Assembly (NCBI GenBank): GCA_945905745.1
Contig: CAMDQF010000010.1
Span: forward strand, 1-44,539
From: Litorilinea aerophila
GTDB lineage: Bacteria > Chloroflexota > Anaerolineae > Caldilineales > Caldilineaceae
DNA: 44,539 bases
Reading direction: 5' to 3'
The notes beneath the pieces are model-generated. The model ran no database searches. It worked only from the letters and a program-made list of their open reading frames with translations, and was not told the origin of the DNA. Both the position numbers and the translations under genes were made by a program. Shown here piece by piece: positions 1-44,539 of the stretch (within the stretch, counting starts at the first letter, position 1; each line of letters begins with the position of its first letter).

Positions 1-1558
1 CCAATGCGATCCGTTTGGACAATTTCAGATCGCCCCGTCCGTTGACTTGCATTGGGCCGGTCAGCCCCGGCTTTACCAGCAGCCGTTGACGCTGAAAATC
101 GTTGTAGAGCGCCACCACCCGCTCCTCTTCCGGTCGGGGACCCACCAGACTCATATCCCCCTGGAGGACATTCCAAAACTGCGGCCATTCGTCCAGACTG
201 CTGCGCCGCAACACCTGACCTACACGGGTGACACGGGGGTCGTTGACGAGTTTGTAGGCCGGCTCCTCCAGCGCGTTCAAGTCCACATACTCGCTCAGCC
301 GTTCTTCGGCATTGGCCTGCATACTGCGCAATTTGGCAATGCGAAAGTGCCGTCCGTGCTCGCCGACCCGGGTTTGCAGATAAAAGATCGGACCCTCCGA
401 GTCCAATTTAATCGCAATCGCTGCGATTACGATCAGCGGCACGCCCAGAAGCAGACCCACCAGCGCGCCCACAATGTCCATCCCCCGTTTGATCAGCCGT
501 TTCCAGCCGGGGATGACAGGCCGGGGTGCGCCGGGCTGGGTCCCCACAAAGTGGACGGTTCCCACCACATAGCCAAGCCCCAGAGCCAGGGAACGAACGG
601 CCAGCAACAGCGGGCCAATCAGCGCCAAAGTCCAGGAGCGTTGGGCCAATTTGCCCAGAAAAGGCAGGGTCGAGAGCAAAAAGAGCAGCAGCAGCCCGGC
701 CATCAACCACCAGACCGGCAAGCCCAACGACCAAATCTGGCTGACCAGGGCCACAGGCAGCAAACCCAGCAACGCCCCCCACAGCAGCATCTGAATTTTC
801 AGGACGGGCGGTGTGTGGCTGTCCTGTACCATCCGTTCGGGATGCCAGCGGGTGAGCAGGGATTTCCAGAAACCGATGAAATACTTGCGCCGAAAGTACT
901 CGGCCAAATTTTCGTCGTGGATGTGCTTGACCTGGGCTTCCGGCACGAAGACGAGCCGATAGCCTTTAGCCGCCAGCCGGAAACTGAATTCCTGATCTTC
1001 CACACTAGCGGTGGTGAAAACGGTGGCAAAACCGTCGTTTTCCAGAAAAATATCCCGGCGATAAGCCGCGGAATAGGTGTCTACAAAGTCGATGCGTTCG
1101 CTGCCACGCATCCGGTCATAGCGATCTTCGTACTCAGCCTGGACAAAACGGGGGGTCAAGCCCGTCTGCTCCGTCAGATAAGTGCCTTTAGCCCCCATCA
1201 CATCTGCTTCTTCGAAAGCCGCCAGCAGGGCCGCCACCCAATGGAGCTGGGGCGCACAGTCGGCGTCGGTGAAGAGCAGCAGGGGCGCGACAGCCAGCCT
1301 GGCCCCATGATTACGGGCTGCGGCAGGTCCTCCGTTGGTTTGACTCACCAGCCGCCAGTGGGTCAGACCGTGGCTGACAATCCACGCCTCCACCACTGCC
1401 TTTGTCCCATCAGTGGAGCCGTCGTCCACGACGATCACTTCAAAGCAGGTGAGGGGAATTGTCTGCTGGACCAGCCCATCCAAAGAGCGCAAAACCGTGG
1501 CTTGCCCATTGTAGACCGGAATAATGACGCTACAGAGCAGTGGCGGATTGGGGGTCAT
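1..1558 (-). CDS. GT2 glycosyltransferase fused to a priming sugar-phosphate transferase (3' end outside window)
   Basis: Reading from ATG 1558, the frame stays open to the window edge (about 519 codons). The first ~250 residues are a GT-A family 2 transferase: VIIPVYNG near residue 12, DDGS at 45-48, a DADC metal motif near 100 and VEDQEF near 186. Two or three hydrophobic segments follow (~255-345). From ~350 comes a WbaP/WcaJ-type bacterial sugar transferase: a membrane helix after KRLIKRGMDIVG, KLRSMQ, LDEWPQ near 454, SLVGPRPEEE and KPGLTG. Members of the second family load a sugar-1-phosphate onto undecaprenyl phosphate to start exopolysaccharide or glycan synthesis, and GT2 enzymes extend chains. 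A membrane-bound bifunctional enzyme is inferred. An AGGA lies about 10 nt before the start, and the sortase-like gene ends 20 nt upstream on the same strand. The C-terminus is missing, so completeness cannot be judged. Confidence 0.85.
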   Translation of the reverse strand, partial: MTPNPPLLCSVIIPVYNGQATVLRSLDGLVQQTIPLTCFEVIVVDDGSTDGTKAVVEAWIVSHGLTHWRLVSQTNGGPAAARNHGARLAVAPLLLFTDADCAPQLHWVAALLAAFEEADVMGAKGTYLTEQTGLTPRFVQAEYEDRYDRMRGSERIDFVDTYSAAYRRDIFLENDGFATVFTTASVEDQEFSFRLAAKGYRLVFVPEAQVKHIHDENLAEYFRRKYFIGFWKSLLTRWHPERMVQDSHTPPVLKIQMLLWGALLGLLPVALVSQIWSLGLPVWWLMAGLLLLFLLSTLPFLGKLAQRSWTLALIGPLLLAVRSLALGLGYVVGTVHFVGTQPGAPRPVIPGWKRLIKRGMDIVGALVGLLLGVPLIVIAAIAIKLDSEGPIFYLQTRVGEHGRHFRIAKLRSMQANAEERLSEYVDLNALEEPAYKLVNDPRVTRVGQVLRRSSLDEWPQFWNVLQGDMSLVGPRPEEERVVALYNDFQRQRLLVKPGLTGPMQVNGRGDLKLSKRIAL

Positions 1559-1578
1559 AACCACTCATTCCTGCCCGG

Positions 1579-2316
1579 TTATGGTTGGACGCCCACAAAG
1601 AGTGCTGTGACGAAAATCCGGTGGGTCGAGGAAAAGTCAGGCCATCCGGTAATCAGCGTCAGGCGGGCATCGCCGCTTTGAGCTGTCCAGGCCGCGGCCA
1701 CACTCTCCTCGTTTGCCAACTCTTCGGAAATCGCAATCGGTTCGCTGATTTCGCTGACCTGATAGACAAAGACTTTCCCTTCGGCATCGGTGATCAAAAT
1801 CTCTTGGCCGACAGCTACTTCGCCCAGCGCGACGGAAGCCAGCAGCCCTGCGCCCAACAATTGATGGCCTGAGATCACCAGATTGCCAGCCGCACCCGCC
1901 CCGACACTGTTCGGGTGCCAGCCCAGCGCGTCCTCGGGGAGGACCCATACGGTTGTACGATTGCCTGCTACTTCAGTCACCTGCCAGCCCATAGCCATAA
2001 CGGGCACTTCCAGGTCAATCGCCGGGATGCTGAGTTGACTGGGGGCTGTGGCATCTGCCGCTGGGATTGGTTCGCTGGTCTGCACGGAAGGCTGGGCGGC
2101 TTGGGCGGGGACAGCCGGGGCTGCATTACCTGTGTTTGCCCTGGGTGTGGCTGTGGCTGCCGTGGCTCCTGCGGCTTGGGTGGTTGCCGGTGCTGGTGTG
2201 CTGGTTGCTGCTTCTGGAATCGATGCAGGTTCACACCCGGCCAGCAGGAGAGCAAAAAGCGCAAGTGTGAATAGTAGCCCGAATGTATGGTTCCGCAATG
2301 ACCACGTAGGGTTCAT
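1579..2316 (-). CDS. Sortase-fold lipoprotein lacking the catalytic cysteine
   Basis: 245 residues from ATG 2316, chosen because AAAGGA sits 7 nt upstream and because this start places a lipoprotein signal (LLFTLALFALLLAGC, Cys28) at the N-terminus. A longer GTG reading from 2364 only adds a hydrophilic leader. A Thr/Ala/Pro linker (~29-90) leads into a sortase-like beta-barrel (~95-245): LSIPAIDLEVPV, NLVISGHQL with the expected His151, and HRIFV with the expected Arg233. The position that holds Cys in active sortases (TLxTC) is Gly224 here (TLITGWP, codon GGA). Transpeptidation is therefore unlikely unless this is a sequencing error; a substrate-binding or structural role is possible. It lies 20 nt upstream of the glycosyltransferase fusion and is probably co-transcribed with it. 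Confidence 0.72.
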   Translation of the reverse strand: MNPTWSLRNHTFGLLFTLALFALLLAGCEPASIPEAATSTPAPATTQAAGATAATATPRANTGNAAPAVPAQAAQPSVQTSEPIPAADATAPSQLSIPAIDLEVPVMAMGWQVTEVAGNRTTVWVLPEDALGWHPNSVGAGAAGNLVISGHQLLGAGLLASVALGEVAVGQEILITDAEGKVFVYQVSEISEPIAISEELANEESVAAAWTAQSGDARLTLITGWPDFSSTHRIFVTALFVGVQP

Positions 2317-2402
2317 GGGTCTGTCCTTTTCCGCCGTTGAGGTGTCATAGGTATGGGAATTCACAGCATAGACGTCACATACCGCGGTCTGGTTCCCACT
2401 CT

Positions 2403-2431
2403 ATTCTACAGACAGTTTCGTGTTTCTGCAA
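2403..2431 (-). promoter_or_regulatory. Predicted sigma70-type promoter for the sortase-like gene
   Basis: On the minus strand TTGCAG (2431-2426) and TAGAAT (2408-2403) are separated by exactly 17 nt. The predicted start near 2396 gives an 80-nt leader before ATG 2316. Consensus match only. Confidence 0.5.
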
Positions 2432-2480
2432 AGTATTAAAGCAGAATGCTGGCTCGCTGCTCTATGCAAAGGAATCCTTC

Positions 2481-2511
2481 TTGCAGCGGCTCTCCCGGAA
2501 TGTGATATACT
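2481..2511 (+). promoter_or_regulatory. Predicted extended -10 promoter for the small gene at 2561
   Basis: TATACT (2506-2511) is preceded directly by TGA, an extended -10 arrangement. A weak -35 TTGCAG (2481-2486) lies 19 nt upstream. The start near 2518 would leave about 43 nt before ATG 2561. It is divergent from the promoter at 2403-2431. Confidence 0.45.
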
Positions 2512-2560
2512 AAAGTTTGCAAGTGGACCACTATAGTTGAGCATTCTAGCGGGGAAACCG

Positions 2561-2860
2561 ATGGTAAAAGTCCTCATCAGTTATGATATGCGTGAAGGGC
2601 GGGAAGAGGAGTGCCAGCGTTATGTGATGCAGACGCTCGGGCCGGGTATGGCCCAATTGGGGCTACGCATTACCGACGCCTGGTATACCCTGTGGGGCAA
2701 TGCGCCTCAAATTATGGGTGGCGGTGTGGTGGACAGCCAAGAAGCCGCGTCCCGAATGATCTATTCCCAGGAGTGGGGCAATCTGGTCGATGGTCTGCGC
2801 CCGTTGGTGGACAATTTTCGTATCCGGGTGATCGATGCCAGCGGGCGTTTTCAGTATTGA
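2561..2860 (+). CDS. Small conserved-looking protein of unknown function
   Basis: 99 residues from ATG 2561, preceded by GCGGGGAAACCG. A TTG eight codons earlier has no ribosome binding site. The protein is soluble, with no signal or membrane segment. The pattern of a short strand (VKVLISYDM), a charged helix (REGREEECQRYVMQTLGPGM), a second strand region (LRITDAWYTLWG) and a C-terminal helix and strand (LVDGLRPLVDNFRIRVID) fits a ferredoxin-like or dimeric alpha/beta-barrel fold, as in small monooxygenase-like or NIPSNAP-like proteins. No catalytic motif is recognisable and no family is assigned. It has its own predicted promoter and is followed 72 nt later by the F420 reductase, which may be on the same transcript. 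Confidence 0.6.
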   Translation: MVKVLISYDMREGREEECQRYVMQTLGPGMAQLGLRITDAWYTLWGNAPQIMGGGVVDSQEAASRMIYSQEWGNLVDGLRPLVDNFRIRVIDASGRFQY

Positions 2861-2932
2861 TCCAAAACGCACCATTCAGCGGCGCGACTTCCGCACGAAG
2901 TTAAGCATCTGAAATCTCCATAGGACATCTCT

Positions 2933-3619
2933 ATGACCACAATTTCCTCTCCCAAACCCACCCTCGCCGTGATCGGTGGGACCGGCGCGGAAGGCTCTGG
3001 ACTGGTTGTGCGCTGGGCCGCCGCTGGCTATCCTGTGATTATTGGCAGCCGTAGCCAGGAAAAGGCTGTTACCGTAGCTGCGGAGCTGAGCGCAGAGTTG
3101 CCGCCGGGCAGCGCACCCATCAGCGGCGCTGAAAACGGTGCGGCTGCGACCGCGGGGGATCTGATTGTCCTCAGCGTGCCCTACGCTGCGCAGGAAGGGA
3201 CGATTGCCCAGATTGTAGAGGGCTGCCAGGGGAAAGTTGTGGTAACTGTGGGCGTGCCGCTCAAACCGCCAAAGGTAAGTACCGTCTGGCGGCCAACCGG
3301 GGGCAGTGCAGCGGAGGAGGCCCAGGCCCAGTTGGGGGCAGGGGTGCGGGTGGTCGCGGCCTTTCAGAATGTGAGCGCAGCCCACCTGAAGGATCTCTCC
3401 TATACGGTTGACTGCGACATTCTAGTCACCGGCGATGACAAAGAGGCCAAAGCGCTTGCCATCGAACTGGCCAACGCAGCCGGAATGTTCGGGATTGACG
3501 CGGGTCCCCTGGCCAACGCATCGGTGGCCGAAGGTCTGACCGCACTGCTGATCGGCGTCAACATCCGCCACAAAATTAAGAGCAGCGGCATTCGTATTAC
3601 AGGAATTGCCAGAGATTGA
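2933..3619 (+). CDS. npdG: NADPH-dependent F420 reductase (NpdG family)
   Basis: 228 residues. The N-terminal Rossmann motif is VIGGTGAEGSGLVVRWAAAGY (~14-34), followed by IIGSRSQEKA, where the Ser/Arg after the second strand favours NADP. DLIVLSVPYAAQEGTI, KVVVTVGVPL, RVVAAFQNVSA and CDILVTGDD match the F420H2:NADP+ oxidoreductase family, which moves hydride between NADPH and the deazaflavin F420. The family is typically 210-230 residues, so this is full length. Start ATG 2933 has AGGA about 9 nt upstream. No F420 biosynthesis gene is in this window. The C-terminal part (ASVAEGLTALLIGVNI) also fits. The alternative is a related NAD(P)-binding oxidoreductase. It converges on the isomerase gene across an inverted repeat. 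Confidence 0.8.
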   Translation: MTTISSPKPTLAVIGGTGAEGSGLVVRWAAAGYPVIIGSRSQEKAVTVAAELSAELPPGSAPISGAENGAAATAGDLIVLSVPYAAQEGTIAQIVEGCQGKVVVTVGVPLKPPKVSTVWRPTGGSAAEEAQAQLGAGVRVVAAFQNVSAAHLKDLSYTVDCDILVTGDDKEAKALAIELANAAGMFGIDAGPLANASVAEGLTALLIGVNIRHKIKSSGIRITGIARD

Positions 3620-3624
3620 ACAGC

Positions 3625-3698
3625 GTAGGGGCATGAGGAGGGGCGGTTGTACCTCTTCTCCGTTCGTAAATTTTGCCCGCCCCACCTCGTGCCCCTAC
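3625..3698. terminator. Inverted repeat between convergent genes; likely bidirectional terminator
   Basis: The arms GTAGGGGCATGAGGAGGGGC... (3625-3646) and its complement (3677-3698) pair over 22 bp with two mismatches around a 30-nt loop. The stop codon of the minus-strand isomerase (TAG, 3695-3697) lies inside the right arm. There is no long T-run, so any termination would depend on the stem. Confidence 0.55.
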
Positions 3699-4579
3699 AT
3701 CACCGACTCCACCATTTCCACCATCCGGCGCAGATTGTCGTGTCCCAACTGGATGCTTGACAACACATCCTCGATCCCCTCGTATTCCACAGACAACACG
3801 CCGTCGTAACCATCGCGTCGCATTACCCGCAGACATTGCAACACCGGCACATTGCCGTGGCCGATGATAGCTCCGCGCAGATAGTTGCCTGCCCGACTCT
3901 CGAACCAGCCCTGACCGGGGGCGAAATCTGTGCCCGGCTTCACATGGAAATCTTTGGCGTGGCAGTGAAAGGCGAAGGGCATCAGCCGCCCTCCCGCGGA
4001 TGTGGGTTCGTCGTCGGCGCAGAGGAAGTTGCCCATATCCACCAGCACGCCAAAGTTGGGATGGGCCACAGCCGTGGCAAGCTGCTCCACCCGCGTGCTC
4101 TCCTGGCAGAACTGGCCGTGATTTTCCACCATTGTGCGAATGCCTTTGGCTGCCGCATATTCGGTCACCCCTCGACAGCCCTCGGCCAGACGGGGCAGGG
4201 CCGCGGCAAAGCTGCGGGGGCCTGTGTGATCCTGCGGCCAGCCAGCCGATGCGTCGTGGCGCATCCCCGGTACACCCAAGATCTCAGCCACATCCACCTC
4301 TCGCTTGACCCGTTCGATCTCGGCCTGCAAATCCCCGCCGGAGCCGCGCAGGAAGTCCGCACCGATGGTGTAATTGACAATCGGCAGGCCGACCCGTTCC
4401 GACTCGGCGCGCAATTCAGCGGCAAAGGCGGGCAGGCTTCTGCCTTCGGGCACGGCAATTGTAGAAAATTCGATAGCATCGAAGCCGATCTCTTTTGCTT
4501 TGGCAATCACATCGATCTGAGCCATCTGGCCGGAACGGACCAGACGGACAAAACTGTAGGAACTGACACCGATCTGCAT
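3695..4579 (-). CDS. Sugar phosphate isomerase/epimerase family (xylose-isomerase-like TIM barrel)
   Basis: 294 residues, started at ATG 4579 with GAGGAG 6 nt upstream. The sequence follows the AP-endonuclease-2/xylose-isomerase-like barrel: IGVSSYSF at the first strand, FDAIEFSTI, TMVENHGQF with a metal-ligand Glu (~150), VLVDMGNFLCADDEP (Asp), FHCHAKDF (His) and VLSVEYEGIED (Glu). These four ligands bind a divalent metal in family members, which isomerise or epimerise sugars, inositols and keto acids. The exact substrate cannot be told. It is monocistronic or first in its transcript: the DUF5995 gene upstream ends 432 nt away across repeat DNA. Confidence 0.8.
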   Translation of the reverse strand: MQIGVSSYSFVRLVRSGQMAQIDVIAKAKEIGFDAIEFSTIAVPEGRSLPAFAAELRAESERVGLPIVNYTIGADFLRGSGGDLQAEIERVKREVDVAEILGVPGMRHDASAGWPQDHTGPRSFAAALPRLAEGCRGVTEYAAAKGIRTMVENHGQFCQESTRVEQLATAVAHPNFGVLVDMGNFLCADDEPTSAGGRLMPFAFHCHAKDFHVKPGTDFAPGQGWFESRAGNYLRGAIIGHGNVPVLQCLRVMRRDGYDGVLSVEYEGIEDVLSSIQLGHDNLRRMVEMVESVM

Positions 4580-4599
4580 TTATTGCTCCTCATGTGTAA

Positions 4600-4912
4600 A
4601 TTGGACGCTGATCACGCTGAAAAGAATGATGGACGCTGATAAAGTCTGCGCAAATCTGCGTCCGCTTTTCATTCCTATCGGTGTCAGCCAGTCATGTTGC
4701 CTGTTTTGAAAATAGCTACGGATGAACGCGGATGGACACGGATTCTATCTGTGCCATTTGCGGACGACTTCCATTGTACAGCCCGGCGCAAGCCAGCAGT
4801 TCCAAGTATAGAACGCGGATCACGCGGATGGAGCGGATTTTACGGCGCAGGTTTTGGCTTTTATCCGCTTTGATCTGTCCAATCAGCGTCATCCGCGTTC
4901 TATTTCTGTCAA
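4600..4912. repeat. Dispersed ACGCGGAT/ACGCAGAT repeats filling a 432-nt intergenic gap (4580-5011)
   Basis: Two palindromic units are seen. The first pairs GGACGCTGAT (4631-4640) with ATCTGCGTCC (4654-4663). The second has perfect 13-bp ends, ATAGAACGCGGAT (4808-4820) and ATCCGCGTTCTAT (4891-4903), with internal CACGCGGAT and GAGCGGAT words. A further degenerate copy starts near 4717 (GAACGCGGATGGACACGGAT). Similar words recur at 7951, 13001, 21355 and 28016. Open frames here are made of repeat words and are not genes. Nothing else is recognisable in the gap. Confidence 0.75.
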
Positions 4913-5011
4913 ATTTGGAATTGCTGGGCGCAAGCAAGCCAATAGATACTGACGTGGTGTGCAGTTTGTGTACCAGTCCCACGCACCACCCACCCAATGC
5001 TACATCTTCTC

Positions 5012-5785
5012 TCATTCTAATATCTCAATAATCGTTGGTACAAAGCGCAGTTCGCCGATGCGCACCAGCCAGAGCAGCAGGCGCAGCAGCCGACCCGGTG
5101 GCACAAGCAATTTGCCCAGCGCAGCCACGTCCCGATCCAGTGCGGCGATGCGCACGGCTTGGGCATCCGCGGGGAGCGGGGCCAGCTCTTCGGCCAGCAA
5201 CCAGGCGTGACCCCGGCTCAGCCACATTCCCGTATTCGTCAGCCCCTCGTCGCTCTCCCCCACAAAACGATCCAGCAGACGCAGCCAGGGCCAGACGACC
5301 GTCAATTCTTCCTGGGTTTCCTGGACCAGCGAAGCCAGAATGGCGTTGATTTTGAAAAAATCTGCCTTCACCCCCGCCAACTGCCCGGTTGGCACACAGC
5401 CCACCGAGGCGATGCCCAGGTCCATATTGATGTGGGCATTCATCCCCAGCAGCAGGTGTTGCAGCACAATCGGCCACCACTCCTCCGCCGTCTCGAAGGC
5501 CAGCAGCCAGGCGTGGGGTGTGCTTTCCCGCTCCGTTCGATAGCGTTCCAGCGCGTCCAGATAGCGGTTGGCAAAGATCACATCCAGCCGCTCCATGCGT
5601 CGGCCATCCTCGAAAGCGCCGTCGGCAATGCCCGCTTTGACGGCACGGGTGACTTTGCGATAGAGCGCGGCGAAATAGCCCAGACGACTGCCGTTCTGTT
5701 TGGACCAGTCGATCACCCGATCCAGAGAGAGCAGCACGCCGTCAATACTTGCGGCCTGTAGGTTGGACAAGGGGTCACTGTTCAT
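5012..5785 (-). CDS. DUF5995 family protein
   Basis: 257 residues, all helical in character and with no signal peptide. The diagnostic block LQHLLLGMNAHINMDLGIA (~107-125), preceded by FANRYLDALERY and HAWLLAFETAEEWWPIVLQH, matches the DUF5995 family, whose function is not established. The conserved His residues in HxxLGxNAHIN may bind metal, which is inference only. Start ATG 5785 lies 7 nt after the stop of the FAD oxidoreductase on the same strand. GGTGA, 7 nt before the start, overlaps that stop, so the two genes are probably translationally coupled. Confidence 0.75.
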   Translation of the reverse strand: MNSDPLSNLQAASIDGVLLSLDRVIDWSKQNGSRLGYFAALYRKVTRAVKAGIADGAFEDGRRMERLDVIFANRYLDALERYRTERESTPHAWLLAFETAEEWWPIVLQHLLLGMNAHINMDLGIASVGCVPTGQLAGVKADFFKINAILASLVQETQEELTVVWPWLRLLDRFVGESDEGLTNTGMWLSRGHAWLLAEELAPLPADAQAVRIAALDRDVAALGKLLVPPGRLLRLLLWLVRIGELRFVPTIIEILE

Positions 5786-5792
5786 TTTCGAT

Positions 5793-7139
5793 TCACCATT
5801 TCGGATCGCCTACAGCCACATCCCCGGCTTCGGGCGCGGCCAGAATCCCGCCTGCCTGGGTGAGCTGCGCCTGTAACTGACGGATGTCGATCTCCCGGGG
5901 CATGCGCTTGCCCTGCACAGCCAACGCCGCGGCTGTTCCCGCGGCCTGGCCCATCCCCATAGCCGTGGCCGTGACCCGGCTGGAAGCTAATGCCTCGGAG
6001 GTGGCGGAATGGCAGCGCCCGGCCACCAGTAGATTTTCCAGAGTTTTAGGCAGGAGGGTGCGATAGGGGATGTCGTAGGGGGGCGTCCAGGGGATGTGAT
6101 GGTAGCCCGATTCTTTGGGTGGGTGACGGTCCAGCCGCCAGGAACCGAGCACCACCACATCGTCCTGGCGACGTCCCTCGGCCACGTCGTCGCCGGTGAG
6201 GACGTAATCACCGACAATCCGCCGGGATTCCCGCGCGCCCGCGGTGGGGCCGCTGGTCATAAAATAGGCCTCGGCAAACTCCGGCAGCTCAGCCTTCCAC
6301 AGTTCGAACATTGTCCAAGCGTCCTTGCGCCCCTGAATTTCGGCGGCGGTCCAATCCAGCGGGTCTGTGCTGTCGCCAGGATAGCGGGTGGCGTTGAAGT
6401 AGACATCCCGCCCAGAGAAGGTGGCGGGGTAGGGGCCGCCATAGAGACCGATCTCGCCGCGAGCCTGGGCCGCCTGCAGGACAGCCGCGCAGCGTCGGCG
6501 CAGATCGAAAGTCGGTTGCAGATAGGCGATGCGGAAGTGGAGGCTCATTGGCTGCAATGGCTCGGCCTTCTCGACTGGCGCGCCGCCCCAGGCCGCAATG
6601 TCCCCGTCCCCGGTGCAGTCGATGACGATGTGGGGCTGGATTGCCACCAGTCCGGCTTTGTTGCTGACCAGCACTGTCTCCACCCGCCCATCCCGGCTGA
6701 CCACATCGCTCACCTGGCTGTGGTAGAGAATCTCCACACCTGCCTCGCGCAGAATCTCATCCGCGGCCCGTTTGAAACGCTCCGGGTCGCAGCGGGGAAT
6801 CACCCGCTCCGGGTGCATCTCCACAAAGGAGAGATCGCCGTTGACGTTGTAGCGCAACTGGGGGCCCTGGCCCGGCTGGATGACGCCCATCCGCTCCAGC
6901 ATCTCGAAGACGATGCCACCGACCACCGGAGTACCCGTGCGCTCGTCCACAAAGCCGTCGAAAGCTGAGCCGATGATGGCCGTGAAGAAGCCGCCGGCAA
7001 AACCCAGCCGCTCCACCAGCATTGTCCTGGCCCCGCCCCTGGCCGCAGCGACAGCCGCCCCAATCCCAGCCAGCCCGCCCCCACAAACCAGCACATCCGG
7101 TGTGGCAACAATGGGGATTTGTTTGGAGTAAGTGAACAC
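5793..7139 (-). CDS. FAD-dependent oxidoreductase (FAD_oxidored / PF12831-like)
   Basis: 448 residues from GTG 7139, chosen because GGAGG lies 8 nt upstream; a TTG reading from 7211 lacks this. The dinucleotide-binding motif VLVCGGGLAGIGAAVAAARGG starts near residue 17 and is followed by MLVERLGFAGGFFT. The second FAD region is VIDCTGDGDIAAWGGAPVE. The C-terminal block NLLVAGRCHSATSEALASSRVTA.. GMGQAAGTAAALA is typical of this family, which includes uncharacterised flavoproteins often beside sugar or uronate catabolic genes. Cytoplasmic; substrate unknown. It is followed closely by the DUF5995 gene, suggesting a shared task. Confidence 0.8.
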   Translation of the reverse strand: MFTYSKQIPIVATPDVLVCGGGLAGIGAAVAAARGGARTMLVERLGFAGGFFTAIIGSAFDGFVDERTGTPVVGGIVFEMLERMGVIQPGQGPQLRYNVNGDLSFVEMHPERVIPRCDPERFKRAADEILREAGVEILYHSQVSDVVSRDGRVETVLVSNKAGLVAIQPHIVIDCTGDGDIAAWGGAPVEKAEPLQPMSLHFRIAYLQPTFDLRRRCAAVLQAAQARGEIGLYGGPYPATFSGRDVYFNATRYPGDSTDPLDWTAAEIQGRKDAWTMFELWKAELPEFAEAYFMTSGPTAGARESRRIVGDYVLTGDDVAEGRRQDDVVVLGSWRLDRHPPKESGYHHIPWTPPYDIPYRTLLPKTLENLLVAGRCHSATSEALASSRVTATAMGMGQAAGTAAALAVQGKRMPREIDIRQLQAQLTQAGGILAAPEAGDVAVGDPKW

Positions 7140-7275
7140 AGATTTTCCCTCCCAGTTTGTGTGTGAGAATTGGATGAAAGGTATGATGCCACGATCCGGC
7201 TGTTCATACAACTCACTTCACAACCGGCGTCTCTGCATTTTGGCCCTTGACAAACGCAACCTCCAGCGCGAGAAT

Positions 7276-7295
7276 ATAAACGAACGTTCATTTAT
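7276..7295. promoter_or_regulatory. Palindromic operator, probably for the TetR-type regulator
   Basis: A 20-bp near-perfect dyad with core GAACGTTC and flanks ATAAA/TTTAT (18 of 20 positions symmetric). It sits 20 nt before the TetR start and between divergent genes. TetR-family autoregulators commonly bind such 15-20 bp palindromes in their own promoter. The assignment is inferred from position and symmetry. Confidence 0.55.
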
Positions 7296-7314
7296 TTTTT
7301 GTGCGTATCATACA

Positions 7315-7953
7315 ATGACCCAATCAACCAATCCCCCAATCAACCACCTACCGCCCGACGACCCCACCAGCAAAGGTGACCGCACCCGCCAGGCGCTGGT
7401 CGAAGCTGCCTACCAGCAATTTGTCCAGCGGGGCTTCCATGCCGCGTCCATGCGCGCCATTGCCGAGGCCGCAGGGATCACTCCCGGCGGCATCTACAAT
7501 CACTTTGCCGGCAAGGACGAACTCTTCGCCGCGGTGGTGTTGGCCTATCATCCGCTGACCCGTATTTTCCCCCAGCTAATCGCTGCCCCCGGCGACACGG
7601 CGGAAGAGCGGTTGCGCAACGCGGCCCGGACGATTGCCAGCGAATTGGAGGCTGATGAAGGTCTGCTCAATCTTTTTCTGGCCGAGATGATCGAGTGCAA
7701 GGGCAAGCATCTCGCCACCTTCTCCGCAGCGCTGATGCCCAAAGCGCTGGCGTTTGTCACAGAACTCCACGCCTCGGTGGAGACGCCGCCGGGCATCACC
7801 CCCTTCGGTCTGCTGCAAACATTTGTGGGCACTGTGCTGGCGACGGTCTTCACCCGGCGCTTTCTGGCTTCGGCAGGCGCGCCGCTGCCTGCTCTGGCTG
7901 GTATTGAGGAATTTATAGACATCTATCTGCACGGGATTTTACGCCAGAAATAG
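7315..7953 (+). CDS. TetR/AcrR family transcriptional regulator
   Basis: 212 residues from ATG 7315. Longer readings run through the operator and the divergent promoter and are unlikely. The N-terminal HTH follows the TetR pattern: GDRTRQALVEAAYQQFVQRGF, ASMRAIAEAAGITPGGIYNHFAGKDELFAAV (~23-75). The rest is an all-helical ligand-binding domain of usual length. The first ~12 residues (TQSTNPPINHLPP) are encoded by the heptamer-like repeat CAATCAACCAATCCCCCAATCAACC and look like an added tail. It lies 81 nt upstream of the phosphotransferase-like gene and is likely its regulator; a palindrome at 7276-7295 may be its operator. Confidence 0.85.
   Translation: MTQSTNPPINHLPPDDPTSKGDRTRQALVEAAYQQFVQRGFHAASMRAIAEAAGITPGGIYNHFAGKDELFAAVVLAYHPLTRIFPQLIAAPGDTAEERLRNAARTIASELEADEGLLNLFLAEMIECKGKHLATFSAALMPKALAFVTELHASVETPPGITPFGLLQTFVGTVLATVFTRRFLASAGAPLPALAGIEEFIDIYLHGILRQK
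7318..7350 (+). repeat. Short tandem repeat encoding the TetR N-terminal tail
   Basis: CAATCAACC / AATCCCCC / AATCAACCACC: two close copies of AATCAACC around AATCCCCC. The words match those of the inverted repeat at 39274-39319 (CAATCAACC) and the CCCCAAT tracts elsewhere in the window. Confidence 0.5.
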
Positions 7954-7998
7954 AACGCGGACGACGCGGATTGGGCGGATTCAGGCGGATAGATTGTG
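7951..7998. repeat. Partial copy of the ACGCGGAT dispersed repeat
   Basis: AATAGAACGCGGACGACGCGGATTGGGCGGATTCAGGCGGAT begins at the TetR stop codon. It matches the left half of the unit at 4808-4903 but has no right arm. Confidence 0.6.
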
Positions 7999-8034
7999 AG
8001 GATCCGTATCCTCCTATAGCAAAGGAACCATCAA

Positions 8035-10785
8035 ATGCAAACGATAGCTGCGGTTGAAGTGAAAAATACCCTCTGCTTGCCCCTCAACGCACCCGGCGCG
8101 ACACTGGCCTCGACTGGCGGCAAAGGGTTGAATCTGACGAAGCTGGCCCAGGCCGGTTTCCCTGTACCCGGTGGATTTATTGTCACTACTGGTGGCTACG
8201 ACGCCTTTGTGAACGACGCGGGGCTGGCGGGTTGGATGGCGGATGAGGTAGCCGCCATCGATGCGCGGGACCCGGAGAGTCTGAACGCGCTGTCAGATCG
8301 CATCCGCGCCCGTTTTCGGGAGAGTGCAATGCCCCCCGCTTTGGCCGATACGATCCGGGCTGCCTACGCTGCCTTGGGCAAACCGAAGGTGGCCGTGCGC
8401 TCCTCCGCCACTGCCGAAGACCTGCCCGACTTCTCCTTTGCCGGGCAACAGGACACTTTTCTGAATGTACTGGGGGACGACGCTCTGTTGGGGGCTGTGC
8501 GGGAATGCTGGAGCAGCCTGTGGACCGCCCGCGCCATCGGTTATCGGGCGCGCAACGGCATCGACCAGTCGGCTGTCTCTCTGGCTGTCGTCGTGCAGGC
8601 GATGGTGCAGAGCGACACATCAGGCGTGCTCTTCACTGCAAACCCCCTGACAGGACGACGCACGGAGACAGTCGTCGACGCCATCTACGGCCTGGGCGAG
8701 GCACTGGTCAGCGGCCAGGTGGAGCCAGACCATTACATAGTGGAGACGGCGACCGGGCGCATTGTGGCAAAACTGTTGGGGGCCAAGGCGACGGTCATCC
8801 GCGGGGCGGAGGGGGGCGGCACTCTCACCCAAAGCGCGGACGCGGGCAGCCAACAGGCGTTGAGCGACGACGAAATCCGTCAGGTCACGGCCCTGGGCAA
8901 GCGGGTGACCGACTTCTACGGCTCGCCCCAGGACATCGAATGGGGATATGCCGACGGTCAACTCTATCTCCTTCAGTCCAGGGCGATCACCTCTCTTTTC
9001 CCTGTGCCTGAACTGCCCGCCGATGAAAACCCCGACGACCTGCGGGTCTTTTTTTCCTTCGGCGCGGTGCAGGGAATGCTGGACCCGATGACGCCTCTGG
9101 GTCGGGATGTGATCAAAGCCATCTTCATAGGCGGTGGCACGCTCTTTGGCTTTCATGGCAATACACCGGAGAACCAGAAGGTACTGTTCGAAGCAGGGGG
9201 ACGGTTATGGGGCGATCTGACGCCCATGCTCAATAATGAACGGGGGCGCAAAATCTTCCAGACGATTATGGCTGGGATGGAGCCGGGGGCTGCTACTGCC
9301 ATTAAGCGGCTAGTGTCCGAGCCAGGGCGCTTGCCCGAACCTGGCCCTCTGCGTTCGGAAACTGTGGGTCTCGTCGTCCGTTTCGCCCTGCCCCGGCTGG
9401 CTCTCATTTTGCATGCACTGGTCCGGCCTGATGAGAACCGGGCCCAGGCCCAGCAGATTATCGATGAGATTATCGCCCGCTTCACAGCCCAGGGCCAGGC
9501 GGCCAAAAGTATGACGGCTCAGGTGCAGTTGCTGGAAGATGTGGCCGACGCCGCCTTTCGGACGATAATTCCCCACCTGATGCCCCGCATTCTGGCCGGG
9601 ATGGTGGGGTTGCGCGGCTTGTTTACGCTGGCTGACAGCCTGACCGGGGTGGATTCTGCCATCACCGGCCAGACGGCTATGGAAGTAACCAGGGGACTCC
9701 CCCACAATGTGACAACGGAGATGGACCTCTCCCTGTGGACGGTGGCACAGGTGATACAGGGGGATCCGACTTCCACCGCCCGCTTTACCGGGGCAGATGC
9801 GTCACTCCTGGCCGCGGACTACCTGACCGGGACTCTGCCCTATCCGGCCCAGGCCGCTATCGCTGGTTTTATGGATCGCTATGGCATGCGCGGGCTGGCC
9901 GAAATTGACTTTGGCCGTCCCCGCTGGCGGGAGCAGCCCGCCCAGGTGATGCAGATGGTGCAGAATTATCTGCGCATTGACGACCCCACAATGGCCCCGG
10001 ACGCGGTCTTTGGGCGGGGTGTGAGTGCGGCGGCGGCGACAGTTGAGCGGCTGGCCGTCGCTGCCCGGCGTTCAGGTCCGTTGGGATTTCTCAAAGCGCG
10101 TCTGGTGCGGGGGATGGCCTATCGGGCACGCGCGCTCTCTGGTCTGCGCGAAAGCCCGAAGTTTATGATTATCCGGCTCTTTGGGATTGCCCGCAGCGCG
10201 ATTCTGGGGATGGGTGCAGAGCTGGCGGAAGCGGGTGTGCTGGCTCAAGCCGAGGACATTGTCTTTTTGCGGATGGCAGAGTTGCGGAAGCTGGCGGCAA
10301 CACCGGCGGCGAAGATGGACAGAACGGCTTGGAAAAAGTTGGTGGCCGAGCGCCGTCAGGCGTACGATCGGGAGTTGGGTCGTCGCCAGGTACCTCGCAT
10401 CCTCCTGAGCGATGGCACGGCCTTTTACGAAGGCTTTGACGATGGTTCTGGTGGGAAAGAAGTCGAAGGCGTTTTGCGGGGTAGCCCTGTCTCGGCGGGG
10501 GTGGTGGAGGGCAATGTGCGGGTGGTCTTCGACCCCTATACCGCCCATCTGCTCCCCGGCGAAATCCTCGTCTGCCCTGGCACCGACCCGGCCTGGACCC
10601 CCCTTTTTCTCAGCGCAGGCGGGCTGGTGATGGAGGTGGGCGGTCTGATGACCCACGGCTCGGTGGTGGCGAGAGAGTACGGCATCCCTGCGGTGGTGGG
10701 AGTGAGCCGGGCCACAGAGCGCTTGCAGACAGGCCAGCGCATTCGGGTGGACGGGAGCAGCGGGCGGGTGGAACTGTTGGAGTGA
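8035..10785 (+). CDS. Rifampicin-phosphotransferase-like / PEP-synthase-like dikinase
   Basis: 916 residues; AAAGGA lies 9 nt before ATG 8035. An N-terminal PPDK-type ATP-grasp domain (~25-325) shows GGKGLNLTKL, AVRSSATAEDLPDFSFAGQQDTFLN, SGVLFTANPLTG and IEWGYADGQLYLLQSR. A long helical middle (~335-790) contains YGMRGLAEIDFGRPRWREQP, as in RPH-type enzymes. The C-terminal swivelling domain carries the phospho-carrier His near 874 in GGLMTHGSVVAREYGIPAVVGV. There is no PEP/pyruvate-binding barrel after it, unlike true PEP synthase. This ATP-domain / middle / His order is that of rifampicin phosphotransferases and related small-molecule dikinases, which transfer the ATP beta-phosphate to a hydroxyl of the substrate. 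The real substrate is unknown. The TetR gene upstream supports an inducible xenobiotic function. Confidence 0.75.
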   Translation: MQTIAAVEVKNTLCLPLNAPGATLASTGGKGLNLTKLAQAGFPVPGGFIVTTGGYDAFVNDAGLAGWMADEVAAIDARDPESLNALSDRIRARFRESAMPPALADTIRAAYAALGKPKVAVRSSATAEDLPDFSFAGQQDTFLNVLGDDALLGAVRECWSSLWTARAIGYRARNGIDQSAVSLAVVVQAMVQSDTSGVLFTANPLTGRRTETVVDAIYGLGEALVSGQVEPDHYIVETATGRIVAKLLGAKATVIRGAEGGGTLTQSADAGSQQALSDDEIRQVTALGKRVTDFYGSPQDIEWGYADGQLYLLQSRAITSLFPVPELPADENPDDLRVFFSFGAVQGMLDPMTPLGRDVIKAIFIGGGTLFGFHGNTPENQKVLFEAGGRLWGDLTPMLNNERGRKIFQTIMAGMEPGAATAIKRLVSEPGRLPEPGPLRSETVGLVVRFALPRLALILHALVRPDENRAQAQQIIDEIIARFTAQGQAAKSMTAQVQLLEDVADAAFRTIIPHLMPRILAGMVGLRGLFTLADSLTGVDSAITGQTAMEVTRGLPHNVTTEMDLSLWTVAQVIQGDPTSTARFTGADASLLAADYLTGTLPYPAQAAIAGFMDRYGMRGLAEIDFGRPRWREQPAQVMQMVQNYLRIDDPTMAPDAVFGRGVSAAAATVERLAVAARRSGPLGFLKARLVRGMAYRARALSGLRESPKFMIIRLFGIARSAILGMGAELAEAGVLAQAEDIVFLRMAELRKLAATPAAKMDRTAWKKLVAERRQAYDRELGRRQVPRILLSDGTAFYEGFDDGSGGKEVEGVLRGSPVSAGVVEGNVRVVFDPYTAHLLPGEILVCPGTDPAWTPLFLSAGGLVMEVGGLMTHGSVVAREYGIPAVVGVSRATERLQTGQRIRVDGSSGRVELLE

Positions 10786-10787
10786 AC

Positions 10788-10830
10788 AGTGAACAGTAAT
10801 CGGTGATGACGCGACTGATTACTGTTCACT
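10788..10830. terminator. Inverted repeat of heptamer words between convergent genes
   Basis: AGTGAACAGTAATCGGT (10788-10804) pairs with ACTGATTACTGTTCACT (10814-10830) with one mismatch and a 9-nt loop. The left side is preceded by another copy of the 7-nt word (AGTGAAC AGTGAAC). It lies between the convergent phosphotransferase and aldo/keto reductase genes and could terminate both. Confidence 0.6.
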
Positions 10831-10847
10831 GACAACTGCTTACTCTC

Positions 10848-11822
10848 CTACTTCACCTGTTCCTCCAGCCGGTCTGTGGCCGGGGGCGGGGTGGGGCTGA
10901 AGGCGCTGATCTCGGCCCGCATCTCCGGGGTGATGGGAATATTCACCGCATCCAGCGACGGCTCCAACTGTTCCAGATTGCGTGCGCCGATGATGGGCGC
11001 CGTGACTGCCGGGTGGCTGAGCACCCAGGCCACGGCCAGGCTGACTGGGTTGTAGCCCTTGCTGCGGGCGTAGGTGACAAAGTCCTCGGCGGTGTCGTAG
11101 TACCAATCCAGGCTGTAGCGTCGGCTGTACATCGGGTTTTCCTGCAAGCGTCCGCCATCAGGCCGATCTTTGCGGCCATATTTGCCTGTGAGCAGCCCAG
11201 CTCCCAGGGGGCTGTAGGGGATGACAGCCAATTGCTCGGAGAGGGCCAGGGGCAGCACCTCCACCTCCACCTGGCGCTTGACCAGATTGTACATGGGCTG
11301 GATGCACTCAAAGCGGGAGAGCATTTCCCGTTCGGCGATGCCCAGGGCTTTCATAATCTGCCAGCTTGCCCAGTTGCTCACCGCGGGATAGAGTATTTTG
11401 CCCGCTGTCACCAGATCGTCCAGGGCGCGCACGGTCTCTTCGATTGGGGTGTCGGCGTCCATCTGATGCACAAAGTAGAGATCGAGCCGATCCGTGTCCA
11501 GACGGCGCAGGCTATCCTCCACCGCCCGCACGATATGGCGACGGCTTAACCCGCCGCCGTTGAGCTTGCCGCTCATATTGCCGTAGACCTTCGACGTAAT
11601 TACCAGATCGTCCCGCTTGCCCACCATCAGCCGCCCCAGAATCTCTTCCGAGCGGCCTCCGGCGTAAACATTGGCGCAGTCAAAGAAATTGATCCCCACA
11701 TCCAGACAGCGATTGAACATCGCCCGGGAGCCTTCTTCGTCCGCGGGGTTGCCGAAAGTCATTGTGCCAAAGCAGAGTTCGGATACGCGCACACCTGTGC
11801 GGCCAAGTAGTACGTGTTTCAT
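10848..11822 (-). CDS. Aldo/keto reductase
   Basis: 324 residues from ATG 11822, chosen for AGGAGA 6 nt upstream and because family members begin with [23 protein letters not shown]. The catalytic tetrad is visible: Asp and Tyr in [18 protein letters not shown] (~50), Lys in LVITSKVYG (~82) and His in [10 protein letters not shown] (~120). [17 protein letters not shown] and [19 protein letters not shown] bind the NADPH diphosphate and 2'-phosphate in the family. These are cytosolic (beta/alpha)8 NADPH-dependent carbonyl reductases; substrate not predictable. It is transcribed away from the dipeptidase gene and its own 3' end abuts the inverted repeat at 10788-10830. Confidence 0.88.
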
Positions 11823-11953
11823 TGGGGTCTCCTGTGGGGAAGAAAATCGGTATTGGGTATTCAAGATTAGAGATTGGATTGCTTCTTCGGGTCTATAGTG
11901 ACATAAAATGGGAGAGAGTGCAATGTTTGATTGGATCGGTCTTCCCTCGCGAC

Positions 11954-11983
11954 TTGAAGCCAGCCGCCGTGTTCTTGTACTAT
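11954..11983 (+). promoter_or_regulatory. Possible promoter for the membrane dipeptidase gene
   Basis: TTGAAG (11954-11959) and TACTAT (11978-11983) are spaced 18 nt apart. The start near 11990 would leave about 39 nt before ATG 12029. Consensus match is moderate. Confidence 0.35.
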
Positions 11984-12028
11984 AGACGAATCGTTTCCTT
12001 CCGCTTTTGTCCCACGAAGGTAGGACCG

Positions 12029-13000
12029 ATGAGCAACACCCTCCATTTCGACGCCCTCGTCATCGACGGCCACTGCGATACCATCGGCGAGCAACTCAGC
12101 GGCAAGCGCTGGCTGGGGGATCGCTCCAGCGAAGGACACATCGACCTGCCCCGTCTGCGGGAAGGGGGTGTGGACGCCCAGTTCTTCGCCTGCTACGTGC
12201 CCGTGCCCTACCAACGCCACGGCGCAGCCACCCACGCAATGGCCCGGCTGGATCAGCTTCACCTGCTGGCCGAGCGGCTGCCGGAGCAGTTCGTCATCGC
12301 ACGCCGCGCCGACGACATCCGCCAGGCCAAGACGGTGGGCAAAATCGCTGCCATTGCCGGGCTGGAAGGGGCCGAGGCGTTGGACGGGGAGATCGGTCTG
12401 CTGCGCCAGTATCACAGGCTGGGGGTGCGCAATCTGGGGCTGGCCTGGAATTTCCGCAACGCGGCCTGCGACGGTGTATCCGAGCAGCGCTCCGGGGGCG
12501 GGCTGACTGAATTTGGCGTGGCCGTTGTGCCGGAATGCAACCGGCTGGGGATGACGATTGACGTGAGCCACCTGGCCCCGGCAGGGCTGGAAGATGTGCT
12601 GGCCCTGTCCGAAGACCCAATCATTGCCAGCCACAGCAACGCCTATACCCTCTGCGATCACCCCCGCAATCTAACCGATGACCAGATGGTCGCGATTGCG
12701 TCCAAAGGCGGGCTGATCGGTGTCACATTCGTCAACTCCTTCCTGCGCCGGGAGCATCCCGAACTGACGACGATTGACGACGTATTGGAACATCTGGAAT
12801 ATATGTTGGCAGTGGTCGGGGAAGATCACATTGCCATCGGCAGCGACTTTGACGGCTGCACCCCACCCACGGATATGGCCGACACAACCGTCTATCCCCG
12901 GATTACCGGGCTGTTGCAGGAGCGGGGCTACGGCGAGACAACCATCCGCAAAATTCTCGGCGGCAATTTCATGCGAATCTTTGAGAGAGTCTGGAAATAG
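12029..13000 (+). CDS. Membrane dipeptidase (renal dipeptidase family, M19)
   Basis: 323 residues from ATG 12029, with GGTAGGA directly upstream. Zinc ligands of the M19 family are all visible: His-x-Asp in VIDGHCDT (~14-16), the bridging Glu in [10 protein letters not shown] (~113), His in [11 protein letters not shown] and His in [20 protein letters not shown]. The product-binding Asp lies in [11 protein letters not shown]. The family hydrolyses dipeptides, including D-amino-acid-containing ones, in a TIM barrel. No signal peptide is present, so the protein is probably cytoplasmic and used in peptide turnover. The C-terminus ([22 protein letters not shown]) matches the usual end of the family, so the gene is intact. 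Confidence 0.88.
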
Positions 13001-13110
13001 CACGCGGAGAATCACAAAAATAGGAACGCAGATTGCGCAGAAACCACAGATTTTCGCAGATTTTTATCCGTGCAAATCCATCCCATCCGTGTCAATCCGT
13101 GTCCTTATTT
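13001..13110. repeat. ACGCAGAT/ACACGGAT dispersed repeat downstream of the dipeptidase gene
   Basis: Words CACGCGGAG, GAACGCAGATTGCGCAGA, CACAGATTTTCGCAGATTTT and the inverted CCATCCGTG TCAATCCGTG fill 13003-13110. It is a diverged copy of the family at 4600-4912 and 28016-28105. Confidence 0.65.
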
Positions 13111-13117
13111 TGGTTAG

Positions 13118-13146
13118 TTTCCAATCACGCGTCGGAAATGTATAAT
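13118..13146 (+). promoter_or_regulatory. Predicted promoter giving a leaderless AI-2E-type permease transcript
   Basis: A perfect -10 TATAAT (13141-13146) has a -35-like TTTCCA (13118-13123) at 17 nt. Transcription would begin at about 13153-13154, which is the A of the ATG start. No ribosome binding site precedes the ATG. Confidence 0.55.
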
Positions 13147-13153
13147 AGAGCTT

Positions 13154-14545
13154 ATGAGTGATTCGAAACCCACTGTCGAATCAAATACTCCCCAGCCCCT
13201 TGTCCCACACCCCAGCGGTGACGATGTGGTGGGGCCTGCCCGCTGGCATCCCGCCACCAAACGGATGGTCGTTGTGGTTCTGCTGGTTGGTGGCGGGATG
13301 CTCTTTTGGATCAGTCGGCCGGTGCTGCCTCTGTTGGTGATCTCCGGGATGGTCTCCTATCTGCTCAACCCGATTGTGGACACCTGCGAGCGCTTGCGCA
13401 TCCCCCGCAGTTTGAGTACAGTCGTTCTCTATCTGATGCTGCTGGTCACGATTATTCTGACGCCAATTCTGGTCGTGCCGGTGCTGATCAAGCAGTTGAC
13501 CGAACTGCTGATCGATGTTCCCCAGGTCACTTTCGACTTTCTGCGCTTTTTGCAAAGCTCGGTTGCCGGTCTGCCCCAGGCCGTCGAAATTCTTGGCTTC
13601 CAGTTCGATATCTCCAGCCCGGTGATCCAACTGCAATCGGCAGTCAGCGGGCAAGCAGCGGTGAGCATCTTCCCCAGCACGGCAGAGGTTTTGGACTACA
13701 TCAACCGGTTGCTGGTCACCACCACAAACGTCGTTGGCAATACAGCGCTTATCAGCATTAATGTGGTGGGTGGGGTCTTTAGCGTTCTGCTCTCCCTGCT
13801 CTTTCTCTTTTTCCTCAGCCTCTATATGACAAAAGATGCGCCCCGCATCCGTGCTTATGTGGAAGGGTTGTTCCCCAGCACCTACCAATCGGAGGCCGCT
13901 CTGCTCCTGCGGGAACTGGGCCGTATCTGGCAGTCATTTTTCCGAGGCCAGATATTGCTCTCCGTTACGGTTGGCGTCGTCACATATCTGGCCCTGACCT
14001 TTCTGAATATGCCTGGCGCACTGATTCTGGCGATCGTGGCCGGTTCACTGGAACTGGTCCCCAACATCGGCCCGATTCTGGCCATGATTCCCGCGGTGAT
14101 TGTGGCCCTGATCCAGGGCAGCGATACCCTGGCCATCAGCAATTTCAACTTCGGGCTGCTCACCGTCGGCGTCTACTTCGTCATCCAGCAATTGGAAAAC
14201 CAGCTTCTCGTCCCGCGCATTATCGGCACCAGCGTCAATCTGCATCCGATTGTGGTGTTGTGTGGAGTAGTGGTGGGAGCCAGCGTCGGCGGGATTCTGG
14301 GGGCAATGCTGGCAGCGCCAACGATTGCCAGCGCACGGGTGATTGTCAGCTATCTCTATGCCAAATTGCTGGACCAGATGCCCAGTTTCCCCCTGGTCGA
14401 GGCGGCCCAGCGGCGCAGCCGCACCTCCTTCTATCGCCGGGTCATCCGTCCCCGCCCCGCGCCCGCCCCAGAAATCGAAGAGCCTGCCCCGTCCGAAGCA
14501 ATGGCCCACCGCAGCAGCGAGTTAGGGCCGACGACTGCCGGTTAG
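13154..14545 (+). CDS. AI-2E family transporter (TqsA/PerM-like permease)
   Basis: 463 residues. After a ~35-residue hydrophilic N-terminus come paired helices (MVVVVLLVGGGMLFWI, LPLLVISGMVSYLLNPIVDTCERL, STVVLYLMLLVTIILTPILVVPVL). Next are an amphipathic central region, then four to five more helices: VFSVLLSLLFLFFLSLYMTKDAPRI, ILLSVTVGVVTYLALTFLNMPGALILAIVAGSLELVPNIGPILAMIPAVIVAL and VGVYFVIQQLENQLLVPRIIGTSVNLHPIVVLCGVVVGASVGGILGAMLAAP. The block ELVPNIGP...QQxENxxLVPRIxG is diagnostic. Members export autoinducer-2 or act as Na+/H+ antiporters; the substrate here is unknown. A ~60-residue hydrophilic, Pro-rich tail follows. TATAAT ends 8 nt before the ATG, suggesting leaderless translation. 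Confidence 0.88.
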   Translation: MSDSKPTVESNTPQPLVPHPSGDDVVGPARWHPATKRMVVVVLLVGGGMLFWISRPVLPLLVISGMVSYLLNPIVDTCERLRIPRSLSTVVLYLMLLVTIILTPILVVPVLIKQLTELLIDVPQVTFDFLRFLQSSVAGLPQAVEILGFQFDISSPVIQLQSAVSGQAAVSIFPSTAEVLDYINRLLVTTTNVVGNTALISINVVGGVFSVLLSLLFLFFLSLYMTKDAPRIRAYVEGLFPSTYQSEAALLLRELGRIWQSFFRGQILLSVTVGVVTYLALTFLNMPGALILAIVAGSLELVPNIGPILAMIPAVIVALIQGSDTLAISNFNFGLLTVGVYFVIQQLENQLLVPRIIGTSVNLHPIVVLCGVVVGASVGGILGAMLAAPTIASARVIVSYLYAKLLDQMPSFPLVEAAQRRSRTSFYRRVIRPRPAPAPEIEEPAPSEAMAHRSSELGPTTAG

Positions 14546-14549
14546 AAGA

Positions 14550-14605
14550 AGTGAACAGTGAACAGTGCGAGACAATTGCTTACTATTCACTGATTACTGC
14601 TCACT
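14550..14605. terminator. Inverted repeat of AGTGAAC heptamers between convergent genes
   Basis: AGTGAACAGTGAACAGTG (14550-14567) pairs with CACTGATTACTGCTCACT (14588-14605) with three mismatches. The words are the same as at 10788-10830, 3.8 kb away. The tsaD stop codon (14587-14589) and its last codons are encoded within the right arm. Confidence 0.6.
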
Positions 14606-15657
14606 GAAGTTAGCGGCAGACTGGCGTGTACATCCAGCCCTAAATTGCGAAATGATGATAGCCCGTGGGGCTGCTGGCGGAAATAGGCCGCCGCGCCAAT
14701 CATCGCCGCGTTGTCTGTGCAGAGGGCAAAGGCGGGGATGTGCAGAGGAATGCCCAGGCGGGCGAAGCGTTCTTGGGCGGCCAGACGCAGGGGGCGATTG
14801 GCGCTCACCCCGCCACAGATGCAGACCTGGCGTGCGCCGTATTCCAGCGCGGCATCAGCCGTCTTTTCCACCAGCACATCCACCGCCGCCGCCTGAAATT
14901 CAGCGCCAATCGCCGCCGCAGTGCCCGGCTCTTTGGGATCAACCCCTCCCCGCTCCAACTGGCGTGTTAGGTTGAGGACGGCGGTCTTCAGCCCGGAATA
15001 GCTAAAATTGAAGCGGTGATCGCTGTTATGCAGCAGGGGCCGGGGCAGAGAAAAACGGCCCAACGCCACCCCTTCGGCGGCCTTCTGAATGGCCGGCCCG
15101 CCGGGATAGCCCAACCCCAGCAGCCGGGACACTTTGTCAAAGGCTTCGCCCGCGGCGTCGTCCAATGTGCGCCCCAGCAGCCGGTACTCTCCGTGACCTG
15201 TCATCAGCACCAGCTCCGTGTGACCGCCGGAGACGATCAGCACCAGCACGGGAAATTCGTCCGTCGCGCCGGGATTGTTGGGCATATCGGCCCAATTGCT
15301 GTAGACGTGCCCCTCCAGATGGTTGACCGGAATCAGCGGCAGGCCAGCAGCAAAGGCCAGCCCTTTGGCCGCGTTGACGCCGACGAGCAGACTGCCTGCC
15401 AGCCCCGGCCCGTGGGTGACGGCGATGGCGTCCAGATCAGCCACCCGCGCCACCCCTGCTTCGTCCAGGGCATCCCGGATGACCGTCTGGATGGCGAGGA
15501 CGTGCTGGCGGCTGGCAACTTCCGGGAAGACGCCGCCGAAACGCCGGTGCATCTCAATCTGGCTGGCGACCCGATTGCTGAGTACCCAGCGACCGTCCAC
15601 CACCACCGCGGCCGCGGTCTCGTCACAACTGGTCTCGATGGCAAGGATGTGGGTCAT
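14587..15657 (-). CDS. tsaD: tRNA N6-adenosine threonylcarbamoyltransferase
   Basis: 356 residues from ATG 15657 (THILAIETSCDETAAAVV). Metal-binding His residues lie in NHLEGHVYSNW (~112-116), the ATPase-fold signature in LVLIVSGGHTELV, and FSYSGLKTAV, CICGGVSANRPLR and CTDNAAMIGAAA follow as in all TsaD/Kae1 proteins. The enzyme transfers threonylcarbamoyl from TC-AMP to A37 of ANN-decoding tRNAs together with TsaB and TsaE, which are not in this window. The length is normal (330-360). The start overlaps the stop of the PIN gene by 4 nt, so translation is probably coupled to the toxin-antitoxin pair upstream. The last six residues (SVSSNQ) come from the inverted repeat. Confidence 0.95.
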   Translation of the reverse strand: MTHILAIETSCDETAAAVVVDGRWVLSNRVASQIEMHRRFGGVFPEVASRQHVLAIQTVIRDALDEAGVARVADLDAIAVTHGPGLAGSLLVGVNAAKGLAFAAGLPLIPVNHLEGHVYSNWADMPNNPGATDEFPVLVLIVSGGHTELVLMTGHGEYRLLGRTLDDAAGEAFDKVSRLLGLGYPGGPAIQKAAEGVALGRFSLPRPLLHNSDHRFNFSYSGLKTAVLNLTRQLERGGVDPKEPGTAAAIGAEFQAAAVDVLVEKTADAALEYGARQVCICGGVSANRPLRLAAQERFARLGIPLHIPAFALCTDNAAMIGAAAYFRQQPHGLSSFRNLGLDVHASLPLTSVSSNQ

Positions 15658-16094
15658 AGGCCCGCCGTAAAAATTTTGCGAGCTTCTTGCATAAAGTCTC
15701 CGGGAGTCTGGATAATAATACCCGCGGCCTTTCCGACTTCTGGCGTGAAATGTTTTGTGTTCCAGCTCAATAGACGATCTACCTTTCCCTTGACGGCAGC
15801 AGCCAGAATGGGAGCATCTTTCCTCTCGATAACAGCCTCCCAAATCAACGACTCTTCCGGCGATGGGTCTGGCAAGATTTCAGGTTGAATTGAGAGGAAT
15901 ATATCCACAAAATAGGGCATGGATTTTGGTATTTTTCTCTGTATATTGTCCTGGCATTCGTTGAGAACCGTTGTGGATACGACAATTGTGAAGAGTCCAA
16001 TCTCTCCCATTCGGATTACTGCATGAGCGGAGCCTAGCGTCGATACTGTACCCGCAATAATGACACTTGAATCCAAAAAAATACGGCGTGTCAT
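15654..16094 (-). CDS. PIN-domain ribonuclease, probable VapC-like toxin
   Basis: 146 residues. The PIN-fold acidic residues are visible: Asp in RRIFLDSSVIIAG (~8), Glu in VLNECQDNIQRK (~47), Asp in ERKDAPILAAA (~93) and a final SWNTKHF with Asp replaced by Asn, preceded by DRLLS. PIN proteins are Mg2+-dependent ribonucleases, most often toxins restrained by a neighbouring antitoxin. The gene starts inside the last codons of the AbrB-type gene (4-nt overlap) and ends in a 4-nt overlap with tsaD, so the three genes form one tight unit. Toxicity is inferred from family and arrangement. Confidence 0.8.
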   Translation of the reverse strand: MTRRIFLDSSVIIAGTVSTLGSAHAVIRMGEIGLFTIVVSTTVLNECQDNIQRKIPKSMPYFVDIFLSIQPEILPDPSPEESLIWEAVIERKDAPILAAAVKGKVDRLLSWNTKHFTPEVGKAAGIIIQTPGDFMQEARKIFTAGL

Positions 16095-16396
16095 TGTGGT
16101 CGTTTTCTCCAGTTCTCCTCTCTAATTTCTTCTAAATCTTGAAGCATATCCGCAAGGGTTATGCCTTCTTCTTGCATGGAAGCGGCGATCTTTTCAGCTA
16201 ACTCAGTGACTCTCAAACGTTTTGGTGTGAGAAAAAGCATGTTGTCGATTCGAACCAACGAAAGAGTATCTCCTTCGTCGATTTTTAAGTCATCGCGGAT
16301 TTCTTGGGGAAGAGTGATCTGCCCCCGGCTGCGCATCCGAATTGGAAAAGTTTGGAGTTCCACCTGCTCATCAATCACAAATTGTTCATAATTCAT
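16091..16396 (-). CDS. SpoVT/AbrB-type antitoxin
   Basis: 101 residues from ATG 16396, with AAGGTGG 8 nt upstream; a start 10 codons earlier lacks this. The swapped-hairpin DNA-binding motif is FPIRMRSRGQITLPQEIRDDLKIDEGDTLSLVRIDNMLFLTPKR (~17-60), the standard MazE/AbrB form. A helical tail rich in Glu (LAEKIAASMQEEGITLADMLQDLEEIREE) is the likely toxin-binding part. It overlaps the PIN gene by 4 nt, giving an antitoxin-first order. It would repress its own promoter together with the toxin, as is usual. The region has more AT than the flanking genes, in keeping with recent acquisition. Confidence 0.82.
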   Translation of the reverse strand: MNYEQFVIDEQVELQTFPIRMRSRGQITLPQEIRDDLKIDEGDTLSLVRIDNMLFLTPKRLRVTELAEKIAASMQEEGITLADMLQDLEEIREENWRKRPQ

Positions 16397-16450
16397 ATCA
16401 AACCACCTTTTCTGAAAATCATACAATCTGATTTGTTGATTGCTGTCATT

Positions 16451-17554
16451 TTACTCGGATTCCAGCGGCTTGTCAACCCCTCCGCCGAGAGGCCGAGAAG
16501 CCGCCGCCCATACTAAAACCCCCAGCCCGACTACCCCCAACCCGGCCAGCGCGATGAGTTTGTAGAGCCGGTCGTCCAGGAAAAGTGTCAGCGCGCCAAA
16601 GACTGCGCAAAAGAGCCAGTAGGCCAGCACAATCGTCCGCTCGCGCAGGCCAATGTCCAGCAGGCGAAAGTGGAGGTGATCTCGCCCGCCCTGGCCCGGC
16701 GAGACACCCCGCCGCCAGCGGCTGTAGATCAGCCAGGCTACATCCAGCGCGGGCAGGCCGATCACCAGCAGGACAGTCGCCAGCCGTGCCCCGCCGACGA
16801 TTCCCAGGGCGGCCAGGGCAAAGCCGAGAAAAAAACTGCCGCTGCTCCCCATAAAAATGCGACCCCGCAAGTTGGCGGGCAGGAATCCCAGGGCCGCGCC
16901 TAGCAATGCCACGGGCAAGACCGCCACACTGGCCTGGGGCGGGTCGGCCCGCCAGAGCATATGGCTGGCCAGAATCGCGCAGACAAGCGCAGTCACGCCC
17001 GTCGCCAGCCCGCTCAGCCCGTCCAGAAAGTTGACAGTATTCATCATCCCGATAAACCAGAAGATCGTCAGCGGGCCGACGATCCACCAGGGAAAACCAT
17101 TGTCGCCAAAGAAAAGGCCGGGCGCAAAGGGATTGTTGACGTGCTTGATGAAGATCAGCCCGGCGATGGCAATGAATCCGGCGGCGATTTGGATGGCGTA
17201 TTGGGGCAAGGCGGAGAAGCGGAAGCGGTCGTCCAGCAGACCGGCCCCGGCGCAAAAGAGGCTCCCCACCAGCAGCGCGGCAAGACGGCGGCCTTCATTG
17301 AGATCGTTGCGGGGGGGCAGCCATTGGGCCGCCACATCCGGCGGCAGCAGACGGGGAAGGAGCAGCACAATCAGCAGGGTCAGAATAAACGCGCCAAAGA
17401 GGGCCAGCCCACCCGTGCGGGGAATGACCCCCCGGTGGCTGCGCCGCCCACCAGGCCGGTCCACCAGCCCCAGCCGGTGACCAATCGCAGCGGAGAGAGG
17501 CGTGAGCGCGAGGGCGAGGAGTGTGGAGATGAGAAGGACGGTGAGAGTGAACAT
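16451..17554 (-). CDS. WecA/TagO-like polyprenyl-phosphate sugar-1-phosphate transferase with altered active-site residues
   Basis: 367 residues from ATG 17554, with about ten membrane helices. Family motifs are GLVDRPGGRRSHRGVIPRTGGLALFGAF, GAGLLDDRF (the DD pair), NTVNFLDGLSGLATG, FMGSSGSFFLGF and GRDHLHFRLLDIGL. The family transfers a sugar-1-phosphate from a UDP-sugar to undecaprenyl phosphate. Three normally conserved positions differ: DGLDGL is DGLSGL, GDSGS is GSSGS (Ser codon AGC at 16844-16846, replacing the Asp essential in MraY/WecA enzymes), and HLHHRL is HLHFRL. Activity is therefore uncertain. A GTG at 17593 in the same frame would add 13 residues (FHPVTLSPPHPF) encoded by the heptamer repeat. 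Neither start has a strong ribosome site. Confidence 0.78.
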   Translation of the reverse strand: MFTLTVLLISTLLALALTPLSAAIGHRLGLVDRPGGRRSHRGVIPRTGGLALFGAFILTLLIVLLLPRLLPPDVAAQWLPPRNDLNEGRRLAALLVGSLFCAGAGLLDDRFRFSALPQYAIQIAAGFIAIAGLIFIKHVNNPFAPGLFFGDNGFPWWIVGPLTIFWFIGMMNTVNFLDGLSGLATGVTALVCAILASHMLWRADPPQASVAVLPVALLGAALGFLPANLRGRIFMGSSGSFFLGFALAALGIVGGARLATVLLVIGLPALDVAWLIYSRWRRGVSPGQGGRDHLHFRLLDIGLRERTIVLAYWLFCAVFGALTLFLDDRLYKLIALAGLGVVGLGVLVWAAASRPLGGGVDKPLESE

Positions 17555-17570
17555 GAAAGGGTGAGGGGGT

Positions 17571-17615
17571 GACAAGGTGACAGGGTGAAACACCTCTTCA
17601 CCCTGTCACCTTGCC
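17571..17615. repeat. Inverted repeat of GGTGACA words between asnS and the WecA-like gene
   Basis: GACAAGGTGACAGGGTGAA (17571-17589) pairs with TTCACCCTGTCACCTTGCC (17597-17615) with one mismatch and a 7-nt loop. More GGGTGA words extend left to 17549. It lies between two minus-strand genes and could attenuate or terminate read-through from asnS. Confidence 0.6.
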
Positions 17616-17619
17616 ATCT

Positions 17620-18963
17620 TTAGGGTCGCATGGATTGAAGCAATCGTGGAAAGGCAATCGCCTCGCGCAGATGGCCGATGCCGCAGATCCACGAGACTGT
17701 GCGCTCGACGCCCAGGCCGAAACCGCTGTGGACGACAGAGCCATACTTGCGCAGGTCCACATACCATTCGTAGGGTTCCATCGGCAGGTTGTGCTTCTCA
17801 ATGGCGGCGATCAGCTTTTCCGGGTCGCTCATCCGCTCGCTGCCGCCGGTGATCTCTCCGTAGCCTTCCGGGGCCAGCAGGTCCACACTGCGGCAGACCT
17901 CTGGGCGATCCGGCTCCGGCTCCATATAGAATGCTTTGATTTGGGTCGGGTAGTGGTGGACAAAGACGGGTTTGTCGAATTGGGCCGCAATGTAGGTTTC
18001 GTGGGGGCTGCCGAAATCCTCGCCCCAGGGGATGGCCGGGACCGCATCGTCGTAGCCAGGCACCAGTTCACCGGCAGCCGCGGCTGCGTTGATCATCGCC
18101 ACCGCTTCGTCGTAATGGATGCGGGGGAAGGGGGCCATCACCCGTTGCAGCGAAGCCGTGTCCCGCTCCAACACTTTTAGCTCCTCGGCGTTTTCGGTCA
18201 GGCAGCGCTGGATGACGTAACTGAGCATCTCCTCCTCGATCTCCATCAACTGCTCCAGATTGCAGAAGGCGATCTCCGGCTCCAGCATCCAGAATTCTTG
18301 CAGATGGCGGCGGGTCTTGCTCTTTTCGGCCCGGAAGGTGGGGCCAAAGCAGTAGACTTTGCCAAAAGCGAAGATATTGGCTTCGTTGTAAAGCTGACCG
18401 GTCTGGGCCAGATAGGCCGGCTCGCCGTGGAAGTCAATCTCGAAGAGGGTCGTCGTCCCCTCGGCGGCCGCGGGGGTGAGGATGGGCGTGTCCATATGCA
18501 GAAAGCCGTGGCTGTCCAGCCAATCGCGCAGGGCGCGGATGACGGTGGCCCGCACCCGCAGTACCGCCCACTGGCGGGAGGAGCGAATCCACAAATGGCG
18601 ATTCTTCATGAGAAACTCCACCCCGTGCTCCTTGGGCTGGATCGGGTATTCCTCGGCGATCTGCACCACTTCGAGCCCCGTGGCGTCCAGCTCATAGCCG
18701 CCAGGGATGCCAGGCGCGCGTTCGTTGGCCACCACTTTCCCTGTCACCCGCAGGCTGCTCTCCTGGGTCAGGTCTTTGGTCGCGGCGAAGTCCTCTTCGC
18801 TCACATTTTTCTTGAAGACGACTGCCTGACAGAGGCCGGAGCCATCCCGCACCTGCAAAAATTGCAGGCGGCCTTTGTCGGTCTTGGCATAAAGCCAGCC
18901 CTGCAAAGTCACTTCTTCGCCGATGTGCTCGGCCATTTCTTGGATTCGGATTATTGGGGCCAC
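17620..18963 (-). CDS. asnS: Asparaginyl-tRNA synthetase
   Basis: 447 residues from GTG 18963, with AAAGGAA 8 nt upstream. The N-terminal OB-fold anticodon-binding domain (~1-110) has [26 protein letters not shown]. The class II core carries motif 1 ([29 protein letters not shown]), motif 2 ([25 protein letters not shown]) and motif 3 ([15 protein letters not shown]). EFWMLEPE and the C-terminal [17 protein letters not shown] distinguish AsnRS from AspRS. The enzyme charges tRNA-Asn directly. It is intact and of normal length. Two small hairpins (18992-19033) separate it from the disordered-protein gene upstream, which may share its transcript. Confidence 0.95.
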
Positions 18964-18991
18964 GTTGCCGTTCCTTTATCAGCTAATGTGA

Positions 18992-19033
18992 CGCAAGCTG
19001 ACAGCTTGCGCTAGCACAAACTAATAGTTTGTG
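18992..19033. repeat. Two adjacent small perfect hairpins upstream of asnS
   Basis: CGCAAGCTGACAGCTTGCG (18992-19010) and CACAAACTAATAGTTTGTG (19015-19033) are each 8-bp perfect stems with 3-nt loops. The pair looks like a compact repeat unit rather than a terminator, since no T-run follows. It lies 28 nt before the asnS start codon, in its leader if asnS is read through from upstream. Confidence 0.55.
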
Positions 19034-19037
19034 TTAC

Positions 19038-19751
19038 CTATTCCTCATCATCCCAATCTTCGTCGCCCGCCTCGCGGATGACTTTGGCGGGTGTCTTGGG
19101 CCGGTTGAAATACTCGTCCAGATGACCGTTGATCTCCTCTTGCAGCCGCTCCATATGGATGGTCAGCTCGGCAGGTGGCCGTTTGGTGAGGAAAGATGTC
19201 TCGGACACGTAATCGTTACCCGCGTCCCGATAGGCCGGGCGCACAATGTGGGTGTGAACATAGACATCCAGCGGCTCCTGATAGCGCTCGGTTTCCGGGG
19301 CCACGGGTGGCAGGAGATCGTGCTGTTCCGGGCGACGCTGACGGCGGCTGGATGACCGTCGTTTGTTGCCGCCCCCTCGGTTGCTGTTCCCACGCGCGCT
19401 GCCGGCATTCGCACCGCCGGTATTCGCAATGCCAGCATTGGCGCTGCTGCTTCCACCGCTGGTATTGCCGCTGTTGCCACTGTTGTTTGCCACGCCACTG
19501 TTTCCACTGCCGCTGCTGCCGCTATTATTGGAGCGACGGCGTTTGCGACGGCGTTCGCGCTGTTCGGGTGTCTGTCCGCTTTGGGCTTTGGCATCGGGTT
19601 GGGAGCGGTTCTGCTCCTTTTCCTGGCCCGAAGAGGGCTGCCCCTCCCCTGCCGGGCCACCTTTGCGCTTGCGGAAATAGCGGTGGTTGCTGGGCTTCTC
19701 TCCGCCCCCACCAGAAGATTGGTTGTTGTTCTGGGGCCGTTCGTCTGCCAT
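19038..19751 (-). CDS. Low-complexity basic protein of unknown function with acidic tail
   Basis: 237 residues from ATG 19751, with AAGGAGAG 6 nt upstream. Residues ~1-150 are disordered: Gln/Asn/Ser/Gly-rich with basic clusters (RYFRKRKGG, RERRRKRRRSN, KRRSSSRRQRR) and long Asn-Ser-Gly-Ala runs. The C-terminal ~85 residues look ordered (DVYVHTHIVRPAYRDAGNDYVSE, PAELTIHMERLQEEINGHLDEYF) and end in DEDWDDEE. No family is recognised. The basic patches could bind nucleic acid, as in Arg/Gly-rich RNA-binding proteins, but this is inference. It precedes asnS by 74 nt on the same strand. Gly/Asn/Ser runs are coded by mixed codons, so the gene is real and not a simple repeat. Confidence 0.65.
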   Translation of the reverse strand: MADERPQNNNQSSGGGGEKPSNHRYFRKRKGGPAGEGQPSSGQEKEQNRSQPDAKAQSGQTPEQRERRRKRRRSNNSGSSGSGNSGVANNSGNSGNTSGGSSSANAGIANTGGANAGSARGNSNRGGGNKRRSSSRRQRRPEQHDLLPPVAPETERYQEPLDVYVHTHIVRPAYRDAGNDYVSETSFLTKRPPAELTIHMERLQEEINGHLDEYFNRPKTPAKVIREAGDEDWDDEE

Positions 19752-19773
19752 CGGTATCTCTCCTTCCAATAGT

Positions 19774-19874
19774 AGTGAATAGTTATCAGTGATAAGTAAT
19801 CAGTGGGTCTATTCCGTAACGGATGCAGGTACGGCTGACGACCACTGATAACTGATAACTGATAACTGTTCACC
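19774..19874. repeat. Inverted repeat of AACTGAT heptamers
   Basis: Left arm 19774-19806 (AGTGAATAGTTATCAGTGAT...) and right arm 19842-19874 (...AACTGATAACTGATAACTG...) pair over 33 bp with five mismatches. The right arm has three exact 7-nt AACTGAT copies. The stop codon of the ATP-grasp gene (19870-19872) is inside it. It separates that gene from the disordered-protein gene downstream. Confidence 0.65.
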
Positions 19875-21279
19875 ATTCTTTGCGTTCTGCCAAAAAGAGC
19901 GGCGCAGCCGAGCCACCCCCTGCGCTTACATTCAAAAGCGCGCTTGTACCCAGCCGTACCCCCGCGTGTTCCACTGCACTGCCCCGCCAGACATATGGGT
20001 CCAAATCTACCATACGCGGCAGAAATTGCAGACCGCCCTCCTGCCAGACCGGGAAAATCTCTTGGGGCGTGGGAACCCGGCGTTGGACTACGTGGGGTTC
20101 GGCCAATGCCCGCTGCAAGGCACTTTCCCAGGTCGCGGCGTCGGTCTCCCAGCCCAGCACAACCCCTGTGCCGCCGTATTCCCGCACGGGCTTCAACACC
20201 AATTCGTCCCTGCGCTCCCGAATCAACGCCACCAGTTCCACCTGCGTTCCCTCAAAACGGGTGGTCTGGTCTGCCACCAGACGGCTCCAGGGGACATGCT
20301 TTTGGACGGCTGTCTGCTCGGCGGTGGTGAAGCGGTGCTGGTTTTCCTCGTCGCTGATGAGGGCAAAGAGCGCTTTGTTGTAGAGCAACTGACAGTTGAA
20401 ATGGTTGGCTATGCAGACAGCGTTCTGCGCCACAGCCTGCACCAGCGGCTGGGCCAGCAGCTCCGCCGGGTCGGGATAGCGTTTGATCAGTTCGTTGACC
20501 ACCACCCGCTTGTAGACGATGTCCACGGGGAAATCGTCCCCTGCCCACAGCCGTCCGTCCCTCAGCGTCAGTTCGTCGGGATCGCAGATGAGCACCCGGC
20601 TGCCCGCAGCCTCGAAAATCTGCTGAGAAAGCAGAAATTCATTGCGGGTACGCACGCTGCGCCAATCGACAATCCCGATATTGGGCCGTTCGACGGCTGT
20701 GTGATCGGTGGCTGCGCACCAATCCCGGTAGGTCTCCACCAGCGTCCGATAGACCCGGCGGCGTACGGGCGGGCGGGTCAAATGGTAGGCCTGGGCAAAG
20801 CGGCGCATTGGTTCAAATTCAGCAAAAAGATCGCCCAGCACATCCCCATAGCTCAGACCGCCAGGGCTATCTGCATTGTACTCCAAAAAGTGCAGATTGC
20901 CCTGATCCAATCTAGCTCCGGGCAGCCAGAAAGCGTCCATCCGGGCCGAGACATCCGGGGCGCCGTAGACATCGGGCAATGCCACCAGAGCGGCTTCGGC
21001 GGGGGAAAGATGGAGCAGGCGCTGGCTGTCCAGTTCGCCCGAACGCAGGGCCGCATAGATTTTGTGCAGCGCGGCGGTCACATTCTGCGTGGCCTCGGCA
21101 ATAAGGTCATATTCTTGGGGGTGCAGAAATTGGGGGCGCAGCACATTGCAGACGGCCCGCTCCCCAAAGTAGAGCAGATTTTCCCGCATCTGCTCCTGAA
21201 AACGTGCCCAGATGGCGGGCGCGTCGCTCTCGCGCAGGAGTTGGTGATAGTATTCAACGGCCAGGGCAGTAGGGTGCAT
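19870..21279 (-). CDS. Circularly permuted ATP-grasp-type protein of unknown substrate
   Basis: 469 residues, soluble. NLHFLEYNADSPGGLSYGDVLGDLF, RPNIGIVDWRSVRTRNEFLLSQQIFEAAGSRVLICDPDELTLRDGRLW, DIVYKRVVVNEL and DELVLKPVREYGGTGVVLGWETDAATWESALQRAL, followed by VVQRRVPTP, correspond to the uncharacterised circularly permuted ATP-grasp family (related to glutathionylspermidine-synthase-like ligases). Lys in LVLKPVREYGGTGV would contact ATP, and the Asp/Glu pair in EYNADSPGG and near VDLDPYVWRG the metal. Such enzymes form amide bonds between a carboxylate and an amine through acyl-phosphate; no substrate is predictable. The start at 21279 lacks a clear ribosome site. The 3' end runs into the inverted repeat at 19774-19874. 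Confidence 0.7.
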   Translation of the reverse strand: MHPTALAVEYYHQLLRESDAPAIWARFQEQMRENLLYFGERAVCNVLRPQFLHPQEYDLIAEATQNVTAALHKIYAALRSGELDSQRLLHLSPAEAALVALPDVYGAPDVSARMDAFWLPGARLDQGNLHFLEYNADSPGGLSYGDVLGDLFAEFEPMRRFAQAYHLTRPPVRRRVYRTLVETYRDWCAATDHTAVERPNIGIVDWRSVRTRNEFLLSQQIFEAAGSRVLICDPDELTLRDGRLWAGDDFPVDIVYKRVVVNELIKRYPDPAELLAQPLVQAVAQNAVCIANHFNCQLLYNKALFALISDEENQHRFTTAEQTAVQKHVPWSRLVADQTTRFEGTQVELVALIRERRDELVLKPVREYGGTGVVLGWETDAATWESALQRALAEPHVVQRRVPTPQEIFPVWQEGGLQFLPRMVDLDPYVWRGSAVEHAGVRLGTSALLNVSAGGGSAAPLFLAERKEW

Positions 21280-21738
21280 GGAAGTTGTGTGCTTTTGTGT
21301 TGCTCAGAGTCAATTACAAGTTAGTGTCCATGCCCCAGAGGGGGCACAATCAGCAATGAAAAACGGACGCTGATTCACGCCGATCAAATCCGTGCGAATC
21401 CGTCCTTTCCGTGTCATCAGTGTTCCATTTACACGTCAGGCGATGGTGAATCCGTCCACGTAAGTATGCCACAAAAGAAGCCTATTCACGAGTATGATAT
21501 TCACATCCGGCAGGGATGGCCGCGTTCCTGCCGCTCCTGCCGGCCCTATTCGCCATAACTGGGGAGAATGGCGATTTCTTTTGCTATTCTCCCCGATTCT
21601 TTCGTATACTGTGCTATTCAAGCGCTGCTGGAACGAGTGCAAACGTTGGATTGTTGCGAGCTACGAGCGTAGGGGCTGGGAAGTGATGATTCGATCTTGC
21701 TTGCCACGTTGAATATTCAACTCTGAGATGCAACCCAA
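21280..21738. other. 459-nt gap between divergent genes with a repeat and a hairpin
   Basis: 21355-21430 holds a copy of the dispersed ACGCTGAT/ATCCGTG repeat. 21561-21594 can form a 12-bp hairpin (GGGGAGAATGGC with GCTATTCTCCCC, one G:T). TATACT at 21605-21610 with TTGCTA 18 nt upstream is a weak promoter for the plus-strand YfhO-like gene. Small open frames across the gap have no ribosome sites or family features and were not called. Confidence 0.5.
21355..21430. repeat. Dispersed ACGCTGAT/ATCCGTG repeat copy
   Basis: AACGGACGCTGATTCACGCC is followed by inverted words AATCCGTGCGAATCCGT and TTCCGTGTCATCAGTGTTCC, as in the units at 4600-4912 and 28016-28105. Confidence 0.6.
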
Positions 21739-24054
21739 TTGGGTGACTCTGTGCAATTGCAAACGCGAATTCGTTTATCCATATTCTATTCACCACTGGT
21801 CGTCTATGTTTTTGCAGCCGCATTTTTCTACGCGCCTATCCTCCTCGGTCTGGCTACCTTCCCCGATGGCGACTTCACCCACCACTTCCTGCCCTTTAGC
21901 CTCTTCCAGCAGAGCGAATGGCTGGCGGGCCGCTGGCTGCCTGTCTGGAATCCCTACACCTACGGCGGCCATCCCTTTCTGGCTGATATTCAGGCCGCGG
22001 TCTTCTATCCTGTAGGCGATCTGTTACTGCTGTTGACGCTACCCTTCACTGCGCCCGCAGCCCGCCTCTACTTTTTGCAGGTGGAAGCGGTGCTGCATAT
22101 CGCCCTGGCCGGATTCTTCACCCATCTGCTCGTCCAGCGTTTGACTGGCAACCGGCAGGCTGCTTTCACCGCTGGGGCATTCTTCGCCCTTTCCGGCTAT
22201 CTGACCGGCTACCCGCCCCTGCAACTGGCAATCCTGCGCACGGCCATCTGGCTGCCGCTGATCTGCTGGCTGCTCCTGCGCGCCTTCGACGAACCGACCC
22301 GCTGGCGTTGGTGGGTCGGCGTCGCCGCCGCCTGGGCCACGGCTTTCCTGGCCGGGCACCCCCAGACATTTCTGCATCTGAGCTATGCGGTGGTGGGCTG
22401 GATGGGATGGCTTTTCTGGCAGAAGTTTTTAACGCAGAGGCGCAGAGGCGCAGAGGCGCAGAGGGGGGAGTTGGCAGGTGGTAGGTGGCAATTCGCAATT
22501 CGCAATTCGCAATTCGCAATTCGCATCGTCACCCTCTTCCTCCTCACCCTTGCCTTTTCCGCTGTCCAACTGCTGCCCAGTCTGGAATTCACCCGGCTTA
22601 GCGTGCGCGCCAGCGTGGATTACGCCTACGTCAGTGGCGGTTTTCCCGCACAAGACCTCTGGCAGATGCTCTTTCCTGGAATCCTTACCCAATTCTCGCC
22701 CCTGTTCATCGGCCTTCCCGGTCTCTTTCTGGCCCTCCTTTCCTTCACTTACATCCGGCCCATTCACAATTCACAATTCACAATTCACAATTCACTATTT
22801 TTCTTTCTTTTGGTTGTTCTCGCCCTCCTCCTCTCCCTGGGCAACAACGGCTTTCTCTACCCGCTCTTCTACCGCTTCGCGCCAGGCTGGAACCTTTTCC
22901 GCGGCCAGGAACGGACGGCTTATCTGGTCGCCTTTGGCCTGAGTGTGCTGGCAGGCTACGGAATGGTCGCACTGCCGGGACTTAGCCAGCGGTTACGCCG
23001 ACTAGCCGCAGGCGGGCTGGTGATTGTGGTTGCGGTGGGCGGGCTGCTCTTCGGCCTCTTCTGGCAGAGAAACGGGGGCGGCGCGCTGCCCAACCGCGAA
23101 TTTCTGGGTGTTGCGCTTTTTACTTTGCTGGTTGCCCTGGCAACGGCCTGGCTGTTCTGGCAAAAAGGTTGGGGGAGCTGGCGGGAGTGGGCGCTGATCG
23201 GGTTAGGGGTAGCCGTTCTGTTTTGGGCCAACGGGGGGACGAATGTGGACGCCTTCGGCCCGGCCCGCAAGACGCTTCTCTCGCCGGAGGTGGCGGCGGT
23301 TCAGACGGCGTTGAATGGCGGACGGGTCTACAACGAGTACCGGGTCTATGAGGATTATGGAATGTCTATCGCGGCCGAAGATGTCTGGGGCAGCAGCCCC
23401 CTCCGTTTGGCCCGTTACGCCGCGCTCTTTGACAACTTCCCCCTGGACCGAATGTGGCGGCTGCTGGGCGTGGATACAGTCCTTACCTGGCGGCGGGAAC
23501 TGCCCGTGGCGTCCGAACTGCTGGCCGAGTTTCCCCAAGCCACCGACACGACTTTTCTGCACCGGTTAGCGGAAGCCAATCCCCGGGCCTGGCTGGTGCA
23601 AGATTGGCAGACAATCGATGACGTCACAGCCATCAGCCTCCTGGCCGACCACACCTTCGACCTGGACAAAACCGCCTTACTACCACCGGGCATGACTCCG
23701 CCACCCGACACCATCATCCCATCATCCCACCGTCCCGCCATCCAATATATCCGTCCCGCGCCCAATCGCCTCCATATCACCCTTTCCAATAACCCCGGCG
23801 GTCTGCTTGTCCTCAGCGAAAACTGGCTTCCCGGCTGGCGCGCCGAATATCCAATATCCAATCCCCAATCCCCGATCCCCGTCCTGCGCGCCAACCTGAC
23901 CCAGCTCGCCCTTCCCATCCCAGCAGGCGCTCTCACCCTCGAACTGGTCTACTGGCCCGACTCCCTGACCTGGGGCCTCGTCATCACAGCCAGCGCGCTG
24001 CTGCTCGTATTTGTCGCCTTCCTCTATCGCCGCCGGAGGGGAAATCGTGACTGA
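21739..24054 (+). CDS. YfhO-like multi-pass membrane protein, probable GT-C glycosyltransferase
   Basis: 771 residues from TTG 21739, with about 12-13 membrane helices and a C-terminal periplasmic beta domain. FPDGDFTHHFLPFSLFQQSEWLAGRWLPVWNPYTYGGHPFLADIQAAVFYP is the typical loop after helix 1 in YfhO-type proteins, with the DxxxH-like acidic pair. WNLFRGQERTAYLVAF and GGLLVLSENWLPGWRAE near the C-terminus also match. YfhO modifies lipoteichoic acid in Bacillus; here it probably glycosylates a lipid-linked glycan. The gene contains three in-frame heptamer-repeat tracts (22432-22525, 22761-22797, 23844-23880) in loops between helices. The start is uncertain: no strong ribosome site, and a GTG four codons downstream is possible. 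It ends in an 8-nt overlap with the next gene. Confidence 0.75.
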   Translation: MGDSVQLQTRIRLSIFYSPLVVYVFAAAFFYAPILLGLATFPDGDFTHHFLPFSLFQQSEWLAGRWLPVWNPYTYGGHPFLADIQAAVFYPVGDLLLLLTLPFTAPAARLYFLQVEAVLHIALAGFFTHLLVQRLTGNRQAAFTAGAFFALSGYLTGYPPLQLAILRTAIWLPLICWLLLRAFDEPTRWRWWVGVAAAWATAFLAGHPQTFLHLSYAVVGWMGWLFWQKFLTQRRRGAEAQRGELAGGRWQFAIRNSQFAIRIVTLFLLTLAFSAVQLLPSLEFTRLSVRASVDYAYVSGGFPAQDLWQMLFPGILTQFSPLFIGLPGLFLALLSFTYIRPIHNSQFTIHNSLFFFLLVVLALLLSLGNNGFLYPLFYRFAPGWNLFRGQERTAYLVAFGLSVLAGYGMVALPGLSQRLRRLAAGGLVIVVAVGGLLFGLFWQRNGGGALPNREFLGVALFTLLVALATAWLFWQKGWGSWREWALIGLGVAVLFWANGGTNVDAFGPARKTLLSPEVAAVQTALNGGRVYNEYRVYEDYGMSIAAEDVWGSSPLRLARYAALFDNFPLDRMWRLLGVDTVLTWRRELPVASELLAEFPQATDTTFLHRLAEANPRAWLVQDWQTIDDVTAISLLADHTFDLDKTALLPPGMTPPPDTIIPSSHRPAIQYIRPAPNRLHITLSNNPGGLLVLSENWLPGWRAEYPISNPQSPIPVLRANLTQLALPIPAGALTLELVYWPDSLTWGLVITASALLLVFVAFLYRRRRGNRD
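22432..22525 (+). repeat. In-frame tandem repeats inside the YfhO-like gene
   Basis: ACGCAGAGGCGCAGAGGCGC... (8-nt unit GGCGCAGA, about four copies, 22432-22463) encodes TQRRRGAEAQRG. After a short link, five copies of the 7-nt unit CAATTCG (about 22489-22525) encode QFAIRNSQFAIR. Three 7-nt units equal 21 nt, so the tract keeps frame and repeats every seven residues. Confidence 0.85.
22761..22797 (+). repeat. In-frame CAATTCA heptamer tract in the YfhO-like gene
   Basis: Four to five copies of CAATTCA encode IHNSQFTIHNS just before a membrane helix (LFFFLLVVLALLLSL). The unit differs by one base from the CAATTCG unit 270 nt upstream. Confidence 0.85.
23844..23880 (+). repeat. In-frame CCAATCC heptamer tract in the YfhO-like gene
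   Basis: CCAATATCCAATCCCCAATCCCCGATCCCC encodes YPISNPQSPIP in the C-terminal periplasmic domain. The words match those of the intergenic tract at 34715-34745. Confidence 0.8.
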
Positions 24055-25936
24055 CACCTCGCCTTTCACGCATCACGCGTCACGCATCACCACCTACGCA
24101 ATACGCAATTCGCAATTCGCAATTCTCCTCCTCGCCTTCGCCCTGCGCCTCTTTCGTCTGGACTTTCAGGAGCTACGCGGGGACGAAGCCTTCGGCTACT
24201 TTTTCAGCCTGCGCCCCTACGACGACATCATCGCTGCCACCCTTTCCCTCCGTGAACCCCATCCCGTGGGTAGCTACTTTTTGCAGCACATCTGGCTTGA
24301 GTGGGCGGGCCATTCCGAGTTTGCCCTGCGTTTTGTCAGCGTCTGGTGCGGCGTGCTGGCCGTGGCATTGCTTTGGCGTCTGGCCCGCCGTCTGGAACTC
24401 TCCCCAGCCACAGCCTCCGTCGCCGCGCTGCTCCTGGCTGCCAGTCCCTATGCCATCTGGCACAGCCAGGACGCCCGGATGTATTCGATCCTCCTCGCCC
24501 TGACTTTGGCAACTACGTGGCTGATGGTGGATGCCCTGCAGCGGGGTCGCTGGCCCGTCTGGTTTCTCTACGTGGCCGTCAGTTGGCTGGCCCTGCACAC
24601 CCACTATTTCGCCATTTTCGTATTGGCGGCCCAGAACTGTTTTGTGATCGGGCGGGCACTGCTGATGCCCCGGGTGCGCTTTGCCGCGGTGCAGTGGGTG
24701 CAATGGCAGTTGGTGCTGGGGTTTTTCTATATGCCCTGGTTTTTCACTGCCAGCGAAACCCTGACTGGCTACGGCGGCAACGGGGATTCTCCCGGTTTTT
24801 GGGCGATGGCCCAGCGCTCCCTGGCCGTCTTTGGCGCAGGGGAGAGCATCCCGGCGGGCTGGCGCACAGGTGTGGCGGTCGGTGTGGGCCTGTTGCTTCT
24901 GCTGGGCGGGTTTGCCCTGTGGCGAGAAGGCGGAAGCCGAAGACGCACTCTCTTTCTGCTACTGCTCCTGTGGGCTGTGCCTGTGCTGGCAACCTGGGCC
25001 AGCAGCCAGAGCCGCCCCATCTTCAACGAGCGCTATCTCATCGCCGCCGCGCCCCCCTTCTACCTGCTCCTGGCCGTCGCCATCACTTACACAATTCGCT
25101 ATTCGCAATTCGCAATTCGCTATTTTCCTTCCTTCCTTCTGGGGTTACTCCTTCTCTTCTCCCTCACCAACCACTTCTCCAACCCCGCCTACTCCAAAAC
25201 CCGCGGCTGGCGGGAACTGGCCGGGGCGTTCGAGCGTTTCTCCGCGGGTCTGCCGCCGGAGCAGGTGCGGCTGGCCCAGAATTTCCCGGACCCAACGATT
25301 TGGTATTACTACAGCGGCCCGCTGGCGCATATCGTTCTGCCGCCCGCGGCCAACGACGCAGCCGGTGCAGCCGAAGCGGTAGCGACGCTTGCCGCAGAAG
25401 GGGTGGCGCGGGTCATCCTGCCTGTGCAGCCCGCGGACTGGTGGGATGGTCGCGGCATTGGGTCTGCATCCCTGGCCCAAAAATATACGCTGACTGCCCG
25501 CACGCCGGTGGGTGTCTGGCCGGTGGAAATCTACAGCCGAGCGCCGGTTGCCCTGCAATCCCTCGCCGTCGGGTTCGTCAATGGGGTGCGCTTGACCGGC
25601 GCGGCTGTGGAGCCGAATGCGGTTGTCCCAGGCGGATTGCTGGTAGTTTATTTGCAGTGGGACGAACAGATCGCCAACCTGCACGGCAGCGAGAAAGTCT
25701 TTATCCATCTGCTGGACAGTGCCGGGCAAATCGTCGGCCAAGTGGATGCACCTCTCCTGTCGGGAACGGGTGAGGCCGCAGCGTATGGTATACTGCTTTC
25801 GGCGAATCTGTCTGCGGGACCCTACCGGCTGATTGCCGGACTCTACGATCCATCTCTGCCCGGTGCGCCGCGCATCGCGACGGTGACAGGTACAGATGCG
25901 GTTGAGTTGGGTGTATTGGCGGGGCAAAGGGAGTGA
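24047..25936 (+). CDS. GT39/ArnT-like membrane glycosyltransferase
   Basis: 629 residues from GTG 24047, which has GGAGGGG 7 nt upstream and overlaps the previous stop by 8 nt (translational coupling). About 11-12 membrane helices. The catalytic acidic pair of GT-C enzymes is in FQELRGDEAFGYFF, and SPYAIWHSQDARMYSILLALTL is the second conserved loop of the PMT/ArnT superfamily, which moves sugars from polyprenyl phosphate. The C-terminal ~200 residues form a periplasmic beta domain (LHGSEKVFIHLLDSAGQIVGQVDAPLLSG). The N-terminal ~25 residues before the first helix and a loop near VAITYTIRYSQFAIRYFPS are built from heptamer repeats. It forms one unit with the YfhO-like gene; acceptor unknown. 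Confidence 0.8.
   Translation: MTDTSPFTHHASRITTYAIRNSQFAILLLAFALRLFRLDFQELRGDEAFGYFFSLRPYDDIIAATLSLREPHPVGSYFLQHIWLEWAGHSEFALRFVSVWCGVLAVALLWRLARRLELSPATASVAALLLAASPYAIWHSQDARMYSILLALTLATTWLMVDALQRGRWPVWFLYVAVSWLALHTHYFAIFVLAAQNCFVIGRALLMPRVRFAAVQWVQWQLVLGFFYMPWFFTASETLTGYGGNGDSPGFWAMAQRSLAVFGAGESIPAGWRTGVAVGVGLLLLLGGFALWREGGSRRRTLFLLLLLWAVPVLATWASSQSRPIFNERYLIAAAPPFYLLLAVAITYTIRYSQFAIRYFPSFLLGLLLLFSLTNHFSNPAYSKTRGWRELAGAFERFSAGLPPEQVRLAQNFPDPTIWYYYSGPLAHIVLPPAANDAAGAAEAVATLAAEGVARVILPVQPADWWDGRGIGSASLAQKYTLTARTPVGVWPVEIYSRAPVALQSLAVGFVNGVRLTGAAVEPNAVVPGGLLVVYLQWDEQIANLHGSEKVFIHLLDSAGQIVGQVDAPLLSGTGEAAAYGILLSANLSAGPYRLIAGLYDPSLPGAPRIATVTGTDAVELGVLAGQRE
24066..24127 (+). repeat. In-frame heptamer tract encoding the N-terminus of the GT39-like protein
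   Basis: CACGCATCACGCGTCACGCATCACC (7-nt CACGCAT words) runs into ACGCAATACGCAATTCGCAATTCGCAATTC (CAATTCG words). Together they encode THHASRITTYAIRNSQFAI immediately before helix 1. Two different words are fused in one tract. Confidence 0.85.
25090..25125 (+). repeat. In-frame CAATTCG/CTATTCG heptamer tract in the GT39-like gene
   Basis: CACAATTCGCTATTCGCAATTCGCAATTCGCTATTT encodes TIRYSQFAIRYF between two membrane helices. The word is the same as at 22489-22525 and 24110-24127. Confidence 0.85.
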
Positions 25937-25951
25937 GTTGGGAAGGGTGCT

Positions 25952-26530
25952 ATGGAAGTCTTTACAGTGGAATACACAAATGAGACTTCTGGATGGGAAG
26001 AATGGCAGTTTGAATATCGCTTTGGCGCCTTTTATATCTTCCCGCCAACAGGTGTCATGGAGGCTGTCGATGCGCTCAGAGAGACTTATGACCCGCAATC
26101 TGCGGCAATCTGCCGAGCACATATCAGTCTGAGTGAGCCGCTTCAGGCTCCGCTATCAGAGGAGAAAATACAGGAAATCCGCAGGGCATTGTCGGCGGTC
26201 CAACCCTTTGAGATTCAGTATGGACCTCTGCGGAGCTTCCCGCCGCATCCTGGCGTCTGCTACTCTATTGCCCCCGAAGCTGCGTTTCGGAGGTTGCGTA
26301 GGGCGCTTCACGCGACATCTGTTTTCGCTGCTATTCCGCTCAAACGTGAATCCGTCGCGCCGCATATGACGATTGCCGAATTCATCTCCCTTGAGAGGAC
26401 AGATGAACTTTTGCAGGAGCTGAGCGGCAAAGTAGCAGAGGGAATCTTCCCCTGCGACTCAATTGTCTATGCTGTTCCTAACAGTGACTTTTACTTTGAG
26501 AGGGTTCTCGAAATTCCGCTGGGCGGTTGA
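25952..26530 (+). CDS. 2H phosphoesterase / 2'-5' RNA ligase-like protein
   Basis: 192 residues; GGAAGGG lies 6 nt before ATG 25952. The two His-x-Ser/Thr motifs of the 2H superfamily are present: AHISLSEPL (~55) and PHMTIAEF (~137), about 80 residues apart as expected, with GAFYIFPP near the N-terminus as the first strand. The superfamily (LigT, ThpR, CPDase) hydrolyses 2',3'-cyclic phosphates or joins 2'-5' ends; the true substrate is unknown. It starts 15 nt after the glycosyltransferase stop, so it is probably co-transcribed, although no link to glycan synthesis is evident. Codon use is slightly less GC-rich than its neighbours. Confidence 0.75.
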   Translation: MEVFTVEYTNETSGWEEWQFEYRFGAFYIFPPTGVMEAVDALRETYDPQSAAICRAHISLSEPLQAPLSEEKIQEIRRALSAVQPFEIQYGPLRSFPPHPGVCYSIAPEAAFRRLRRALHATSVFAAIPLKRESVAPHMTIAEFISLERTDELLQELSGKVAEGIFPCDSIVYAVPNSDFYFERVLEIPLGG

Positions 26531-26557
26531 GGCCCAAATGGATCGATTTGAACTGTT

Positions 26558-28015
26558 ATGCTCCAGACCAGCTACCGCACATTCGAGCAACTGATCCTCT
26601 CCCCCAATCGCCCGGCACGGCGGACCGTGATTGGTCTGCTGTTGGCTGGTGGCGCGTTGGTGATTGCCCTGCTGGTGGGCATCTTCGGCCCGCTGGTGGC
26701 CCTGGCCCTGGCCGCGACGATTGTGGGCGGGACAGCGATTTTGCTGGACACCCACTGGGGCTTTGTGGCACTGGTGGCGGTGACCTTTGGCCTGCCCTTT
26801 GCCAGCTTGCCCTTCAGCATCGGTTTCAAACCCACTTTTCTGGACGTAGCCCTGGCCGCGCTATTTTTTGTCTGGTTGCTCAAACTGGTGACCGGCCAGG
26901 AGCGGGAATTCCTCACCTCCCCTATCGGTCTGCTGGTGGGGCTGTTTATGCTGATGGCCCTCTTCAGCTTTCTTTTTGGTCTGACCCACAGCCCACCCAC
27001 CAGCTTCCTGATCCGCCGCTTTGCCGAGATTTTCATCGGCATCGGTCTCTATTTTGCGGTGATCAACACCGTGCGCACCCAGTTCGAGTTGGAGTGGGTG
27101 GCGCGCTGGGTGCTGCTGGGGAGTTGGCTCTGCGCCACGATTGCCGTGGTCTTTTATGCCATCCCCGAAGAGTGGACTGTCTGGGTGCTGGACAGACTGG
27201 CCCGCTTCGATTACCCCGGTGGCTTCGGCGCGCTGCGCTGGATCGAGGACGATCCGGCTGGCACAATGCGCGCCATCGGCACAGCCGTGGACCCGAATGT
27301 GCTGGGCGGGATGATGATTCTGGCCGCGGGCGCGTTGGCTCCCCATCTTTTCGCCCGGCGGCCCCTCTTTGCCCGCTGGCTGATCGCACTGATGCTGGCA
27401 ACCACAACCCTGGCCCTTTACTGGACCTACAGCCGCACAGCTCTCTTTGGGATGGCCGCGGCCCTGGCCCTGCCCGCGGTGCTAAAATACCGGCGGCTGA
27501 TTCCCCTGGCTGTGGTGGGCGCCCTGCTCCTCTTTCTCTTGCCCCAGACCCAGGACTACGTGGCCCGGCTGCTGGAAGGATTGGCCGGCCAGGATCAGGC
27601 CACCCTTATGCGCTTTGGGGAATACAAAGACGCGCTGATTCTGATCAGCCGCTATCCCCTCTTCGGCGTGGGCTTCACAGGCGTGCCGGATATCGATCTC
27701 TATTTGGGCGTGAGTATGCTCTATCTGATTATGGCCGAAAATATGGGTATTGTCGGTGTTGTGATTTTTCTGGCCGCAATGGTAGGCTTTTTTGTGATGG
27801 TGCTGGGTACTTGGCGTGCCGGTTTCGCGGTGGAGCGTGAAGCCCTGCTGCTGGGATTTAGCGGTGCAGTCCTGGGGGCGCTGGTCAGCGGCATTACCGA
27901 CCACTACTGGTTCAATATGACCTACCCACATATGACCGTTCTCTTTTGGCTCTATCTGGGCATGGCCGCGGCTACCGTCCTGATCCAGCGGGCCGAGGGG
28001 CAGAGCCAGCCATGA
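26558..28015 (+). CDS. O-antigen ligase / Wzy-type membrane protein
   Basis: 485 residues with about 11-12 membrane helices and no signal cleavage site. Key features are [22 protein letters not shown] with the conserved Asn-Pro-Asn type loop (helix ~7), [23 protein letters not shown] (the SRT/A motif after a helix), and a large outside loop [27 protein letters not shown], which corresponds to the Wzy_C loop (R...W..a...i..hPl.GvG). These match the PF04932 family, which polymerises glycans or ligates them to a lipid or protein acceptor. It lies 27 nt after the 2H gene without a visible ribosome site. With the GT-C enzymes it suggests a surface-glycan assembly cluster. Confidence 0.82.
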
Positions 28016-28105
28016 AAACGGGACGCAGATTGCGCTGAAACAGCGGATTTACACAGATTTTATCAGCGACAATCAGTTGTATCAGCGTCATCTGCGTCCC
28101 ATCTG
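28016..28105. repeat. ACGCAGAT dispersed repeat upstream of lipA
   Basis: The ends are a perfect 11-bp inverted repeat, GGGACGCAGAT (28020-28030) and ATCTGCGTCCC (28090-28100). Inside are GCGGATTT, CAGATTTTATCAGCG and ATCAGCGTC words. Same design as the unit at 4808-4903. It lies 14 nt before the lipA start and leaves no obvious promoter there. Confidence 0.75.
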
Positions 28106-28119
28106 AACAGGCATACGAG

Positions 28120-29160
<1,041 letters not shown>

Positions 29161-29185
29161 GTTTGTTCGTTGCAGGAGAATCCCC

Positions 29186-29425
29186 GTGCCTACCATTCAG
29201 AACATCAGCGGCCCCTATAGGTTTTTCTTCTACAGTTTTGACTGCAACGAACCGCCTCATATCCATGTGCAGCGAGAGCGGATGACATGTAAATTCTGGA
29301 TTGAACCGATAACGTTAAGTATGAGCAACGGTTTTTCAGATCGAGAACTCCGCCAAATACGGCGGATGGTTTCTGAGTATCAAAAACGATTCTTGCTTGA
29401 ATGGAGGAAACATTGTGGACAATAG
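29186..29425 (+). CDS. DUF4160 family protein (toxin-antitoxin-like partner)
   Basis: 79 residues from GTG 29186, with AGGAGA 6 nt upstream. The pattern IQNISGPYRFFFYSFDCNEPPHIHVQRE, with the PHIHV core, followed by CKFWIEPITLSMSNGFSDRELRQIRRMV, is typical of DUF4160 proteins. These are almost always encoded beside DUF2442, and the pair is regarded as a putative toxin-antitoxin module. Activity is unproven. It starts 25 nt after lipA and overlaps the DUF2442 gene by 11 nt. Confidence 0.8.
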   Translation: MPTIQNISGPYRFFFYSFDCNEPPHIHVQRERMTCKFWIEPITLSMSNGFSDRELRQIRRMVSEYQKRFLLEWRKHCGQ

Positions 29426-29684
29426 ACCTGCTCGAATTCAAACGATTGAAGTAACCGAAGACGCCATTGTGGCCCGACTGAAAGATGGGCGTGTAATCAG
29501 CGTTCCGCTGATCTGGTCCTGGCGACTCAGTGACGCCTCACTGCTTGAGAGAACCAATTTCCAATTCATTGGCGATGGGGAAGGCGTTCATTGGCCGGAC
29601 ATTGACGAAGACATCAGCGCGGAGGGAATGCTGCACGGGATACCTGCCTATCGTCCAGCAGAGCAGCTTGCAATAGCGGCGTAA
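29415..29684 (+). CDS. DUF2442 family protein (toxin-antitoxin-like partner)
   Basis: 89 residues from GTG 29415, chosen for GGAGGAAAC directly upstream; a TTG six codons earlier contains that site. IQTIEVTEDAIVARLKDGRVISVPLIWSWRLSDAS and NFQFIGDGEGVHWPDIDEDISAEGMLHGIPA are the two conserved blocks of DUF2442, the second (G.GIHWP.ID.DIS..GLL.G) being diagnostic. The family is the usual partner of DUF4160. The 11-nt overlap with that gene implies coupled translation. Confidence 0.85.
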   Translation: MDNRPARIQTIEVTEDAIVARLKDGRVISVPLIWSWRLSDASLLERTNFQFIGDGEGVHWPDIDEDISAEGMLHGIPAYRPAEQLAIAA

Positions 29685-29722
29685 GAAGCGTTTCGTTATT
29701 TGTGGTTAGGCGGACAAGGAGA

Positions 29723-29956
29723 ATGAATCGCAAATCTATGAGCAAGCAAAAAAAATCACGTCTCCATTATCCACAAGGGAAGTTTTATTGTATGGATTGC
29801 GGAAAACTTCTCACTCCCGAGTTGGCCGTGGAAACCAAAGCAACGATGCGGGCACTGGAAATGCCCAATATGCTCATTTTTTGTGATTCATGTCGGGGTA
29901 AATTCAAGAATCAGGTTAAAAGAATCTGGAATGGTTTTCGGCATTTATTTGAGTAA
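29723..29956 (+). CDS. Small zinc-ribbon-like protein of unknown function
   Basis: 77 residues from ATG 29723. Two CxxC pairs, FYCMDCGKLL and IFCDSCRGKF, are about 32 residues apart, with basic ends (KQKKSRLHYPQGK, KNQVKRIWNGF), suggesting a zinc-binding, possibly nucleic-acid-binding protein. The start is uncertain: AAGGAG is only 1 nt from ATG 29723, GTG 29702 has no site, and ATG 29738 is also possible. The reading frame is AT-richer than neighbouring genes, like the rest of this toxin-antitoxin islet. No family recognised. Confidence 0.5.
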   Translation: MNRKSMSKQKKSRLHYPQGKFYCMDCGKLLTPELAVETKATMRALEMPNMLIFCDSCRGKFKNQVKRIWNGFRHLFE

Positions 29957-30006
29957 CAACGGCATCGGTTTGGAGCTATAGTTTTACAGATTAAAATTTC
30001 TCGGTA

Positions 30007-30064
30007 GGGGTGCTTGCTTGCTGCGCCCGGCACATAGGAGACGGGCGCAGCAAGCAAGCACCCC
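30007..30064. terminator. Perfect 23-bp inverted repeat in the toxin-antitoxin islet
   Basis: GGGGTGCTTGCTTGCTGCGC.. (30007-30029) is exactly complementary to 30042-30064, with a 12-nt loop. TGCT/AGCA words repeat within the arms. There is no T-run. It separates the zinc-ribbon gene from the UPF0175 gene. Confidence 0.6.
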
Positions 30065-30118
30065 AGAGGATGGGGTAAAATACTTGTTAGTGCTGATTGA
30101 GTCAACGGAGATTTGACG

Positions 30119-30376
30119 ATGCGTACTGCCCAATTAACGATACCCTATCCAAACGATTTACTGCTGTCATTGAAGGTAACGCCAGAACGATTTGAATCCG
30201 ACGCGCGTATGCTTTTGGCGGTCAAGCTCTACGAATTGGGGCGTGTGACCACCGGCATCGCTGCGCAGATCGCTGGGGTAGATCGGGTTGCTTTTCTTTT
30301 TGAGTTAGGCAAGTTTGGCTTGTCTCCGGTCGGTGTCGATCCGGACGAATTGGAAAGCGATTTCGCCAATGCCTGA
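30119..30376 (+). CDS. UPF0175 family protein, probable antitoxin
   Basis: 85 residues from ATG 30119, with GGAGA 8 nt upstream; the TTG two codons earlier is less likely. LLLSLKVTPERFESDARMLLAVKLYELGRVTTGIAAQIAGVDRVAFLFELGKFGLSPV is the complete UPF0175 pattern: a helix-turn-helix-like small protein usually found just upstream of DUF3368 PIN-like proteins. The next gene starts within its last codons (8-nt overlap), giving the usual antitoxin-toxin order. Repression of its own promoter is assumed from the family, not shown. Confidence 0.82.
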   Translation: MRTAQLTIPYPNDLLLSLKVTPERFESDARMLLAVKLYELGRVTTGIAAQIAGVDRVAFLFELGKFGLSPVGVDPDELESDFANA

Positions 30377-30864
30377 ACCAGACTGGATTGTGATTTCCAA
30401 TACGACCCCAATTGTCTCGCTGGCGCTCATCGGCAAACTGGACTTGCTGCGACTGCTGTATGGCGAGGTGTGGATTCCACCAGCGGTCAAAGCGGAATTA
30501 TTAGCGGGCGGATTCCGGGTTGGCGCACGCGAAGTAGGCGATGCAGACTATCTTCGTTTGGTAACATTAGCCGATCTGCGGCGGGCCGATCTGCTCAGTG
30601 ATCTGGATCGAGGGGGAAGCCGAAGTCATCGCACTGGCTTTGGAGCACAACGCTCCATTGGTTTTGATCGACGAACGATTGGGGCGTCGCCACGCGCAAC
30701 GCTTGGGATTATCGGTAACAGGCGTACTTGGCGTGTTACTTAGAGCGAAGCAAGAGGGGCATCTGCCTGCCATCGGATCGCTAATCACCCAATTGCGTCG
30801 GGGAGGCATTCGGTTGAGCGATGCACTGGTAGTGCGGGCAATGGAAATGGCAAATGAAAAATAG
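30369..30864 (+). pseudogene. DUF3368 PIN-like toxin gene broken by a +1 frameshift
   Basis: Reading from ATG 30369 gives VISNTTPIVSLALIGKLDLLRLLYGEVWIPPAVKAELL, a classic DUF3368 start, up to LLSDLD near 30608. There the frame shifts: dropping the C at 30609 joins it to EGEAEVIALALEHNAPLVLIDERLGRRHAQRLGLSVTGVLGVLLRAK in the next frame, which runs to 30864. Together they make a normal-length protein (~165 residues) with the conserved GEAEVIALA and LIDERLGRRHA blocks. Without the shift the first frame ends at 30743 with unrelated residues. Either the toxin is inactivated beside its antitoxin, or this is a sequencing error after the GAGGGGGAAG run. Confidence 0.8.
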
Positions 30865-30878
30865 CTTGAACGAGTCCG

Positions 30879-30920
30879 CTGAAAGAGGAGGGATTGGCCC
30901 TGGGTTTTCGCTGGGTCGAA
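30879..30920 (+). pseudogene. Remnant of a second lipA 3' end
   Basis: Fourteen codons (LKEEGLALGFRWVE) match lipA 29020-29061 ([14 protein letters not shown]). The first 18 bases are identical, as is CGCTGGGT later. The remnant ends before [10 protein letters not shown]. It lies 5 nt beyond the 3' end of the TolB-like gene and directly after the toxin-antitoxin islet. Confidence 0.7.
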
Positions 30921-30924
30921 ACCC

Positions 30925-32865
30925 CTACAGCCCCCAATCCACCACTTTCTCCGCCTGAAAACCGTAGCCAATCGGCACATCTACCGGCAACTCTTGCAGA
31001 TTGCCGCCCGCGTCGTCCATTACCCACAGCCGCCATTCCCCGCTCCGGTTGCTCAGAAAGACGATCCAACCTCCGTCTGGACTCCAGGCCGGAGCCACAT
31101 TATTCGGCTGGGAGCCAACCGGCGGGCGGGTGAGCGCGGCCAGTCCGTTGCCGTCGGCGTTGACCACAAATATCTCCCAATGGCTGCCCTCCTGGCTCTG
31201 GAAGGCGATGCGCCCGTCGCCCGGCTGCCAGTTCGGGTCCTGGTAGCGATATTCGTTGAGCAACGGACGGGTGGTTGCGTCCGGCGTGTCCTGGGTGATC
31301 TGTGGCCCGGCCGCGCTCTGGTAGACGATCCCCCAGGGGTGCCAGTCGGGCGCAAGCGCACTCTCCAGGCTGGCAATGTCCCGGTAACTGCCGCCGTTGA
31401 CATCCACTCTTGCCAGGGAACGCTTCTGGCGAGTGACCCGGCGCGCCTGGAATTGGGGCGGTGGCGGATCGGTGGTGCAGATGCCAAAGCCCACGTCGTA
31501 GCATTCATAGCTCCCCGACACATAACTCAAGACAATAAACTGGCCGTCTGGACTCCACGCAGGGCCGCTGGGCGCGTTGGCCCCAAAGATGCGCCGCTCG
31601 TTGCTGCCGTCGCTCCCCACCAGATAGATGCCCGCGTCGCCCCCGCCCCGCACAAAAGCCACTGTCTGCCCATCCGGGCTGATGGCCGGGTCTGCGCCGG
31701 TTGTGATCTGCTGCAATCCGCCCGTTGTCAGATCGTAGCGGTAGATGGCCCCGCCGCCGCCGGTCTGAAAGAAAAGCCGCCCGCTCAGTCCGGCGACTGG
31801 GGCGGCTTGGGGTTGGCTGGATTGGGGCGCCGGTTGGCTGCTGGTGTCGCTTGAAACCGGCAGATCGCTGACCGGGCTGTCGGGCTGAATCAGCGGGGCA
31901 TAGACCCAACCGGAGCCGTCGGGCAGGGCAATCTCTACCCAATCCCCGGCTTCGTTGCGGCCCAGCAGATTCAGTTGGTCGTTTTGGGCAAAGGCCCACA
32001 CCACTGGGAAGTCCGTTCCCGGCCCGGCCCGTACATTCAGCCCTGGCGCCGTCACCAGCCCGGTCAGGGAGGCTGTGCCGTCGCTGGACGGGGCAGGGGC
32101 GACGGAAGCTGCCGTCGTAGGGGCCGTGCGGGCGGGAATCGGCGTGGCCGCGGCCACTTCAATCGGGCCGAGAGGTTTGCTGGCTTCGGCCAACATTGTG
32201 GCCACAATCGCCGGGCCGATGGATTCGCCCACAATCTCCAGTTCCGCCGCGTCCCCAAAGACCCGCATCTGCCCCACACCGATCCAGCCTGGGGTGCTGT
32301 CGGCCAGATAGACCGCATACCAGCCGCCGTCTGCCGAGCGTCCGGTGATGGTGACCGTCGCGCCCGCGGGCAGGAAGCCGATGGCTGCGCCGTTGGGTGC
32401 GCCCAGGAGATTGGCCCCGCCCGCCACAATCCCCAGCGCGGTGGGGCGATTCAGTACCGACGCACTGGCCGCGGAGCGCAGATCGGCCAAGCTACGCGGA
32501 GATGGAGTGGCGGTGGGCACGTCCGCCGCACGGCTTTCGGCCAGCCGGGTGGCAAGCTGGGCCTGAAGCGCGCTCACATCGGCACTGTTCGCCGTCTGAC
32601 TGCTGCTGGTGGCGTTGGCGGGAGAAATCGGCGTGGGCTGGTCGCCTTCAAAAACCGGTGTGGGCTGTTCCACCCGCTCCCCCGGCGGCAGGGCCGTGGG
32701 CGTCGCCCCGATGGGTGGTCCACCGCAGGCGGCCAGGAGGAAAAGAAGAATGGTGAATAGTGAATAGCGAATAGCGAATGGCGAATGGCGCACCCGATCC
32801 CCGATCCCCGTTCTCCAATCCCCAATCCCCGTTCTCCAATCCCCAATCCCCATTCCCCTATTCAT
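30925..32865 (-). CDS. Secreted lipoprotein with two SH3-like domains and a TolB-type propeller
   Basis: 646 residues from ATG 32865, which overlaps the permease stop (TATGAATAG). A lipobox (LLFLLAACGG) anchors it outside the membrane. After a Thr/Pro/Ser linker come two bacterial SH3-like domains (AIGFLPAGATVTITGRSADGGWYAVYL...GWIGVGQM, and GLNVRAGPGTDFPVVWAFAQNDQLNLLGRNEAGDWVEIALPDGSGWVYAPLI). Next is a PD40/TolB beta-propeller with repeated SPDGQTVAF, WSPDGQFIVLSY, GDGRIAFQSQEGSHWEIFVVNADG and AWSPDGGWIVFLSNRSGEWRLWVMD blades. SH3b domains often bind peptidoglycan. The region between the start and the signal helix (about 32752-32855) is made of heptamer repeats (MGIGDWRTGIGDWRTGIGD, RHSPFAIRYSLF). 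The true start could be ATG 32853. Confidence 0.8.
   Translation of the reverse strand: MNRGMGIGDWRTGIGDWRTGIGDRVRHSPFAIRYSLFTILLFLLAACGGPPIGATPTALPPGERVEQPTPVFEGDQPTPISPANATSSSQTANSADVSALQAQLATRLAESRAADVPTATPSPRSLADLRSAASASVLNRPTALGIVAGGANLLGAPNGAAIGFLPAGATVTITGRSADGGWYAVYLADSTPGWIGVGQMRVFGDAAELEIVGESIGPAIVATMLAEASKPLGPIEVAAATPIPARTAPTTAASVAPAPSSDGTASLTGLVTAPGLNVRAGPGTDFPVVWAFAQNDQLNLLGRNEAGDWVEIALPDGSGWVYAPLIQPDSPVSDLPVSSDTSSQPAPQSSQPQAAPVAGLSGRLFFQTGGGGAIYRYDLTTGGLQQITTGADPAISPDGQTVAFVRGGGDAGIYLVGSDGSNERRIFGANAPSGPAWSPDGQFIVLSYVSGSYECYDVGFGICTTDPPPPQFQARRVTRQKRSLARVDVNGGSYRDIASLESALAPDWHPWGIVYQSAAGPQITQDTPDATTRPLLNEYRYQDPNWQPGDGRIAFQSQEGSHWEIFVVNADGNGLAALTRPPVGSQPNNVAPAWSPDGGWIVFLSNRSGEWRLWVMDDAGGNLQELPVDVPIGYGFQAEKVVDWGL
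32752..32855 (-). repeat. Heptamer tract forming the signal-peptide region of the TolB-like lipoprotein
   Basis: On the coding strand GGGGATT GGAGAAC GGGGATT GGGGATT GGAGAAC GGGGATC runs in strict 7-nt steps. It is followed by GCCATTC GCCATTC GCTATTC GCTATTC ACTATTC. They encode GIGDWRTGIGDW... and HSPFAIRYSLFTI. Two distinct words abut, as at 24066-24127. Confidence 0.85.
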
Positions 32866-34102
32866 AGCGCAGGGCCTCGATGGGGTTGAGACGGCTGGCC
32901 CGGTAAGCTGGGTAGATGCCAAAGAAGAGACCCACCCCCATTGAAAAAAAGAGGGATGTGAGGACAGCATCCACGCCGACGACAGCGCTGAATGAGTCCA
33001 CAAAAGAGCTGATAGCATTGGCCCCGGATGTGCCGAGGATAATGCCGATGATGCCGCCGACCAGAGCCAGAGTGATGGCTTCGATGAGAAACTGGCCCAG
33101 AATGTCCCGTCGTTTGGCCCCCACCGCCTTGCGCAGCCCGATCTCCCGGGTGCGTTCGGTGACGCTGACCAGCATAATGTTCATAATGCCGATGCCACCC
33201 ACCAGCAGACTGATGCCAGCGATGGCACCCAGAAAGAGGGTGAGCGCGCCCAGAATGTCGCCAAAAATCGAGATGAGGTCGGCTTGGTTGATGACGCTGA
33301 AATCGTCCTCGTCCAGGTAGGCGATGTTGTGGTTCTCCCGCAGAATCTCGGCCATCTGTTCCTGGGCCGCGTCCATGCGATCCGCGTTGACGACCGATGC
33401 GTAGATGACATTGACCCGGTAGTCGCCGCTGACCGTCTTGCGCCGGAAAAGCCGGTCCTGGGCGGTGGTGAGGGGCACGAAGACGGTCTCGTCCTGGTTG
33501 CCAAAGCCGCCGCCGCCCTTCTCCTCCATCACCCCAATCACCCGAAAGAGCAGATTGTTGATGCGGATGGTCTGGTCGATGGGGTATTCGTTGGGTTCAA
33601 AAAGCTTGGCGTAGACAGCAGAGCCGATGACCGCCACCCGGCTGCGCTCCTGATTGTCTGCGTCGCTGATGAAATCGCCGGTCTCGGCTGTCCACGAGCG
33701 CACGTCTTGATAGGCCGGGGTGACGCCACTGATGGAGACCCGCAGGCTCTTTTTGCCCCGGCTGACTGCGGCGTTGCCGCTTACCTCCGGGGCCACACCG
33801 ATCACGTCAGGCACACGCAGGGGATTGGCAATGTCCTGGGCATCTTTCAGGGTTAGCACCCCCGCGCTGTTGGCGCGTTCCGTGGGGGGACCCTCGCTCA
33901 GTTGGCCGGGGACGATAAAGAGCAGATTGCTTCCCGCGCTGCTGAACTGATCGGTGACATATTTCTCCACGCCCCGGCCCACAGACATCAGCGTAATCAC
34001 CGCGCCGACACCGATGATAATACCCAGCATTGTTAGCACAGAACGCATTTTGTTGGCGGCCAGGGCACGAAAGGCGATGCGGATGGATTCGTAGAGTTGC
34101 AT
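32858..34102 (-). CDS. MacB/FtsX-type ABC transporter permease
   Basis: 414 residues with the standard layout: one N-terminal helix ([26 protein letters not shown]), a ~230-residue periplasmic MacB core ([19 protein letters not shown]..., [35 protein letters not shown]) and three C-terminal helices ([94 protein letters not shown]). [14 protein letters not shown] and the [11 protein letters not shown] end are diagnostic. Such permeases transmit ATPase movement to the periplasm for export or cell-wall control. No cognate ATPase gene lies next to it: upstream is an inverted repeat and RidA. The next gene starts within its stop codon, so the SH3/TolB lipoprotein is probably its partner. Confidence 0.88.
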   Translation of the reverse strand: [414 protein letters not shown]

Positions 34103-34107
34103 AGGTC

Positions 34108-34208
34108 AGGGATTGGGGATTAGGTATTAGGTATTGGGGCTTGGGTCGGTGATGCGTGAGGCGTGAAATGTGAGAGTACCCAATCCTTTCACGGTTCACG
34201 TCTCACGT
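34108..34208. repeat. Compound heptamer-repeat region upstream of the permease
   Basis: ATTGGGG ATTAGGT ATTAGGT ATTGGGG is followed by GCGTGAG GCGTGAA ATGTGAG. An inverted partner, TTCACGGTTCACGTCTCACGTTTCGC, lies at 34191-34213. Two words again occur in one locus. It fills the 134-nt gap before RidA together with a short unassigned stretch. Confidence 0.65.
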
Positions 34209-34236
34209 TTCGCCAGGCCAATGGAGATGGGGCGGA

Positions 34237-34629
34237 TTATTGCTGTCTCGTCACCACTGCTTCGGCTTCCACTTCCACCAGGTATTGGGGACCCACCAAC
34301 CGGGCCTCCACCAGTGTGTTGACCGGGCGGATATCTCGAAAGAATTCGCCGTGGGTGCGGGCCACCGGCTCCCAGTTGTCCGCGTTGCTCACGTATACCC
34401 GTGTACGCACCACATCGCTCAGTTCGCCGCCCAGGGCGCGAATGGCCCGCTCGATCTTCTGAATGGCGTAGCGGGTCTGGGCTGCCGGGTCGTTACCGCC
34501 CACGAGTTGCCCTTTCTCATCGGTGGCCGTCGTCCCGGAAACCAGAATCCGATCCCCCACGCGCACAGCCCGGCTATACCCCGCCAGCTCTTCCCAAGTC
34601 GTCCCACTGCTGTAATTTTGTCTGTCCAC
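34237..34629 (-). CDS. RidA family protein (reactive enamine/imine deaminase-like)
   Basis: 130 residues from GTG 34629, with AAGGAAG 5 nt upstream. A longer reading from 34734 runs through the heptamer repeat (MGIGDWRLGIG...) and is rejected. WEELAGYSRAVRVGDRILVSGTTATDEKG, AQTRYAIQKIERAIRALGGELSDVVRTRVYVSNADNWEPVARTHGEFF and PVNTLVEARLVGPQYLVEVEAEAVV give the full Rid fold, with the active-site Arg present in VVRTRVYV and Glu in LVEVEAEAV. RidA proteins hydrolyse 2-aminoacrylate and similar imines. A homotrimeric cytoplasmic enzyme is expected. It lies between two repeat tracts, downstream of the SDR gene. Confidence 0.88.
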   Translation of the reverse strand: MDRQNYSSGTTWEELAGYSRAVRVGDRILVSGTTATDEKGQLVGGNDPAAQTRYAIQKIERAIRALGGELSDVVRTRVYVSNADNWEPVARTHGEFFRDIRPVNTLVEARLVGPQYLVEVEAEAVVTRQQ

Positions 34630-34659
34630 AAAGACTTCCTTTTCGATGCAGTTGATTTG

Positions 34660-34746
34660 TATGCAGAGGGGACTGGGGATCGGAGACTGGGGACTGGGTT
34701 GTCCAATCCCCAATCTCCAATCCCCAATCCCCAATCCCCAATCCCC
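34660..34746. repeat. Inverted CCCCAAT/GGGGACT heptamer tract between the SDR gene and ridA
   Basis: The left side has GGGGACT GGGGATC GGAGACT GGGGACT (34669-34698). The right side has CCAATCC CCAATCT CCAATCC CCAATCC CCAATCC CCAATCC (34701-34746). The arms pair with mismatches mainly where the left C faces A; on the minus-strand RNA these become G:U pairs. The CCCCAAT word equals the CCCCRRT heptamer described for cyanobacterial STRR repeats. Confidence 0.8.
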
Positions 34747-34749
34747 TTT

Positions 34750-35532
34750 TCACTCAGCCCACGCACCCTTCGCCATCAGGCCGCCGTCCACATTGACGAA
34801 TTCGCCGGTCATAAAGGATGCGCCGTCGCTGGCGAGGAAGAGCATCACCGATGCGATCTCCTCCGGCTTGCCGATGCGCCCGATGGGGTGGGCTTTGCCT
34901 CCCTCCTGGCGCAGCTTTGCATAGTCGTTGCCCGTGCTGGCTGCGGCCAGGGGTGTCTCGATTGTGCCGGGATTGACCGCTAGTACCCGGATATTGTCGG
35001 CGGCGTACTCCAGGGCCAACTGGCGGGTGAGTGAGAGCATCCCGCCTTTGCTGGCCGCGTAGGGGGCAATGCCTTTGGCCGATTGTAGCCCCTGGACGCT
35101 GGCGGTGTTGATGATGACACCGCCGCCTCGTTCTGCCATCACTGGCGCGGCATACTTCGTCATCAGAAAACCACTCTTGAGATTGACATCAATAATGCGA
35201 TCCCACATCTCCTCAGGCAGTTCGTGGGCGGGCAGATAGCTGTTCAAAGGCTGGATGCCCACATTGTTGATCAGCACGTCCACGCTGCCCCACAATTCAA
35301 CGGCCTGCTCCACCAGCCCTTTGCAGGCGGCGGAAGTTGCCACATCCGCGTGTTGATAGACAATTTTCCCCGGCGCGCTTGCGCCCGCCTCCACCACTTC
35401 TTGCCCTGCCGGGTCGTCCACATCGGCGCATAGTACGTTTGCGCCCGCGTTTGCGAAAGCCAAGCAGACGGCCCGTCCAATCCCCTTGCCCCCGCCGGTT
35501 ACAATCACTGCTTTGCCTGTGAAATCTGCCAT
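34750..35532 (-). CDS. Short-chain dehydrogenase/reductase (SDR)
   Basis: 260 residues; AGGAGG lies 7 nt before ATG 35532. Classical SDR motifs are VIVTGGGKGIGRAVCLAFANAGANVLCADVD (TGxxxGxG; the Asp after strand 2 favours NAD), INNVGIQPL (NNxG), the active-site Ser in VIINTASVQG, and YAASKGGMLSLTRQLALEYA (YxxxK). The C-terminus IASVMLFLASDGASFMTGEFVNVDGG is standard. Substrate specificity cannot be told; FabG-like and sugar or hydroxy-acid dehydrogenases share this pattern. A strong hairpin (35601-35631) lies upstream, so it begins its own transcript. ridA follows 120 nt downstream across a repeat tract. Confidence 0.88.
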   Translation of the reverse strand: MADFTGKAVIVTGGGKGIGRAVCLAFANAGANVLCADVDDPAGQEVVEAGASAPGKIVYQHADVATSAACKGLVEQAVELWGSVDVLINNVGIQPLNSYLPAHELPEEMWDRIIDVNLKSGFLMTKYAAPVMAERGGGVIINTASVQGLQSAKGIAPYAASKGGMLSLTRQLALEYAADNIRVLAVNPGTIETPLAAASTGNDYAKLRQEGGKAHPIGRIGKPEEIASVMLFLASDGASFMTGEFVNVDGGLMAKGAWAE

Positions 35533-35600
35533 AGCAATCCTCCTGAATTGTCGGTTTTAATGTTCGAACGATGGGACTGGTCTATCCCCAGAGTAGATAG

Positions 35601-35631
35601 CGGCCCGCCGAGTGGGGAAGCCGGCGGGCCG
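35601..35631. terminator. GC-rich hairpin after the sugar ABC operon
   Basis: CGGCCCGCCG (35601-35610) and CGGCGGGCCG (35622-35631) form a perfect 10-bp stem with an 11-nt loop. It is placed 40 nt downstream of the FG-GAP gene and upstream of the SDR gene, both on the minus strand. There is no T-run on the minus strand. Confidence 0.55.
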
Positions 35632-35670
35632 TGAACAGTGTAGCTTATGAAGAAAGTGTGCGCAAGAGTC

Positions 35671-37359
35671 TCAATCGGTGCGGGTAACGGTCAGCAGCAG
35701 ATTGGGCAGAGGCTTGTCAATGATGGACACCCGACCATCCGGCCAGCGAATCGCCATCCGTTCGATGACGGCATCGGCTGGCAGACCGAAGTGCAGGCGG
35801 GAGGTTTCGCCGGAGAGATAACCGCTGTTGGCTCGCACCCGTCGCTGCACTATTCCTACGTTTGTATTCAGCGTCACCTGTGCCCCAACCGCAAAAACGT
35901 TGCCTTCCGCCGGAGATCGCAAATCCACTTCCAGGCTACTTCCGCCGCACAGATTGTTCTCGAATAGCTGGGCAGGGGAACTCAGATTGTTGATGACAAT
36001 GTCCAAATCGCCATCGCCGTCCAGATCAGCCATTGTCATCCCCCGCCCACTGGCTGTGGAGCCAAGACCCCATTCGGGCGCGGGGATAAAATTCCCCTGA
36101 CCGTCGTTGCGCAGGGCCTGGTTTTCTTCCACCAACTCATCGTTGGGAAGGTGATCGAGAATGCCCTCCGCAATCATCCCATTGACGATATAAACATCCA
36201 AAAAGCCGTCATTGTTGAGATCGCCAAATCGGCTGGACCAGCTCCAGCCGGTGGCGGCCAATGGGCTGATCCCTGCCTCGTCCACAAAGCGACCTGTGGC
36301 GTCCCGGCTTTGCAGCACATTCGTCATCCCCTGGGGATCGCCCTCGGGCGGATGGGTCATCTTTTGCATCAGGGGCTGCCAGGCGGCCATCGTCGCTTCG
36401 TCGTGCTGGTAGGGCATCATATCAGTGGCGAAGATTTCCGCGCTGCCGTCGTTGTTCACATCGCCCACGTCCAGGCTCATCGTATTGGTGGTCATATCGT
36501 CAAAAGGCTTGACGCTGACCCAGCCCGTCTCCGTAGCCAACCAACTGTAGTCTGGGCGGTCAAAGTCGTTGCCGACCAGAATATCCAGCCGCCCGTCGCC
36601 GTTGAGATCGGTCAACGCAACCGTCAGCGCGTCGGCTTCGTCAGCCAGCCGCGCAGCGTTGTAACCGCCCTCCACCCGTTCGTGTACAAAGACGCCCACG
36701 CCGCCGCCCCGGTAGTCGAAGATGCCGCCTTCCTGCTTGCGGATTTCCGTGTCGTAGGAGCCAGCCACCAAATCCAGTTGCCCGTCCCCATTCAGATCGG
36801 CCCAATCCATCGCATAGAGCGGATTGTTGACGCCGATCAGTTCGCCGGTTGTGAAGCGGCCTGTCTCGTCTGCCGATGGGGGCTGGCCGTTGTTGTGCAG
36901 GAGTGTGGGTTTGGCAAAGCGGCGGGTGAAGACAATATCCTGCCAGCCGTCACCGTCCACATCCACAATCGAGACGGCCCGGGAATCGCCCAAATCGAGC
37001 CGCTGGGAGCGGAAGTTGAGATTGCCTTCGTTCCAGAGAATTGTGTTATTACCGTTCAGGTTCGCCAGCACGATGTCCAGATCGCCGTCACGGTCCAGAT
37101 CGTTGACGGCGACGCCCGCGCCATTGCTTTCGTAGAGAGCAACGACCGTTGCGCCGCCGTCGGTTGTGTGGTCAAGGGTGTGGGAAACAAAAGCGTCTGT
37201 ACAGTCCGTTTTCACGGATAGCGCAGACGCTTTTGTGCGAATAGACGCGTATTGCGGGGGGGATGGCTGGAATATCCCTTCGGCGGACACGCAGCCAGAA
37301 AAAAGGAACAGCGCTGCCCACAGCAGAGAGAGCCGGGAAAAAAGGTAGGAGATACTCAC
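35671..37359 (-). CDS. Secreted FG-GAP/VCBS-repeat lipoprotein with C-terminal ASPIC/UnbV domain
   Basis: 562 residues from GTG 37359. A lipobox (LLWAALFLFSGC) directs it outside. At least seven calcium-loop motifs of the FG-GAP/VCBS propeller are spaced through the body: DLDRDGDLDIV, DVDGDGWQDIV, DLNGDGQLDLV, DLNGDGRLDIL, DVNNDGSAEIF, DLNNDGFLDVY and DLDGDGDLDIV. The C-terminus (RRVRANSGYLSGETSRLHFGLPADAVIERMAIRWPDG, ~500-545) is an ASPIC/UnbV domain. This combination is the CRTAC1-like family, extracellular proteins of largely unknown role. The gene starts 27 nt after the stop of the MalG-type permease and is the last gene of the sugar ABC operon, so a role in glycan binding or presentation is inferred. 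Confidence 0.85.
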   Translation of the reverse strand: MSISYLFSRLSLLWAALFLFSGCVSAEGIFQPSPPQYASIRTKASALSVKTDCTDAFVSHTLDHTTDGGATVVALYESNGAGVAVNDLDRDGDLDIVLANLNGNNTILWNEGNLNFRSQRLDLGDSRAVSIVDVDGDGWQDIVFTRRFAKPTLLHNNGQPPSADETGRFTTGELIGVNNPLYAMDWADLNGDGQLDLVAGSYDTEIRKQEGGIFDYRGGGVGVFVHERVEGGYNAARLADEADALTVALTDLNGDGRLDILVGNDFDRPDYSWLATETGWVSVKPFDDMTTNTMSLDVGDVNNDGSAEIFATDMMPYQHDEATMAAWQPLMQKMTHPPEGDPQGMTNVLQSRDATGRFVDEAGISPLAATGWSWSSRFGDLNNDGFLDVYIVNGMIAEGILDHLPNDELVEENQALRNDGQGNFIPAPEWGLGSTASGRGMTMADLDGDGDLDIVINNLSSPAQLFENNLCGGSSLEVDLRSPAEGNVFAVGAQVTLNTNVGIVQRRVRANSGYLSGETSRLHFGLPADAVIERMAIRWPDGRVSIIDKPLPNLLLTVTRTD

Positions 37360-37386
37360 GCTATGTTTCGCTACCCTTCCAGGAGC

Positions 37387-38283
37387 CTATTTCATCGAAC
37401 CGACGGTGATGCCAGAGATAAACTGCCGGGAGGCGGCCAGAAAGACGATCAGAATGGGCATAATCGCGCCGGTCGCGCCGAGAATTTGCACACCGATCTC
37501 CGTGCCGCGCAGACTGCGCAGGGTACTCAGGGCCACGGGCAAAGTGTACTTGGCTTCTTCCTTCAAGATGAGCAGAGGCCACTGGAAGTCGTTCCACTTG
37601 CCCATAAAGGTCAGAATCGCCAGGGCTGCCAGGGCTGGGGTAATGACGGGTACGACAATGTTCCAGTAGATGCGGAATTCATGCGCGCCGTCAATGCGGG
37701 CGGCATCCACCATATCCCCTGGCACAGCGCTGTCGATATACTGGCGCATCCAGAAAATGCCGAAGGCGTTGGCAATGCCAGGGATAATCAGCGGATTCCA
37801 GGTGTCGATCCAGTCAAACCAGCGCATAATGATGAAGGAGGGGATCAGGCCGATGACGCCGGGAACCATCAGTGTTGCCAGCAAGAAAGCGAACAGCCCT
37901 TCCCGCCCTGGAAAGCGGTACTTGGCGAAGCCATAACCGCCGAGGGAACAGAAGAAAAGCACCAACAGCGTGTGGAGGGTGGAGATAGAGATGCTGTTGA
38001 CGAGCGCATTCCAGAAAGGCAGTGCGGCTATCAGATCGGAATAATTCAGTGCGAGGGACCCACTGAACCAGAGCGGCGGCGGAATGCGCAGAATTTCCGA
38101 TGTGCGCTGGGTCGATGCAACCAGCATATAGTAGAAGGGAAAGGCCGTCAACAGGGCCAGGAAGCTCAAAAATGTGTAAATGAAGGCCATGGCAACCGGC
38201 CCCGCCATGCGGTCCCGATTGGCCGAACCTTTGCGGGGTGTGGCCGCAGCCCGCTGGGTAGTCTCCAATTGTGTTGTCGTCAT
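37387..38283 (-). CDS. Carbohydrate ABC transporter permease, MalG type
   Basis: 298 residues with six membrane helices. A hydrophilic N-terminus (~25 residues, TTTQLETTQRAAATPRKGSANRDR) precedes helix 1 (MAFIYTFLSFLALLTAFPFYYMLVAST). The EAA loop that contacts the ATPase is visible as DAARIDGAHEFRIYWNIVVPVITPALAALAILTF. FGIFWMRQYIDSAVPGDMVDAARIDGA is characteristic of CUT1 family inner permeases. GAAGGA lies about 9 nt before ATG 38283. The gene begins 16 nt after the MalF-type gene and is followed by the FG-GAP gene. No ATPase gene occurs in the operon; a shared MsiK-type ATPase is likely encoded elsewhere, as is usual for CUT1 systems. Confidence 0.92.
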   Translation of the reverse strand: MTTTQLETTQRAAATPRKGSANRDRMAGPVAMAFIYTFLSFLALLTAFPFYYMLVASTQRTSEILRIPPPLWFSGSLALNYSDLIAALPFWNALVNSISISTLHTLLVLFFCSLGGYGFAKYRFPGREGLFAFLLATLMVPGVIGLIPSFIIMRWFDWIDTWNPLIIPGIANAFGIFWMRQYIDSAVPGDMVDAARIDGAHEFRIYWNIVVPVITPALAALAILTFMGKWNDFQWPLLILKEEAKYTLPVALSTLRSLRGTEIGVQILGATGAIMPILIVFLAASRQFISGITVGSMK

Positions 38284-38299
38284 TTGCTCACATTCCTTC

Positions 38300-39244
38300 T
38301 CAGTCTGTCGGGTTGCCGCCCTGCCATTTGTTGTAGCTCAAGCTGAAGATCACAATCAGCACAAAGAGAACAAACGCCATCGCTGCGGCATAGCCGAATT
38401 GGGTGTACTTAAAGGCCGTCCAATAGATGAGAATCATGGAAACCAATCCGGCCCGACCTGTACCGCCAGGGGCCGACGATTGGGTTCCACCAGCCAGCAT
38501 CACAGGAATGTCAAAGGTCTGCATGGCACCAATGATGGAAAGGACGACTTGAAAGAGGATGACTGGACGTAGCAGGGGCAGGGTAATATGGCGGAAGACA
38601 TCTTTGGTCGTCGCGCCGTCCACTCTGGCTGCTTCGTATAGTTCTGGGTTGATCGATTGGAGGCCAGCCAGGAAAATAATCATTGTATAGCCGGTCCACT
38701 GCCAGATGGTGACAATTGCAATCGATGGCTTGAGCCACTGACGGCTGCCCAACCAATTGATCTGCTCGACCCCAAAAAAGCTGAGCGCGTAATTGATCAT
38801 CCCATAGCGTTCGCCCAGGAGCGAATTGAAGATGAGCGAGACGGCGACCGCAGAGGCCACAATCGGCATAAAATAGGCCGCCCGGAAGATCTCTTTGCCC
38901 CGGATATAGGGGCTGTTGATAATAAAGGCCAGGAGCAGAGCCAGGGCCAATTGGGGTGTCGTCGCACCCACAAAGAGCCAGATTGTGTTCCCAATCGCCT
39001 GCCACCAGATGTCGTCTACCAGCAGCCGGGTGTAGTTTTCAAAGGCTACCCACTGCATGGGAGAGATGCCATCCCAGACGTGGAAGCTGAGCCATAGGCC
39101 GTAGAACAGGGGGAAAATGCCAAAAACCGCGTAGAGAAGATAAAAGGGAGAGATAAAAAGGTAAGCCCAGCGGTTGCGCTTGATATCTTTCCATGTGTTG
39201 GAACGATTGCGCGCGGTTTGCTCGGCGGCGGTGAGAGTTGCCAT
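38300..39244 (-). CDS. Carbohydrate ABC transporter permease, MalF type
   Basis: 314 residues from ATG 39244, with GGAAGG 7 nt upstream. A longer reading from 39319 runs through the inverted repeat and is rejected. Six helices: AYLFISPFYLLYAVFGIFPLFYGLWLSFHVWDG, TIWLFVGATTPQLALALLLAFIIN, AAYFMPIVASAVAVSLIFNSLLG, IAIVTIWQWTGYTMIIFLAGLQSI, ILFQVVLSIIGAMQTF and YAAAMAFVLFVLIVIFSL. The EAA motif is YEAARVDGATTKDVFRHITLPLLRPVILF. It forms the channel with the MalG-type partner for an oligosaccharide or glycoside; the substrate is not predictable. Confidence 0.92.
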   Translation of the reverse strand: MATLTAAEQTARNRSNTWKDIKRNRWAYLFISPFYLLYAVFGIFPLFYGLWLSFHVWDGISPMQWVAFENYTRLLVDDIWWQAIGNTIWLFVGATTPQLALALLLAFIINSPYIRGKEIFRAAYFMPIVASAVAVSLIFNSLLGERYGMINYALSFFGVEQINWLGSRQWLKPSIAIVTIWQWTGYTMIIFLAGLQSINPELYEAARVDGATTKDVFRHITLPLLRPVILFQVVLSIIGAMQTFDIPVMLAGGTQSSAPGGTGRAGLVSMILIYWTAFKYTQFGYAAAMAFVLFVLIVIFSLSYNKWQGGNPTD

Positions 39245-39273
39245 CGGTTTTCCTTCCAGGGAATGGTAGTGAA

Positions 39274-39319
39274 TTGGTTGAATGGTTGATTGGACCCAGC
39301 CAATCAACCATTCAACCAA
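39274..39319. terminator. Inverted heptamer repeat between the binding-protein and permease genes
   Basis: TTGGTTGAATGGTTGATTGG (39274-39293) is perfectly complementary to 39300-39319, with a 6-nt loop. The arms are built of GGTTGAA/GGTTGAT 7-nt words. Placed directly after the binding-protein gene, it could stabilise that mRNA or reduce read-through so that binding protein exceeds permease, as in many CUT1 operons. Confidence 0.65.
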
Positions 39320-39330
39320 CTACCTAATCA

Positions 39331-40680
39331 TCAACCAGTGGTGTTCGGGAGGCGCTTCAGAGCCTCGGCTTCGGCATCCAGGGCTGCCTGTACCGGGTCT
39401 TTGCCCTCTTGCATCACCAGAGTCAGTTCAGCGCCCACAATGTCGTCCAATTGCAGGCCGTTGGCGTGGCTCAGGATGGCGGGGATGTTGTCGGCAATCT
39501 CCGTCCAGATGCGGTAGGCGGGCTGGCCGCCGAAGAATTCCACGCCTTCGTCGTACAGGGGATCGGCCCAGGCTGGCTTGTAGGCCGGGAAGACGCCGCT
39601 GGCCTTGAAGAGCATATTCTGCCCTTCGGCTGTGGCGCAGGACCACTGGACAAATTTCCAGGCTTCCTCGGGGAACTTGGTCTGGGCAGGGATAGCGGTG
39701 AAAGAGCCACCCCAGTTGTAGTTGGCCTCGGGGGCATGAACAACCCGCCAGTTGCCGACCGATTCCGGTTGCTCCCGGGTAAGACCGCCCTGCATCCAGG
39801 CCGCGATGACCATACCGGCAAAGGCTTTGTCGCGCAGACCGGCCTGCCATTCGGCACCCCACCAGGGAATGTTGGCGTCCAGTTCCTCTTGGCGGGCACG
39901 GGCAGCCAACTGGAAGGGGCGGGTGGCCTTCTCTTCGATCAGGATTTTGTTGCCTTCCTGATAGCCTTGGCCTTGCTGGCGATAGACCGCACCGTAGATG
40001 TCGGTCTGGGCATTGGCGAAGAGGGAGGTCTTGCCACCGCTGGCATCTTTGACCTGTTGGGCAAAGGCAAAGAAATCGTCCCAGGTGTGGTCCGGGCCGC
40101 TGAAGATGGCTTCCACATCGGCGGGTTCGCTGGGCAGACCCAGTTCATCGAAGTAGTCCTTGCGATACCAGACGCCGGCGGGGCCGATGTCCCAGGGGAA
40201 ACAGACCAGACGGCCATCCTCGGTGGAGCCTTGGGTCCATTTGTACTTCACCATATCGGCTTCGTAGATGCCGGCCTCAAAGACCTCTTTCAGGTCCAAC
40301 AGACCACCCTTGGCGGTGAAACCACCGACGCGGTCGATTTCAATCGAGGCCACGTCCGGCGCGCCGCTGCCCGCGGCAAAGGAGGTGAGCAGTTTGTCGT
40401 GGGCGTCGGCAAAGGGGGTGTTGACGAATTCGACTTTGACATCGGGGTTGCGTTCGTTCCAGCCGTCGGCCCAAATTTTGCCCACATCATCCCACCACCA
40501 GAAGACAATGGCAGCGCCTTCGGCGGCAGGGGCTGCCCCTGCCGCGGGCGCGGCACCTTCGCTGGCAGCGGGCGCAGCCGCGGGTGCGGCGGCCGGGGCA
40601 CAGGCGGCCAGGGCAATCGCCCCGCCCGTCAGGGCTGTCATGCGCAGAAAACTGCGCCGGTTCATGGTGTTTCGGTTCAT
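39331..40680 (-). CDS. Extracellular sugar-binding lipoprotein (CUT1 ABC importer)
   Basis: 449 residues from ATG 40680, with AAGGAG 6 nt upstream. The N-terminus MNRRSFLRMTALTGGAIALAACAP combines a twin-arginine motif and a lipobox, followed by an Ala/Pro linker (~30-55). The mature part is a cluster-B binding protein: AIVFWWWDDVGKIWADGWNERNPDVKVEFVNTPFADAHDKLLTSFAAGSGAPDVASIEID, VCFPWDIGPAGVWYRKDYFDELGLP and EEAWKFVQWSCATAEGQNMLFKASGVFPAYK. Its several Trp residues suit sugar stacking. It is the first gene of a four-gene operon (binding protein, two permeases, FG-GAP lipoprotein). A strong promoter lies 160 nt upstream. Confidence 0.92.
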   Translation of the reverse strand: MNRNTMNRRSFLRMTALTGGAIALAACAPAAAPAAAPAASEGAAPAAGAAPAAEGAAIVFWWWDDVGKIWADGWNERNPDVKVEFVNTPFADAHDKLLTSFAAGSGAPDVASIEIDRVGGFTAKGGLLDLKEVFEAGIYEADMVKYKWTQGSTEDGRLVCFPWDIGPAGVWYRKDYFDELGLPSEPADVEAIFSGPDHTWDDFFAFAQQVKDASGGKTSLFANAQTDIYGAVYRQQGQGYQEGNKILIEEKATRPFQLAARARQEELDANIPWWGAEWQAGLRDKAFAGMVIAAWMQGGLTREQPESVGNWRVVHAPEANYNWGGSFTAIPAQTKFPEEAWKFVQWSCATAEGQNMLFKASGVFPAYKPAWADPLYDEGVEFFGGQPAYRIWTEIADNIPAILSHANGLQLDDIVGAELTLVMQEGKDPVQAALDAEAEALKRLPNTTG

Positions 40681-40843
40681 CTTGCTCTCCTTGAGGGTAA
40701 AAAATGAATTGGCGATGCTGGTGCACCGTCGGGGAAGTAATAACCCTATACGCCTGATTGGTCAGGTAATCTCGTCTCTTTATCCTAATCGAGGGGGATT
40801 AAGAATGGGATAAGAATGAGCATCACTTATAGAGGTTGTCGCA

Positions 40844-40873
40844 ATAATAACACCTATCGGCAAAAATTGTCAA
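40844..40873 (-). promoter_or_regulatory. Strong predicted promoter of the sugar ABC operon
   Basis: On the minus strand a perfect -35 TTGACA (40873-40868) and -10 TATTAT (40849-40844) are 18 nt apart. The predicted start near 40837 leaves a leader of about 157 nt before the binding-protein gene. Confidence 0.65.
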
Positions 40874-40915
40874 AGTTGGAAGGAAACCATCGGTAATTTT
40901 TGCAGGTTTTGTAGG

Positions 40916-40944
40916 TTGACTTCCAATCGGTCGTATGTTATAGT
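40916..40944 (+). promoter_or_regulatory. Strong predicted promoter of the exporter leader
   Basis: TTGACT (40916-40921) and TATAGT (40939-40944) are separated by exactly 17 nt. The start near 40951 gives a ~320-nt leader before the first exporter gene. Confidence 0.65.
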
Positions 40945-41006
40945 GGCTCAGTCGAAAAAAGCGCTGCCAGGAGCAGCTCTGTAATCAAGAAAGGAAGCCG
41001 TTGCAG

Positions 41007-41078
41007 ATGTTGATGATGAACCGTATCTGGACCGGGGTTGCCCCCGCCGGAATCAACAAAGAGAATATGCATCGGTGA
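41007..41078 (+). CDS. 23-residue leader peptide in the exporter attenuator
   Basis: Starts ATG 41007 with AAAGGAAG 9 nt upstream and ends TGA 41078. It begins MLMMNRIW and ends INKENMHR. It lies between a strong promoter and two tandem terminators that precede the exporter genes. No run of one amino acid is present, so it is not a classic biosynthetic attenuator. In Bacillus the leader BmrB regulates the bmrCD exporter by drug-induced ribosome stalling, and this peptide holds the equivalent place. Function is inferred from layout. Confidence 0.6.
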   Translation: MLMMNRIWTGVAPAGINKENMHR

Positions 41079-41085
41079 TCCATTG

Positions 41086-41112
41086 GCGAGGAGATGGTTT
41101 AGTCTCCTTCGC
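41086..41112 (+). promoter_or_regulatory. Hairpin just downstream of the leader-peptide stop
   Basis: GCGAGGAGA (41086-41094) pairs with TCTCCTTCGC (41103-41112) with one bulged T. A ribosome halted at the end of the leader peptide would cover its left arm. A small TCGC/GCGA stem (41113-41125) follows. This is the likely sensing element of the attenuator. Confidence 0.5.
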
Positions 41113-41130
41113 TCGCTAGAAGCGACAAAG

Positions 41131-41159
41131 GTCACGGTGCATAGGCCCGTGACTTTTTT
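41131..41159 (+). terminator. First attenuator terminator
   Basis: GTCACGG (41131-41137) pairs with CCGTGAC (41147-41153), followed directly by TTTTTT (41154-41159). It is an intrinsic terminator ahead of the exporter genes. Its 3' arm plus T-run can instead pair with 41185-41196. Confidence 0.75.
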
Positions 41160-41184
41160 GATTGGCAGCGTTTGCGCTACATCC

Positions 41185-41214
41185 AAAAGTCACGGGAACT
41201 CCCGTGACTTTTTT
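41185..41214 (+). terminator. Second attenuator terminator
   Basis: AAAAGTCACGGG (41185-41196), loop AACT, and CCCGTGACTTTT with six Ts (41201-41214) form a 12-bp perfect intrinsic terminator. The 5' arm is also perfectly complementary to 41146-41157 of the first terminator. That alternative 12-bp pairing would dissolve both terminators. Confidence 0.85.
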
Positions 41215-41271
41215 GTTTGCGGTGTAGGGATCATCCGTTGCCATAGAACCGAATTAAGAAGGAGGCTGCCG

Positions 41272-43317
41272 GTGGAAGCAAAGCAAGACGTGCGGCGAGA
41301 CGGAACGAATTCAAACAGAACTGGTGAACGTGAAACAATGCAAGACGAATCATTACGAACAACCTATGACCTGCAAAATATCCTCGTCGAGAGCAAGACC
41401 AAAGCGCTCTGGAGAATGTTGTCCGGCTTTCGGGGGATTTATCTGATTGCCGTGATAGCCGCGGGGCTGGCCGCGTTGGGGCGCACAGGCTTTGCCTACT
41501 TGTTGCGCTACTTCATTGACGACGTGTTGCAGGTGACAGCCAACTATTGGCTGATCCCCTGGACTGCCCTTGGCTTTATCGGTGTGGCCCTCTTTCAGGG
41601 CTTCTTCACCTATCTGACTGGGCGGCTGGCCGCGCAGACATCCGAAGGGATCGTGCGCCGCCTGCGCAACTATTTCTACGATCATCTGCAACGCCTGACC
41701 TTTACCTATCACGACCGTATGCAGACGGGTGAACTGATCAGTCGGGCCACTTCCGATGTGGACACGATCCGCCGTCTCTATCAGGACCAGTTGATCGGCA
41801 TCGGGCGGATAACCCTGCTCTTTCTGGTCAACTTCGCGGGGATGCTTCTGCTTGATATACAGTTGGCCCTCTGGTCGGTGATCGTTATTCCGGTCATCGT
41901 GGCAGCCTCCATCTACTTCTTCGGGAAGATGGAGAAGACCTACGAGCGCTACCAGAACCAGGAGGCGAAGGTCTCCAGCCGTTTGCAGGAGAATCTGAGT
42001 GGCGTGCGGGTGGTGAAAGCCTTTGCCCGCCAGGAATTCGAGATCGAGCGCTTCGACGCGGAAAATTGGAAAAAGTATGAACGGGGCAAAGAACTCGCCA
42101 ATCTACACGCCACCTTTTGGCCCGTGACCGATGTGATCAGCGGTTTGCAGATGCTTCTGGCCTTCTATCTGGGCGCGGTCGCCACCATCAACGGCGACAT
42201 CAGCCTGGGTACCTATCTGGCCTACAGCGCTCTGGTCATCAATGTCATCTGGCCCATCCGCAACCTGGGGCGGCTGGTGGCGAATATCTCTACAGGCGTT
42301 GTTTCGCTGGAACGCTTGCAGCAGATCATTCGCCAGCAGCGGGAACCTCTGGGCCAGGGTACACACCACCTGAAGGAGCGGCTGGTGGGCGATGTGCGCT
42401 TCGACGATGTAAGCTTCCGCTACGCCGTGCCTGCCAGCGCCGAGGATCGGGAGAAGGCCATTGCTACAGCCGTTGAGACGCCGGGTACAAATGGCGCATC
42501 ATCACAGCATCCCAATATCCCATCGGTGGAGCCGGAATGGGTATTGCAGCAGATCTCCCTCCACGCCAAACCGGGCCAGGTCATCGGTCTGCTCGGCGCG
42601 ACGGGTTCGGGGAAAACCTCTCTGGTCAATCTGTTGCCTCGCTTCTATGACTATACGGAAGGCAGCATCACCATTGACGGTACGGAACTGCGGGAGATCG
42701 CCCGGGACGGGCTGCGCGCCCAGATCGGCATTGTGCAGCAGGAACCCTTCCTCTTCTCCACCACCATCCGGGGCAACATCACCTACGGCGTGGGCCGCGA
42801 TGTGAGCGATGCTGAGGTGGAGGCCGCAGCCCGAGCGGCGGCTGTACACGATGTGATTCTCAGCTTCCCCAATGGCTACGATACGTTGGTGGGCGAGCGG
42901 GGGGTCACGCTCTCGGGCGGGCAGAAGCAGCGGGTGACGATTGCCCGCACGCTTCTCAAAAACCCGTCGATTCTGATTCTGGACGACGCCACCTCCAGCG
43001 TGGATACCGAGACCGACGCGGCCATCCGGGAGGCCCTGCGCAAGCTGATGGAGAACCGCACGACTTTCATCATCGCCCACCGGGTGCAGAGTGTGATGGA
43101 GGCCGACCAGATTTTGGTGATGGATCAGGGCCGCATTGTGCAGCGGGGAACCCACGACGAACTTCTGGCCGAGACGGGCATCTACCGCCGGGTCTACGAT
43201 CTGCAAGCCCGCATTGAGGAAGATCTGGAGCGGGAGATCGCCGAAGTGGTAGATGCGACGGAGAAGCGGCTGGCGGGGGGGATGAACGGGCGGAATGGAG
43301 CGGTGGCGGTGAGGTAA
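41272..43317 (+). CDS. ABC multidrug-type exporter half-transporter with degenerate Walker B (BmrC/TM287-like)
   Basis: 681 residues from GTG 41272, chosen for a full AAGGAGG 6 nt upstream. Six helices of an ABC type-IV exporter (~45-330) include YLLRYFIDDVLQ, TSEGIVRRLRNYFYDHLQRLTFTYHDRMQTGELISRATSDVD and LQENLSGVRVVKAFARQEFE. The nucleotide-binding domain has Walker A GATGSGKTS (~442-450), Q-loop QQEPFLFS, LSGGQ (~547), Walker B ILILDDATSSVD (~572) and H-loop FIIAHRV. The catalytic Glu after Walker B is Asp572, as in the degenerate-site subunits of heterodimeric exporters. A ~40-residue Ala/Pro/Thr insertion (~383-422) lies before Walker A. A second half-transporter gene follows, so the two should form a heterodimer that pumps lipophilic compounds out. 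Confidence 0.9.
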   Translation: MEAKQDVRRDGTNSNRTGERETMQDESLRTTYDLQNILVESKTKALWRMLSGFRGIYLIAVIAAGLAALGRTGFAYLLRYFIDDVLQVTANYWLIPWTALGFIGVALFQGFFTYLTGRLAAQTSEGIVRRLRNYFYDHLQRLTFTYHDRMQTGELISRATSDVDTIRRLYQDQLIGIGRITLLFLVNFAGMLLLDIQLALWSVIVIPVIVAASIYFFGKMEKTYERYQNQEAKVSSRLQENLSGVRVVKAFARQEFEIERFDAENWKKYERGKELANLHATFWPVTDVISGLQMLLAFYLGAVATINGDISLGTYLAYSALVINVIWPIRNLGRLVANISTGVVSLERLQQIIRQQREPLGQGTHHLKERLVGDVRFDDVSFRYAVPASAEDREKAIATAVETPGTNGASSQHPNIPSVEPEWVLQQISLHAKPGQVIGLLGATGSGKTSLVNLLPRFYDYTEGSITIDGTELREIARDGLRAQIGIVQQEPFLFSTTIRGNITYGVGRDVSDAEVEAAARAAAVHDVILSFPNGYDTLVGERGVTLSGGQKQRVTIARTLLKNPSILILDDATSSVDTETDAAIREALRKLMENRTTFIIAHRVQSVMEADQILVMDQGRIVQRGTHDELLAETGIYRRVYDLQARIEEDLEREIAEVVDATEKRLAGGMNGRNGAVAVR

Positions 43318-43319
43318 AT

Positions 43320-43389
43320 GTATTGCGTATTGCGTATTCCGTAAACAGTGGCGCTCGACGCCGATAACAGAATACGCAATACGCAATAC
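43320..43389. repeat. Inverted GTATTGC heptamer repeat inside the exporter operon
   Basis: GTATTGCGTATTGCGTATTC.. (43320-43342) pairs with 43367-43389 over 23 bp with one mismatch. Three 7-nt words lie in each arm. A short GGCG/CGCC stem sits in the loop. It lies 3 nt after the first exporter gene and about 60 nt before the second. Confidence 0.7.
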
Positions 43390-43449
43390 GGAATAGGCTT
43401 TACAATCATCATTAACAACACAACAACTCTCTTTACAGGAGTTTGACGA

Positions 43450-44539
43450 ATGTCAGATCAAGAACATTTCGAAGAAGAAGAGTTCAATACCCAATTCAAC
43501 GGACGGACGATTGTGCGGATTGCCCAGCAGGGCTTGGCCCACTGGCCGATGATGCTTGGCTATCTGCTCTGTATCGCTGTTCTGGCGGTGTTGGAGTCTT
43601 ATTTCACATACTTAAGTAAATTGATTATCGACGACGGCATTCTGGCAGGGGACAGAGAAGCTCTCTGGCAGATTATCGCCCAATACACCGCGCTGATGGT
43701 GGCCCAGGCCGGGCTGGTCTTCGGCTTCATCACCTGTGCGGCCCGCTTAGGAGAACGGGTGCAGTACGACCTGCGCAAAAAGATGTTCGCCCGTTTGCAG
43801 GACCTGTCCCTCTCCTATTACAACCAGACGCCGATAGGCTGGCTGATGTCTCGCCTGACCTCGGATGTGGGGCGGGTGGGTGAACTGGTCTCCTGGGGCA
43901 TTCTGGATACGGTTTGGGGCATCCTCAACATCGCTGCGTCCATGGCCTTTATGTTCTACATCAATTTGCGTATGGGGCTGATTGTGGCGCTGATCATTCC
44001 CGCCCTGGTGATAGTGGCATCGCTCTTCCAGAAGAAAATCCTGCTGGAATACCGCCAGGTGCGCAAAATGAATTCGAAGGTGACGGGTGCCTATAACGAA
44101 GGCATCACCGGTGTGCGGGTGATCAAGAGCCTGCGCCGGGAAGAGGAGAATCTGGACGAGTTTGGCAACCTGACCAGCCAGATGTACAGGGCTGCGTTTC
44201 GGGCCGCCTGGCTCTCCGCGCTCTTCTTGCCTACGGTTCAGCTCATCAGCGCGGTGGCTGTGGGTAGCATCATTTGGTATGGCGGCTGGCAGTTCCAGAC
44301 TGGCTCGATGACCATCGGTGACATCCAAGCCTTCGTCTCCTACATCACCTTCATGCTCTTCCCTGTGCAGGAGATGGCCCGGGTCTACGCCGAACTGCAG
44401 CAGGCCATCGCCTCTGGCGAACGTATCTTCTCGCTCATTGATGCGGTGCCGGAGATTAAGGACAAGGAAGGCGCTTCCGATCCGGGCACAATCCGGGGTG
44501 ATATTGTCTTCGAGAATGTGGATTTCTCCTACGAGGACA
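43450..44539 (+). CDS. Second ABC exporter half-transporter (3' end outside window)
   Basis: About 363 codons from ATG 43450, with AGGAG 8 nt upstream; still open at the window end. An acidic N-terminus (SDQEHFEEEEFN) is followed by six helices in the exporter arrangement: LGYLLCIAVLAVLESYFTYLSKLIIDDGIL, ARLGERVQYDLRKKMFARLQDLSLSYYNQTPIGWLMSRLTSDVGRVGELVSW, and NEGITGVRVIKSLRREEENLDEF (coupling helix region). It ends at the start of the nucleotide-binding domain (GDIVFENVDFSYED), before Walker A, so the catalytic residues cannot be checked. If the first gene product carries the degenerate site, this subunit should hold the intact catalytic Glu. Confidence 0.9.
   Translation, partial: MSDQEHFEEEEFNTQFNGRTIVRIAQQGLAHWPMMLGYLLCIAVLAVLESYFTYLSKLIIDDGILAGDREALWQIIAQYTALMVAQAGLVFGFITCAARLGERVQYDLRKKMFARLQDLSLSYYNQTPIGWLMSRLTSDVGRVGELVSWGILDTVWGILNIAASMAFMFYINLRMGLIVALIIPALVIVASLFQKKILLEYRQVRKMNSKVTGAYNEGITGVRVIKSLRREEENLDEFGNLTSQMYRAAFRAAWLSALFLPTVQLISAVAVGSIIWYGGWQFQTGSMTIGDIQAFVSYITFMLFPVQEMARVYAELQQAIASGERIFSLIDAVPEIKDKEGASDPGTIRGDIVFENVDFSYED

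Follow-up and report, generated by a model that had tools for sequence, protein, structure and literature searches.

A probable six-arm, ribosome-mediated transcription attenuator coupling two terminators upstream of an ABC exporter pair in Litorilinea aerophila

The window, positions 1 to 44,539 of contig CAMDQF010000010.1 of the Litorilinea aerophila assembly GCA_945905745.1, ends with two genes for ABC exporter subunits, preceded by a promoter, a short leader ORF and two intrinsic terminators (Table 1). By its motifs, the exporter is of the heterodimeric ABC kind typified by BmrCD and TmrAB, with two half-transporters and one degenerate NBD. The catalytic residues read DD in the window's subunit 1 and DD/DE across the two subunits of seven relatives, in which the subunit 2 motif is F(V/I)MDEATSSVD. 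Pfam matches agree with this assignment, and the PDB matches include bacterial heterodimer chains, presumably those of TmrAB. Among the NCBIfam matches listed (25 and 24 models), no cut-off was reached by either subunit.

Table 1. Features of the leader region and exporter genes, with predicted pairing partners (OFF, exporter not transcribed; ON, exporter transcribed)
Feature	Position	Strand	Remarks
Promoter, TTGACT-17-TATAGT	40916..40944	+	10/12 consensus; TG ahead of second hexamer
Shine-Dalgarno region of leader ORF, AAAGGAA	40990..40997	+	
Arm 1, CCGUUGCA	40998..41005	+	Partner arm 2 (OFF); one U-U mismatch here
Leader ORF, MLMMNRIWTGVAPAGINKENMHR*	41007..41078	+	23 codons
Arm 2	41068..41080	+	Last codons, stop and next bases; partner arm 1 (OFF) or arm 3 (ON)
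Apical hairpin	41085..41112	+	Between arms 2 and 3, within antiterminator loop
Arm 3	41130..41141	+	5' arm of terminator 1
Arm 4	41146..41157	+	3' arm of terminator 1, with U tract
Terminator 1 (3:4)	41131..41159	+	
Spacer hairpin	41165..41180	+	Between arms 4 and 5
Arm 5	41185..41196	+	5' arm of terminator 2; partner arm 6 (OFF) or arm 4 (ON)
Arm 6	41201..41212	+	3' arm of terminator 2
Terminator 2 (5:6)	41185..41214	+	
1:2 helix	40998-41005 with 41068-41075		
2:3 antiterminator	41068-41080 with 41130-41141		
4:5 pairing	41146-41157 with 41185-41196		Perfect 12 bp
ABC exporter subunit 1	41272..43317	+	GTG start after AAGAAGGAGG; degenerate catalytic residue, LILDDATSSVD
ABC exporter subunit 2	43450..44539	+	ATG start; truncated at contig end

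The initial annotation had described the promoter, leader ORF, hairpin (41086-41112), two terminators and 12-bp pairing, and every one of its coordinates is correct in the sequence; the 2:3 antiterminator and the 1:2 helix had been overlooked. The leader folds with a z of -5.0, equal stability being reached in 0/100 shuffles, and its ribosome-free minimum free energy structure contains 1:2, 3:4 and 5:6 together (7, 9 and 12 pairs). A simple consensus terminator scan listed terminator 2 and missed terminator 1, seemingly because the loop of the latter exceeds the length that the scan permits. A promoter matching at least 10/12 consensus positions lies upstream of the leader in 42/77 related loci, as opposed to 1.2% in letter shuffles.

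The distribution of the element was examined with two search models for the terminator pair, R1 and R2, the second of which contains no part of arm 1 or arm 2 and derives from an alignment (A4) that includes one reverse-strand row (L054); L008 was left out of a further alignment (A5). The terminator-pair model matched 33/46 family genomes at E<=0.01, the source genome included, with 25 of the 33 below 1e-9. Homologous leaders were found in 5/6 other same-genus genomes; the remaining one, G003, has its exporter truncated at a contig end. The element precedes orthologous heterodimeric exporters of Caldilineaceae and other Anaerolineae, while at other Chloroflexota loci the downstream genes are likewise defence-like, encoding GNAT, ABC-F-like or RIO-domain proteins. 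Reading one exporter homologue per genome, we found five (L197-L200, L204) without the element. Within the source genome, the window locus is the sole strong match (E 5.5e-15; next 0.018); a weak second candidate there, L163, has a leader ORF and lacks support for 2:3 (z 0.03), and a regulon within this genome was rejected. Plasmid and phage copies were not detected by blastn at E<=1e-3. Rfam 15 gave no match in the window at gathering score and, for 40700-41400 at E<=5, three matches only, all far under gathering. Among the matches listed, the open-licence literature names no leader-peptide attenuator class in Chloroflexota.

From 91 sources, 83 loci were retained for testing, all matching R2: 59 came from the R1/R2 models, 14 were first found by whole-leader blastn, nine came through the exporter protein, and one is the window's own. 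Two duplicates (L169, L193), one locus without a match (L051) and five low-scoring loci (L073, L076, L160, L162, L164) were dropped. An ATG leader ORF with a Shine-Dalgarno sequence is present in 74/83 loci, compared with 10.6% in shuffles, and the leader stop lies 3-58 nt ahead of terminator 1 (up to 75 nt was permitted). These counts include doubtful ORFs at L067 and L072; at seven loci of genus g8 an automatic choice had taken GTG frames, of which a preference for ATG replaced six and left L036 with a GTG frame. The leader has 23 codons in 6/6 same-genus loci, the window's included, and in 14/15 of genus g8. Six loci (L048, L049, L079, L078, L187, L050) have no leader ORF.

The core of arm 2, TGCGCC, falls in every one of the three reading frames (22, 7 and 4 times), which indicates constraint at the RNA level. 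In genera g1 and g8 the leader showed no coding-like conservation; eight f28 leaders have a mild coding-like trend, with 90/243 single changes synonymous as against 69/286 and 71/300 in shifted frames. Since the peptide thus has little coding-like conservation, it probably serves as a sensor of ribosome position.

Pairing between arms was evaluated by comparing cognate with permuted duplex energies (20,000 permutations) after near-identical loci had been removed by shared 6-mers (83 to 60, 77 to 45 and 75 to 48). For the 77 loci with an ORF (45 non-redundant), which leaves the six ORF-less loci outside this comparison, the 1:2 energies were -15.18 cognate against -11.79 permuted (sd 0.41) and the 2:3 energies -21.77 against -17.30 (sd 0.45), each equalled in 0/20000 permutations. 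With all 83 loci entered (60 non-redundant), 2:3 gave -22.95 against -19.56 (sd 0.35, 0/20000). The 4:5 pairing, with two loci lacking a measurable terminator 2 left out, gave -19.84 against -16.53 (sd 0.36, 0/20000; 48 of 75). The control pairings mid-ORF with arm 3, arm 1 with mid-ORF, and 2:5 were null by permutation. The permuted loci are incompletely independent of one another.

Seven diverged loci of the family, whose terminator stems have been replaced, were chosen by eye, as were eight CACGGG-type comparison loci. The seven retain 4:5 at -17.6, as opposed to -15.0 for non-cognate pairs and to -10.8 and -10.2 when crossed with the comparison loci; their cognate 2:3 (-21.8) is scarcely above non-cognate (-20.8). 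The initial annotation had proposed comparing related genomes for a conserved short frame and compensatory changes. The frame is indeed kept and the arms are complementary, but six loci are ORF-less and covariation within Caldilineaceae is weak and uninformative owing to the near invariance of arms 2 and 3 there, as many paired cells being reached in 67/500 and 211/500 shuffles.

Sequence comparison shows the attenuator element to be real and conserved: the six arms are present, their ability to pair is maintained from locus to locus, and a leader ORF accompanies them. Terminator 1 (3:4) and the antiterminator (2:3) are mutually exclusive, and an antiterminator arm lies in or adjoining the ORF. 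We consider it probable, with good though not complete confidence, that the leader is a ribosome-mediated transcription attenuator in which six alternating arms couple two intrinsic terminators. The 12-bp pairing that the initial annotation had taken for the switch is genuine and would act as the second step (4:5), but it would not be the ribosome-responsive element: its two arms are situated far past the end of the ORF and become free to pair with each other once terminator 1 has failed and not before, so that by itself it gives no ribosome coupling. The predicted responsive element is instead the helix between arm 2, at the 3' end of the leader, and arm 3, on the 5' side of terminator 1.

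In the proposed mechanism, the OFF state would have 1:2, 3:4 and 5:6 paired, and the ON state 2:3 and 4:5. A ribosome translating the leader to its end would cover arm 2, letting terminator 1 form and keeping the exporter OFF, with terminator 2 as back-up. A ribosome held early in the leader would leave arm 2 free to capture arm 3 once transcribed; in some relatives, holding would need to fall chiefly on the opening four or five codons, with the ribosome also covering arm 1. Arm 4, thereby freed, would capture arm 5, this second coupling relaying the decision to terminator 2, and with both terminators lost the exporter pair would be transcribed. Folding with a ribosome footprint, a check that the initial annotation had suggested, is consistent with this picture: at the window locus, a P site placed anywhere from codon 1 to codon 16 is predicted to let 2:3 form (14-16 pairs), and one at codons 17-24 to abolish it (<=0.9 pairs). 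Across loci, 2:3 in the in silico folds is stronger by at least five pairs with the ribosome at the start than at the end in 62/77, a loss that is partly geometry, as arm 2 is then masked. With enforced pairs, OFF is favored over ON at equilibrium by 11.3 kcal/mol (-110.2 vs -98.9), the gap being 7.3 kcal/mol with a ribosome at codon 3; ON would consequently have to be kinetically trapped. A leader that is not translated would likewise be OFF in those relatives whose 1:2 helix wins over 2:3. This is not general, since 1:2 wins in just 20/77 loci and is weak at the window locus owing to its U-U mismatch, the ribosome-free nascent RNA being predicted to form 2:3 already. The inducing signal would most likely be early stalling of ribosomes by drugs or stress; translation inhibitors, as the initial annotation had proposed, may induce the pump, which could have a protective role.

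Other readings share parts of this evidence. Leaders of erm genes are controlled by drug-dependent ribosome stalling at a leader-peptide motif, and a macrolide or ketolide might similarly stall the ribosome here, with the same RNA logic and the nascent chain as sensor. Arg/Lys-X-Arg/Lys, named as a ketolide stalling motif (PMC8298421), occurs within residues 2-10 of 19/77 leaders (for example MARIR, MDRIRNR, IIRLRAG and MMRNRAG). The motif is lineage-limited, however, since 17 of these leaders belong to the window's family; it is missing from 58/77 leaders, the window's own genus has NRIW and not R-X-R, the peptide varies across families and its substitution pattern has no clear coding-like signature, leaving peptide-specific arrest a rather unlikely explanation. 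Sensing of charged tRNA would fit the trp/his-type RNA logic, and runs of at least three identical residues occur in 6/77 leaders, three of them of Ile (L099, L068, L158). We regard this as very improbable, as 71/77 leaders, the window's among them, have no such run, the commonest residue varies by leader (Ala in 24, Arg in 10), and no biosynthesis genes were seen among the exporter, acetyltransferase, ABC-F-like and RIO-domain genes downstream.

If the ORF were incidental, a riboswitch or an RNA-binding protein could operate the switch independently of the ribosome. Poor conservation of the peptide, the six ORF-less loci and the recovery of both states by folding alone would suit such a switch, yet the frequency of the ATG ORF with its Shine-Dalgarno sequence over shuffles, the placement of the stop ahead of terminator 1, the adjacency of arm 1 to the start codon and the location of arm 2 at the stop, and the lack of an Rfam match make it improbable. 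We give even less credence to the idea that the two terminators arose by duplication of a plain one, perform no switching, and owe their 4:5 complementarity to that duplication as a by-product. Both terminators at the window locus contain GTCACGG, and 3:6, a pairing outside the model, is also above permutation (1/20000). Against this, 4:5 has been maintained more strongly than 3:6 (-19.84 vs -16.06; -12 to -21 vs -5 to -16 in the seven diverged loci), and placement of the terminators between promoter and gene suggests regulation.

The six-arm attenuator that we favor resembles the enterobacterial hisL leader, in which arms A-F terminate as AB, CD and EF, or read through as BC and DE with a ribosome over A, the U run lying on EF and seven His codons being the sensor (PMC10989985). 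Its logic of alternation (1:2, 3:4, 5:6 or 2:3, 4:5) equals that of hisL; the difference is a terminator with a U tract at both 3:4 and 5:6. This leader also differs in that its ORF ends inside arm 2 and, at the window locus, has no regulatory codon run. Attenuation of the two-gene ABC exporter bmrCD in Bacillus subtilis, induced by 50S drugs, is ribosome-mediated, with an antiterminator and anti-antiterminator that are predictions (PMC4191407). A ribosome-mediated attenuator outside Firmicutes before a BmrCD-like exporter, as the initial annotation had it, is well supported by the comparison across genomes. Its suggestion of a far-diverged BmrB finds no support: as described, the bmrB terminator lies within the ORF (PMC4191407), whereas here two terminators follow the stop of a 23-codon ORF, which by description sets this leader apart from the BmrB family.

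A uORF and two predicted premature terminators also precede the ABC-F gene lmrC of Streptomyces lincolnensis, where terminator 1 alone was validated and uORF2 overlaps it; coupling between terminators is not part of the available description (PMC8546547). The rimP-leader of several Gammaproteobacteria has tandem terminators with a potential antiterminator at the upstream one (PMC2965389). It concerns other genes in another phylum, the available account describes no leader ORF, and 'Chloroflex' has 0 occurrences in the main text.

More tentatively, and at somewhat less than an even chance, the elements could constitute phylum-wide Chloroflexota 'domino' attenuators that sense a ribosome halted on the start codon or immediately beyond it rather than arrest at a peptide motif, and relay one decision through two serial terminators; arm 1 abuts the start codon, so that only early-held ribosomes would flip the chain. 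Were this so, exporters, GNAT acetyltransferases, ABC-F factors and RIO-domain kinases would form a general translation-inhibition regulon. The element itself points to pumps, acetyltransferases and functionally uncharacterized bacterial RIO-domain proteins as likely to respond when translation is inhibited. It would represent a large class of leader-peptide attenuators in a little-studied phylum, and its clean two-terminator relay would allow study of how a single folding choice set by the ribosome is handed along during transcription. In the intervals between arms, the apical hairpin is re-paired despite changed sequence in L007, and the spacer hairpin shows a C-G to A-U exchange among same-genus loci, as read from the alignment.

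The leader preceding the exporter genes is probably a six-arm ribosome-mediated transcription attenuator with two coupled intrinsic terminators, in which arms 1 to 6, numbered along the leader, pair as 1:2, 3:4 and 5:6 in the OFF state and as 2:3 and 4:5 in the ON (read-through) state. Every element of the attenuator claimed in the initial annotation was present in the window sequence, and a simple terminator scan listed only terminator 2. The window is a single contig (G000:C10) of the 6.4-Mb genome. In the relatives that were read, the 3' end of the leader ORF has two complementary partners, namely the bases preceding the start codon and terminator 1's 5' arm; in the window, arms 2 and 3 form 12 pairs with one bulged G. 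Locus L016 has UACACCG as arm 2 and CGGUGUA as arm 3, and in L052 and L063 arms 1, 2 and 3 jointly depart from the usual sequence.

Coordinates of features at the exporter locus and of one candidate elsewhere in the genome
Feature	Position	Strand	Remark
449-aa ORF	39331-40680	minus	
Divergent promoter	40873-40844	minus	TTGACA-18-TATTAT, near-consensus (11/12), facing the 449-aa ORF
Leader ORF	41007-41078		23 codons
Arm 2	41068-41080		UGCAUCGGUGAUC
Arm 3	41130-41141		GGUCACGGUGCA
Terminator 1 (3:4)	41131-41159		
Terminator 2 (5:6)	41185-41214		
Exporter subunit 1	41272..43317		Walker B/D-loop degenerate, LILDDATSSVD
Inverted repeat	43319-43400		GTATTGCGTATTGCGTATTCCGTA-kind, between both exporter genes
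Exporter subunit 2	from 43450		cut by contig end
L163, weak second candidate	G000:C130, near 1802-1851		leader MAKQHFLS...CRSRLL, strong Shine-Dalgarno (SD)

Pairing was tested by permutation in 83 loci, each matching R2, the broader of two covariance models of the terminators, which does not contain arms 1 and 2; 14 of the loci were first found via whole-leader blastn and 9 via the exporter protein. The cognate 2:3 energy was -22.95 vs -19.56 (sd 0.35) for permuted arms, with 0/20,000 permutations as low (60 non-redundant loci). Restricting the test to the 77 loci that have a leader ORF (45 non-redundant) gave 0/20,000 for 1:2 as well as for 2:3, and mid-ORF controls were null (11,427/20,000 and 12,810/20,000). 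Likewise, 4:5 gave 0/20,000 and the 2:5 control was null (15,524/20,000); 3:6, which lies outside the model, gave 1/20,000 yet was weaker (-16.06 vs -14.75). The 6-mer filter takes out relatedness among the loci in part only; the null controls speak against relatedness or composition as the sole cause. Within Caldilineaceae alone, pair counts were uninformative because the arms hardly vary there.

Folds of nascent RNA ending at the apex of terminator 1, with a ribosome footprint of 30 nt, were profiled for nine loci. With the P site at codons 1-16 of the window leader, 2:3 had 14-16 pairs, falling to <=0.9 at codons 17-24. In L066 and L100, 2:3 was favoured at codons 1-4 or 1-5, followed by 1:2 up to codon 18, and was allowed again in a narrow stretch at codons 19-21; the pattern in the remaining seven was mostly broad and window-like. 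Averaged over 77 loci, 2:3 had 10.5 pairs without a ribosome, 13.2 with it at the start, 10.9 in the middle and 2.4 at the end, the last decrease being partly geometric; fewer pairs at the start than at the end were found in three. The minimum free energy (MFE) of the whole leader without a ribosome was -110.2, with 1:2, 3:4 and 5:6 included. Since the 2:3 plus 4:5 state costs 11.3 kcal/mol more than the MFE, read-through in this folding model would have to depend on co-transcriptional trapping, the basis of read-through in classical attenuators.

An ATG-initiated ORF with an SD (energy <= -4) and stopping before terminator 1 was found in 74 of the 83 loci, compared with 10.6% of shuffles; a stricter SD (<= -7) left 62 of 83 vs 1.8%. 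In the window's genus each of the six leaders has 23 codons, and single-codon changes there lacked synonymous bias (synonymous/nonsynonymous 24/62 in frame vs 19/78 and 23/73 out of frame), as they did in genus g8 (143/333 vs 171/460 and 139/407). The arm 2 core TGCGCC is not tied to one frame (22, 7 and 4 occurrences in the three frames), being read, for instance, as S-A-P in f28 leaders and as C-A-C in L099-L101 and L107. On these sequence comparisons, ribosome position seems to matter more than the peptide. Counting residue runs in the leaders made an amino-acid attenuator sensing charged tRNA slightly less improbable, but it stays very improbable. Three leader peptides (L099, L068 and L158) have three or four consecutive Ile near the start, which may be chance or a slow-translation feature. 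The proposed six-arm ribosome-mediated attenuator has partial parallels: hisL has the six-arm logic in common but one terminator (PMC10989985), bmrB has a target of the same kind (PMC4191407), and two terminators are predicted for lmrC (PMC8546547). Among the literature matches listed, the element is unnamed.

A blastn search with 40900-41300 against 60 relatives plus G000, the window's own genome, gave aligned leaders in 5/6 same-genus genomes and short matches near terminator 1 in other genera; the matched leaders lie upstream of orthologous exporters (51-90% identity). Model R1, built on 15 loci from terminators 1 and 2 alone, matched 33/46 family genomes at E<=0.01 (25 below 1e-9) and 82/396 class genomes at the same threshold, many of the weak class-level matches probably being chance; R2 matched 43/400 phylum genomes at E<=0.001. 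A search of 77 of the 80 named exporter loci retrieved gave an R1 match with E<1e-6 in 30. By eye, a similar leader with a single terminator precedes exporters in, e.g., L119, L135, L148, L149 and L159; other exporter loci in that set have none. Genomes G386, G349 and G360 have three to four model matches each; some of these overlap on opposite strands, and the numbers hint at a regulon of several genes in f28 and f60. The L163 leader is followed by a TPR-like protein (by eye), and its 2:3 pairing was unsupported in the duplex-energy test.

All 20 family genomes without a match or with weak matches only (E>1e-6) encode exporter-like genes with E<=1e-60, whether these are orthologues or not, and the region upstream of one homologue each was read in 14. 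Eight of these regions have a leader and two terminators in the same layout; L201 retains the old stem kind, and in the other seven (L195, L196, L202, L206-L209) the stems are different, most of them CCGCAG/CUGCGG and ACGUAGGC-like. In L203 a leader-like arm 2 is accompanied by a single distant terminator only, and no such leader was seen upstream of the homologue in L197-L200 and L204. In the seven diverged loci the 4:5 mean was -17.6, compared with -15.0 for non-cognate pairs inside the group and -10.8 and -10.2 when arms were swapped with those of eight CACGGG-type loci; 2:3, for which the test is weak there, gave -21.8 vs -20.8 for non-cognate pairs. Judging by these energies, coupling of the terminators has outlived stem replacement.

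The exporter is, by its motifs, a heterodimer: in seven relatives read, subunit 2 has a canonical Walker B/D-loop (FVMDE or FIMDE). Repeat-like insertions located between terminator 2 and the exporter vary among close relatives (L005, L006). Besides exporters, Pfam scans of eight downstream proteins gave GNAT acetyltransferases, twin ATPases that we take to be ABC-F-like, and RIO1-domain proteins, the downstream gene being the nearest long ORF, a crude rule by which some assignments may be wrong. These gene kinds suggest a link with translation-inhibitor defence. A RIO1-domain protein in L192 (Pfam RIO1) follows a poor leader; those in L190 (PF01163) and L185 (alike by eye) follow strong 2:3-type leaders (L185, -29.6; L190, -33.5 kcal/mol), their ORFs starting 53 nt (L185) and 17 nt (L190) past the terminator match.
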